This document shows, in pieces, positions 1 to 64,000 of a DNA stretch of 64,000 nucleotides. Source of the DNA: Diphasiastrum complanatum. Its lineage: Eukaryota; Streptophyta; Lycopodiopsida; Lycopodiales; Lycopodiaceae. The notes beneath the pieces are model-generated. The model was not told the origin of the DNA. It saw nothing but the letters and a program-made list of their open reading frames with translations, and did not search any database. Each line of letters begins with the position of its first letter. Position 1 is the first letter of the stretch. Made by a program: the position numbers and the translations under genes. The stretch covers positions 33,452,361-33,516,360 of the forward strand of contig CM055106.1 in the NCBI GenBank assembly GCA_029204225.1. Reading direction: 5' to 3'.

Positions 1-43
1 CTTTTCGAGTTCGACCTATCTTTCATACAACTCTTTCCAATAG
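1..43 (-). repeat. End of a family-B Copia LTR
   Basis: The first bases are the reverse complement of the LTR edge at 10795 and resemble the edges at 29701 and 38237: the same CTTTTCGAGTTCGACC block, then a CTCTTTCCAA end. The terminal CA looks mutated to TA. No primer-binding site follows, so this is a truncated LTR whose remainder lies outside the window. From about 44 to 660 I see no gene. Confidence 0.6.
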
Positions 44-667
44 CCCAGGGGCTAACATTGGAAAGACAAAAGTGATGGTCTTCAACACTTCCATGAACTG
101 TATGAAGAGAAAAAACTCATGTTTGATAATAGCCACTGGAGATTGTTTCATCTTACACTTACTTAGGCATACTTTTTCTTGGTCCATTATTTAGTATGAG
201 ACATGGAACTTCTACTAGGCTTGGGAAGAGGCATGCTTCTCTTGTTCAACTAGAGAAATTGTGTTTTTGTAAGTTTATTTGAAACGCCCCAAGTAAATGT
301 TGACTTTTTGACATCATTGTTTCTTCTATAGCCTTATATGCAACGACATCATGGTGCATTGGTCTTACCTCATCTAGTTGGGCCAATATCTTATGACTGC
401 ATATGACTATGCTTTCAACTATGATATCGACTAAGCACTTAGTTTGACATGAAATCATCCTTGTAGATTTTGAGATCCTGCCCATTTATCTTGACGCCAT
501 ATTGTAGCTCACTGTAGCTCATCACATATATCTATAGCATTAAAGAGTTTAGGCTTCGAGTACTTGATACACTTGGAATCTCTATCACAAATCTTCCGTT
601 GAGTCCTCGTGAGTGCATTAGAAGGGTCGTCTATAGAACTTAATTCGACCAAGCGAGGTAGGGTTAA

Positions 668-942
668 TTGGGGGTCCTAGTTCTACCACACTATTTGTCG
701 TCTGGGCTATCACATGGTCTCAGATATATTTTGGATCATCTTTGTCTCTCCTCACACAAGCTTATGATTGAGACTAGACATTTTTATGTTACACCACGAG
801 AGGATAGAATTTGCCATCTATGTTCTCAGGGTGAGGTGGAAGAGCACTTTATCTTCAAATCCCCAGTCTATTATGAGATTCATGAGAGATATTATTGTCT
901 ATTGTGAGATACACTAGTCACGTTGCGTTCACTCATTACAAA
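668..942 (+). pseudogene. LINE ORF2 3' end (zinc-knuckle tail), interrupted by element A
   Basis: The open frame carries the tail typical of plant LINE ORF2 proteins: an ICHLC pair, an acidic GEVEEHF stretch, then a tyrosine-rich YYEIHERYY segment. This matches the RVT-associated zinc-binding domain, with the last Cys replaced by Ser. The frame has no ATG. A TGA at 905-907 breaks it, and the reading then continues to the LTR insertion at 943. Across that insertion the same frame resumes at 5676 and runs to a stop near 5770, so element A landed inside this relic. No upstream reverse transcriptase is visible, as expected for a 5'-truncated LINE. Assignment rests on motif pattern only. Confidence 0.55.
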
Positions 943-943
943 T
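939..943. other. Target-site duplication of element A, left copy
   Basis: CAAAT immediately precedes the 5' LTR and is repeated exactly at 5676-5680 after the 3' LTR. Five base pairs is the standard size for LTR-retrotransposon integration. Confidence 0.9.
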
Positions 944-1776
944 TGTGAAAAATGCAAAAATAAGCTTGGTAGAGGCCAAAAATCATGTATATAGGATGAT
1001 TACACATGTGTGGAGCCTGTTCCCACGTGTGAAAATAATGTACTTGTCATGTACCATAATCATATAGGTTGTACATATGATTTAATTCAAGTTCTAGTGG
1101 CTAAAAAGGCCAAAAACTAGTTTTCTAGATATATGACACATGGCATCAATCTATTGATTGCATGAGCCAAATATTTTGGTTAGGTGTCACATACCATGTG
1201 TAGAGGATAGCTCACACGTGTGGAATAAGCTGAAGTAGGCGAATTTGGACTTCTAGAAAATTTCCAAGTAGATCTCCATATAGAAGGAAAATGGACCAAA
1301 AGTGCTCAAAATAGAAGGTTTTGTCCAAGTGTCAGTTTTGCATGATGAATCATCATATGACAAAGCACCTTCACACATGTGGGATCCGAGGGATGATCAG
1401 TACCACGAGCTCCCACTTATTGTATATATAGAGCCACATTTGGCCATAATCATTGTGAGACACCAATCTTGGTTTTGGAAGCAATTTTGAGTGATTCTCT
1501 CCATTTGTCTACATTTGTTTTGATTGTTTTGAGGTTCTATCATTGTGTACTTGATTTTCAGGTTGGAGTACATACTCAGACAGTTTTTCACACGTGTGAA
1601 ACCATAAAGTACACTTACCTTCAATCAATGATTGTTCTTGTTAGGATTTTGTGTCTAGAATTGATCTAGATTGATCTTAATCTGAAGTAGATTGATAGAT
1701 CAAGTAATCTGACAACCAATCCCTCTTGAGGATCAGATTAGGATCCACTCTTGGTCCTTTTTGTACATTTTCCACA
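944..1776 (+). repeat. 5' LTR of element A (833 bp)
   Basis: Begins TGTGAAAAATGC and ends TTTTCCACA. It contains repeated G-box-type palindromes (CACACGTGTG at 1213-1222 and 1589-1598) and a TATATATAG candidate TATA box near 1423. A nearly identical copy lies at 4843-5675. Confidence 0.92.
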
Positions 1777-1789
1777 TGGTATCAGAGCC
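1777..1789 (+). other. Primer-binding site, initiator-Met tRNA (element A)
   Basis: TGGTATCAGAGCC directly abuts the LTR end, complementary to the 3' end of plant initiator methionine tRNA. Confidence 0.9.
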
Positions 1790-3371
1790 TAGTACAAGAG
1801 GTTTCGTTGAAATTGATAGAGTTAATCCAAACCAAAGCCAAAATTAGCAGTTTTTGGGAAACTAGTCAATTTTTGTGTAGCGAGTTGGATTTGATAGCTA
1901 TCCTCAAAATTTTTGGTCCAAATCTTGTTGTGGGTTTTAGGAACCCTTTTCACACGTGTGAAGCCGTACAGCTCCGGTTTTGACTGAGAAATTTCAAAAT
2001 TTTGTAGAATTTGACTCACATACCCAATTTGAGTGATTTTTGGTGCAAAATCAAGCATTTTCTATAGAGAATCTAGTCCCTTGATTAGTTCTTGGATTAG
2101 ATCAGCCAAGAAATTAAATTTGAAGCTTGAAATAGGTGCATTAATTGATCTTCTCTGATTTTTTGAGTGTATGTTGAAGTTTAGAGAGATTTTGCTAAAA
2201 ATCATAGATTAAGGAGTGATATGCAAGGTGAGAGGATGAAATCCATTGTACCATCACTCTAGATTTGTTCAAGAGTGATAGGGTCAAGTTTAGAAGCATA
2301 AATTTGCTAGAAAACATCCTTAGATATGTCCTCCAAGTGAAACCTTTGAGAGTTTCTAGTGCATATAGAGCATCTATGCAAATCTTTTGTAGAATTTGAC
2401 ATAGATTGGCTTAAATTGAGAGTTCTAGAAAAGAGATTGAGATCCAAGTCACATTATTCAATCCTAATCAATTTTTTTGAGTGTTTGTGAGGTTTGAAAA
2501 GAGTCATTAAGGTGTCTATGGCAAATGTGTAGAGAGAGATCCAATTTTCTAAGAGTTCCTTCCTTTGTAGAAGGCAAGATCTAGAAGCTCATTTTGTGTT
2601 GTTATTGGTGGAGAATTTGTATTCTCCTAGGTGATCAAATCTTTCTAAGTGGCATTAGCTCTTTGAAGCACAATATCTTAGTGAGAAAAATCACAACTTT
2701 TGATTTTGAATTTCATTCCAAGTCTTAAAACGTAGAGTAATTGGTGGAATCCAATAGGAGTGATTGAATTCAATTTGTTGAGCAAAAATTGACATAGTAT
2801 GTATGAAACTCAAATTAGTTCTATTCAACTTTCTTTGTGAGAGTGTGAGGGTCAATTTGTGATCTCATTTGATGTCTAGAATGAGGAGGAGTCCATATTT
2901 GAGTATTCATGTATGGTTGAGATCTTTGTGAATCTCTAGTTGTCTAATTTTTAAGCCTTGTGAAAAATTGGTGGTATAGTTTGTTTTCATCAAATCAAAT
3001 TCATTCTAAATCTCAAGGGTGAGATTATTTGGGTCAAGAGTGAGTCCAAAAGAAGTGATTAAGTTTGATTTTCATGTGTTTGAAACAAATCCATCTTTTG
3101 TTCAAGAATCTCAAGTGTTGAGAGAACTAGTCAAGTGAAAAGGAAAATCTAAGTGTCAAATCTTTTTCATATCCATTTCAACTTTCAAAAGAAAGAGTCA
3201 TTGGTATTTGATGAGTCCAATAGGAGATTGGATCTGATTTCTTTAGTGATTTGATTCAAAGATTGTATGCTTTTGTCTTAGTGATCAAAGCAAAGTTTCC
3301 AAGTGACTAGTCTTTACTGTGAAGATTGATTCTTAGGTTTGTGAGCTAGATCTTTTGTAGATCCTTCTAGA

Positions 3372-4702
3372 TTGTTGAAGATGTTCAAATCTAGTCTCTT
3401 GAAAGTCACAAATTACGTTTGTAGAATCATATCACAGGTTTTTATTCACATGGCATCAATAGGTGGCATCCTAGTGAAGGAAAGAAAGGATCCTGAGTGC
3501 AACCTTTGTGGCAAGGGAGGATATTTTTTCTCAAGATGCTACAAAAAGAAGACCAATCCATTCAAGGATAACCAAAGCAAGGGGGCCGAGGTGAAGGATG
3601 GAGCTTCAAGTTCAAAATGCAAATACAAGAAGGACAAGTCCAAGGAAAGGTGTTTCCTTTGTGGAAAGGTGAATGAGGCTTGGAGTCTCACAAGGACTTG
3701 CAAGATTTGTCTTCAAGAGTCCATCACAACACATGTCAAATCTTTTGAAATTTTTCATTTGGAAGTGCATTGTTTGGTTCAAGATGCAAAGATAGATGTC
3801 ACTCTCATGAAAGTAACTTGGATCTATTTTATGTCCTTGGAAAGTATTTTGCTTGGAACTTTGGACAAGTTCAAACTTATTGTTATTATCCAAGAGAAAT
3901 CAATCAAGAATAAGGAGCAATCACAGAATGAAAGTAGTTTCATTTATGCTCTCATGTCAACTTATGAAAATCTATTTTGCTTTGAAGGGATTTTTGTATC
4001 TCAAAGGTGACTTAAGGCAATACTAGTTGAGTGTGATGCCTTAAAGTATAGCAAAGCATGCTTTCCTTGTAAGCTTACATTAGTTATGAAGACAAGGAAA
4101 TGGAAATATCTTCATAATGCAGGATCTTTTGGCTTCAATAAAATCATGAATGATGTGTTCATTCATAAAGATGAAAAAGGTTGAAATTGATTTTAAATCG
4201 ATTAGAAAGCAAATGGTTATTTCATCAAATGTATGCTCTTGAGTCACGTAAGAGCAAAAGTGATTTGTTTACTCATAGTTTGAAAATTTGTATTGAGGCA
4301 AATTGTAAACTCTTTATGAGAGTAAGTGAATCATCTTCTAAAGACACTTATCTCCATAATGAAGTATTTAGCCTCATTGGATCTGAGATTAGCATGGTAA
4401 ACAAGCATGAAGATATGATGCAAACACTTTGTTATTATAGCATGCATAGTCTTGCCAATTTGGATAAGTCTAATTCTCTAGATCATGGTAACATGATGTT
4501 AGATCTTTGTGATCCTAATAAGTCAAGAAGAAGTCTTTATTTTCTCATGGAGGAGCATGCACATGAAGAAGGATCAAGCCTCAAAGTCAAGCATCTACAT
4601 GAAATTTGGAAGGAATCAATTTCGAAGATGCTAGGATGGCGCAAAGCTCTCAAGTTCATCAAAGATGTCAACATCAAAGAAACAATATCATGGATATGGT
4701 GA
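3372..4702 (+). pseudogene. Broken internal frame of element A with Cys-rich knuckle motifs
   Basis: One frame runs from 3372 to a TGA at 4008-4010 and continues in the same frame to 4186. A second frame, shifted, covers 4181-4702. The first part holds CNLCGKGGYFFSRC, close to the gag zinc knuckle CX2CX4HX4C but with an aromatic residue in place of His, and a looser CFLCGK motif about 40 residues on. These hint at a decayed gag nucleocapsid. The rest, rich in Lys, Ser and Leu, I do not recognise. Region 1790-3371 is a long AT-rich leader without a credible gene. Confidence 0.45.
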
Positions 4703-4828
4703 TTTCAGATCAACATCAAGTTCATTGGCTGATATTCACACCTTTTGAACTAGCAAAGACCAATTCAGCCCATGGAGTCAAGTTCAAGATCATCATGTTT
4801 TCCATCAAGCTAGATTTACCAAGCTAGA

Positions 4829-4842
4829 TTTTTGAGGAGGAG
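4829..4842 (+). other. Polypurine tract of element A
   Basis: TTTTTGAGGAGGAG directly before the 3' LTR, the expected primer for plus-strand synthesis. Confidence 0.8.
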
Positions 4843-5675
4843 TGTGAAAAATGCAAAAATAAGCTTGGTAGAGGCCAAAAATCATGTATATAGGATGATT
4901 ACACATGTGTGGAGCCTGTTCCCACGTGTGAAAATAATGTACTTGTCATTTACCATAATCATATAGGTTGTACATATGATTTAATTCAAGTTCTAGTGGC
5001 TAAAAAGGCCAAAAACTAGTTTTCTAGATATATGACACATGGCATCAATCTATTGATTGCATGAGCCAAATATTTTGGTTAGGTGTCACATACCATGTGT
5101 AGAGGATAGATCACACGTGTGGAATAAGCTGAAGTAGGCGAATTTGGACTTCTAGAAGATTTCCAAGTAGATCTCCATATAGAAGCAAAATGGACCAAAA
5201 GTGCTCAAAATAGAAGGTTTTGTCCAAGTGTCAGTTTTGCATGATGAATCATCGTATGACAAAACACCTTCACACATGTGGGATCCGAGGGATGATCAGT
5301 ACCACGAGCTCCCACTTATTGTATATATAGAGCCACATTTGGCCATAATCATTGTGAGACACCAATCTTGGTTTTGGAAGCAATTTTGAGTGATTCTCTC
5401 CATTTGTCTACATTTGTTTTGATTGTTTTGAGGTTCTATCACTGTGTACTTGATTTTCAGGTTGGAGTCTATACTCAGACAGTTTTTCACACGTGTGAAA
5501 CCATAAAGTACACTTACCTTCAATCAATGATTGTTCTTGTTAGGATTTTGTGTCTAGAATTGATCTAGATTGATCTTAATCTGAAGTAGATTGATAGATC
5601 AAGTAATCTGACAACCAATCCCTCTTGAGGATCAGATTAGGATCCACTCTTGGTCCTTTTTGTACTTTTTCCACA
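4843..5675 (+). repeat. 3' LTR of element A (833 bp)
   Basis: Same length and ends as the 5' LTR, about 10 substitutions by eye. Followed by the second TSD copy CAAAT at 5676-5680. Confidence 0.92.
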
Positions 5676-5940
5676 CAAATGAGAATCCACCTTTTATTGC
5701 ACTCATGATACAAGAAATGCTTTGTGAAATGTCAACTAGTTATGTTGAGTTTATTTGGCAATTTTGAGGCCAATATGCATTTTTATCTTAGAGATAGACT
5801 TTATAAAGCTAATAAGGCCTAAGAATAGTGGATTAACTATTTTTGAAAACTTAGGCAAGTTGATAAGGTCGCATATAGACCTCTTGATATTGGCTCAAAA
5901 ACATGCATTGAATCTAGTCATGTTAGATCTAGGTTTTTTT

Positions 5941-6200
5941 GAGGATCTAGAAACTTCCATAAGTTAATAAGCTTGTGCAAGAATATCCAAATAGGGAAAG
6001 AGAGGCTATTATAAAAGGCTACAAGCTTGGGAGTAACTCATCTCTCTCGTTCTTCAGAAGATATCTCTTTGGGTTTCTACATCCATTTTTGCATTTTGGT
6101 GGTGATATAGTGAGATTTTGTGTATAGAATGCTATTTTTCTTATGTGTATGAATCCACATGTGTGAGTATTGATGTGATCTCATATGCATTTGGTAGGCA
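5941..6200 (+). repeat. Copia LTR fragment with TATA box
   Basis: The segment starting GATCTAGAAACTTCC recurs at about 8965-9100, including a TATA box (TATAAAA at 6010-6016; TATAAATA at 9031-9038) and the downstream CATCTCTCTC leader. It probably belongs to the LTR that ends at 7420, split by the reverse LTR at 6288. The copy at 9 kb abuts a broken protease frame. Confidence 0.5.
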
Positions 6201-6286
6201 GCTTTGATACCACTATTGTGATCTTAGAGATGTTTTGTACACAGATCTGGTACCACTGATGGAATCGGTGAGTCGCTCTAATACCA
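6201..6286 (-). other. Three tandem degenerate Met-tRNA primer-site sequences
   Basis: Read on the minus strand, TGGTATCAAAGC (6201-6212), TGGTACCAGATC (6244-6255) and TGGTATTAGAGC (6275-6286) lie within 90 bp. The last sits one base from a TG-type LTR edge at 6288 and is the likely functional site. The other two may be leader duplications. Confidence 0.5.
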
Positions 6287-6287
6287 C

Positions 6288-7200
6288 TGATGGGAAATCT
6301 AGAGGATCCCGATGTGGAAGCTCGAATAGAGTCGATCTATGTAGTTGTAGCTACTGCTTCATACTACAATCAATCATCTTCGGAACTATAGACTAACATT
6401 GCAGATCTAATATTAATTTATGAACAGTAGATAATGTTTTCATCATCAATCGATAATTGAAAACAACGAAAGTAATATCTACTGCAAGCAAGCATCACAA
6501 ACCATTCACAGATTGCACACGATAGGCAGAATGCTGCAACTCATCTATTATTAGCATTAAGTTTACAACAAGATCTTTGAGCGCTGTCTATTTTCCAAAT
6601 TAGCCCGTTGGCGCAAGAGAGGTATTCTCTCCCACGAGAAAAACTAGCTACTGCTAATTTTCTATATCTTGTAACTAGCTACTGCTTGTTACTTCTCTAT
6701 CTATCACACTGTGACTATATATGTTTTTCTCCCACGTTGATCCTGTATATAGGAACGAAGAGACATGATTAATCTAATCTGCATAAGAGATTATTAATCT
6801 AAACTGTAGTAGTACTGTGTGTTCACGCCTTGGTTCCATTTTGCGAAAAATGCGAAGAACGCGTTGTCGCAAAAATGCGAAAATGCCGAAGGTTTGTGAA
6901 AAACACGTTCTTAGTCATTTAGGGCTAAGTGTCGCATTTCTCAAAAGTGTGAAAAAGCTGAAGGTAGGCAAAAAAATATATTCTAAGTCATTTTGAACTA
7001 AGTGTCGCATTTTTTCCAAAATGCAAAAAAGTCGAGGTCCATGGAAATATGTTCTAAGTCATATTTTGGCCGTGTCGGTTTTTCGGAAAATGCGACAAAT
7101 GCGAACTGTGCGAAACTTAGTTCAAATATGCAGACTGTGCAAAACTTAGTTAAAAAATGCAACAGTCTAAAAATACAAAGAAAACAAAAATACTAAAGCT
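6288..7200 (-). repeat. Probable LTR of an E-like Copia, reverse orientation
   Basis: It begins TGATGGGAAATC next to a minus-strand primer site, so on the minus strand it ends CCCATCA, like the element E LTR end at 32470. The part at 6830-7150 is a low-complexity run of AAATGCGAA-type motifs similar to 30400-30650 and 35270-35530, at the matching position near the LTR start. The right boundary is not clear. Confidence 0.4.
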
Positions 7201-7420
7201 TTGACACTTAGAAACTTAAGGTTTCTTCAAGTACCATTGTTGTACAGAAAAGAACAATAAATTATCATATCTAAGTGTTAATGACAAGTTCTTATTGAGT
7301 TTTCATCTTCTATGCATAGTTGATGCATGATTTTTACATTTGTAATGCAGCTAGATGTGCTCTCTAAATTAGCTAAAGATCAAAGACAAAAATTAGATAT
7401 TTGTGATCTAATTTTTCACA

Positions 7421-7432
7421 TGGTATCAGAGC
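7421..7432 (+). other. Primer-binding site of a plus-strand Copia
   Basis: TGGTATCAGAGC directly follows an LTR end (TTTTTCACA, ending 7420). It marks the start of the interior holding the gag at 8010. The stretch 7433-8009 is an AT-rich leader. Confidence 0.8.
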
Positions 7433-8009
7433 TTCGTTTCAGACTGTATTTGGAGGAGAAGCCAATTCTAGTGAGTGATTTGGAGGCACCATCAATTCTA
7501 GAGTGTGCTAGAGTGATTCCTTGTCAAAATTAAGCATTTTCATGTGTATAATGGGGATCTTTGTGATCCAAGGCTAAATTGAGGTCAAAATACTTGTAGT
7601 AGGCCAACTTCCCTCCCTAATTATTGGATTGTGACGAGTTTTGATTCATAAGAAATGTTTTATATCATTCTTCAAGATTCTATTTCAAGTTTCTAGCTTT
7701 TGCATGTAGAATTTGTGTGATTCATCTGGAAACCCTAAAATTAATAGGATGTCTTGATTTTGAAGTTTTTGGACTTTTCAAGATTGTGTTTCAATCTTAG
7801 AGAGTGCAAAAGTTAATGATATTGTAGGTTGATCATGTGCTGAGATCAAGTGTCATGAATTCTATGTGGTGATTTTGCTAGTTTTGTGCAAGAAAGAGAT
7901 TTGAGAGGTTCCATATCTTTGTTATTTCTTCTTGGATTCATTCGTTGAATGTCAATAGAGTTATAAGTGCATTGGAATAGGTTGAAAGAGAAGCTTAAAT
8001 AATTGCAAC

Positions 8010-8586
8010 ATGGCTACAAATGGAGGCTTCATGTTGGAGAGCAATGATAGGCTTACCTCAAGCAACTATTCAAATTGGAAGGTGAGAATCGAGTTTCTCC
8101 TTGAGATGAATGAGTTGATGGACATTGTTGTAGTAGTGGAGGAGAGGTCCTTAGCACCTCGAGATAAATTGAGGTATGATAGGAGGACAAAGAAAGCTCT
8201 TTAAGATGAATGTGACTGATGAACTTCTCAAGGAAGTTGGTAAGTGCACTACATCTAGTGAGCATTGGGAAGCTTTAAAGAAGGTTTATAAGTCCAGGTC
8301 TAAATCAAGGGTTCTAACCCTTAGGAGGCAAATCTTTCAAAGCTTACAAAAGAATGATGAAAGTGCTCATGCTTTTCTTTTGAGGGTGAAAACATTCAAT
8401 GATGAGTTAGCATGTATTGACGAAAACATCAAAGAGATAGAACTTGTTGAAGTAGTTCTTAATGGCTTGTTGGATGATCATTCTAATCTTGTTCAAAGTT
8501 TTGCTATTAAAAAGACATTGCCAAGTATGGAGGACTTGAAAGAAATCTTGGTGAATGCGAAGTTTAGGCTCCTACCAAGAGGATGA
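8010..8586 (+). pseudogene. Copia gag (UBN2-type), frameshifted
   Basis: Starts MATNGGFMLESNDRLTSSNY, the usual opening of plant Copia gag. A segment with NYSNWK and a long helical region (SEHWEALKKVYK, LTLRRQIFQSLQ, ELACIDENIKEIELVEVVL) follows. The first frame stops at 8202-8204; the rest continues in another frame from about 8176. Downstream, a knuckle CFYCGIK-stop-HFIGEC (about 8728-8770) has an in-frame TGA. Gag would form the virus-like particle. This copy is non-functional. Confidence 0.75.
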
Positions 8587-8734
8587 TAGTCTTCCACATC
8601 TCAAGTTGGAGATGAGGAGGCTATGTTCTCAAAGGGCAAGAGCAATGAGAAGCGGTCTAAAGGGCAAGATCAAGGTGAGCCTTTTACTTTTGTTGGCAAG
8701 AAGAAAGATAGATCTAAGCTAAAATGTTTCTATT

Positions 8735-8965
8735 GTGGAATCAAATGACATTTTATTGGTGAGTGCTTCAAGAAGAAGAGAGATCAAGGTGATAAATCTA
8801 ACTCTTGATGAAGATGGTGTTGATGTTCAAAACTCAAATGATGATGCGCTTGTGATATCTTCATGTTTGATTGCTAATGATGGAGATATTGATCCTTGTT
8901 GGATTGATAGTGGAGCAAGCTCACACATGACCTTTCACAAAGAGTACTTATCTAGGCTTTGGTAA
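8735..8965 (+). pseudogene. Copia aspartic protease fragment
   Basis: Contains CWIDSGASSHMTFHKEYLS, the Copia protease active site (D-S-G) with its SSHMT flank. It ends abruptly at 8965, where sequence matching the LTR piece at 5941 begins, so integrase, RT and RNase H are lost. A near-identical protease motif occurs on the minus strand at 30922-31299. Confidence 0.75.
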
Positions 8966-9114
8966 AGATCTAGAAACTTCCATAAGTTGATAAGCTTGTG
9001 CAAGAACATCCAAATAGGACAAGAGGATGTTATAAATAGGCTACAAGCCTGGGAGAAATCCATCTCTCTCATTCTTCTCCCATTCATTCTTATAGAAGAT
9101 ATTGTATTATTGCT

Positions 9115-9970
9115 CAATGTCGTTGTTAAGGCAGTACTCCTTGAGTTCGGTGGAGATGTATTCTCCCCTGTTATCGGACCTCAATGCTTTGATTCGTTTA
9201 CCAGTTTAATTTTCTGCATGGTCTGAACTTGATGAAAGCTTCTGACTTTTGTTTAATGAAGTAAACACCTGTTCTTCTAGAAAATTCGTCAATAAAGGTA
9301 ATGAAATACTTTGCATCTAGTAATGAAGGAGTTTGCATAGGTCCACATATATATGTATGAACAACATCTAACAGACCTTTTGTTGCAGGTCTATAACTCG
9401 CTCTAAGCTATGGCAGACAAGGAGATCGACTTGATCTCGACTATCCTTTTGGTAAAGTCGATGACCTGAATCTGTGATTCTACTTACTAATAACAAATTT
9501 GTAGATAGTTTAGGAACATACAAGACTTTTGACAGTAGTTTGAATTGATCATGCTTGAATCATAATCTTACAATACCTTCACCTTTGATAGTGTGAGTGT
9601 TATCGTCACCAAGATGAACATACTTCGTCATGCTATAAGACGTATATGATTGGAAAAACTCGCGATGATTGGTCATATGTTGAGTAGCTCCGAAATCCAG
9701 AAACTACGAATCATTCGAATTCGCGTATTTGTCTTTGACCATAAAAGTGCCTTCGTCCATTTTGACTTCAAGAGATGTTATAACTATATTTGCTTGTTGA
9801 TCTGGTTGCTTGGCTACATGCATCACTTTGAGAATTTGACAATCTTGGATCTCATGGTTATTGCGTTTGCAATACCTGTAAAACATCTTCTTCTCAAACA
9901 AATGTGGATTCGATGATTGTTATTGACCTTGAGTCTGTTTTTTATTCGATGTAGACTGTTTGGAGCTTTT
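9115..9970 (-). pseudogene. Element B: Copia knuckle, GAG-pre and integrase relic
   Basis: On the minus strand after the gag come a degenerate knuckle (YCKRNNHEIQDC, about 9855-9890), a GAG-pre-integrase-like stretch with KYVHLGDDNTHTIKGEG (about 9580-9640), and integrase-core pieces: YFITFIDEFSRRTGVY (about 9245-9295), then ALRSDNRGEY (about 9150-9180). There are several frame breaks. It stops near 9115 at a junction with the LTR fragment, so RT and RNase H are absent. Confidence 0.7.
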
Positions 9971-9976
9971 CCGCTT

Positions 9977-10531
9977 CTATCGTTTCGAGCCCTTATTGAC
10001 ATACAGAGCATGAGACAAAGAGGTAGACGAAGTGTCTTGACTTCTTCGATTATCTTCTTGCAGCAACATAGTGATAACTCTGGTAAGAGTTAAGTCTAAG
10101 TGTGTCGTGATAATCATCACCCAGTTCTCATATGTAGAGGGCAGGCTTGAAAGCAATGTCATAATTGCGTCTTGATCATCTATGACTGATCTGTTAGCGG
10201 CCATTTGTTGCAAGAGATTCTTAAACTGGTTAATATGATTCTGAAGAGAATCATTATTCGACATCTTGAGTGTGAAAAATTTCCTTCGAAGATGTGACTC
10301 AATAGTTAAGTCTCTCACATCATATAGTGAGCTCAGGATGTCCCAAACTTCTTTCGAAGTTCTGGCTTCAACTACATGGCTAATCTGAGTATCTGATATA
10401 TTGAGGATAATAAGCGCGAAAGCTTTACCGTCCTTTGACTTCCATCTTGAGTCGTTTGTGTCGTCTTTAGGCTTCACTTCGATACCTGTAACAACATCCC
10501 ATAGCTCGTTGGCGATTAGCAAGGTCTTCAT
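9977..10531 (-). CDS. Element B Copia gag (UBN2 family), open over 184 codons
   Basis: Carries the plant Copia gag core: ANELWDVVTGIEV, SHVVEARTSKEVWDILSSLY, then HLRRKFFTLKMSNNDSLQNHI and LLSSLPSTYENWVM. The first ATG at 10531 may be internal, because the reading can be followed in another frame upstream toward the primer site at 10783. It is similar in pattern to the gag at 32538. The frame is open but the rest of the element is broken, so function is unlikely. Confidence 0.75.
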   Translation of the reverse strand: MKTLLIANELWDVVTGIEVKPKDDTNDSRWKSKDGKAFALIILNISDTQISHVVEARTSKEVWDILSSLYDVRDLTIESHLRRKFFTLKMSNNDSLQNHINQFKNLLQQMAANRSVIDDQDAIMTLLSSLPSTYENWVMIITTHLDLTLTRVITMLLQEDNRRSQDTSSTSLSHALYVNKGSKR

Positions 10532-10782
10532 CTTAAATTTTCATAAATGATAATTGGATCCATTCAACTTTTCTGGGATAAGACCGACTTTACTTTGAGA
10601 ATTCATCTGGAACTTTAGATTGTCGATGATTCGATTGTCGTTAAGAGAAAGATACAGTGATGTGGAAATCAATTCTCTGATACCGAAACAAATTGATTCG
10701 ACCTGAAGAATAATTTGATATCACAAAAGATACCAAGCGTAAGAGCTTACGCTCTGATAGTATTAGGCCTTGAAGAATCAAT

Positions 10783-10793
10783 GCTTTGATACC
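10783..10793 (-). other. Degenerate primer-binding site of element B
   Basis: The minus strand reads GGTATCAAAGC just inside the LTR end at 10795, a variant of the Met-tRNA site TGGTATCAGAGC. It orients element B on the minus strand. Confidence 0.65.
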
Positions 10794-11355
10794 CTGTTGA
10801 AAAGAGGTGTATGAAAGATAGGTCGAACTCGAAAAGAAAATAATTCGAATAAAAAGAATTTGAATGACAAGAAAAAAAAACTTATCGTGCGCAACGGAAT
10901 AAACTATCTTTCTCTTTCTTTATGCATGATTATGCCTATCAATTTTGAACAAAACAATAGTGTTAGATATCATGTTCGATCTTATAGTAACTAACTTTGA
11001 AATCATTAGTACTACAGTTATTACGTAGCCAAATATTAAGCATCGAAACATCAAACAAACAATTTGTCGCGAAACATTAGACAAATAAGTAGTCGCGAAG
11101 AACTACAGAAACACATACATTCTGAGACGAAACTAAACGCAATAAGAAGATAGTATTGATTTAATATGGAACGAAACAGATGTAAATGAGTACAACAAGT
11201 TGCGAATCAAAGCCGCGTACTCTAAGCTAGCTCTGAGCGGCTGAAATGTAAGTCTGAATTAAGCGCAACTACTGATAAGCAGTAAGCGCAATAGTAATCT
11301 CTAATCAACTCTAAAGAACTGAGCTAGAATGCTCAAGAGTGTACAAACTTGTAGG

Positions 11356-11455
<100 letters not shown>

Positions 11456-11500
11456 AAGTATTCGATACTTGATACTCTTCTTGATCATAATCTTGATCAT

Positions 11501-11505
11501 AAGAT
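11501..11505. other. Target-site duplication of element G, left copy
   Basis: AAGAT precedes the LTR at 11506 and is repeated exactly at 18925-18929. Confidence 0.88.
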
Positions 11506-12322
11506 TGTAGGGTCGAAGATCTCGCATAGTAGTAGCCCTTCCACCAGTCAACAAGGGTTAGAATATTGGATAGGTGCCTAACTATGAATAGATGCTACTT
11601 TTAAATAGTTCTCTACTTTTTCTCTAACTCTACCACCACTAACACTACACACCCCTAACTCTACTCCACTAAACTAACCTTCATCATGATTTTTGGTGAA
11701 AGAGAAGAGAAGAATAGAAGAGATAGGGAGGAGAAGAGAGAAAGAGAGAGATAGAGTAGAGAGGGAGGTTAGCTCAAAAGCTCAAGATGCATGCTAATGG
11801 AGAAACCATAACTATTAAAACGACAACATAGAAATGGAAACAAATAGAAACACACAACAAAAGCATTAGCATGAGTGCTTAGCAAATGAGGATGCTTGGC
11901 TCTCCAATTTGGTAGATTTTACTCCTCATTAAGCATCCAAAATAGAGTACATGAGGTGCCTTTTTATAAATGGGGAAGGCCCTTGCCCCAAAATACTATT
12001 GGCTAATATGTACACTAATCCTATCCATTCATCTTGGACCCAACTTGATCCAAAGGTCTTAAAAAAGTACATTGGATTTCACATGATTCATGTGAGTCTC
12101 CATTTGGACCCACGTCTAAAATAATAGACTTCTAAGTTTAAAATGACTTTGGGCCTCAAGTTTTATTTTAATTACAAAGGGGCCCAAGTCGATTATTCTA
12201 TTTACAACTCAACTTGCGTGCTCATTGGGCCATGGGCTTATATGCGCAGGATGCCATGCCCTCGCAACATTTTTTATTAGCCAATATTATTTATCTACAA
12301 TATGTTGGGAATACCCCCAACA
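11506..12322 (-). repeat. 3' LTR of element G (817 bp)
   Basis: Direct repeat of 18107-18924. A purine-rich run at 11699-11769 (GAGAAGAG-type) is present in both copies. The inner flank reads GGTCGTGGGTCC on the minus strand, a poor polypurine tract. Confidence 0.85.
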
Positions 12323-13761
12323 GGACCCACGACCTGAAGTAGTGTCGGCCCCTCGGCACTCTGCCGGTTTAGTACAAAGTCTTCTTGGCCCGCCTCTGGT
12401 GGATCAGGTAGCCAGTGACATCTTCCATAAAGTTTATTTGGTCTAGTTTCTTCAAGTCCTTGGGCGTGTGAAGTGACTTGTGGACTCCTGTTAGCCAGCT
12501 TTGGTCGACCCACGCTTGAAATCTGTGCGTCCAAGGATCGCCAAGGAATGCGGCTTAGTAGTAAACTCGAGCTACTAGAAGCTGATCTTCCACTTTCTCT
12601 GAGGCTAACGCCTTATTTGGATCAAAGAATATTGGGGGGAGAAAAGTGTCCCACTTCGTTTCGATTCCCATTAGATGTTCTAAGTCTCGAGCGTAAGTGA
12701 CTGCCCTGTGGACTGTTGGGTCAAGGCAGTTGAAATACTTATTAGAGAATTGAGTGAGAGCCCTTCGGGCGTCTACATTCGTATCCCAACCGTGCTCTGA
12801 AGGAATTCTCGGCCAATTATAGTTCTAGATGGTGATCTTGTCTAGAGGAGTGCCGCATTTTGCCCATTTGATCGTCGTGTGCATGGCAGAAAATGCGCGT
12901 TCACCCTTAGCTGTTGTGGACTGGTCATATAGGCCCTGATGGCCGTAGGGTCCCGTTATAATAGTTGCTGGCGCCACTCATGTTGTGGTTGGAGGGCGGG
13001 TAGTGCTTGCAGCTCGTTGTCTTTTATGGTTTGTGCCGAAAAAGATATTTGTCAGCCACCTCTTGAGGACTCGTGGGGATATTTGGATAGGAATTCATTG
13101 ATTTTCTCCTCCACGGACTTGGGGCGTCGGAAAGTCCAATTGGCAGATATGGTGCACGAGCCTCTTGATGAGGAGGCTTGTCCTTCCATTTGGCTATGGT
13201 TGTGACCTGTGTCTTGGCCTTAGTCCCGCGTCTTAGCTCCGTCCTTGGTCTTGTTCGCCTGACCCCTGATCCTGACTTATTGCCCCTGTTGCCTACTAGC
13301 CTTGGTCTTGTTGACAAGCCTTGAGGGCTTGTTTGGCACGGGCGAGCTCTTGAGTTGCGTTGGCTCGGTATTTGTCAAACTCTGCTTGGTAGTTTTCAGG
13401 GTTTGGCTATAGACCTACACCTGATGCCTGAAAAGATTCATCTTTGCTTAAGAGAGTGGCCTTGAGTCAGGTGCGGATTGAGCTAACCAGACGAGTTTTT
13501 CGCTTTGCAGGGCTTGTACCTCCGCCCCCAGGCGCGTATTTTCTACTTCATAGATCTGGAGTTGCGCCAGTCATTGGGACGCTTCAAACTGAAGCTCCCG
13601 CGCCTTAGTGGAGGCATTGTCAACGCTTTGGAGAGGCTCTAAATACATTCGTTGAGGCCATCCTCCTTCTGTTGCAGCTTGGTGATCTCCCGGTGCCCGT
13701 CTTGTTCGTGTTGTTGAGCAATTATGAGCTCTTGCTGCAGCTTCGTAATTTCTGCTCGCAA
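12323..13761 (-). other. Element G interior downstream of the gag-like frame
   Basis: GC-richer than its surroundings. On the minus strand, coiled-coil-like segments continue after the stop at 13762: EITKLQQELIIAQQ (about 13710-13755), and further on EFDKYRANATQELARAKQ (about 13325-13385). This suggests one decayed protein read through stops and shifts. From about 13000 to 12323 I recognise no domain. Confidence 0.4.
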
Positions 13762-15533
13762 CTACTTGTTGTTCATTGCCAAATGGAGTACCTGGCTATC
13801 CAATGATGCTCTGGCTGCTACTGCATCTTGGATGAATGTTCCCAAGGCTTGGTAGGCCGTCGTTAAGTCCGTTGGAACAGCCAGTACATTGGCACTTGCA
13901 GGGGCTTGTGTGGCAGTAGCCCCAATGACCTGTACAGAGCCATCGTCGTTGTCTTTAATGAGTTTCTCCGGTGACCTTTTGTCATTTGGGGTGGTGGGAT
14001 CTACTCGATCCGGTAATGGAATAGAAATTGTTTGTACAATTGCGTCATCAGGCAACGGTTGGTCACCCTCGACAGCCTTTGATGGAGAAATGGATGGTGT
14101 GGGAGGAACATAAGTGAAAACCAGGGTGGGGACAGTTTGTCCAAACGAGATAATGGGTGGAACAGAGGGGAACTGGAGGGTGGTGTGGAGTACGGAAAGC
14201 GAAGATGGGTCGGAAGTGTTCTGGCGTGGTGGTGAAAAGTTGATGACCTTCATCCATGCCAGAGTGTTCAGAGACAACTGGGAATCAGCAGGATTGAACT
14301 GGAGAGGGACAGCGGTGGGAACTGGAGTAATGGAGGATGTGATAGTGATGGATGGGGTGGTAGAAAATGGAACAGAGGGAGAAGTAGTATCTACAGAGGA
14401 GATGGGCGTAGAAACAAAAGTAACAATTGTGGGTTGAATAGAAGAAACAAGAACAGAAGCAAAAACAGTGATAGATGGTTGTACAGAAGAGGAAGTGGCA
14501 ATAGTAGAAGCAGGAACTGTTAGCGGTGCAATGGTGCGGCATCTGGTAGCAGGTGGGGATGAGGAGGAAGGGGCAGCGCCACGTATTCTTTTGTTGGTCG
14601 TCATGTCAATAACTGTAGGTTGGGCAGAAGTGGATGCGATAGATGGAGGATAGAGATTAGTGTGTGGCACTGTGTATGATAGAAGGCTGGAACATCGGAA
14701 GCCGCGCACTTTTGCCTCGAGAAGTGCACATGCAAAGTTATACAATAGGGGGCCTGCTGTGATACGTTCTCAATAATTTGACTTTATTGAGTTTGTTAGT
14801 TCGCAGATGAGGAAGGCATGCCAGTCGTATGGCACAACCGTGGGGCCAGGGAATTCCAGAAAGGACTCCACAATCTGACTCAGTAGTGTGGACTGGATTC
14901 TGTCCTTGCAAAATGTTAAAATAACCAAAAAGTTGTTCAACAGATGTGCAGCTGCTTGAATGATTGGTTCTGTGATAGCCTCTATCAAGTACTCGTTGTT
15001 AGTTTGGATCAGAATTTTTGGTGCAGTCTGAGTGATGAAAGGTTTTATCAGGGCTCTTGCCTAACGATGAGAGATGGACTGACAATCACCGGACATAATG
15101 CCGACAGTGACCATCGAGTCCACATTAATTTGTACCTTGTACGTGTGGTACCCTGGTATAGAAAGTGGAAACGCGACTTCGGCGTGTCCCAGGTGGCATA
15201 AGCGTGCAGGGCGAGGCCCATGTTAATGTCAAAGTTGAAAAGCGTCGGGTAAAAACTCATTGCTTCAAGAAGTGGGCCAACAATCTGAAGCCATGGTTTA
15301 ATCAGGGCATTAGAAGACAAGGGCCAAATATGGGTGGCTGAGGGTATCTCGCGCTGGATCACCAGCTTGGTGCCAGAGTCGTCAGAAGATGAGGAGGCCA
15401 TATTAGTAGTGATAGTTAAAGTGCGAAAAAGTAGAAAAAACGGTTGAAAAGATAAAAAGTAATGGAAACGAGAAAAACAGTGGATAACAAGAATTGGATG
15501 GTAGTAACAGCAGTTCAGAGTGTAGATCTGCAT
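13762..15533 (-). pseudogene. Element G gag-like protein, uncharacterised, broken
   Basis: A probable start lies at about 15402 (MASSSSDDSGTK; the open frame extends to 15533). The N-terminal part has LLEAMSFYPTLFNFDINMGL, then HAYATWDTP and TRTRYKLMWTRWSLSALCP. A frame change near 15050 leads to a helical stretch ending FLICELTNSIKSNY (14770-14988), a TGA, then about 300 residues very rich in Ser, Thr, Pro and Val (13762-14745). Coiled-coil sequence follows beyond 13762. No zinc knuckle, protease or polymerase is seen. Its place in the element suggests gag or an accessory protein. I do not recognise the family. Confidence 0.5.
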
Positions 15534-15796
15534 TCAAAGTATGCAGATGATGTCTTGTATGAATTTTGGTCGCATAAGGAGAACTTGGAAAATTCGGTCG
15601 AAATTTGAGCAGAGCTTCACTAGGAAAGGTGACAAATGACTCAAATTCAACCCTTATATAGCGGAATTTAGAGTGCGTATTAGGTGAAATCCACTTTCAC
15701 ATGCTTAGTTCCATCCAAATTTTGGCAGGGACCTTCTTCACGATATTCTAAGACCTCAAAGAAGTCTGCAAGAGTTTAGAAGGTGATTTGATTGTC

Positions 15797-15990
15797 TTGC
15801 GAAGGTTATGCGAGGGTTCAGACAGTTTGCGAGGGTTCAATCCTCGCAGGGAGTGAATGCTCACACAACTTGCTCCTGTGGTTGGATTTTCAAGATCAAA
15901 CTATGTAGACAGGCTAATTTCATTGCTCTGATTCCATTTATGTCCCTCGCAAAGGTTCTGAATATTTTGTTTCTTGGAACCCTCGCATAC
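15797..15990. other. Leader segment with inverted GCGAGGGTTC repeats
   Basis: GCGAGGGTTC occurs at 15810 and 15829. Complements occur at 15842-15847 (CCTCGC), 15944-15950 and 15978-15987 (AACCCTCGCA). GCGAGG at 15829 can pair with CCTCGC at 15842 across a short loop, and the outer copies can form a longer stem. It lies in element G between its gag-like frame and the antisense pol. Confidence 0.55.
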
Positions 15991-16387
15991 ACTAAAAAAT
16001 GATGTTTTCTCCATCAGTAACTCTTGTAGAGATTTTCATGGATGCATCTGGGTCAGATCTAGTGACTGTCCAAGTTTCAAGAGTTATCTCCCAGGGGATC
16101 TCCAAAAATCATGAAAAAAAGGTTTTTTTAGAGTGTTTTTTGACGAGATTTTGAGATTCTCTGATTTTTAACTGTTGCAAACTGGTAATCTGCTACATCC
16201 ATGTTAGATCTGACTGTTAGTAGCTCTCTGGAAGTTCTAATAGATAATTGGTAGCAGATCCATCAGTTTTGGTGAATTTTGTCCTTATTTTGCCATGGGT
16301 TTTGAGATCGAGGTCTTTGATTTGCAATTTGAGGGCCTTATTGGTGTAATTTGATGATATGCTTCTCTCTTGATCCTATCCAATTTA

Positions 16388-18002
16388 CAAGCTCACAACG
16401 GACCCACATTGGAACGAGGAAGCCCTAAAGGCTTTCCAAAAGCTTAAGGATGCATTGCTCTCAGTGCCAATCTTACGGCCACCCAATTGGTCCATTGAGT
16501 TTTGTGTGCATACAAACGCATTGAAGTATGCAGTTGGAGCAGTCTTAACCCAACCAGGGAAAAACAAAAAGGATTTTGCGATCCGATTTGCAAGCTGATA
16601 GCTCAGTGATATAGAAATGAATTACTCAACCACAGAGCGAGAAGCACTGACAATGATTTATGCGGTTGAGAAGTTTCGGCATTACCTGATGGCCACTCAT
16701 TTTGTCTTTTATACGGACCATCAACCCTTGCTCTATCTCGTTAACAAAACTTGCAACACGAGGAGAATCACTCAATGGCTACTTGTGTTGTTAGAGTTTG
16801 ATTTTCGAATAGTAGTTCTCAAGGAAAAACAATACTACATGGCAGATCATGTATCACGTATCAAGGGAAAGGAGGTTGCAACCCACCCCGACGATGAGCT
16901 GCCTGATGCTGCCTTATTTTACGTAGACACATTACCAAAATGGGCTGCCGACATAGTTGAATATCTAATGACGAGCCCACCAGACAAATCACTACCAAAT
17001 GCGGATCAGCGAAAATTGATCTTGAAAGCTAGACCTTATCAATTGATTGTCGGCCAATTGTACCAAAGAGGACCAGATGGGATTCTTCGACGGTGTATTC
17101 TTCCTCATGAGGCCACCCAGATCATTTCGCTTTCACATGAAGGCATGGGTGGAGGCCATTTTGCATCCGACATTATAGTTCGCAAGATCTTGCAATCAGG
17201 ATGTTGGTGGCCAACGATTCATAAGGATACGGAGAAATACCTGAGAAAATGCGATGTGTGCCAAAGGGCGAGGAGACCAATGAGACTGAATTATGACCTT
17301 CTACACCCGGTCCTAGCCCAAGCATCATTCGAAAAGTGGGGATTGGATTACATTGGTCCAATTCACCCTGCAGCAAGAAGTACCCAGGCTCGATACATAA
17401 TCGTGGCCATCGACTATCTCACCAAGTGGATCAAAGCCAAGGCAGTAAGAGTAGCTAATGCTAGGACCACTGCCAAGTTTCTCTATGAAAATATCATTGT
17501 GCACTTTGGGTGCCCGATGGAGATAGTCAGCAATCGTGGGAGTCATTTCATCAATGAGACCATCAAGGTCTTATTGGTGATCCGTAGAACTAGTACGCCT
17601 TATTATCCTTGCGGTATTGGGCAAGCAGAGTCATCCAATAAGATCATGTGTAGCATTCTCACGAAAATAGTTGAAGCTAGCAGATCGAATTGGAAACACA
17701 AGTTACATGCTGCTCTGTGGGCATTCCGGACAACATATAATGGAAGCACTAAACAAACGCCATTCCAATTGGTTTATGGTCAAGATGCTGTAATGCCAAT
17801 GGAATTTTTGGTACCCTCGTTAAGGATTGCCACAACGCAACGCCTTGATGAATCCAAATCTCTACAATTATGCCACAAAGCTCCGTATAATCTCTGTGAA
17901 ACATGCTTACTAGTTGTGCATGCACTGGCAGATGAAAAGAAAGACGCAAAGCATGGCACAATCGCAGGTTACAAAAGAAGGAACTTTGTTATTGAAAACT
18001 AA
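16388..18002 (+). pseudogene. Gypsy pol fragment: RNase H and integrase, antisense within element G
   Basis: The fragment begins at the end of Gypsy RT (DPHWNEEALKAFQKLKDAL). RNase H follows, with two stops near 16597-16602, TTEREALTMIYAVEKFRHYL and FYTDHQPLLYL. Then comes an intact HHCC zinc domain (HEGMGGGHF, CDVCQRARRP) and the integrase core to about 17990. Catalytic residues are lost: RNase H reads VHTNAL where Asp is expected, and integrase reads VSNRGSHF instead of SDRG. WGLDYIGP and the catalytic Glu (GQAESSNK) remain. The open part, 16617-18002, is 461 codons. It has no RT core, protease or gag on this strand and is enzymatically dead. Confidence 0.9.
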
Positions 18003-18087
18003 CTCTAAACACCCAAAAATCTACCTAAAACTACTCCAAAAAGCAAGAAATAGCTAAAATGCAACTATACTAGTTAGTGGAAACCTA

Positions 18088-18105
18088 TCCCCGACAACGG
18101 CGCCA
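18088..18105 (-). other. Primer-binding site of element G, tRNA-Asp type
   Basis: TCCCCGACAACGGCGCCA on the plus strand equals the 3' end of plant tRNA-Asp with one change (A for G at the seventh base). It sits one base from the LTR at 18107 and fixes element G on the minus strand. Confidence 0.85.
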
Positions 18106-18106
18106 C

Positions 18107-18924
18107 TGTAGGATTGAAGATCTCGAGTAGTAGTAGCCCTTCCGCCTGTCAACGAGGGTTAGAACACTGGATATGTGCCTAACTATGAATAGATGCTACT
18201 TTTAGATAGTTCTCTACTTTTTCTCTAACTCTACCACCACTAACACTACACACCCCTAGCTCTACTCCACTAAACTAACCTTCATCATGATTTTTGGTGA
18301 AGAGAAGAGAAGAATAGAAGAGATAGGGAGGAGGAGAGAGAAAGAGAGAGATAGAGTAGAGAGGGAGGTTAGCTCAAAAGCTCAAGATGCATGCTAATGG
18401 AAAACCATAACTATTAAAACAACAACATAGAAATGGAAACAAATAGAAACACACAACAAAAGCATTAGCATGAGTGCTTAGCAAATGAGGATGCTTGGCT
18501 CTCCAATTTGGTAGAGTTTCCTCCTTCTCATTAAGCATCCAAAATAGAGTACATGAGATGTCTTTTTATAAATGGGGAAGGCCCTTGCCCCAAAATACTA
18601 TTGGCTAATATGTACACTAATCCTATCCATTCATCTTGGACCCAACTTGATCCAAAGGTCTTAAAAAAGTACATTGGATTTCACATGATTCATGTGAGTC
18701 TCCATTTGGACCCACGTCTAAAATAATAGACTTCTAAGTTTAAAATGACTTTGGACCTCAAGTTTTATTTTAATTACAAAGGGGCCCAAGTCTATTATTC
18801 TATTTACAACTCAACTTGCGTGTTCATTGGGCCATGGGCTTATACACGTAGGATGCCATGCCCTTGCAACATTTTTTATTAGCTGATATTATTTATTTAC
18901 AATATGTTGGGAATACCCCCAACA
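18107..18924 (-). repeat. 5' LTR of element G (818 bp)
   Basis: Direct repeat of 11506-12322. On the minus strand it starts TGTTGGGGGTATTCCC and carries TATAAAAAGG near 18565. Followed by the TSD AAGAT at 18925-18929. Confidence 0.85.
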
Positions 18925-18929
18925 AAGAT

Positions 18930-19246
18930 TGATCATAAGATGTTGAAATATGAATAGCTATTTATACTAAGCAATTAGGTCGTCAAAAGCGTCATCCAGT
19001 TGGCTGTGATGTGTTGGCATCCATCCAGTTAGGACTTCTCAGAAACTACTTGCTGATGGATCAATGCAAGTCGGTGGCTTTGGTCGTAAACAGTCTGTCT
19101 GCAGAGATGAACGTAAACTGTCACTGTGAGCCGTTTCGAGTAGTTATGCAGACTGTGTAAAAACACGAAGAAAATTGTAGGTTTGGATAAAAGTTGGACA
19201 AAGATTAAAATGTCGATTAGTCGATTAGTGAGAGAATAATCCAACA
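18930..19246 (-). repeat. 5' LTR of element B, outer part
   Basis: Continuation of the LTR interrupted at 11505. It ends AATAATCCAACA, matching AAATCCAACA at the end of the related LTR at 30728. Confidence 0.8.
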
Positions 19247-19435
19247 TGGGCCCCATATGGAACAAAAGTCATGAAGGCAATCAGTTGCATTTGTAAGCCC
19301 TCTATAATGGGTGAAACTAGAACCACATCATGTGCATAAAGAATAATTGCAATTGGTGCATTCGGACACATGAATCGAATCATTGTGTCGAAGGCGTGGT
19401 AGACGGTAGTTCGCTTGGAACTTTTCCCTTGCTCT

Positions 19436-19654
19436 TCAGGTCAATAAACTCATCCTCGATAAAGATGACATATTTGCTGAAGAATACATTTGAAGTACGA
19501 GATCATATAACTTATAAGCTTTGTCGGAAGAAGCATAACCAATAAAGACGAATTTGATGTTGTTGGAGTCCAGCTTCTTTTGGGTATCTTTGCCTTCAAC
19601 GTTTACCATATCATACATGATTGGGCAAAAGAGATCACATTTGGATATCTCCAT
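19436..19654 (-). pseudogene. Copia integrase C-terminal scrap
   Basis: The minus strand encodes KLDSNNIKFVFIGYASSDKAYKLYD, matching the conserved Copia segment after the integrase core (KCIFIGY...KGYRLYD). It lies outside the element B LTR, so it belongs to an older element into which B inserted. 19247-19435 has no clear homology. Confidence 0.65.
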
Positions 19655-20505
<851 letters not shown>

Positions 20506-20904
20506 TCATCTCTCATGCCTATAAATATACTAAAATATGTGGATAAGAAGGTTGAGTAATCCATTGTTGTATTAGAGATCATTCATTGAAATTGCTATCT
20601 TGATTGTGCTCTCGTCTTTACATTTGTTATGGAGATTGTTGGAGTAGCTAGTATTGGATGCTTGTGATGAATGATTAATAATGCTTTGGTGTTGTATGGC
20701 TCATTTACAATAGGTTAAGGTTCATATCTGAATGTTCTTTAAGTTTTATTTATTCTACCCAATCGTTTATGGTGTTTATTTGATCATGGTAGAAAATGTT
20801 GTGCTTTTTATAGCATTTGCTTTTATGGAGGTTAGTGCAATCATGCAAGGACTAATCCTTATGATTATAAGGTTTGGATATTCATTTTTCACATGGTATC
20901 AGAG
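20506..20904 (+). repeat. 3' part of a Copia LTR with primer-binding site
   Basis: Contains CCTATAAATATAC (TATA box) and ends TTTTTCACA at 20893, followed by TGGTATCAGAG (20894-20904), the Met-tRNA primer site. The element continues into 20905-21650 as a leader with no recognisable gag, apart from a possible ATG at 21631 that stops after nine codons. Confidence 0.6.
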
Positions 20905-21186
20905 TTTTAGGGTGGCCAAAAATGTCAAATTTGTATTAGCGATCAAATTTTGTCAACGAGTTGAAGCTAGCATGATTTTTGTGATGTGCTTGATCAATAT
21001 CTCTTCTAACACTTTGACTGTGGTTTGATACCTTGAAATTCAAGTAATTATCTAATCTTTGGAAATTTAGAAGCTCAAGTTAACCCTTACTCTCATTATT
21101 CATCAAAATATGGCCTTCTTTTTTAAAGTGCTTGTGCATATTCAAAACTATTTGTTTTTATTCTAGTTTTTTTGGCAATTTCTCTT

Positions 21187-21345
21187 GTGGATGAGTTAAG
21201 GTCCCCTTGTGGATGAACATTCTCCTTAAGTGGATGAACTACTATATCCTTAAGTGGATGAATAGTCTCCTTGTGGCTGAGCATAGCGCCCCCTGTGGAT
21301 GAACACTCTCCTTTGTGGGTGAAAAAACTCCCCTTTGTGGATGAG
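21187..21345. repeat. Minisatellite, eight GTGGATGA units of 19-24 bp
   Basis: Units start at 21187, 21209, 21230, 21254, 21273, 21295, 21315 and 21337, each GTGGATGA or a one-base variant, with a C/T-rich tail (TCTCCTT). It lies in the leader of the degraded Copia that starts at 20894. Confidence 0.85.
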
Positions 21346-21359
21346 CAAGATTGTCAACA

Positions 21360-24080
21360 TTTTGCATGAACTTTTTTGTTGATTCAATAGATCAAATAAA
21401 CTTGTATCTTCAAATGTGATTATTTAAATCTAAGTTTTATTCCATTGAGGGAAGACCGTGTGTTGATCAAGATTCTACAAAACCTAACCTGCTAGTCAAC
21501 TAGTTTCATTGAGAGATTGTATTGGAAAGTTCTTAATTTGTGATTTCATTTTTCTTTCATTTTTTGAGAGTTAAGTGAGTACTAAGTGCATTATAACATA
21601 TCCAAGATCAAAGAGCAATCATATTTCATCATGGCTACTCATGAAGCAATCATGTTGGTAACTTGAGAACAAAGTACATAAGCAAATTATAGCAATAGGC
21701 ACTCAAATTTGCAAGCATAAAGAGAGATTACACAAGCTTGATATAAATTACTTTAGAATCGTTCAATAGAGGTTTGGCTCCAAAATGAGCAAGTACATCA
21801 AGATGGATCTCGAGGTTGGCTAAGCAAGTTTGGCAGGGATTTTGGTGCCATGTTAGATGAAAACTGACCTACTCATCATGACTTTACCTAATGTTTAGGT
21901 AGGCCAACCTAGAGTTGGTAAATCGTACTCATTTATAGATAACTCGACAAATGATTTTTACCTAATTTAGATCTAACTAAGTAGGCTAAGCCTACTCTTC
22001 ACACATGGGAATAGGCTCTCATACGGAATCAAACTATGTACAACTTTACGTGATTGATCAAGCTAATGTTTTGCATTTTCACATCTCAAACAATTGAAAC
22101 ATATTTGGTCAAATCGCCATCCACAACTTCAATTCTGAATTTGACAAATAACATTCTAAAATATAACCCAAATTATAAAAGAATTAACACAAACTTCATG
22201 TCACTACTACACTATTTTTAAAATCCATCTAATACACAACACCACTATAATCTTGCCTATGCATGGCCTTTCATGAACTTCTTTGATCAACTTGTTTTTT
22301 CCTACATGGAATAAATTACCATTTGTTTCAAAATTGTGATATATTATAACAACTATTTAGTCTGTAAACTATTTGATATTGAGTGTCAACATCATCTCCC
22401 AAATCTTATCCATGTCATGGACGAGTAAAAAAATCTAGACCAGGCCATTACCAATTATGTATTTACTTTGTTATGATTGAATATGGCATTACATACATAG
22501 CTTGTACTAAAACATTAGGTTCGTACAAAGTTCAAGTATAAATTATGAGTAAGAGTACTTTATGGAGCGAAATTTTGATTTTCCATTTTTTACATGCTTC
22601 ACCATCAACTCTATAAAAAAATAGTGCTTTGAATTTAACTATATTTGATAAATATCTTATAATTAAACATAGCATATATATAACTCTATGCCAAATTATG
22701 TACAAAGTAGGATTTGATTGAATTTTTCCAAGTAGGGATTTTTGTCTAAAGTAGACCAATTTTTATACACCTCAAGCATAGCCAACCTTGTTTATAGCCA
22801 CAACATGGGCAATTGTTTTTCCAAAAAAGCAAATTCATCACTATAAACTCATACATAAAGTCTTGGACCAAGTTAATCAAGTCACGGTATTAACAATACA
22901 TCCGATAGAAGTGTGTACTGCTTTCTTTTCAAATACACGGCAACAACATGAGGCTATACCTACCATAAGTAAACAATCAAACTAGTGAACAAACAATGCA
23001 CAACAATCAGCCAATCAATTAGATTACTCTTCAACCTACTTGAAAAAACAGCCATACCAAATTAGTGCAATGTAATGGAAAAAAAAAACAATTCATACAT
23101 TGATCATGGAGATGCCAATTTTTTTTTAATGGCTATAGTGCTCACATAAGAATAACCATATAGAAGCTATCAATAACAAGTGAAGGGGAGATGAAATCGA
23201 ATAGACTCCAATAGAGAAGCCACCAAACAACCAAAGCAAAAGCATTTTAGTACATGCCATTAACCTATGGTCATGAACAATTATATGAAACAACAACAAA
23301 TGGTATCAAGACTCAAAGGCAAAGGCATGTCAACACTTTTTCTAGACTGAGGTCCACACTCAAGATCAAGCTTCTAGAAATCAACATCAAAGAGTCATTA
23401 AAAAAAATGTAATCAGATCTACCAATCACAGGCGAGCATGCAAGTAGGTATACAATCCATGAGCAAGAATCATACCACCAACAATATTCCATTACAATTA
23501 CATGTGAAAATCGAAGTTAAGTACTATGAAAGTCAAAGGAGATAGCCCTACTAAGTCAATGAAGTACTGCAAAAAACAATCCCTTATGTTTTCACAAGGC
23601 TACGATGCACCAAAGAGAGACCATTTAGGAACTCTTGCTAACAAGTGAATTGGAGATATCATAAAGTGGACCCAACCATGAGCATCCACGCAAAGAAAAT
23701 ATATATTTCTACATGCCATTGATCAAATGATCATAGCACGCTAAATAACTCAACGACCAATTGTACCAATTGGCAAAGGCAAAGGCCAACTATTGTTTTT
23801 ACCATGTTGAGGTGAACATTGAAAGTACCTATGAACCATTAGTAAAGAAGAAGAAACTTCTTGTTTTTTATTAGTAAAGAGTGCCAACTATACATCATTG
23901 ATAATGCTAGTCAAAAGTGGACTAGCCAGCTAGTAACGAGGCATCAAACAAGAACTGTCCCTCAGTAGCTTGCTCTACAAGTTAACACAAACCAGCATTG
24001 CCTCATTAAAACTACACTTCAAACTTTTGTCTCTTCACTATATAGAGCAATTAGCCCACGTTTATTGTGTAAGCCATCAT
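21360..24080. other. Gene-free region
   Basis: AT-rich, no frame above about 75 codons with any recognisable domain. Blocks near 23175-23340 and 23610-23800 resemble each other weakly (AACAAGTGAA, TACATGCCATT, GGCAAAGGCA in the same order), suggesting an old duplication about 430 bp apart. Confidence 0.5.
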
Positions 24081-24081
24081 G

Positions 24082-24096
24082 CCCCCCCCCCCCCCC

Positions 24097-24186
<90 letters not shown>
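24082..24186. repeat. Compound microsatellite: C(26), (CT)n, (CA)n
   Basis: Twenty-six consecutive C (24082-24107), then about 23 CT units, then about 17 CA units. CATCATG on the left and CATGATG on the right flank it as a short inverted repeat. The homopolymer length may be affected by sequencing error. Confidence 0.95.
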
Positions 24187-24187
<1 letters not shown>

Positions 24188-24288
24188 ATGATGCAAAAAT
24201 ATGTGATGGGCTAATGTTGCTTGAAATTTGTTATGTTTATAGTAGTAGTATTGTGTATTAAGGTTGCTTTCAAACATTAGAAATTTGT

Positions 24289-24395
24289 GGCATTTGAGTT
24301 GCCAACGTTTAAACACGGAAGGCATGCAAAGAGCATGTGAAATGCGGCATTTGAGTTGCCATCGTTTAGACATGGAAAGCATGCAAAGAGCACAT
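24289..24395. repeat. Tandem duplication, 57-bp period
   Basis: The block starting GGCATTTGAGTTGCC at 24289 repeats from 24346 with several substitutions; both include GCATGCAAAGAGCA. Confidence 0.85.
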
Positions 24396-24399
24396 GATT

Positions 24400-27300
24400 G
24401 CAACAATTTAATCCCAAATACAATTACGATTGATCAAGGCTGTTTTGTAATAGTGAGCTTGTGTGCTTGAGATGGTGGCTCTGCGTGTGTCACTATTAGT
24501 TGCTCCCATTTGACGTCTTTTGGAAGGAAAAATATAAAACACTTTGTTGGAATTGTTTGGGAGTGAAATTGTAATATTTCACTCACTTTTACTATAGAGT
24601 GCAGTACAAATATATATTACTTATGGATTTTGAAAGAGAAAATCCACCAAATTGGCCACGTACAACCTCAAATTCATATCAAATAAGAAAAATCTTATAT
24701 CAATGTGGAAAAGATGGAAGCCATGGTGCTTACGTAAACTTGTGATAACATGTGAGAAGACCTTTGGGAAATTTACAAAGGAATGACCTAAGAGCTAATG
24801 TCCTATTATTTGTCAATCAAAATGGGACATGTACCTACTTAAAAAAAGGTCATAGATAGCCTTAAAATGTGTAGTAGCTCCTATGGACGACAATAATTAG
24901 TAATATACTCGATCAAAAGAACAAAGATTATTTAAAATGTGTGAGCAAAAGTTACTAGTGAATATCAACTAAAGAGCCATACAAAATGATGATAGAGGCC
25001 AATATTGGCTCCCAATGTCCATGAGGTAAAGTAAAAAACAAACTAGATGTATCTCGAAGTGGACCAAGCTAAACATCAAATCTTGAAAAACTTATAAGTC
25101 AATGACCAAGAAAAATATAGAGGCAATATATGATTGCAACATTAATGTCAAGCAATTCCATAATTGTTGTTACTTTAGAGTTTGAATCTAAACTAAATAA
25201 TGTGTTGTTGAATCAACAAGCAATGAACTATTTGAACCTTGACCCTTCAACAATTGCCGGACACAATCCTAAACTTTGGGGAGTTTTAGACGTTCTTTCC
25301 TCTTCTTGAGGTTGGGAGTTCAACTCCAACTCTCAACACAAAATGAGGACATGCTAGTGGAGAAAACCACTTGTCTAGCAAGAAGCCAAAAATGCAAAAT
25401 ACATTATAAAATGGAAGGAAAAAAGACTTGACAAAAGATAAAATAGGCCTCGAACATTAGGATTTCATAATCTAGCACTCTATTGTCCAACAATCAATTA
25501 TTAACAACGTATGCAAATGTGCAAGTTGGAATCACTTTGCCTTACACAAATTTTGCTTTTAACGCTTAAAAAGCCCCCATTTTCATCATAACAAATTACC
25601 ACCAAAGACTATTAACAAGCAATGTGTAGGGTGTGTCTATGCTACATCATACCTAAAACTGTGTAATACACATCAAAAAACATTCGTTATGCATGATGTT
25701 CTATTTAATGTATCATATCTACATGCATATCATATGTCAATCTCCTTAGATCTTATTTAAGAACCTTGAATAGGCCATTGGCATAGTCACCACCACATCA
25801 CATGAGAGGTGATCAATCTTCTTAGATCTTGTACAGTCATCAATGAACTAGTATTATCGTAAATATCAAGTGCCATTAAAAAAAAATCCAAGTCCTTTTT
25901 GATGGTACAAGTTACCCTACTTGTACAATTATATTACTTGGAAACTCCTTCCTTTAAGATTCTCAAAATATTCTACATAATAATGTTCTATTTCGATAGG
26001 GCACTTACGTTCATAACATATTACCCATGGCTCCTCCCCACTTAAGGCTCAAATACAAAGCATTAACCAACCGGAAGTCCATCACAAAAATTAGAGTTGC
26101 GTTAACAATAATCTTAAAGAGTCCAACCAAATCAAACCCTAACAATGTCCAACTCCACATTCTTAACTAGCATACACAAGCTCCCCTTACGCCTTTGTTT
26201 CATGTGCCTATGGCAAGATCTTATTCAGATTGTTATTAGTAGGTCAAACCAAATTACATCAACTACAATAGCACCAATTAGATTGTACTTTAAAATAGAA
26301 ACAAAGCAAATGACATATTTAACTGAGATACTGAACTTTTCCACTTTCAATAATCAAATAGATATCTTTATATAGACTTATGGATGCACAAGACTATCTA
26401 GATAAAATGGCACATGAAGACGGACATTCATGATACCTGTTGATGAAGACTGAAAATTTCCACTCATGTTCTGCTTCCATGTGCTGATACCATCATGCTT
26501 AAGCATTACGCCCAATCTAACATGAAACTCACCCTATTTACAATGAACCATACAAACAAATTAAGCAATTCGGCTACAAACAAATCCTAAAGGCCTCTTT
26601 CCATGTGGCCTGCCACATGGGAGCTAGGCCACACTTTCACCTTGCTGAACAGGTCGCCCATTCTCTCGAACACCTAATTTCAAATAAATTTGCAAACCCA
26701 CTCACCCGTTCAGCAACCCGTGCTGCTGAAAAATGTGACCATACCTGGGTGAATGGGTCACTGAAAAATGTCAACATACCAGTGCAACAATAATGCAAAT
26801 GCAGTAGCATATAAAACATCTATGTAGTCCCATGACCATGTGTCTGCTTTGCTAAAGAAAGTGGCGTCTTCGTTAGGCAGAAGCAGAAAAGCTTCAGAGT
26901 GGATCATAACCATGACAAACAGGAAAATCATCTACTGTTCTCCGAGAATCGTATGAATCATGGAATATTCATCATTAAGCTTTGAGAAATTGAAAATTTC
27001 TGGGAGACAGGCTTACGATCGATTGATATCAGTCATGGGTAAATACACTCTATAAACTTTCAGCATGATTCCATAAACATGATCCTCAATCCAAGGGAAA
27101 GGTATTGAAATGCGTTGGCTAGATATATAAAACATAGTCGCTATTGGTCAGAAACATGGGTATCAGAAAGCATTAATTCATCCGTACTGCTCTGCTCGAT
27201 TCAAAAAATTTATAAGCATTATAGTACTTACTGTGAGTCTTCACAAGCAACACGATGCTTTTGTGTTGTCTTCCTGTCATAATGCCGCTAGGACATCGAT

Positions 27301-27655
27301 CAAAAGCTCAGTAACAACTAGATCTATTTCTGTAGTGTTCAAGAGGAGCTAACAAATCAAAAAACTATAACTGCACTGTACATATTCAAAACAACTTAAT
27401 GGCAAGCAGCTGAATCTTTTAAGCTCTCTACGGGGATTCAACAATTACCAAGACTAATTTACACAGTTGGCAAACAAAAATATAATTTCAATGTGTTCTT
27501 CAGTGCTTAAACAAAAGAGAAAAAAGCTGTAAGAACTCGATATACTCAACAGTTTCAGCAAAAATAAGCCACAGTAAATTTATGCGGCTTTTGAGAATTA
27601 ATGTTCCAAAGCTTTCAGAAAGCTGTATCCTTGAAAAACTCGACCAATCAAGCCT
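24400..27655. other. Gene-free region downstream of RPP0
   Basis: AT-rich without a supported gene. The last few hundred bases should hold the RPP0 3' UTR. A perfect 8-bp stem with a 2-nt loop (CATGTGGC-CT-GCCACATG) sits at 26602-26619. Confidence 0.5.
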
Positions 27656-28624
27656 CTAATCAAAAAGACTGAAACCCATATCTTCATCAGACTCCTCTTC
27701 AGGCTCCGCCTTTGTCTCTGGCTCCTCTTTCTCTACCGCAGTTGGAGCGGCCACTGCTCCTGCAGAGACTGCAGGTGCAGCAGCTACAGCAAACTTACTA
27801 GGATCCTTGAGGTACTCTTTAAAAGAATCAGCTTGTGGAAACGAATACTCAGTTGCAAGAGCAACCGCCAACACATTCTTGTATGAATTCACAAAGTAGT
27901 GAGGTGCCGCAGCCAATGTAGGATACCCTACCGCCAAAGAAAGCGCAGCCACAGTCGACACACAAGCAGCAAACTTCTCAATCATATCATCCTCAGTTAA
28001 ATCTAAAACCGCTGGATTAAACACGGAGCCCTCATCGTAAATCATTTGCACAATAAGCCCGTAAGAGAAGGGACGAATCCCGAGCTTTGCAAGCAAAGCT
28101 GCTTCGGAAGATCCGACCTTGTCGCCCTGCTTAACAAGCTCAACAGGTGCAATAATTTCCACAGTACCCTTGTTGATCTTGGTGGGGATATTCAAAACCT
28201 GGAAGAAAGAAGTCTGAGATGGATCAAGGCCTGTATTGCCGGGAGGGATAACCACATCAATCGGAGCAACAAGCCCTACGCGAGCAGGCGCCCCAACCTT
28301 ATACTTAGCCACCTCTTCCCTAACTTCTTTCAGATCACCTTTGGTGAAAATCAATCCCACATTGCCAACCAGCAAGGGCATAAGATTCAACACATCAGAG
28401 TTGCCATTCTTTTCAGAGAAAGTGCGAATAGTGCGCTTCATCATGGTGTTCTTTCCCATCAGAACCACCGAATCTGGCCGCAGACCCTTCCTGATCTGCT
28501 GAAGCTGCGTAGATCCCACATTGTCAGCAACACAGATCAAAGCTTTGGAGTATTCTTCCAATAAACCGCATAGCTTCTTATCATAGACGGCCTTTTTCTC
28601 GGCTTTTGTTCCTTTGAAACCCAT
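27656..28624 (-). CDS. RPP0: 60S acidic ribosomal protein P0 (uL10)
   Basis: The 322-residue product is full length for plant P0 and uninterrupted. P0 anchors the P1/P2 dimers to the large subunit, forming the lateral stalk that recruits elongation factors; it acts in the cytoplasm. The start [18 protein letters not shown] is the standard N terminus. Residues 1 to about 185 are the L10 rRNA-binding region ([36 protein letters not shown]). The central part is the eukaryotic insertion, followed by P1/P2-binding helices and an Ala/Pro-rich hinge. It ends in the diagnostic acidic tail [11 protein letters not shown]. The coding region has no introns, but TTTTCTTTGCAG just upstream (acceptor at 28639) suggests a 5' UTR intron. 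Telo-boxes lie upstream, as in many plant ribosomal-protein promoters. Confidence 0.97.
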
Positions 28625-28638
28625 TCTGGAAATCGATC

Positions 28639-28650
28639 CTGCAAAGAAAA
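28639..28650 (-). other. Probable 3' splice site in the RPP0 5' UTR
   Basis: The minus strand reads a pyrimidine-rich TTTTCTTTGCAG ending 14 bases before the ATG. I could not fix the matching donor; one candidate is GTTAAAG near 28785. Confidence 0.5.
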
Positions 28651-28817
28651 GCTTGAAACAAAATGTAAAGCAAATTCAATATAGAACCCTATAATTCCAA
28701 ATGAAAAGGAAAATGGAGGTGGCAGAGATTGGGGTCCAAGCCAAGCTCCTGCGGCAAGGCAAGGCGGGCAGCGATGGCTGCCTCTTTAACCCCCAACAAG
28801 AAGCCGCGCACCAAAGA

Positions 28818-28853
28818 ACGAAGACGAAGACGAAGACGAAGACGAAGACGAAG
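28818..28853. repeat. (ACGAAG)6 hexamer repeat
   Basis: Six perfect ACGAAG units in the RPP0 5' region; on the minus strand a CTTCGT pyrimidine-rich repeat that would fall in the 5' UTR or promoter. Confidence 0.9.
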
Positions 28854-28910
28854 AATAACAACAGAGAGCAAAAAGCAAACTGGATCTCTTGGGAGAATCA
28901 TAGAATAGGT

Positions 28911-28920
28911 TTTAGGGTTT
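28911..28920 (-). promoter_or_regulatory. Telo-box upstream of RPP0
   Basis: The minus strand reads AAACCCTAAA, the interstitial telomere motif enriched in promoters of plant translation genes. A second copy lies at 29411-29420, about 790 bp before the ATG. The position of this one, about 290 bp before the ATG, suits a proximal promoter element. Confidence 0.65.
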
Positions 28921-29153
28921 GTCATAGAGACGAGAACGACATTGCATCTCACCCGTTGGTCTGGGGCTTTAGCGATAAAGATCGATGCATCTGGATCCTT
29001 GGATTCAGATCTCATTTGCACCGTCGATCTTGCACAGCCACCACATCTGTGCCATTTGTACTGAGATGAGACTCGTTTACACCCTTGGGCGGCTCTTATT
29101 AAAGAGTGCACCCAAGATGCACTTGTAGTGCCTTTGTTACACAGGCCTCACTC

Positions 29154-29270
29154 CATCCAAGGGAATGATACCCAACGGGATTGGCTCAACTGGTTAGCTT
29201 GGCATCCAAAGTTTCTTTGGTCCCAGGTTCGAGCCTCCCCTTGGAAACCAAGAAACATCCAAGGGAATGA
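29154..29270 (+). mobile_element. tRNA-derived SINE with 15-bp target duplication
   Basis: The 87-bp body (29169-29255) contains an A-box-like TGGCTCAACTGG (29182-29193) and a perfect B box GGTTCGAGCC (29226-29235), the RNA polymerase III promoter of tRNA-derived SINEs. It is flanked by identical 15-bp repeats CATCCAAGGGAATGA at 29154-29168 and 29256-29270. Diverged copies lie at 50381-50450 and 61823-61898 on the minus strand. The body is unusually short and ends in AAGAAA. Confidence 0.82.
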
Positions 29271-29279
29271 CATCTTTTT

Positions 29280-29372
29280 TTTCTTTCTCCCTTAGCCTCA
29301 TCCATCATCGTTGGATGAAATGGTTATTTCTTTCTCCCTTAGCTTCATCCATCATCATTGGATGGAGTGGGG
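29280..29372. repeat. Two tandem 47-bp units
   Basis: TTTCTTTCTCCCTTAGC starts units at 29280 and 29327. Each includes a small inverted repeat CATCCATCATC-TTGGATG. Adjacent to the SINE. Confidence 0.75.
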
Positions 29373-29461
29373 CTAGGAGTGCACTCCTTATCTCTGACAT
29401 TGAGTTGGGTTTTAGGGTTTAGGTCATTTAAAACTTGATTGGGTGAGAGATTCAAAAGTAG

Positions 29462-29579
29462 TGTAAAGGATTTCAGATAATTATGATCTCAATCCACTTG
29501 AAAGATCTTGGATTACAAAGATAAATACTCTACCAATCTCACCAATGTAGAAAAACTCAGCATCTACACACAAAATGAG
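29462..29579 (-). repeat. Fragment of the family-C LTR
   Basis: Matches the first 118 bp of the LTR at 37113 (TGTGAAGGATTTCAG versus TGTAAAGGATTTCAG), including TTACAAAG and TCTACACACAAAATGAGA. It diverges after 29579. The stretch 29580-29700 is unassigned. Confidence 0.75.
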
Positions 29580-29700
29580 ACTTCCTTGCTGCTCCTTTGA
29601 ACTTGAGTCTTCAATAAGCTGCAAAAACAGATCCATAACATCTTTTCCAATTACCTCTCCTTTGATGCTCTTGACTAGCTCCAAATTGCCCACTTCCCTT

Positions 29701-30728
29701 TGTTGGGTTGAAAGAGGGTGTGTGAGTGTGAGAAACGAAAATAACTCGAAAAGAAACGAACACGAAAGGAAGCGAACTCGAAACTCGAAAAAGAAACGAA
29801 CTCGAACGGAAAGTATTTGTGCGCAGCAGAATGAGCTATCTTACTCTTTCCCTAAGCATGACTATGCCTATACAGTTAGACTAATAATGATTTGCTAAGA
29901 ACAGATCACCAGATTGAGCAATAAGAGAGTCAGACGGAATGTAGAAAAGCATAGCAATATTGACACAAATCTGAACGCAAAACAAGACAGAGTTGTTATC
30001 AAATTAAGTATAGCAAAATATATATGTCAATAATGTTGTTGAGCACAAGACAATAGCGGATGAAACCGTGTTCTACAAAGCTAATCCAATTTGTAAGAAA
30101 GAATAAACCTATTACTGACAATACAAGGAATTGATGCGCGAAAGCATCTACTTCATCTATCTCTGATAAACTTCTGATGCTATTATTTTCACACTTAATT
30201 TCTCTCACATTACAGAATACGCAAATGATATTCAATATATATACATAATTTTACAGATGTGCAAATGAAGAAAATACAAAGTGGATGTGTTGTCTATGGG
30301 AGATCGTGGGTGGTTGTTGTCGTTGTCAAATCTGTTAGCACAGTTGCATGGGATGAGCGTGAGAAGGCCGCAACATCAGCCTTTGATGAAATGAACGTTG
30401 GTGAAGATGCGAAAAATGTGACACTCTAACAAATGCCTTAGGATTTGATTTACAGGGTGTCTCCGCTTTTCCTAGGGCACCTTCGGCATTTTGTAAGGCA
30501 GTGTCGTCTTTTTCGCCTGTCACAAATCCTGTGTAAAAATACAGTGTCGCGTTTTTCGTCTTTTTCGCTTGTGGAAAAATTACTTGTATGTATGCAGACA
30601 GTGGAGTATTTCGCCTGTCTTATTTTACATGTAAATATGCAGACTGTGCGACAACATGAGTAAAAATGCAGCAAGAATGGAGGCAGATTAAAATAGGATC
30701 TAGGAGAGTAAAGGAGATAAATCCAACA
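29701..30728 (-). repeat. 3' LTR of a deleted family-B Copia (1028 bp)
   Basis: Begins TGTTGGGTTGAAAGAGG and ends ATCCAACA. Same length (1028 bp) and shared blocks with the element B LTR, though diverged: a long run of CTCGAAAAGAAACG motifs and GTGCGCAGCAGAATGA. A low-complexity AAATGCAG/TTTTTCGC segment at 30400-30680 resembles parts of the E-type LTRs. Confidence 0.8.
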
Positions 30729-30739
30729 CCCCCCCTTAA
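30729..30739 (-). other. Polypurine tract of the deleted Copia
   Basis: On the minus strand TTAAGGGGGGG directly precedes the LTR start at 30728. Confidence 0.75.
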
Positions 30740-31424
30740 TCTGAATCCGTGAATCCCTTGATCTTCGAACTTAGCAATGCACAAAACTTGTTGCATTAAC
30801 ACTTAATGCTTTCGTGAATATATCTGCAACCATGTCCTACGTTCTGCAGTACGTTAAGCTCACCTCCTTGTTGGGAACCTTGCCCCTGATGTAGTGATAT
30901 TTGATTTCAATGTGCTTACTCCTAGACATCTTTCCTTTTAATCAAACAAGCATCTCCATCAAACTCCACCTTGAGGCCCTTACTTAGCATTTGACTCACA
31001 CTAAGCAAATTCTTGGTAATAGATGGAATAAACAAGACATCCTCCAAATGAACATTCCTATTTGTAGAGAGAGAAATAGGAATTGTGCCAATCCCTTTGA
31101 TTGCACACTCACCATCATTGGCCGTGTAGATCACCCTCTTGTCATCTCCATATGCCAACAAAGATGTGAAGTACTCTTTGTGAAAGGTCATGTGTGAACT
31201 TGCTCCACTATCAATCCACCAAGGATCTAGATCTCCATCATTAGCAAGCATACATGAAAACATCACAAAAGCATCATCATTTGCATCTTGAACATCCAAA
31301 CCATCCTCATCAAGAGTAAGATTATCTTGCTTGTCTCCTTGGTCTCTCTTCTTCTTGTAGCACTCACTTGCAAAGTGTCATTTGATGCCACAATAGAAGC
31401 ACTTGAGCTTTGATCTATCTTGTT
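30740..31424 (-). pseudogene. Deleted Copia interior: knuckle and protease joined to the RNase H end
   Basis: On the minus strand, a knuckle region (about 31340-31400) is followed by an open 125-codon protease/GAG-pre part (30922-31299) with WWIDSGASSHMTFHKEYF and LSTNRNVHLEDVLFIPSITK. Immediately after its stop, RNase H C-terminal sequence begins (SKHIEIKYHYIRGKV, DMVADIFTKAL, about 30770-30920), leading to the polypurine tract and LTR. Integrase, RT and most of RNase H are missing, so one internal deletion joined the two parts. Element E truncates it on the right at about 31425. Confidence 0.8.
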
Positions 31425-32470
31425 ACTATTAAGACATCTTCGCTTTTTTGAGGGCACCTTCAACTTTTTAAGGGCACCTTAAAGTTGTTTTTAAGGTACC
31501 TTTGACTTCTTCGCAATCTCCCAAAGAACGCGAGAAAGCCAAACTGTTACAGAGATCTTCGTTTTTCTGAGGGCACCTTCAACTTTCTGAATATGCCTTA
31601 AACTTATCTAGGACACCTTCAGCTTTTTCGCAAAAACCCGAAGAGAGAGAAAGCAGAATGTCGAAGGTCGTCTAAAATGAACGAGGTTCGCTCTCACGTT
31701 ATTTTGCGATACACCATGCGAAGTGACAGAGATTTGCGACGTCCTTGTCCACGTCAACGATCCTAATTTGTTGACCGCATACACTATGTACAGTTGTCAC
31801 ATAAGCCATATACTTCCAAGTACAACAACTTTTCCAATTAGGTGACAAACATTCAATGTAATTAATACATGGATGAAATCTATAAATAGATAATCCAAGC
31901 ATAGATTACTGGTTGTTCCGTCCATGAGACGTATTATTTGAGCCTCCCAATTACGCCATCAATTTTTGGTTGTATTTGCTATTTGTATTGTGCTTAAGTG
32001 TAGTATAGCAGCAGCACGTTTGTATCTGTGTACAACGTAGATGAATGCTTGTTGTGATTGAATGCACTTTCATTGTTGTTTGATCGCGCTTGTATACTCA
32101 CTCTGATCAAAACACGGACATCTACAACTCCTCAGTTTCTAATCAGACGATGGTTGTCTTTGACGTATGAGAAACTCTCGATATCATACCGGCTCTTTCA
32201 TCTGTTTCAGAACTATACTTCACATTGAATTTGATTTCAGTAGTACCACACACAAACCATCTCTAATATCTTCGGTGGACTGTACTCTTGTTTTAGAGTA
32301 TGAATTGATTTTTAAGATCATGTTGGGCAATCAGAACACATAAGATCTTTTGCATAAGTTGTCTATTAGACTGTTTTTTGAACTAGCAGCCGATTACGAC
32401 GGGAGAGTTGTTCCACAATATTCCTGCTCTCTTATGCATTCTCGTTCTTCCTTCTACCTTGCCCCCATCA
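31425..32470 (+). repeat. 5' LTR of element E, left-truncated
   Basis: Aligns by eye with 35535-36497 over nearly its whole length. It has repeated GAGGGCACCTTCAACTTT modules (31440-31620), a CTATAAATAG TATA box (about 31880) and ends CCCCCATCA. A minus-strand Copia fragment abuts its left edge. Confidence 0.8.
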
Positions 32471-32473
32471 GAT

Positions 32474-32485
32474 TGGTATCAGAGC
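32474..32485 (+). other. Primer-binding site of element E
   Basis: TGGTATCAGAGC three bases after the LTR end. Confidence 0.85.
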
Positions 32486-32537
32486 ATAGTCCAAAAAAAC
32501 CGAGAGATTAAGTTTGTTCTATTTGTATACTGTTATC

Positions 32538-33125
32538 ATGTCTCATATAGGTAGCTCTTCATCTTCATCACTCAGTGAAGCTAGAGTCATTGACAAGTTC
32601 AATGGTTCTAACTTCTACATTTGGAAGTTGAAACTTAGAATGATGTTGATAAATAGAGATCTTTGGGATGTAGTAGAAGGTGCGGACCTGAAACCAAAAG
32701 ATGGTGATCAAGCAAAGGCCTAGAGGATCAAAGATCAGAAGGCCTTAGCATGTGTCACACTCAATCTGACCGACTCCCAAATGTTTCACGTTACCACGTG
32801 CAAAACCTCTAAGGAAGCACTGGACTTGTTATCAAGTCTCTATGAGACTCACGATGTAACCACGAAATTACATCTTAGAAGGAAGTTCTTTACTCTTAGC
32901 ATGTCCGATTCTACTGCCATCACTTCTCACATCAACAGCTTCAAGTCCATGTTAGATCAATTATCAGCTGTAGGATGTTCTATTCAAGATGATGATGTCG
33001 TTATGACCTTGCTTTCTTCTCTTCCAAAGTCCTATGAGCACTTTGTCGTGATGATCCCCACACAACCGGACCTCACCCTTCAAAAGGTGATTGGTCATCT
33101 TCTTCAAGAAGAAATGCGGAGAAAG
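32538..33125 (+). pseudogene. Element E Copia gag
   Basis: Starts MSHIGSSSSSSLSEARVIDK. Core motifs are NFYIWKLKLRMMLINRDLWD, HLRRKFFTLSMSDS and LLSSLPKSYEHFVVMI. An in-frame TAG at 32721-32723 stands where a Trp is usual (TGG to TAG). The frame then passes directly into integrase sequence near 33127, so the knuckle, protease and first half of integrase are deleted. Confidence 0.8.
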
Positions 33126-33126
33126 A

Positions 33127-33530
33127 TTAGCAACATGTCCATCAAAAGACAGTTCACTACTTCTTATTTAGCTCAACAGAACGAGATTGCAGAAAAGAAG
33201 AACCGAACTCTTCTCAACTCAGCCAGATCAATGCTACATCAAGCACACCTACTTGCGAAGTTCTGGACAGAAACTATTGCCACAGCCTATTACGTGCAAA
33301 ACAGATCCAGCACCAAAGCCGTCAACAACAAAATTTTCTATGAAGTTTGGCAGTGTCAGCCATTTAAAAATATTTGGTTGTATATGTTTTCTCACATTTC
33401 TAAATAGCTTAGGAGGAAACTAGATTATAGGACAAATAAATGTATTTTCATTGGTTATCCTGATGAACATAAAGCTTATAAGTTTATGATCCATCCACCA
33501 ATGTAGTATCTATCTCTAGGGGTGTCATGT
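33127..33530 (+). pseudogene. Element E integrase C-terminal half
   Basis: Begins near NEIAEKKNRTLLNSARSML, where the catalytic Glu lies in the usual NGVAERKNRTL motif (here NEIAEKKN). It continues with AKFWTETIATAYYVQNR and, after a stop and shift, KCIFIGYPDEHKAYKF. A remnant linker with acidic and Thr residues extends to about 33780. Confidence 0.75.
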
Positions 33531-33889
33531 TTCAAGAACATGCATATTATGATTTCAAACAGCCGTTGATAGATGATGCTATGTTATTTCATCCTATTCT
33601 ACATAGTATTCAACCTTCCAACGTTGATTATTCTTCTACAGAATCTGTAGCTACAGCTACAGAAGCCGAGCAGCACACAGTACCTGTCGCCAGACCAAAC
33701 CAAACAAGCTCAGCAGATCTGGAGAAGTTCAAGAAGAAGAATCGGCACATCTTGATCAACAGAACGTCCTAGATCCTCACGGCCTCGGACAGTTCCTGAT
33801 AGGTATACACCTCAATCATTTTGGACTTCATCTGAAGAACCAGAGAGCCTAGCCGAAGCATTAACTCCAAGGATGCTGTGAAGTGGTGA

Positions 33890-34320
33890 GAAGCTATGGA
33901 AAGTGAGTATAAATCACTTTTGCATAACCAGATCTGGACACTGGTTGACTTTCTCACTCACAAGAGAGTTATCAACAATAAGTGGATCTTCAAGAAGAAG
34001 ATCAACTCTGATGGTTCCATTTCTAAACGAAAAGCACGGTTGGTGGCTAAAGGAATTTACTCAGGTCCAAGGAGTGGATTACCAAAAAATATTCAGTCAT
34101 GCCGTTAAGATATAGTCAATCAGGACTCTGATCACATTAGCAGCTGCCAAAGATCTCGAAATGCACCAAATGGATGTCAAGGTAACATTTCTCAATGACA
34201 ACGTCGAAGAGGAACTGCATACCTTCCAACTAGAAGGATTCGAAGTCAAAGACCAAGAGCACAAAGTGTGCAAGCTGCACAAAGCAAGCGAAGTAGCCTT
34301 ATCATTCACTAATCGGATCT
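33890..34320 (+). pseudogene. Element E reverse transcriptase N-terminal part
   Basis: Shows VINNKWIFKKKINSDGSISK and KARLVAKG, then a frameshift to QVQGVDYQKIFSHAV, then MHQMDVKVTFLNDNVEEELH, the QMDVKTAFLNG core. The catalytic YVDD block and everything up to RNase H are deleted near 34310. Confidence 0.78.
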
Positions 34321-34323
34321 TTA

Positions 34324-34983
34324 ATGTATGCAAAGCTGTGTACTAGACCAGATTTAGCATACACCATTAGCACGTTAAGTCAATTCATGTCTAATCCCAA
34401 GATCTCTCATTGGAAAGCATTGAAGAGAGTGATGAGATATATTCAGGGAACTTTAGATTACATCTTATGTTACGATGGAAATGCTATCGACCCACTTGTC
34501 CTGCGAGGCTATTCTGACTCGGATTGGGCAGGAACAGTCTCTACCAAAAAATCTACCTCCGAGTTCTGTTTCTATCTGGCAGGGGGACCGATTTCGTGGA
34601 ATTCAAGGAAGCAGAAATCAGTCACACTTTTTTTAACAGAGGCAGAGTACATCACAATATGTCAAGTTTCAAAAGAAGCTATATGGATCAGGTTGTTACT
34701 TCATGACTTACATCACACTCAGTTTAATACTACCACCATTCTGTGTGACAACATGAGCTATATTTCATTGTCACTGACTCCCATATTTCATGGCAAATCC
34801 AAGCATATAGAAATCCAGTATCATTTCATTCGGAAGAAAGTCTTCTCAGGGCAAGTGATCTTTCAATACTACTCCACAACAGAAATGGTCGCAGACATCT
34901 TCACCAAAGCACTTCCCAGGATCAATCATCAAAAGTTCTTCAACATGCTGAACCTGACGAAGTTACCAAGGCACCAACCGTGA
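34324..34983 (+). pseudogene. Element E RNase H, open over 219 codons
   Basis: Typical Copia RNase H: RPDLAYTISTLSQFMSNP, HWKALKRVMRYIQGT, then GYSDSDWAGTVSTKKSTSEF, ISWNSRKQKSVTLFLTEAEY, KHIEIQYHFIRKKV and MVADIFTKALPR. The acidic residues of the active site look present. The frame is open, but with no linked RT it cannot be part of a working polyprotein. Confidence 0.85.
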
Positions 34984-34987
34984 CCTT

Positions 34988-34994
34988 AAGGGGG
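34988..34994 (+). other. Polypurine tract of element E
   Basis: AAGGGGG within CTTAAGGGGGAC, just after the RNase H stop codon. Confidence 0.7.
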
Positions 34995-34996
34995 AC

Positions 34997-36497
34997 TATT
35001 CAAAATTAAGCCCACAGTTGCCTCCTTGGTGAATCATAACTTAGACAGCCAATTACTTGAAGAACGTCTACAACAGACTTCCGGCTGATCTCCAGCAAAG
35101 GGTAACCAATCCCATCATAATGTTAAGTTCACATGTTAAATTTAATAACTTGAAGTCATTGGAGACTTGGCCATCTTCAAGGACTTCCACAAAACTTGCA
35201 TTTAAAACAAGTTTGCAGACTTACATTATCTCTGAACAGTTTGCAAAAATACACTAAGTGTCGCAGTTCACATTTTTCGCAATACTTACCTTCGACTTAT
35301 TCCGTTCAATTATTTTGAAGAAGTTAACTTGTTCGCAGTTCAAAAGTTTAACTATTTTTTAGCACCTTCGATTTTTTTGCATTTTTTCGAAAAATGCAAG
35401 AGAAGATAAATTCCAAAAGGTCCTCTATTTTTAAGAGTTAAACTGTGAAAAGCACCTTCGCCAACCTTTTAAGAGCACCTTCAAGTTGTTTTAAAGGTAC
35501 ATTCGACTTCTTCGCTTTTTTTCGAAGAGCGTGAGAAAGTTATAATTAAGATATCTTCCTTTTCTGAGGGCACCTTCAACTTTCTAAGGGCACCTTAAAG
35601 TTGTTTTTAAGGTACCTTCGGCTTCTTCGCAATTTCTTGAAGAACACGAGAAAGCCAAAATGTTATAGAGATCTTCGTTTTTCTGAGGGCGCCTTCAACT
35701 TTCTAAGAACATCTTAAACTTATTTAGGACACCTTCGGCTTTTTTGCAAAGACTCGAAGAGAGAGAAAGAAGAATGCCAAAGGTCGTCTAAAATGAACGA
35801 GGTTCGTTTCCACGTTATTTTGCGAAACACCATGCGAAATGACAGAGATTTGCGACGTCCTCGTCCGCATCAACGATCCTAATTTGTTGACATACACTAT
35901 GTACAGTTCTCACATAAGTCATATACTTCCAAGTACAATGACTTTCCCAATTAGGTGACAAACATTCGATGTAATTAATACACGGATGAAATCTATAAAT
36001 AGATAATCCAAGCACATATTAGTGTTTGCTCTGTCCATGATACGTATTATTTGAGCCTCCTAATTACGCCGTCAATTTTTTGTTGTAATGGTTATTTGTA
36101 TTGTGCTTTAGTGTAATATAGCAGCAGCATGTTTTTATTTGTGTACAACGTAGATGAATGTTTGTTGCGATTGAATGCACTTTCATTGTTGTTTGATAGC
36201 GCTTGTATAATCACTCTGATCAGAACACGAATGTCTACGACTCCTCAGTTTCTGATCAGACGATGGCTGTCTTTGACGTCTGAGGAACTCGCGATATCAT
36301 ACTTCTCTTCCATTCATTTCATAACTATACTTCACATTGAATCTGATTTCAGTATTACCACACACAAACCATCTCTAATCTCTTCGGTGGACTGTACTCT
36401 TGTTTTAGAGTATGAATTAATTTTTAAAATCTTGTTGGACAATCGGAACACATAAAGCTCTGATTATCTTTAGCATAAGCTGTCTATTAGACTGTTT
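34997..36497 (+). repeat. 3' LTR of element E, right-truncated
   Basis: Begins TATTCAAAATTAAG, probably a mutated TGTTC. From 35535 it parallels 31425 onward: AGGGCACCTT modules, a TATA box near 35997, and a GATCAGACGATGGCTGTC segment. It breaks off at GACTGTTTTTGAG, short of the CCCCCATCA end. An extra low-complexity stretch (35270-35530) has no counterpart in the truncated 5' LTR. Confidence 0.7.
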
Positions 36498-37100
36498 TTG
36501 AGGTTGCCATGTAGCAATGACCTGATCTTCTTTTTCAACTTGTTTCAATGCACAAAGCACTCCTTTGAATAACAACAAATGCTTTCAAAATAAATCACCA
36601 ATATTTAAAACTATCTCAAAAATTCTCTTCAAGCACTTATACCAAGCAAATCAACACATAGAATCATGGAATCTGGATCAACCTATGATCTATCTTCAAT
36701 CTAATGACTTTTGCCACTTCCCAAGATTGAAACACACTCAAATGAAGTCCAGCAACCTGATTATCTAGAGATCCTATCAAAATTAGGGTTTTGTCGAAAT
36801 CACAAAAGATTGACTATTCCAAATCTACATGCAAATGCTAAAATTGTGATTACGCAATCTAATAGCCACCACTTACGTTGATCTAATAATCCAAAAATCG
36901 GCCAAATCTAATATGTAAATTTAAAAATCAGAATTGATCAAGTTTGTGAACCTATTTAGGGTTTTGATCTACAAAAGATCCAATCTTCAAAAGCAAAGAG
37001 CTCAATTTTGGTGTAGAATCCTCTCTAGCATGCTATAGCCTTGATATCTTCACCAAATCATTGATAGATCTGATTTTCTCCTTTATAACCTGAAACATAA
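36498..37100 (-). other. Leader of a family-C Copia
   Basis: Sequence inside the primer site at 37101 on the minus strand. AT-rich, without gag, and cut off on the left at the element E LTR. Confidence 0.5.
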
Positions 37101-37112
37101 GCTCTGATACCA
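37101..37112 (-). other. Primer-binding site of the family-C Copia
   Basis: The minus strand reads TGGTATCAGAGC directly after the LTR end CCTTCACA. Confidence 0.85.
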
Positions 37113-37757
37113 TGTGAAGGATTTCAGATAATTATGATCCAATCCACTTGAAAGATCTTGGGTTACAAAGAGAAATACTCTACAATCTCACCAATGTAGA
37201 AAAATCAGCATCTACACACAAAATGAGATGCAAACTCTAATAGAACTTGATCAAACATGAATCAAATGATAAAGTACTGTTGTTGTCTGTACAAATCCAG
37301 CAAGCTACTGTGTTTCACACATGTGGATCCAAAAATAACAAATATAGATCATTCTACACATAGAATTGCAAGCAACTACAAGTATAGTGCACCAATGGAT
37401 AGTAGAACCCAAGAGAACCATGTATAAGCATAAAATGAGATAGAGAAGAGAGAAGATCACTCTCTCCACAAGTACATCCTTTTATAACAGGTCCAAAACC
37501 TATTTGGCCACCTGGCTTTCCCTCAAAAATGCTAACGGTACTATTTTTGGATCTAGATCAAAGTACCCAACATTCAAATTTGAATCTACTCAAACTCGCC
37601 TGCTAACTTTTCCACAATTTCAAAAAGAGTTTATTCAAATGACACTCAAACTAATGAACTTTGAAAAGTCAATCTCTAAGTCTAAAAACAAAGTTGACCT
37701 CAATATGCCAAATATGAAAATATAGCAAATATGATCAAACTAGTTGAATCTTTCACA
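37113..37757 (-). repeat. 5' LTR of the family-C Copia (645 bp)
   Basis: On the minus strand it starts TGTGAAAGATTCAACTAG and ends GAAATCCTTCACA. Contains CACACATGTG at 37316-37325, a near match to the palindrome in the other LTRs. The fragment at 29462 is a relative. Confidence 0.82.
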
Positions 37758-37789
37758 AGTAGCACACTATGGACAATTATGAACTTAAG

Positions 37790-38237
37790 GTCGAAACTTA
37801 TTTTGGAATGTTGGGCATGATATGACTTTGAGAGAGAACATGCTTAGAGATAGCTTAGAGTACGTGGCTTTGATCCGCAACTTGTTGTACTCATTTACAT
37901 CTGTTTTGCTTTCATATTGAATCAATACTATCTTCTTTATGCGTTCAGATTTGTCTCAAAATGTATGCGTTTCTGTAATTTTTCGTGACTGATTATATGT
38001 CTGATGCTTAAATGTTTGGCTACGTAATTATTGTAGTACTAACGATTTCAAAGTTACTATAAGATCAAACGTGATTCTGTCACTATTGATTTGTTTGAAA
38101 TTGATAGGCGTAGTCATGCATAGAGAAAGAGGAAGATAGTTTATTTTGCTGCGCACGATAAGTTTTCTTTCTTGTCGTTCGAATTCTTTTTATTCGATTC
38201 TATTCGACCTATTTTTTTCACACACCTCTTTCCAACA
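37790..38237 (+). repeat. Family-B LTR part, inserted in Gypsy integrase
   Basis: Reverse-complement match to 10795-11240 (for example CTTTGAAATC/GATTTCAAAG and GCGCACGATAAG blocks), ending CTCTTTCCAACA at 38237. The next base continues a Gypsy integrase frame. Its left part is truncated at the family-C LTR. Confidence 0.75.
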
Positions 38238-39237
38238 CTAGTTTGGTCATAAATGTCCTCCAAAAGTTCCTAGTAAATTGAGTATCTATGTCAGACACTA
38301 TGGATGACAGTAATTCATGAAGTCTAAACACATGCTAGACAAATAGGCTAGCCACTACATACACATCAGTCTTTTTAAACGTTGGAATAAAATGAGCCAT
38401 ATTAGTGAATCTTTCAACTATAAGCAAGACATAATCATGTTATAACTGTGTACGAGACAAATTGTGTTGGAATTTTAATTTCACTTCAAACCTTTATCTC
38501 CCATTCGACCCAATTGTCTTTTATCTGTTACCAGTTATTTTTTTCGAGTATCCACGACAGAGATAAGTAGATTTCTTTACAACAATCTCATGTACATTCG
38601 TGCATCTTAATTATACATTGTGTTCTTCAAATCAGTGTATAATGTGTGAATGATTGTAATTGTTTCTACTTTTTTGTTTGTGAATCGAATACTCACTACT
38701 CTCCTTATGTGTCATATCGAAGGAGTCGAAGAGCAGAACCACGGTTGTCCTTGACGCCTTCAAATTTTGTATCTATGGTTGTCTAAGACACATATTGACT
38801 CATTGATTAGTTGACTTGTTTAGTTGTGACAAGTGATCTAAACACGGTGCTCTTAAGACTTCCGCATCACTAAATGACAGTTCGACTGTGTCTATCGACA
38901 CTACGAATTGTCGCCTACCTCGCACCTCATCTCCTAACAAGTTGGTGATAGAGTCCATGGAGACAGTCTCCCATCTTCCTCCTAGCACAGGTAGTGGGTG
39001 TAAAACTCCAAGAGTTTTAATCCTTTCGGCTTTATTGCCTTGGCATTTTAGATAGTGCGTCACATAATGGTAAACATCTATTCTCAACTTAGGCCACCAG
39101 AAGCTACATAGGATTAGCTCATAGGTCTTGTTCACACCAAGACGACCAACACTCGAGTTATCATGACATAAATGGACAATCTTCTTATGCATCTCCTCAC
39201 AAGCTAGCATGAGAAGTTTGCCATTTCTTTTAACCAT
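38238..39237 (-). pseudogene. Gypsy integrase, split by two insertions
   Basis: The open part 38800-39237 holds the zinc-binding domain (HLCHDNSSVGRLG, FWWPKLRIDVYHYV, CQGNKAERIK), with the first Cys of the last pair lost, then WETVSMDSITNL. The integrase core resumes at about 38460 and runs to 38238 (RFTNMAHFIPTFKKTD, then SDIDTQFTRNFWRTF). Between them, 38463-38795 begins TGTTGGAATTTTAATTTC and resembles an LTR tail (CACGGTTGTCCTTGACG, like 32150). The core is cut at 38237 by the family-B LTR. Confidence 0.75.
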
Positions 39238-39239
39238 AC

Positions 39240-41976
39240 CATCTTCTATGTATTTTAAAGTAAATGTGAGTTGATCATGCCTGAATCTGATCTATATACT
39301 AATAGAGCAGTTCTATTATGATTAAATTATGCGTGCGGAAATATGAGTGCAGAAATTGGAAATATATGCACGAATGTGATAGACAATTAGATAATCAGAT
39401 AAACGACTGAAACTTTGATCAGAAAGGTCGAGTGGCGGCTGTGGATCTGCTTAGGATTTTTTCTTGCAATTATCTTTTGAGATATGAAACTTTTTAGGGC
39501 TTTTGGGCATGCATATGTAAGGTTGAGTTGGAGCCTGAGGCCAATCGGCAATTCTGTAATTGCATGGATTGTTGCATGACAATTATCCAAGGTCGATTTG
39601 GTTTGACGGTTGTAACTTAAAAGGTTGATTCTCGAAAATTTTAAGTTACTAGCACCCTGTTAGAGGAGCTTAGGTTTCTTGGTGCTCATTTGTCAAAGTG
39701 TAACCTTGATTTTTGTGTATTGTTTCCCGATTATAGTTAAAAGAAAATTGGATTTTCTTTCTCCATCGACAATGTGCATGTCATACGCTCTTATCAACTT
39801 GGCATTCGGCTTTCAGCAATGTAAGCCCAGCTTTTGTGGAATTTGAGTACCATTATTTGTGGTCAAACAATATTAATCAATTTTCAATGGGAATTTTTCC
39901 GAAACCGATCTTGACGGAATGAAAGGAGTGGTACAGTTCTCAAGCATATACACGGTTTAGGAATCCGATTCCTTGGTACGATGCTATTTAAACCAATTAA
40001 TTCTGAGTTGTTCCCTTTCTTACCAGATGTCATTCACCAGGGTCGCCTTCACCATAGTCGATGCCGCCGACAGATTCAATCTTTGGTACTCCCAGTGAAT
40101 AGAGTTAAATTGTGTTTTGTTTTCTCCTTTTCAAATCGCTAGAACGCCGATCAGTTGGTTATTGTGGTTTTGATGATTTTGGTCATTAAAATTGAACAAA
40201 CCAAAGCTTTTGAGATACTTATTAAATAATTAATGGAGAAAAATTCATGGTATTGAAGGTAATTCTTTATTCGACCAAATTATTTGGACTGAATACAATG
40301 TAGAAAGTACCCAAATCCAAATGTTTTTTTCTCATTAATTACAAATAACTTTAACAAAGTAATTCTTAAGCCAATAAGTGAAAAGGAAGAACAGTGCAAT
40401 TTTATTGGAAAAATCGTAATAATAGGAATTTATAAAAAACTGATTTCATGTCCAGTTAGATCCTATGGTGAATTATATTCAAAAGATCAGACTAGTAGTG
40501 TTTTTCATACTAGTAGATGATTTTTGGTATATCGGTTATTCAGCCCAGGTATAGGATAGAAGTGAGATTGTTTCAGATTTTTTCCTATAGTAATTAATTT
40601 TAAACATTTACTAATGTCGTTATGTCTTCTTGATACTTTAGCTGAAAGATTTTCAAGGGACTAAAAATTCTAAGGAGGTAAGAAGAGTGGACATCAAAGG
40701 TAGTAAGTGAGAAATGTATTTCGCAATTAGAATTTTGGTAATCTCAGTAAATAATTTCTATTAATTCATTTAGTTGAATTCATAACTTATATCTTTGTAA
40801 CAATTGAGTTATCCGCAATTTTGGATGTCAATTGTGATGTTGGAAGTAGAATATGATATATGGATTACATTGGATCTGTTAGTTGATAGAAGCTTGTCCC
40901 TAGAGTTAATGCTCTTGGATCCAGGGGGGATTTGAAGCTTATCATTAACTTGTAAGGATCAGAATGTAGTGTTGAACCATGTTAATTCTTCTATCTAAAT
41001 CACAAAATCAAGTGTGGATTTGTGGTATCCATCTGATGGGCATGCCAGTCATCCAAATAAATGGATTTTGCAGTTTAAGGGTTTTCTGGAAGAAAAAGCT
41101 GATGGTATGAGGCATCAGTAATTTTGGAAAGAAAATTCTAGGACTGTAATGATCTGATGATCAATGGTGTGTTTTAGTACCTAGTCGCGATATGGGAAAA
41201 ATAAAACCGTTTGATCAAATGTGGGGTATTCTAAAAATTTTTGAGGTTTAATCTAGATCCCAATGTGGTATCTCATTATTTACAAAATCAAAGGCCCTCA
41301 AATCTATTTCTCAATTACTTAATTAATCCTTTACTTCTTAATAATTTCTCGAATATAAGACATCAGATTGGTTTATATGAATTCTTTCTAGCATGAAGTT
41401 ATTCTTCTGAAAGACTGTTATGTCATGTAAACTACTACTTGTGTGAATAGACTTGGAATTCGGATGAATTCTAAGATTAACGTGTTTCAATTTCTTAAAC
41501 CTAGAATATCTCTTTGTGCATAAATGGATTTCGATGGAATGGTGGTTTTTATCACTCGGGTTGAAAATATTTGAAAAGTTTTGTTTGTAATAGAGTGAAT
41601 CTTTTAGTGGAAGCACTTATTACTGACTTTTCTTGGATTTCAATATTTTCATATATCATCTTTCCAGATAACTTGTATTGGAATTTATAATTTCTTTAAA
41701 AGGAGGGGTGAAGTGGTGGGATAAAATTCTTTTTGGGAATCTGTAGGTTGCATAGTTTTTGGAAGAGAACCAACTGGGGTATAGTAATGGAATTTGGTCA
41801 GAAAGTAATTTTGGATAGATTCAGAGTAAGATACCTAATTGGAACTTTTCGAAAAAGAGGAATTCTCTAGGGGTTGTGTGGACAATCTGGATCTAGAACA
41901 GGTTTGCAGTTTGAAACATTATCTATAAGTAGTATAGTGAAAGGTCAAAGGTTACTAATTCCATTTTGATTGGGAT
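39240..41976. other. Gene-free stretch of 2.7 kb
   Basis: AT-rich; no frame with a recognisable domain on either strand. I see no LTR edge or primer site. Confidence 0.5.
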
Positions 41977-41981
41977 AGAAG
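41977..41981. other. Target-site duplication of element D, left copy
   Basis: AGAAG, repeated exactly at 45462-45466. Confidence 0.9.
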
Positions 41982-42848
41982 TGTTGAAAATTCCAGAATT
42001 CACACGTGTGGGGAATGTCCACAAGAGTGACTGATCTTGATTAAGCTTTGTGATTGGCACTATAACCTGATTCTAGATTGTTCAACAAGATCTAGTTCAG
42101 AAGATATGGCTTATTCACAATCTAGCATGCTAATCAATAGACTATGATAGTAATAAATCAAAGAATGATTAAAAGTACAAGATTACAGCGTTTTAGCATT
42201 AGCTTCAACACGAGTTAGAGAGAGAAAACTAGAGAGATAACAAGAAAAAACAGTTTAGATCCAACCCAGCATGAGATAGCTACAAAACTTTGGTTCTTCA
42301 TTGCTTTGTGAATGAGAATGATATGTACATATATAGGAGAGCCAAAATTCGTGGTACTCCTTGCATTCAATGCACATCCTACACCTATTCAAGTGCAAAC
42401 AACTATTAACTTGACACCTAACTGCTAGCATGCACAGGTTGCACCTAATTGCTACCTACTTTCTCCAAATGGCAATTTCTCAACTAGCCATGTACAAATC
42501 TACATGCACGTGTCCATTAGAGTGATTGCATGCTTTGCATGTCACTATGGAAACTTAGGACATTATGCATTTATTGTGGCTCAAGTTTTTACAAGGTCAT
42601 AATTGACCAATTCCATGTGAATCTCTATATGCATGTCAAACTAGACATTGTCAATATTATTGCATATCATACTAGACCAACTAGACTTTATGCATGTCAT
42701 TGGAATTTGATCTACCTAACCCAAACTCCCCCTATTCTACAAGGATATGTGCTCAATTCACATACCTTGATATGTACAAAATATTTACATGGGTAGGATC
42801 CCCCAAACATTAACAACAGATGATATATATGTTTTACAATTTTTAACA
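41982..42848 (-). repeat. 3' LTR of element D (867 bp)
   Basis: Carries CACACGTGTG at 42001-42010 just inside its U5 end. Direct repeat of 44592-45461. Confidence 0.9.
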
Positions 42849-42863
42849 CTCCTCCTTAAAATA
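42849..42863 (-). other. Polypurine tract of element D
   Basis: The minus strand reads TATTTTAAGGAGGAG, ending at the LTR start. Confidence 0.8.
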
Positions 42864-43581
42864 TATCTATCTGATGTTGGTGAAGATCCTTTGAGTTTGG
42901 ATTCTTTGCTTTGCATTTGAAGTGAAGATGAACATAAGTCATCAATGCAGCATCACATAAACTTGAATTTTCATGCACATCTAGCTTGAAAATGCCTCCA
43001 TATCTAGATCCACTTGCAAGGATCTTATCTTCTTTCTTTATGAAACAACCATTGATATTAAAATCTTGTTCATAACCATCATTTAACAACTTTCCTACAC
43101 TAATCACACTCTTTGTGAGATTAGGCACATAGAGAACATTGGAAAGTGTAAAATTCATAGAAGATGTAAGTTTTAAGGAACAACTTCCAACACCTTCAAT
43201 TGCACATGCATCACCAACTGCTGTGTATATTGATTTCTTAGGATCTAGAACAGATTCAATAGAAACAAAAGAATCTTTGGAGCAACTCATATGAGTTGTT
43301 GCTCCACTATCAATATACCATGATGCATCATTACAAGGTAAAGAAGAAAAACTAGACATTAGAAGAGATGCCTCTCCACAACTTGCATGTGAGTCTTCTA
43401 TGATACAACTGGTTTGAACTTCTTGTGTGTTCAGCTCATCTTCTACTCCACCATAGTCTTTGTTCTTTGCTTTTTTCTTGGTGAAGGCACGAGAAAACTG
43501 GTTTTTACTCTCTTTCTTGACTTGATCTCGGCTTCTTGAAGGTTCTTCAGAGTCTTTCAAGTCTCCTTTGCTGAGGTGCAT
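42856..43581 (-). CDS. Element D protease/GAG-pre frame (241 codons)
   Basis: The N-terminal part is basic (SRSRDQVKKESKNQFSRAF). Next comes the aspartic protease active site DASWYIDSGATTHMSCSK, with D-S-G present, and a GAG-pre-integrase-like region (LSNVLYVPNLTKSVISVGKL). The last 25 residues look random and reach the polypurine tract, consistent with a deletion that removed the rest of pol. One stop and a short gap separate it from the gag N terminus at 43585; the CCHC knuckle is missing. It might still give a truncated protein, but nothing shows that. Confidence 0.72.
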   Translation of the reverse strand: MHLSKGDLKDSEEPSRSRDQVKKESKNQFSRAFTKKKAKNKDYGGVEDELNTQEVQTSCIIEDSHASCGEASLLMSSFSSLPCNDASWYIDSGATTHMSCSKDSFVSIESVLDPKKSIYTAVGDACAIEGVGSCSLKLTSSMNFTLSNVLYVPNLTKSVISVGKLLNDGYEQDFNINGCFIKKEDKILASGSRYGGIFKLDVHENSSLCDAALMTYVHLHFKCKAKNPNSKDLHQHQIDIF

Positions 43582-43584
43582 GAA

Positions 43585-43821
43585 CTAATCTCTCAACATC
43601 TCATCAGAGATGTTCAATTTGATGATATGTAGAGCAATTCTTGCTCTCTTTTTGAATCTATGAGCCTCATCAAAAGCTGCAGGTTCAACTTCAATTCCAG
43701 TTACAATATCCATTACACCATAGAAAATCAACAACGATTCTATCCTATCCTTCCAAACTGAATAGTTAAAGGTGTATAGTCTTTCACTAGCTTGAAAGAG
43801 ACAATCTCCTACAGATGCCAT
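43585..43821 (-). pseudogene. Element D gag N terminus
   Basis: Opens MASVGDCLFQASERLYTFNY and continues SVWKDRIESLLIFYGVMDIV, the conserved plant Copia gag start. It ends after 78 codons, followed within four bases by the protease frame, so the middle and end of gag are deleted. Confidence 0.75.
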
Positions 43822-44579
43822 GAATGTGAAAACTCTTGTAATTGGACTGCAATATGTTTGAGCTTGTTCCTATCTGACTTAGAGTTGCTGCTCTCTTCCA
43901 CTATAGGTATTTTCAAAAAATGTACTACCTTCCCATGTGAAACACATGCAACTGTATTTGAGACAGATCTCAAATATTCCACAAGACAAGCTAACTAGAT
44001 CAGATACACAAAGTAGATTGAGACACTTTGGTTAGTTTGAATCCTACTTTTGGCACGTGTGAAATGCAACAAAAGAAAACACTATTGACACTCAGAAGTC
44101 TCAAAGGGTGTTCAATTACTTCAAAATTAGTCTTGATCTTTATTGTCTTGTGTAGGATGCTCAAAACCATGAATTCAGAACAAAGTAAAAATTGATTCAA
44201 ATCAAAATGTTGTCACTCGGATTTTGGACCTATCCTAATCCTCTTTAAGAGCTTATAACTCTTGCTAGACACTTCAGATTGATTTGGTTCCAATTTCTAT
44301 GGAAAAGTACAGATCATAAGCTTTCCATCAAGCTATAACACTGCTATCTTTGGATGTATCAGCAAGGAAAACAATGGGACTGAAAATCTCTGATTTTCAC
44401 ACGTGCGAAATTCCAGAATTCCGTACTACCTCAAATCAGGTCTGAGAATTCAGTTCAGGTCCGATTTGATCCAATTACACTTCAGAGAAATGTTAGAAAA
44501 GGTGAAAAACTGTTTTTTTGCTTGTTTATCTCTCAATTTTTTGTACTATCAGGAAAATCAGCATGCAAAGCTTAATGAG

Positions 44580-44591
44580 GCTCTGATACCA
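44580..44591 (-). other. Primer-binding site of element D
   Basis: The minus strand reads TGGTATCAGAGC abutting the LTR end TTTTCAACA. Confidence 0.9.
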
Positions 44592-45461
44592 TGTTGAAAA
44601 TTCCAGAATTCACACGTGTGGGAAATGTCCACAAGAGTGACTGATCTTGATTAAGCTTTGTGATTGACACTATAACCTGATTCTAGATTGTTCAACAAGA
44701 TCTAGTTCAGAAGATATGGCTAATTCACAATCTAGCATGCTAATCAATAGAGTATGATAGTAATAAATCAAAGAATGATTAAAAGTACAAGATTACAATG
44801 TTTTAGCATTAGCTTCAACACGAGTTAGAGAGAGAAATCTAGAGAGATAACAAGAAAAAATAGTTTAGATCCAACCAAGCATGAGATAGCTACAAAACTT
44901 TGGTTCTTCATTACTTTGTGAATGAGAATGATATGTACATGTGTATAGGATAGCCGAAATTCGTGGTACTCCTTGCATTCAATGCACATCCTACACCTAT
45001 TCAAGTGCAAACAACTATTAACTTGACACCTAACTGCTAGCATGCACAGGTTGCACCTAACTGCTACCTACTTTCTCCAAATGGCAATTTCTCAACTAGC
45101 CATGTACAAATCTACATGCATGTGTCCATTAGAGTGATTGCATGCTTTGCATGTCACTATGGAAACTTAGGACATTATGCATTTATTGTGGCTCGAGTTT
45201 CTACAAGGTCATAATTGACCAATTCCATGTGAATCTCTATATGCATGTCAAACTAGACATTGTCAACATTATTGCATATCATATTAGACCAACTAGACTT
45301 TATGCATGTCACTGGAATTTGATCTACCTAATCCAAACTCGCCCTATTCTACAAGGATATGTACTCAATTCACATACCTTGGATATGTACAAAATATTTA
45401 CATGGGTAGGATCCCCCAAAGATTAACAACATATGATAGATATGTTTTACAATTTTTAACA
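44592..45461 (-). repeat. 5' LTR of element D (870 bp)
   Basis: Direct repeat of 41982-42848; CACACGTGTG at 44611-44620. The TSD AGAAG follows at 45462. Confidence 0.9.
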
Positions 45462-45502
45462 AGAAGTAAGTTTGATCAAGATTTAAGTCTGAGAGTTTTG
45501 TA

Positions 45503-46323
45503 TTGGATCAACCTAATATTAGTTTTAGTACTATGGAGCTAATACACTCGGATGTTCATTTTTCTTCTACTAAAAGTATTGGTGGTGCAACATGTTTTGT
45601 CACCTTTATTGATGACTTTACAAGATATACTTGGTTGTATCTACTTTCTTCAAAAGCTATGGTACTTGATCACTTCCTAATCTTCAAAGCTTATGTTGAG
45701 AAACAGTTTTCTTTCAAAGTTAAAGCTTTAAGATGTGATGGAGAAGTGAATACATCTCCAACAAGTTCTATGATTGTGAGGGTGAAGGAATTAAGAGAGA
45801 GTTTTCCTGTGCTTATTCTTCATCTCAAAATGGAGTTGTTGAGAGAAAAAATTGATAGTTATGTGAATGTGCTAGAGAAATCCGAGTTGAAGCTTCTTTG
45901 CCTATTGAATATTGGGTTGAAGCAATTAATTGTGCAAACTATTTGTGAAATAGATTACCTCACAATGCACTTGCTGGAAGATCACCATATGAAGTCTTGT
46001 TTAAGAAGAAACCTAAGGTAGATCACCTTAGAGTTTCTGGATGTGCTTGTTTTGTTCATGTACCCGTGGAAACAAAGAAAAGAGATGATCCTAATTCTAT
46101 CAAAGGGGTCATGGTTGGATATTCATCCAACAAGAAGGCTTACAGAATTTATGTTCCCTCTACCTCCATTACAATTGAGAGTAGGGATGTTATATTTCAT
46201 GAGAATCAAAAATATATCTTTGAGGAGGCTGAGATCAAAGTTTCTCAAGAAGATTCTCCTATCATCACCCTTGAAGATTATCATGGAGACATGGGGCCGA
46301 GAATTGAGGAGGAGTCACCTTGA
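45503..46323 (+). pseudogene. Copia D' integrase, frameshifted
   Basis: The core starts MELIHSDVHFSS and FVTFIDDFTRYTWLYLL, containing both early Asp positions. ALRCDGEVNTS follows, where SDNGGEY is usual, with the next Asp present only in altered context. A frame change near 46010 leads to HLRVSGCACFVHVPVETKK and GVMVGYSSNKKAYRIY, the C-terminal domain. The middle of the core is scrambled by frameshifts. Confidence 0.8.
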
Positions 46324-46397
46324 ATCTTTTCACCAAGGAGATCACAAAGAGAAAGATCCGAGCCTAGGAGCTTACATATGGAGATAAAGGCAATCAA

Positions 46398-47384
46398 GTG
46401 GAACTCGAATCCACTATTTATGCCTATTTTATTTCACATGAGGAGCCAAAGGATGTATATGATGCACTCAACTCAAAGGAATGGTTTCTTGCCATGAAGG
46501 AGGAATATGATGTTTTGATTGCCAACAAGACATGGGAGCTTGTGGATCTTCCATCCAACAAGCACACCATTGATTGCAAATGGGTTTTTTGAGTCAAATA
46601 TAATCAAGATGGCACAATCAACAAGCAAAAGACAAGGCTTTGTGCAAAGGGTTTTGCTCAAGTTTATGGACTTGATTATGAGGAGACTTTTGCTTCAGTT
46701 GCAAAGATGGTATAAATTAGAATCATAATTTTTATTGCATGTTTCAATTGGCAAGTTTTTCAACTAGATGTCTCTAATGCATTTTTAAATGGATATCTAG
46801 AAGAAGAGATTTATATGGATCAGCCTATTGGGTTCATCCATGACAAAAACAAAGTTTGCTTGCTTTTCAGAAGTCTCTATGGACTAAAGCAAGCTCCAAG
46901 GTCGTGGTATTATCAACTTAACACCTTTCTTGAGTCACTAGGATTTAATCTTAGTAACTATGATCCTTCGTTGTATGTCAAGTTTTATGATAGAGATATT
47001 GTCATACTTCTCATTTATGTTGATGATATCATTCTAATAGGAAGTTGTATCAAGTTAGTTGAGGAGACCAAGGTTGCATTTGGAAAAGAGTTCAAGATGC
47101 AAGATCTTGGAAAAATTCATTACATTTTAGGATTAGAGATTGACTTTCATAATGATAAAGCTTTTGTATGTCAATCCAAGTATGCTCTTTCAATGTTAAA
47201 AAAGTTCAATATGCTAGATTGTAAGAGTATAGAAACTCCTATGGAGCAAATTGTAAAAGACTCCAACAAAGGTGATGAAAGATCCTTTGTGGACATCACT
47301 CTTTTTAGGAGTCTTATAGGCTCCTTAATTTGGCTCACTATAACTAGGTCTGACATAAGTTTTAGTGTTCATAAGTTGAGCTAA
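46398..47384 (+). pseudogene. Copia D' reverse transcriptase
   Basis: Runs AMKEEYDVLIANKTWELVDL, a TGA for Trp at about 46590, then TRLCAKGFAQVYGLDYEETF in a continuing frame. A long open part from 46815 follows: SLYGLKQAPRSWYYQL, LLIYVDDIILIG with the catalytic YVDD intact, GKIHYILGLEID and SLIGSLIWLTITRSDISFSV. A TAA at about 47382 ends the open part. It is the best-preserved RT in the window but is interrupted. Confidence 0.88.
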
Positions 47385-47680
47385 GCTATGCAAAATCCTA
47401 CTATTCATCATTGGAAAATGGCCAAGAGAGTGCTTAGATACTTATCTTCAACTTTTGATTATGGTTTGTTATATAAAAGTGAAGATCTTTCTATAGTTGG
47501 CTATTCTGACTTAGATTTTGCAAGTGATTAAGCAGGAGGGGAAATCTACTTGGAACACATCGACACATCATCTTGTATTGCAGATTTGCTCACCAAATCT
47601 TTGAGCAAGAATTCTTTCATAAAGCACAGAGCCAATCTTGGTATAATACCAAGATCCATGTTCAAGCCAACATAGATTGT
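47385..47680 (+). pseudogene. Copia D' RNase H, internally deleted
   Basis: NPTIHHWKMAKRVLRYLSST and IVGYSDLDFASD are followed by a stop and a jump straight to IADLLTKSLSKNSF, so most of RNase H is missing. It ends at the polypurine tract. Confidence 0.8.
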
Positions 47681-47681
47681 T

Positions 47682-47692
47682 GTTAGGAGGAG
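47682..47692 (+). other. Polypurine tract of Copia D'
   Basis: GTTAGGAGGAG immediately before the LTR start TGTTGAAATTG. Confidence 0.75.
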
Positions 47693-48494
47693 TGTTGAAA
47701 TTGAAAAATCATCTATCTTGACTTTAGAATGCTACAAAATTTTTATTATGCAAGTATGTTGTTTCATAAATGTAAATGCCAAATTTGGCCTAGATGGAAC
47801 TCGAGCTATATGGATTTATTATATCTAGTTGGTAGAATACAACTTGCATATAGATTGTAGACTTAGAAATAACATTAATTTGCTTGTAGAAACTCGTGGC
47901 ATATCACATGCATTTATTGTAAGTGATCCATAGTGACATGCAAGGCATGCACAAAGTGAAATGGAGACATGCATGATGATTTGTACAATTCTAGTTAGAA
48001 ATAGGACGCTTGGTAAAAGTAGGTAGAGATACATGCATGAGATGTGACAAATGTCACTTGGACTCTAGTTTTCACTTTAGATGTGATTGAAAGGTGGATG
48101 GATGTGGTTCTACCTCGAGCTACCTCAAACTCCATAAATATGTGTAGCTATTCTCATAATTTTTTATGAAGAACCAGAGCTTTGTAGCTATTCCATGCCA
48201 TTTTTGATCTATACCATATTTTGCTTGAATATCTTTCTTTCTCTCTTTCTCTCTCTAACTCGTTTTGAGACTAATGCTCATACACTAAATTCTTGTACTT
48301 TTACTCTCTTGAAAGTAAAGCTATCATTCTTTGATTTTTAGCATGCTAGATTGTGGTTAAGCCATTAAATTCTGTACCAGATCCTACTATTCAATCTAGA
48401 ATCAGATTATTGTGCTAATCATAAAGCTTAAGAAGATCAAACATACTTGTGGATCATTTCCACACATGTGAACATTCTGGAAATTTTGTCAACA
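47693..48494 (+). repeat. 3' LTR of Copia D' (802 bp)
   Basis: Begins TGTTGAAATTG and ends ATTTTGTCAACA. CACACATGTG lies at 48461-48470. Its last 150 bp parallel the element D LTR. No 5' LTR of this element was found. Confidence 0.82.
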
Positions 48495-48745
48495 ACCAGC
48501 TACTCAACTTAGTCCAATGGTGTAGCTGAACGGAAGAATCGGACACTCATCGAAAGTGCCAAGAGCATGTTAGCCTATGCCTCTCTTCCAAAGAAATTCT
48601 GGACAGAAGTTGTTACTACAGCTGCCTATTTGCAGAATCGATCCATCACCAAAGTTTTGAATGGCAAGACACCTTATGAGGTGTGGACATGATCAAAACC
48701 ATCACTCAAAAATATTCGAGTGTTTGGATGCATCTCTTTCGTTCA
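48495..48745 (+). pseudogene. Copia integrase scrap
   Basis: Encodes SNGVAERKNRTLIESAKSML with the catalytic Glu, then KKFWTEVVTTAAYLQNRS and a stop in EVWT-stop-SKPSLKNIRVFGC. Unrelated in detail to D'. The LTR of D' joins it directly, so D' probably inserted here. Confidence 0.78.
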
Positions 48746-49380
48746 GATAATTACATTTCTAGCCTAGTCCAGAATAACGAGACGTAACCAATAATCTCAT
48801 TTAGATTGCTGAATCATTTTCAGTTACACATGAGAATTTTTTGCATTATGAAAGCTTGTACTCACGTGCAACTTGTCTCTCTGATCAATGTAGTTTTTAA
48901 AATTGTCACATGCCATAATGCCATACCATGTTCAATTTATGTTATTTATCTAGATAGACATTGCTAGAAATTTTGTATAGATGTGGAGCTAGCTACCGGT
49001 GGGAGATTACTCATCTTCTCTATCTTGTTTACAATCATAGCCTATGCCAAGGGCAAAACTGTTTCTTGATCATTGAGCCTATCCATGTGGAAAGATTTGG
49101 ATTGTGTTAGTGATTAGAATCTAATGGTTAAGCCTATCCACACATCTCCATGTTATTGCTGAAAATCTATTGGTCATTTTTGGAGATTTTTCTTCTCTCT
49201 CATGCATGATGGTGCATGGAAGAGCACATGTATTACTTTGAAGTGATCCGACATTGCAAGAAGTGAGTTTGCCAAAAATACCAAATCAAAATCTGAAGCT
49301 TGAGAGTTACCTCTTCATCGTCCACATTGATTCTAGATATGCTAGAATGCAAGAATGTGACTAGATTAAAGCATAGAGCA
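48746..49380. other. Gene-free interval
   Basis: No recognisable feature between the Copia integrase and Gypsy RT scraps. Confidence 0.5.
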
Positions 49381-49525
49381 CTCCATGGTTGAGTCTGATT
49401 GTTATAGTTCCTAAGAAGAATGAGAATTTACACCTTTGTGTGGATTATCTTAAGTTGAATTCTCTTACCATCAAGGATTGTTTTCCATTACCTTTAACAA
49501 AGCAAATATTGGATGAGGTTGTGTA
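49381..49525 (+). pseudogene. Gypsy reverse transcriptase scrap
   Basis: The translation reads STPWLSLIVIVPKKNENLHL, then CVDYLKLNSLTIKDCFPLPL, the conserved first RT blocks (SPWVSPVVIVPKKNG, CVDYRKLN, KD.FPLP). It ends near QILDEVV. About 48 codons only. Confidence 0.78.
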
Positions 49526-50380
49526 TATGTCAGAGCATAGGGAGGTGAAAATGAACACAATTTAGACTTATGATGAATTTTAAGTATGTCGAAATCTGAT
49601 ATGCTTAAACTTTTTGTACATGGGTTCCAATGACCTTCATCGAAGGATTACTGACATGGATGTTGGAATCTGACATCCTTGCTAAACTGTTAGATTTTGA
49701 CAACCTTGTCGGTGTCTATGTCACTATCAATTTGCCTTTTTTTTGCCATGACAATGACATTGTGAATGTCATAATTTCGAACAAAGAATCTCGTTGGATT
49801 TAAACACTTAATTTAAAGTTCCATTGTCATGTTTATAAAATGATTATGAAGTTGCTTTCAGGCAATATAATCGAGTCCATCGGATCTCAAAATTATTTGA
49901 AATTCTAACAAATCCATTCAAAGCCCATGTCAAAATTGCACGTTGTAAGATAGTGAGCAAATTTTTATGGCCCTAAAATGGGAGGTAGACTAAAAGAAAT
50001 GGGGCACAAGGGATGCTAGCTAGCTCCAGCCACATGCTTGAGTCATGCAAGCCTTGATCATCCAAGCGTGACACTTCCTAGTTCCCTCACTTAAAACACA
50101 CTTAGAGTGTCTGCCCCACACGTGTCCAACTAGTCCATAGTTTAAAATCTTGGCATTTGATTGGATGGCTCTTATCTACTTTCACACATAAGAAGCTCCC
50201 CGCACATGAAGTCGTCCGGGGGGCAAAACAAAAGTCATGGTGTGACAACTCCAGCTCCCATAAGATGCCGAGTAGTAATGCTCGACGTTTCCACTTTTTA
50301 TAATGACTGCTGTTTTATCTATACTTACCACAAATTTGCAGTGATGGCATAAAGATGAGAGATTGATGGGATGCATTTTA
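49526..50380. other. Gene-free interval
   Basis: No gene or element recognised. CACACGTGTC (50117-50126) is a lone copy of the palindrome seen in LTRs. Confidence 0.45.
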
Positions 50381-50450
50381 GTTTTCAAGGGGAGCTAAAA
50401 CTTGGGACCAAAAAGACTATGGATACCAAGCTAACCGACTGAGCCAACCC
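50381..50450 (-). mobile_element. SINE copy 2 (diverged)
   Basis: The minus strand reads GGGTTGGCTCAGTCGGTTAG and CTTGGTATCCATAGTC, then TTTGGTCCCAAGTTTTAG and CTCCCCTTGAAAAC, parallel to the SINE at 29169. The B box is decayed (AAGTTTTAGC). No clear TSD. Confidence 0.7.
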
Positions 50451-50792
50451 AGATGGATAAGAAATTAAGTTGGGACGGCGAGGTGAAAAGGTCTCGAGGA
50501 GAGCCGACATCCCGTGTAGGCGCTATTCCTACTTTAAAATACCACTAAATATGAAAGGCCCTAACCAGAAGAAGAAACTTCTTGTTTTTATTAATAAAAG
50601 ATGGGAAAACCCATCAGAGTACAAAGGAATGCACGTTGAAAGCATAAAGGCCATAAGGCGAATTGAGATACTGTACAAGTATAACAAAGCAACAATCTTG
50701 CAGAGTATCTACATAAAGCCTACTGCTTGGTGTAAGTCGCTAGTTAAGACAATTGGAAGTTTAGGTAGTGCAGGAAGCTGTGAAGCAGCCGT

Positions 50793-52864
50793 TCATGCAA
50801 CTACGACACGTCGAAGTATTGCAAGTGCCTGAGTGCGTTGTAAAGTCATCGAAACTCGTTGACGATAATTAGCCGTAATGATAGATAAAGGTGAGGCACC
50901 ACGACCTTGGAGTTTCGCTGCAAAACCTGCACAAGATGATAGAAAATCATCGAATTTCTTATGTAGGCACCCATATGTTTCCAAAGCAAAAGGGATGAAG
51001 CCTTCTCCAGGAATGCGATGTGAATAATCTCGCTCTTTATCAAGAGTTGCATGAGAAGCAGCGGCACCCTAAGTAGTTGAAGCACGACGAAGGAGGTCAG
51101 GCCGCGAAGGATCAACAACAACAACATCCCCAAGCATGCGAATACCCTCGCGAGGCGACTGTGAATCAGACACAGGCAAGATGTGGGTCTGCTCCTGAAC
51201 AACATGAAAGCCGCACTCATGAGCAATAGATGCCAATAAGTCACGAATGGAATCATGAGTCACAGTGCGCTCTCCGCCGGAAGGGCAACGCATGAGATGA
51301 GTGCCAATAGGATCAACAAGGTGACCACAAGAACATTTTGTCAAACCTGCTAGCACTGGATGAGGGAGACCCAACCTAACCCGAAGAGCGGTGAGAAACA
51401 ACTCTGAAGAAAGGCGCAAGTGTGGAACAACAGGGCGCGTAACAAGCCAAGCACCAGCACCCATTCCTGCACAAGACAAAAGGCGAGCCCGAGTCTCATC
51501 GAAAGGTGAATCACTGAGAAGCTGAGTGAAAGCATGTGAGTGGAAGCGCTCCAAAAGATACTTCTAAAAATGAGCACGCTGATGGCTAAGCAAAGACTCA
51601 AAGGGAGGCAAAGAAGCTCGCACAGGTGGAGGAATGAGGTCCTTGGCCGCACGAAGATGTTGTTGGAAAGGAAGAATGCTTGTTTCCACATGAGCTACTG
51701 AATCGAGAAGAATGGGCTTGTTGTCCTGCTGAAATCGAGAGATAAGTGCAGAGGCAACAAGGGCCCAACTTCTCATAAAAGCAGCTGGAGCAATAGAAGC
51801 TGTGCAAGAAAGACCAACACCTCCGGACGAAGCGAGAAGAGAGACTTGTCGCTTAACGGACTGACCATTGGGAAACCGAAAGGATTTTGAACCCATCAAG
51901 CGACCCAGAATATCTGATAAAGTATTATCGAAATCCTGTAGCAAAGCCAAAACATCAGGAGAGGGAGGAACACACCGTAGAATATAACTTGGCTGTTGAG
52001 CGAAGCAAGTAAAACACAGCGACGCAACCGACGATGAATAGGGGGTATAGAAACACCATCCGAAGTCGAATCCCGCTGAGCAGCAAGCACATGACAGCGA
52101 AGGAAATGCTCTTCTTGCAGGTTTTCCCAATCTCCTGACATAAAGCGACGAATTTTGTTGCGAGTTTCCCTATGACCAGCATCACCACCCCAAGGAGGCA
52201 GAGGCAAACACCAGAGAGGAAAAAGCAAAAAGGCATGCCAAGCTGCAATATCAGAAGGGTTGGAAGCCAGACGAGACAAAGGTAAGGACAAAGCTCTCTG
52301 GACATCTAAGCGCAAGGCAAAGAGAATGTGTGCATAAAGACGAGGACGAGGAAAACCCAAGTGAAAAGCGGTCAAAATATCAAGGGAGAGAATCCAGGTC
52401 CAAGCCGAGTCAGGTGGCGAAGTGGGAGCAGGATGAGGTGCAAGGTCGACATTGGTTAATGCGAGTTGTTGATGAAAAGCAGAGCAAGCGTTATGATGGC
52501 GAGAAAGACCGGCACCTTGCACATAAAGGCGACCACAGCCTGCACATGGAACACGGCGGCGAGAAGAGGAAGAGGGAGAAAGCTGAGAAACTGAAAGAGA
52601 GGAAGAAAGCTGATGGCGACGATGGGGCGGACAATATGGCACCACCTGGCCAGAGGAAACAAGCAAGGAATCCGCAACATCACGATGGGCTTCACGACGC
52701 ACACATGAAGGGGAAGCACTAGAAGGATGCTCTGAAGGGGAAGCAAGTCTCTTTTCTCCACGTCGAGCAAGAGGATTGAAATCCGGGAGTTGCAAAGGAT
52801 GAGAAGATTCTTGAGGAACCATATTGATAGGTAAAGATCCAGCCGCTGCCTCTGAAGATTCCAA
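50793..52864 (-). pseudogene. Zinc-finger ORF resembling a reverse-transcriptase protein that lacks its RT domain
   Basis: Start MESSEAAAGSLPINM at 52864. A Ser/Pro/Arg-rich N terminus holds a Cys2-His/Cys finger (CAGCGRLYVQGAGLSRHHNAC). Then come AWHAFLLFPLWCLPLPPWGG and RRFMSGDWENLQEEH, a segment I associate with the pre-RT region of non-LTR-like RT ORFs. After a frameshift near 52050, reading resumes (PPSPDVLALLQDFDNTLSDI) and continues in one frame to 50793. That frame is broken by TAG codons at 51564 and 51069, each likely from CAG. Downstream are SSGGVGLSCTASIAPAAFM, RARLLSCAGMGAGAWL, a CSCG-H-C knuckle with DPIGTHLMRC, HDSIRDLL, GDVVVVDP, IPFALETYG and RVSMTLQRTQALAIL. The knuckle plus D-containing core resembles the R2-type finger and restriction-like endonuclease region. 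No RT motifs lie between the halves. Family assignment is from memory of pattern. Confidence 0.5.
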
Positions 52865-53158
52865 AAATTAGTGTGAAGCCTCCTTGTTGGCTAACAAGAC
52901 CCTACTACGAATCCTGCAGGCTTTGCTTTTCAGTAGAATGAGTTTTCAAAGACTTACGCCAGTGACTGGCTGCCCTACAAGCTGTCCTGATCTGTTTTTA
53001 GCTCTAACTGTATGCTTGCTTATCCAAATCTGAAAAAATCTAGCTGCGATAGGTCGCCCTACTATCGGAAATCAGCTCCTTGATCACCGCCGCAAAGCCT
53101 TCAACTCTTTCTACTCCAGATTTACAACTTTCCATTCTTTCTTGAAAAGCGGGAAGAC

Positions 53159-53281
53159 CCCAAATTACTATATTCTAACCTCAATCTACTGATTTCTAAC
53201 CCCAAAGTACTAATTCTATCGCAATCTGCTAAAGACTGAGCCCAAATTACTGATCTCTAACCCCAATATACTAAATCCTGG
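53159..53281. repeat. Minisatellite, six 20-21-bp units
   Basis: Units of the form CCCAAATTACTGATCTCTAAC start at 53159, 53180, 53201, 53221, 53241 and 53262, with 20-40% divergence. Confidence 0.8.
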
Positions 53282-53499
53282 TCGACGACTGCTAACATCA
53301 CTTGATCGAGTCTGGTTGCTGAAGCAACTGGGGTTTTCACCCAAAGATCCAGATATCTTTCTCTATACAAAACGCTTTACTGTGAAATCAAACTGTGCAA
53401 GAGGGCGATTCCCTGGTGCGAATCAGTCCATAGGTGTCCGCCGGTGCAAAGAGCAGCGGCAGCAGCGCGACCAGCCTAAGACACCTAATATTCTTGTTC

Positions 53500-54586
53500 T
53501 AATAACCGCCCAAAAGTAGCTTAGCATTCTAGTGCGGAGGTGGCTTCATAACGACTGGTCTTTTCATTGGATGGAGGGCCAATGCCGGTGTGGCACGTGG
53601 CAAAGGCAGCTGATTAAAGAGCCCGCCATTTTTCCTTACTGCAGGCGCAGTTAGGTGGGCGTGTCACATGCTCGCGGTTAGGTGAAGCGCAGTACAGTAC
53701 CGTAGGTAGCTTCTTCTCTTCTTCTTTCGCAAATTCTCTCCCATTTCCTCGCCTATTGCGATGCGATGGCGATGGCGATGGCAAGATTTGCTCCTGGATC
53801 GTCTCTGCTCTCGTGCATGCTCTTAGGAGCTTCTTCTGATTTAGATGGTGGCGTGCGCAACGATCCCATGGCGGCATTGACACGTTGTATCTCGTGCATC
53901 ACTGGAGCCTATTTGCGACTTGCCTACAAGCCTACTTTGTCGGATCTGGGGTTTTGAGCAGGATTTTGGGGTAGATATGTAGAATCGCAAGAATAAAGGA
54001 TTCTGTGGATGCTCCTAAGCTTGGAATGAATGATGCTATGGCTGGCGTGCATCCTCCTATGGGCCTCTCTTTTAGATGATGATGTGCTTTGGTGACGAGA
54101 TGGCGGAATTGCCAGGTAAATCTCGTGCATTGTGGCGCTTTGTGACTTACTTATATTAAAGCCTGCTTTGTCGGATCTGAGCTTTTGATGGGGATTTTGG
54201 TATGAATGAGCGGAATAGCAAGACTGCAAGGATGCGGCCTTTGTGACTTCCTTACTATCAAGTCGAATTCGTCGGATCCGAGCTTTTGATCAGGATTTTG
54301 GTATATTGAAATTCGTGCGGAATAGCAAGAATGATGATTGGATGCCACCCAAAGGGGAAGATGCATCATATGAAGAGCTTATACATGATGTATCCGTGGC
54401 CGTAAGCAGGAGCCGAATGCCTGGAGGCTCCTTGATCATTTTGTTGTGCGTTATCAATCAAGCATACGGCTCTACGCTTTTGCATCCAGGCTCGGGACGC
54501 TATGGTTTTTTGAGAAAGCTCATTTCCGTTTGGTGGTGATGGAATGCGCACAGATCTAACCGTATTAGTGTAGCGAGGACATCGGT
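53500..54586 (+). promoter_or_regulatory. Presumed promoter and 5' leader of the kinase gene
   Basis: A G-box core CACGTG lies at 53594-53599. CT-rich sequence (CTTCTTCTCTTCTTC) near 53710 and a short upstream frame (MAMAMARFAPGSSLLSC, 53766-53957) suggest transcribed leader. Three related copies of a roughly 90-bp block follow (53914-54000, 54139-54231, 54241-54334). The transcription start cannot be placed. Confidence 0.4.
53914..54334. repeat. Triplicated block in the kinase leader
   Basis: Each copy contains TGTGACTTNC, then GTCGGATCTGAGCTTTTGA, GGATTTTGG and AATAGCAAGA. Copies start near 53914, 54139 and 54241, so spacing is uneven (about 225 and 102 bp). Confidence 0.75.
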
Positions 54587-57500
54587 ATGGGTTGCCTCTC
54601 TTGTTTTAGAGCCAGGCAAAAGACAGTGAAGCCTTTGAAAAAGGACGATAGTTATTCCGATAGTCAGTCTGCTATTTCGCCGGGAACGATCAGTAGGCAT
54701 CCTTCAGGTAAGATTTTGGATCAACCTGCTTAGTTCTTTAAAGATGCATTGTCACCAGATTTGATGACTTCGTGTTTATGTGTTTGTTGAAACCCTTTGT
54801 TGGTTCAGATTACATATCAAGTGTGCACAACGTGGTGTTAATTAGTGCAACTGTCATGTGACTAGATGAATCAACGTTATTTCTTTTCATTCTTTCATTT
54901 ATGTTTTGACCATTGATCGCTATTGTGTTTTGAATCTTTCTTAAAAGCTGAAGTGTGAAGTCTATCATAGTATTGGGGAAACGCGTTTCCTGACCCTTTT
55001 TGGCTGGGAAACACGTTTCCCAGCATATCTCGTTTCCCCGAACATGGGAAACGCCACGCCCCCTAGGAAATGTGTTTCCCTGATGGGAAACGTTCGTTTC
55101 CCAGGACACCTTTTGTTAGGAAATGGTTTTCTTTTCTAACCCTTAAAAAATGACCCAAAATGCTGCGATTTCTGCCTGAAAATGGCCGGAAAATTACCTG
55201 AAGTAGATCCTGCTGGGGGGTCTGCCACAAACTTTTTTTTCAGACTCGAGCTGGAAACAATCATGAATATGACTAGAAACGCTCTTTCTCAGAAAACAGG
55301 ATCGCTGCACAGCAAGATACGTTTACACAAGAATTTTCTGTGGTATCTAGATTCTAAATTATATGTCATATGATGTGTATCGTTCCCCGTTTCCCGTATC
55401 CAGTTTCTCGTTTCCCGCTCTGGTAGTGCAAGCAATCGATTCTTTATAGGGCAATTGCTGGGTTTTAGAGAGAGTGAGCAATTGCATTAAGCAATCAATT
55501 ATTGGATTTTTTTACTGGGCATTTACTTAGATAAAGATAGCAAGCAATTAAATTTGTGTTCTAGCTGAATACCTGTAGCGTTATTGATAACTACGACATC
55601 AAAATTGGAATCAAATACATGTGCACCATGCCCTTAATTCCTTATAATTCCCAAGAGATCTTTCAACTGATTGATAAGGTTACATAGGGAGAAGTGAAGT
55701 ATGAAGCTCAAAGCCAAACCTATTTACCTAATGGATTGTGGTTAGAATAAATAATTTTTCGTTTGTAAGAAACTACATATTTGAATGACAATGCAAACTT
55801 ATATAGGAGATAGTCCCAAATATTGCAAGTTATATTCATATGAATTATGCAATCACAATTATGTGATTCTTCTATAGCTTATGTTTATTTATTCACATTT
55901 TTCTTTGCTCGTTTATAAACTCGATAAAGCTCAATTATATATGGATAATCTGTGCTCCTTTCTAGGGTTGGGTTTTTATTTGCAACCAAAAAATTTCCAG
56001 CAGAATAATGGTTTTTTCTTAAAAAGAAAATTAAACTTGCACTCTGGGTTCCAAACACAAGCAGATGCTACAGTATGACATGTCATTCACTATATGACAC
56101 CTGCAATCTACTGGACAAATCCCTGGTGAATTTGCTGATTGTAAGCCTCATTTTAGACATGGTGGAGCATATTGCCGCTGGTAGGAATTCATTGTGAAAC
56201 CAACTGATTGGCTTGCAGTGCTGTTTGACCTGAAGAACAGATCTGTGCATAAGAAAGACTGTATGCATGTTGAGCTGGCAAGAAAGGAATGCTCCCTCCT
56301 GTGCTGCTTGCATTCTGCAGTATTTCTTGTTTTGTGATCTTGTTGTGAAAGGTCTCCCAAAAGTTGCTGATGAGTTCCTGTAGACTCTGGGAGTACACTG
56401 GCCAAAACTGAGCCATGTGAGAGAGCAAGACCCATAGACACTAGCAGTACACCTGCCAAACCTTAGCCATGTGAAAGAGCAGATATTTCATAATATTTTG
56501 TATGGGATTTCTCAAAACATGCCGTCAAGTTAAAGTACAGTTATGCATTAATTATGAGCTGCAAACAAGGGCAGAACAGATCACCCTATGTAGTGGCTAA
56601 AAATTCTTTAAGTAGCCTATTTTTTCACTCAACCAATATACAGGAATGGTACGTTCAAACTTCATATTCATATTGTGCAAATATGTGCATGGCTCTAGAC
56701 TCTAGAGATATGTTTGAATATACAGATAACCTTTTACCTTGAATCCATGTTGGAATTGTCTACAAATATATTCCAGTTTAGCTATCAAGGTTCCTATTTG
56801 TTTTCTTTTTTTTTATTAGTTTCCTCAGGCATTTAATTTGAAAAAAGGCTGCTATGTTGGTCCTTCCATGTTGTGAAAGGTTCTTGAAAAGGGGAAGAGA
56901 TAGTTATAACAAATCCTTTTACTAAATTTTTATGTTTTTCGCAGATAAAGTGAAGTCTAAGATTTCTTCTGAGAGCAAGAAAGAATCTTCTCATGAAGGG
57001 TCAACTCATATTGCTGCACATACATTCCCATTTCGTGAGCTTGCTGCTGCTACTAAAAACTTTAGACCAGAGAATCTCATTGGAGAGGGAGGCTTTGGTC
57101 GTGTATACAAAGGTCGAATAGATGCTAGTGGCCAGGTCCGTGCATGCATATCAGCAGACAGGAGGTCCTGTTGTTGTTATTACTATTTAGGTGTGAATAA
57201 TTACTGTGTCCATGCTTTGAAATCATGTAGTTTTGTGACATTTAGCTGCCTAACCCCACATTACTGAGTACTTACAAACAGTATCAATTTAAAGCTTTTC
57301 CCCTGGAACAGGTGGTGGCTGTGAAGCAGCTTGACAGAAATGGTTTACAGGGAAATAGAGAATTCTTAGTAGAGGTTTTAATGCTGAGTTTGCTTCACCA
57401 TCCAAATTTGGTCAATCTGATTGGTTATTGCGCGGACGGTGATCAACGACTCCTCGTCTACGAGTACATGCCTCTTGGATGTCTTGAAGGTCACTTGCAT

Positions 57501-60034
57501 GGTAAGATACGAGCAAGAGATGCAGTTATGTGAAGTATTTGAAGGTTTCTCTGAAATTTGGGACTACATTTTTTCTATTTTTTTCTTGTGACCTGAGGCT
57601 GATTTTGGCATTCCTCTACATTTTGCAATTTGGAAAATTGTCTCAAACCCAGTTTGAAGTTGCCTATATTTGTATATAGTCTGATTGATTAATGGCTTGA
57701 TTGCACTTGGATTATCAATATTTGGACATTGTTTCTGAGCAATGTGTGTTGGTATATGGCCTAGCAGACCTTCCTCCAGAAAAGACGGCACTGGATTGGA
57801 ATACCAGGATGAAGATAGCCGCTGGTGCTGCCAAGGGTTTGGAGTATCTGCATGATAAGGCAAATCCACCCGTAATTTATAGGGATTTGAAGTCCTCCAA
57901 CATATTACTCGATGAAGGCTTTTTCCCTAAATTATCTGATTTTGGGCTGGCCAAGCTTGGTCCTGTTGGAGATAATACACATGTCTCCACTCGGGTGATG
58001 GGAACTTATGGTTACTGTGCTCCAGAGTATGCCATGACTGGTCAATTGACCTTGAAGTCAGATGTTTACAGCTTCGGAGTTGTTTTGCTTGAATTGATCA
58101 CTGGTAGAAAGGCGATAGATAATGCAAAGCCTGCTGGAGAATACAACTTGATATCATGGGTATGAGAACTTTCTTGTAAATCTCACCCCTGAAGTTGATT
58201 GTTAAAAGGTGCCCTCAAGTCTTTTCAAATTCTAAAATTTAGGAGGACATTTCAGGAAAACTAGATGGAACACTTCTAGTTGCCTCTAAAAGCTTCTGTC
58301 TGTCTAATTAGGAGAACTTGGTTCCCTAGTGCTTCTTGGTTTTCTGAAAGATATGTTCACAGTAGAATTTTGATTTGTGTCTGTTGGAGCTTCAGCACCA
58401 TTTTGTCTTGTCTTTAAACTTGAGTTTCTTGCAAGAGTGTACTGTCAGGGTGTTCTGGCATAACAATCTTTGCAAATGTAGTTCAGAAGTTCTAAAAGGG
58501 AGAGCTACTTACCTCAGAAGAAACGCCTTAGAAAATGTAGAGATGTGGTCTGTTTGTGCATTAATTTTTCTGGTATTTACTTCTATGTAAGCTATTGAAC
58601 ACCAAATGCTGTTTAACTTAATAGTGCACTAAAATCACGATCTCAGGGGTTCCAAGGCCATAAAATTGGTATCTTGTTATTCATAGCTAGTCAACAAAAA
58701 AAATAAGACTTTGCATTATCGGATCTTACTTTTACTTTACTGCATAGAAGCCACGGTTCCCAGAACCATGGGTTCTGGGACCCGTGGCAGGAACCGTACC
58801 ACGGTTCCTTGAACCGTGGTACGGTTCATCTAAAAATCAATCAATTATTTATTTATTTTAATTTTCCCCCCAAAACCCCTCATAGCTCGTTTTGGGGGTG
58901 GGGAAAAAAAAATTCATTAATTAATTAATTATTTCATGGTTTATACGGTTCTGCCCAAAAAAAGATTGTGAACCGTACGGTTCTCAGAACCGTACTGACG
59001 GTTCATTGATTCTATGCTTTACTGTAATTACGATTTTCTATTGGCTACCTGTTTGCCATCTGATAATTAGCTGATGGATCATGGGATAACTGACAGCACC
59101 TTGAAATTGGATCCCCATCATTCCAGTTCCCTTTCATTTTTATAAGCATGGGGGTAATGTCTAGAGCCACAGTCAAGGTTGCCGTTTACTTTTTCAAGCA
59201 ATGTGGGAGTCCTGTTTTTATTGAAATTGAAAGCATGTCTTTCAGTGGAATAATAAATGAAATTATGAACCTGCGAGACTTGCATTACAAGTCTTCAGGA
59301 ATGCACATTCTGTACAGATGTCTTGTAGTCGTTAAGTGTAATATTTGTGTTTGCTTTAAAGAGGAAATCCCCATATGTCATAACTGCAGTCTGCACCTTT
59401 ATTTTATAATTATATGCTTTTCTCGCTGTCACCTGTGTGCTTGTGTATAGCTGATTACGTCGTATTTTGGCTGTTGACATTCTATTTTCTGAGAACTTTT
59501 GGTTTAGCAGTTCTTTGACAGATATCAGAAGACTTTTTGCAGGCTCGGCCTTTGTTCAAAGATCGTCGTAAATTTCCTTCAATGGCAGATCCATTACTTC
59601 AAGGCCAATATCCAATGCGAGGCTTATATCAGGCTCTTGCTGTTGCAGCAATGTGCTTACAAGAACAAGCTGCAACACGACCCCTTATTGGTGATGTGGT
59701 TACTGCATTAAACTATCTGGCGTCTCAAACCTATGACCCTAGCACCTATTCAAATGGGAGCATTAAGTCCAAATCAAGCACTTCACGAGAGAGGAGGGAA
59801 AGGGACAGAAGATCAAGTGCGGACCGCTATGGTACCAATGCAGTGTTACCTATCACAGATGAGAGAGCACATAAAGACCAAAGAGTTTACCAGGAGGATT
59901 CAAGATCACAGTCTAGGTATCCTTCGCCAGATTTATGTTTGAAAGATGCTGGTGAGCATTGCTTGGTGGATGGATCAGAAAACTCAGTAAGGGACCCAGC
60001 AAACAGGCTCATTCTGAAAAAGAGGTTCAAATAA
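54587..60034 (+). CDS. PBL27-like: Receptor-like cytoplasmic kinase, subfamily VII (PBL27-like), five exons
   Basis: Coding exons: 54587-54707, 56945-57135, 57312-57501, 57768-58159 and 59543-60034. All junctions are GT-AG, frames join exactly, and the total is 1386 nt or 461 residues. The N terminus MGCLSCF offers Gly2 for myristoylation and Cys3/Cys6 for palmitoylation, so a plasma-membrane site is expected. The kinase domain spans about 80-355: P-loop [11 protein letters not shown] (87-97), Lys109 in VAVK, YRD (205-207) replacing HRD as usual in this family, DFG (225-227), [13 protein letters not shown] activation segment and APE (252-254). All catalytic residues are present. The C-terminal tail is Ser/Arg-rich. 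RLCK-VII kinases relay signals from pattern-recognition receptors to MAP kinase cascades, reactive oxygen and growth; the exact partner cannot be told here. Exact ortholog naming needs a tree. Confidence 0.95.
54972..55430. mobile_element. Palindrome-rich foldback-like element in kinase intron 1
   Basis: GGGAAACG and its complement CGTTTCCC recur many times: GGGAAACGCGTTTCC (54975-54989), GGGAAACACGTTTCCC (55006-55021), GGGAAACGTTCGTTTCCC (55084-55101) and more. A second cluster at 55380-55420 (CCCCGTTTCCCGTATCC, CTCGTTTCCCGC) lies beyond an unrelated centre. Clustered short palindromes at both ends of a 450-bp unit suggest a foldback element. No clear TSD. Confidence 0.55.
58742..59017. mobile_element. 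Foldback/MITE-like element in kinase intron 4 with TSD
   Basis: A 276-bp near-palindrome with ends GCATAGAA and TTCTATGC, flanked by TTTACT on both sides (58736-58741 and 59018-59023). Each arm carries nested GGTTC/GAACC palindromes (ACGGTTC, GAACCGTGGTACGGTTC, GAACCGTACGGTTC). The centre can pair CCCCCCAAAAC with TTTTGGGGG. No coding capacity. The class is uncertain: a 6-bp or, counted differently, a 7-bp TSD. Confidence 0.65.
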
Positions 60035-61822
60035 GCGCGAGGCATGACAGGCATCATAATGGCCTCCATCAGCTTGACAGGTCTTCCAAAGATGGATATA
60101 AGATGGCAAGCTCTTTTAAAGAGTGTAAACAATGTGTACCTGTGGCAAGGGGGTGGGTGGAGAATTGCAGGTTACTCAGCAGAGTTGCCAACTAAGAATA
60201 GGCTTAAAGGTTGCAACCTACACATGATGTGCATGTTGCCGATGTTTGCATGGGCGATGTGCTGGACCACATGGGCAGAGATATAGAGTGATTCAAGAAG
60301 AATGCTTGTCAATAGCCAAATCACATCAATACGTCCTGAAGGATGCCAGCTGTATATTGCATTTTGTACTCGTTAAGGTTGATGTTGTCTCACTTGAGTG
60401 TTGAAATGAAGATATAGGTTCTGGGGATGCTATGAGTTTTGTTTCCTTTTCTTTTAGTGCAAAGAGATCATTGAAAAGACCTTGATTGAAAAATGATAGT
60501 AATCAGTTCTCATTGGTGCCATCGAGCATATCAGAAAAGGGAGCATTTAGTGCACAATTATTTCAAATTCATCTGTCCAATAGATGTCATTCTTCCCAGG
60601 AGTTGCAATTTTGTACTTTTATTGTTCTTTGTAATTCACTATCTTTAATCTAATCACCGATATCTGCCTGCTATCTAGCAAAATTTTGGTTGCTCGGCTT
60701 TTCCCTTGCAGGAAATGAGGTGTCATAAGTTTAACGTCTAGCGGTATTTCACCAAGAATGCGGGGTTATTCTTACACAGTTGTACCAATTGATGATGGCG
60801 GTTGCAGCAAATAGCTTGATATGTCAAAAAGGTTTGGCATTATATTGTCTCAAGTTTGCTGTTTGCAGTTTTCTAGCTTGCAACTGTACAGTGTACAATA
60901 TTCTTTCCATAAAAGCATCTTAATCATGCTGGGTGAATCTAGACTTATAAAGTTATGTGCTCTTTTATTGTTTGACCTTTGTATTGTGATCTCCTTTCTA
61001 TCTTTTTGATGGCTTAATTTTCCAACTGGTTGGTACATGAATATCTCAGTGGCCTCTTTCTCCAGATTCTCAAAAAATTCGGCACAAATGGGCCCTTTAC
61101 AATGCTTTATGTACCTTGTTGGGAGACCATGTAGACCTTATTGTTGCTAAATTTTTCAATTCAAAAGTGCTAACTAGTGAGGCTGACAAACTTTTTCAAG
61201 TATTTAGTCCTTTCTTTTTTGTGCACCCACATTTGTTTTGGTCATTTGCATGAGAGCCATATCATCAAGTATACCCCTCAAGGTGGGAAATCAGATGGTC
61301 CCATTTTTGTTGCCTAGTAGCTGCAAGCAATATTTGTTGTTTGATTAAAGGCATACTTGTTCCTGTGCTCATGATAATTTTTTTAAACTAATAAATATAA
61401 GCTGGGCAAGTTCCTAGATGATTAACTAGATAATTGGAGTTCCTGACCCTTCCATGATATACGGGCACAGGCATGAAATTGTTTAAGGGCAAATTCACAA
61501 TCAATCAGCTGATTTCAGAATGAGTTTCGAAGGGAACCAGGAGACGCCATACACATGCTTTGTAGTCCAAAGATGAATATGAACTTTTTGAGAGCATATA
61601 ACATTGTACAACTGGTTCCTGTATTACACTGTAGGATGAGAGGCTAACTTGCATATGAAGGCTAGACAGATTTACCTGTATCTGAACAATTGTAAGCAAC
61701 GTGACCTAGAACTAATAACACTTTTACTAGTTTTTTTCAAAATGATTCTGAGTTATAGTTTAGGGAATGAAGCAAGCTTGAAGTAGTGAGCTGTATCAGA
61801 ACGGGTGAAATTGCATGCATCT
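60035..61822. other. 3' UTR of the kinase gene and gene-free flank
   Basis: The first few hundred bases after the stop at 60034 are presumably the 3' UTR; an exact polyadenylation site is not evident. The rest shows no gene. Confidence 0.5.
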
Positions 61823-61898
61823 TGGTTTCCAAGGGGGGAATGAACTTGGGAACAAAGAAACTTTGAATGCCAAGCTAACAAACTGAGCAAATCCCATT
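61823..61898 (-). mobile_element. SINE copy 3 (diverged)
   Basis: The minus strand reads TGGGATTTGCTCAGTTTG and TTAGCTTGGCATTCAAAG, then TTTCTTTGTTCCCAAGTTC and CCCCCCTTGGAAACC, parallel to the SINE at 29169, with a decayed B box. No convincing TSD. Confidence 0.7.
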
Positions 61899-62177
61899 GG
61901 ATGATATGTTGCAGAATCATGGCAGCACAATGTGTCAGCATATTCATATTTACAATAATCAGCAGGATAATAAAGATCCAATACTTGGATTGATTATGCC
62001 AACAAAAATCTCCCAAATTGACCGCGATCAAACAAGTTTTAAAACAATTGCGTTGTAAAAAACCAAATGTCAAATCAAGAGAATATTGAATTAGCATTGC
62101 AATGTTAAATGAATTTTTTATTGAATCCCAACACATCTCACTATCCGGATTACTTCATGATTTTAACCTGCAAGTGT

Positions 62178-62300
62178 TGGGTTCGATTTCACAAGTTCCT
62201 GCTTACTGCAACAATGGTAGGCTTTCAATTTATGCCAATGGAGGCTTGAGTCTGATTTCACAACTTGCTGCTTACTGCAGCAATTGGATAAGTATCACAT
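62178..62300. repeat. Diverged direct duplication, about 72-bp period
   Basis: GATTTCACAAGTTCCTGC then TTACTGCAACAATGG recurs as GATTTCACAACTTGCTGC then TTACTGCAGCAATTGG. Confidence 0.65.
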
Positions 62301-62989
62301 TCTTGTCGAACTACCAATATAGGATAGCCTGCCACAATCTACTGAGGAATTCTAGCTCACTACAGTGCTTTCGCCAGTTCTGATACAGCCAATAGTTCAA
62401 GTAAGGAGCCAAAATGTAATTTGCATTAATTGCACCATTCAAAACTTACTATTGCTTTATTACTCATTACCAATCATCTTCCATATGAATAATGTTGCAT
62501 AAGTCAACTTAAGGGGTGCCACATGCTTCATTCGCCAAATGACACGACTTTCAAGTCACAATGTTTGGCACAAAAATTCAGAGATTGTAATTTATCCAAA
62601 AGACCATGGTGTCTAAAGCACTTTGGAAGTCATAAGCATTCAGATAAGAAAGAGCAAGAAGATGAGGGATGCACCCACACATAACACAAGCATATATTTT
62701 TCTACTTTTTTTTCTCTAACTTAACAAAAGGAGTACGTTGCTAATAGTAAAAACCCATAGTTAAATTAAACGGTTATTGAATATCTTCGATCATATTGTA
62801 TTGAACTCTAAGTTATTCAAAGAAGTACTAAGGAGGTACATCGATCATTTATTTCTAGCATTTCTCCAATGTCTATTTACATTCTTCTATGTTTGTTAAA
62901 AGTACAAATTTTTTTCAAATTTACTTTTACGTAAAGACTATGTAAGTATACCATCATTGTTCAAATATGAAAACATATGTTGTAGCCAT

Positions 62990-63185
62990 ATTGCATCTTG
63001 TGTAGCACGACTTAGTGTTTGATACCAGCTTTTGTAGAAGATAAAGCAACAATAGCTGTCGTTGCTTTTTGTTTCTCCAAGCAAATAGTTGCAATACTTG
63101 CACTGAATGTAAACAAGGTAGTGAATTTCCTATCATCAACAATTCTTGCTTAGTCAACAAAAGAGAAACCCACCATGATTGGTAG
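62990..63185 (-). pseudogene. Copia RNase H scrap
   Basis: In one minus frame, ARIVDDRKFTTLFTFS is followed by EKQKATTAIVALSSTKAG, matching the Copia RNase H pattern DWAG..DDRKST...F, SSKKQ..VALSSTEAE. Several substitutions and a stop. No flanking LTR seen. Confidence 0.6.
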
Positions 63186-63199
63186 TTATTCTTGTCCAT

Positions 63200-64000
63200 A
63201 ACTCAAGACATGATTGAATGTACCTTTGATATATCTTATGATTTTTAAAACTCTAGGTCTCTTGGCATCTCTTGCCACATGCCCTATGATCCTCATCCAC
63301 AAGAGGCTTAGCCTCACCGCTAGTCACCATATCCCACAATTCCTTTTCCATTAATATGTTTTTTTGTCTTGAATTTTCACACTACATGATTACTAGCATC
63401 TTCTAGCTTGTTAGCTACACTCAACACACTCTATCATCATAGACTTCAAAATGATGCCAACAATTCTACATAGATCACTTTCCAAATTACTCAATCAAGG
63501 GATATGGCAGGTCATACCAAACTTTCGTTTGACATAATTCTGATTTTGTATGGCCAATTTATGTGAATTTTAGCTTGAACCTTCCGCTACACCTTCGACT
63601 ATGTAATGGTGATGTTCAAGGCCAAGGTTGAATTTTCTCCTCTTATGTGCTGTGACTGTGATTGTATTATGTTAAGCAAATTATTTGCTATCCTTTGTTC
63701 CAAGTCAAATGACCCAAAAATGATCAAAATAGGTCCAAAAAGGAGAAACATAGGCCAATTTAGTTTTTTTTTATAGGGGCTAAAAAACAACAATCTGGAG
63801 TTAAAATTTTAGTTCAAAATTTGACACCCTTCACAACGAATTGTGACTTTTAGGCCTCTTCAGTGCATTTCCATATAGTTTTTTTAACCAAGTTTTGAGA
63901 AATGATACTCGTCTCAATCTTCGCTCAAAACTTTCGTAAATGCCAAACAATTTGTAAATTCACTAATCTTGCTAGAATTTCGATTGATATCCTCTTGGCA
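63200..64000. other. Gene-free window end
   Basis: No gene, LTR edge or repeat recognised on either strand. Confidence 0.5.

Follow-up and report, generated by a model that had tools for sequence, protein, structure and literature searches.

The window, a 64,000-nucleotide stretch of DNA (G000:C15:33452361-33516360 in a 1.74-Gb genome), carries one complete LTR retrotransposon insertion on its minus strand. The 3' LTR (left copy, 817 bp, 11506-12322) and the 5' LTR (right copy, 818 bp, 18107-18924) both have TG..CA ends and are flanked on each side by the target-site duplication AAGAT (11501-11505 and 18925-18929), verifying the two-LTR insertion described in the original prediction. In the alignment of the two LTRs (815 sites), 28 substitutions were counted, of which 22 are transitions, giving a K2P distance of 0.035. 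Assuming 1.3e-8 substitutions per site and year in plants, this distance corresponds to an insertion age of roughly 1.4 million years. A genome search with the LTR, in which the best 40 of 6275 first-look candidates were scored, returned 42 matches; among these, the top two were the element's own LTRs and the remainder were 90-95% identical. A long AG dinucleotide run lies immediately left of the insertion (11359-11453), and similar runs occur at the loci of several relatives. Elsewhere in the window, a long minus-strand frame (27656-28675) corresponds to acidic ribosomal protein P0/L10 (Pfam Ribosomal_L10, RL10P_insert, and Ribosomal_60s), and a 323-aa open frame (51896-52867, minus strand) in a G+C-rich patch had no Pfam match at E 0.01.

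The primer-binding site places the element on the minus strand. This tRNA-Asp-type site (18088-18105) reads on the minus strand from 18105 to 18088 and matches, at 17 of 18 positions, the complement of what we take to be the tRNA-Asp 3' end. None of 20,000 random 30-mers of the internal composition reached 15 of 18. On the plus strand beside the left LTR, the best match to tRNA-Asp was only 9 of 18. A plus-strand element primed next to 12322, using tRNA-Asp as the one tRNA tried, was rejected on this basis. The orientation of a TATA box in the LTR had also been offered as strand evidence, but it settles nothing because TATA-like strings can be read by eye on both LTR strands. Inspection by eye of the minus strand beside 12322, at the edge of the 3' LTR, found no clear purine run to serve as a polypurine tract. 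Past the primer site, a remnant of the 5' leader occupies 17991-18087 on the minus strand.

Antisense to this element, a block of Ty3/Gypsy pol lies at 16381-17990 on the plus strand. Its plus-strand frame at 16602-18002 gave Pfam matches to RT_RNaseH (2.2e-17), RT_RNaseH_2 (1e-07, over the stretch shared with RT_RNaseH), and Integrase_H2C2 (7.7e-11); rve scored 0.0027, under its cut-off. The plus strand from 16383 to 18002 encodes part of RNase H and integrase (RH-INT), and two neighbouring stops at 16596-16601, within RNase H, are all that interrupts the frame upstream to 16383. With these two stops, nothing suggests that coding capacity has been maintained in the antisense block. The codon at 17532-17534, which we assume to be the second catalytic Asp of integrase, is AAT here and in one of eight relatives, and the equivalent codon is GAT in the other seven. 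The predicted geometry, a pol fragment inverted relative to a minus-strand element, is confirmed. Lacking an intact pol, this copy could be mobilised only in trans.

The remaining minus-strand sequence was assigned by comparison with relatives. It comprises the region adjoining the 3' LTR (12323-13761), a set of frames at 13762-15533, and a spacer (15534-16380) that lies between integrase and these frames in relatives and is collinear with them up to 16380. The frames at 13762-15533 had been described as gag-like. They gave no Pfam match, and a piece from one relative gave a weak match, under the cut-off, to an unrelated family (ODAPH, 0.037). In relatives, the equivalent of 13762-15533 sits 3' of integrase; with pol and this region on one strand there, the supposed gag falls downstream of integrase. 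The region is therefore a 3' ORF region, here split into several frames; in OTA elements of plants, an additional or env-like ORF occupies this position. Among the best matches of 3880 candidates, its best relative was 85% identical.

To describe the usual arrangement of the family, ten loci were read with approximately 10 kb on each side and compared piecewise with the window element. The locus at C9:27583000 was nearly full. In the orientation of the window, it carries an LTR, the 3' ORF region, the spacer up to the equivalent of 16380, a further 356 bp, the RH-INT block reversed relative to the window, a stretch of approximately 5.3 kb, the leader, the primer-binding site, and the first 41 bp of the other LTR. 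Its identity to the window element was 86% in the LTR, 84% in the 3' ORF, and 88% in pol. The 5.3-kb stretch gave a Pfam match to RVT_1 (3.3e-07). By eye, its translations on the same strand showed gag-type pieces, one of them zinc-knuckle-like, for which Pfam gave no match. The order taken as canonical is based mainly on this one copy, whose right LTR is itself cut short. Reverse transcriptase (RT), RNase H, and integrase lie in this order and in one sense in relatives; in the window copy, RT is absent and RH-INT is inverted. Relative to C9, the window element has two gaps, one of 356 bp at the integrase end and one of approximately 5.3 kb toward RT, and the 1.6 kb that separates them is inverted. 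The integrase-end gap measured 329-353 bp against two other loci (L032 and L031). By position, the missing 5.3 kb holds gag and protease in addition to RT.

Sense pol was the rule among the relatives. The pol block had 8048 candidates in the genome, a number of candidates and not of copies, as also for the 3' ORF region, and every search scored the best 40 of such thousands. Among the best 39 other pol copies, 30 were arranged opposite to the window, none was arranged in the same way, and nine were uninformative, with orientation in 32 of the 39 judged from a 1.1-kb stretch at the integrase end alone. The 30 sense copies comprise 24 of these 32, the copies on C9, C20, and C19, those at C13:13.57 Mb and C5:30.02 Mb, and C2698, whose orientation was taken from the match coordinates of the pol and 3' ORF searches. 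The uninformative ones are the other eight of the 32 and C22:44427865. Some relatives are apparently duplicates (e.g., C19 and C2698, with equal scores), so the independent cases are fewer than the counts. Two loci outside this list of 39, on C10 and at C5:29.8 Mb, were likewise sense. Internal deletions were found in other copies as well (C20, C5:29.8 Mb, and L003, with approximately 2.7 kb deleted inside the copy).

Both ends of the inverted block were located nearly to the nucleotide. Junction 1 lies at 16380-16381 with approximately 1 nt of shared sequence, and junction 2 at 17986-17994 (approximately 17990) with 2-3 nt. A query spanning 16150-16600 matched itself in full, and all 39 other best matches broke at query positions 229-231, corresponding to window position ~16380. 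Similarly, a query spanning 17700-18106 matched itself in full and the other 39 best matches all ended at window positions 17982-18001. Neither junction was found in another copy among the other 39 best matches of each search, although a diverged copy sharing a junction could escape a search of this depth. The inversion and its deletions thus appear private to one copy among the best matches searched. Looking for copies that lack the antisense pol, as the original prediction had proposed for its refutation, was the right test; a family in which antisense pol is fixed was rejected, with 0 of the 39 listed copies antisense (nine uninformative) and neither junction recurring among the best matches.

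Sequence divergence identifies the source of the block. In the pol ORF, divergence between the window element and eight relatives ranged from 9.6 to 13.1%, and that among the eight relatives from 9.3 to 13.8%. The block is 85-89% identical to relatives among the matches listed, no lower than the best value for the 3' ORF region, and this agreement points to the family's own RH-INT. From the same relatives, the 3' ORF region has diverged as much as the pol block or more. As far as divergence goes, the block is unexceptional among the pol sequences of the family. Private substitutions in the block number 28 of 1379 sites (11, 3, and 14 at codon positions 1, 2, and 3), a weak test that uses only columns where the relatives agree. 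This value is close to half of the divergence between the LTRs and is weakly consistent with an inversion near or after insertion.

Taken together, the locus is very probably one defective member of an Athila-like (OTA-type) Ty3/Gypsy family present in high copy number, with its own RH-INT inverted and flanked by deletions. The two LTRs, the primer site, and the 3' ORF region are all retained. The 5.3-kb stretch and approximately 0.36 kb next to integrase are gone, and the RH-INT between them is turned round. We infer an origin in one aberrant event with two strand-switching joins. By one route, template switching during cDNA synthesis would have produced the rearrangement and the element would have inserted already rearranged; by the other, breaks would have undergone microhomology-mediated repair after insertion. 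We slightly favour template switching in the cDNA. Retention of the LTRs and primer site makes transcription and mobilisation in trans conceivable, and there is no sign of movement in the rearranged form.

The original prediction offered instead the capture of an inverted pol fragment. In the version weighed here, another Gypsy family would have supplied the RH-INT sequence, taken up antisense by transduction or nested insertion. The block does lie on the opposite strand with sharp ends, and its identity of 85-89% to relatives is below the 95% of the best other LTR copies. However, the 3' ORF region is itself just 85% identical to its best relative, and the best-matching pols reside inside elements that share the 3' ORF, the spacer, and, where it was read, the LTR at comparable identity. 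No LTR or target-site duplication was seen bounding the block, and the normal position of pol would otherwise be empty. Capture of a foreign pol is thus very improbable and was rejected.

An evolved antisense arrangement had also been suggested. Here, the element would belong to a non-autonomous lineage whose LTR transcript, carrying antisense pol, acts as an antisense or siRNA trigger against autonomous relatives in the manner of Mu killer. The element still has its LTRs and primer site, and transcription of the minus strand would yield an RNA spanning 16381-17990, antisense to the family pol at approximately 88% identity. A precedent exists in Mu killer, where part of a transposase gene is duplicated in inverted orientation and silences its family (PMC3440606). 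Nevertheless, the junctions do not recur in the two sets of 39 best matches, and all informative relatives, 30 of the 39 listed, are sense. Moreover, no inverted repeat of at least 40 nt was found in 10500-20000 (seed 14), leaving no long hairpin within the copy. A lineage of this kind is extremely unlikely. We regard as equally unlikely the proposal that the ~1.6 kb of LTR-driven antisense pol silences sense relatives in trans, as a Mu killer counterpart born by inversion. Misassembly, with part of the element flipped in error, deserves hardly any credence: high-copy repeats are error-prone in assemblies, but a simple flip would not produce the deletions seen at both breakpoints (~0.36 and 5.3 kb relative to C9), and identity to the block reaches only 89% in the best other copy, so the segment was not misplaced from another listed copy.

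Other loci in the searches showed pol and LTR sequences in opposite orientations. At L025 (C11:35036000-35045900), a family-related LTR at 9476 is followed by a leader truncated to the equivalent of 18016, which abuts non-family DNA. Approximately 580 bp off, positions 5062-8898 carry gag-, protease-, and RT-like frames of a diverged Gypsy element on the opposite strand, with weak Pfam matches under the cut-off. This locus (C11:35.04 Mb) holds a 66% pol relative, and the 16.5 kb covered toward the interior contained no second family LTR. It may be a truncated or nested locus, and it was left out of the counts as a second antisense case. At L003 and L004 (C4162 and C13:55717783), a family LTR is directly flanked by a 77%-related pol in the opposite orientation, an arrangement consistent with insertion into another Gypsy element.

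Our findings confirm the geometry of the element and indicate that its cause looks like ordinary genomic wreckage and not a new kind of element. A lone rearranged copy, read without its relatives, can mimic a new architecture. With breakpoints resolved to near-nucleotide precision and relatives in the usual order, this locus provides a clean case of inversion plus deletion in a plant LTR element and one data point on the origin of such defective copies.

The features of the family fit Athila, a clade defined by RT phylogeny. A tRNA-Asp-type primer-binding site is linked to Athila. More broadly, non-chromoviruses include tRNA-Asp among their primers, and an additional archaeal-type RNase H marks Tat (PMC6317226). 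In the pieces scanned here, which cover the polyprotein in part, the only RNase H models were RT_RNaseH and RT_RNaseH_2, over one stretch. In some Athila elements, a third, env-like ORF comes after gag and pol, and many Athila copies are non-autonomous and lack pol (PMC2410132). The present family resembles them in its primer-site type, in its frequent defective relatives, and in an extra ORF between integrase and the 3' LTR, the position of the env-like ORF. It differs in that the scanned pieces gave no Athila-specific Pfam match, no polypurine tract was obvious, and the pol block of the window copy is inverted.

Antisense coding sequence within plant LTR elements has a precedent in Retand and other Tat elements, where antisense ORFs, mostly with a TRP28 domain, lie between pol and the 3' LTR and are widespread in the lineage (PMC11963269). 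Those ORFs are likewise antisense to gag-pol inside the element, but in the window the antisense piece is pol itself, lies next to the 5' leader, and occurs in one copy. Among the titles and abstract openings listed from the open-licence literature, none reported an inversion inside a plant LTR element. Complex insertions of plant LTR elements, bearing a target-site duplication and similar outer LTRs, have been ascribed to abnormal template switching (PMC1950507). As described there, those insertions contain an internal LTR and two cores, whereas the element in the window contains an inverted block with flanking deletions.
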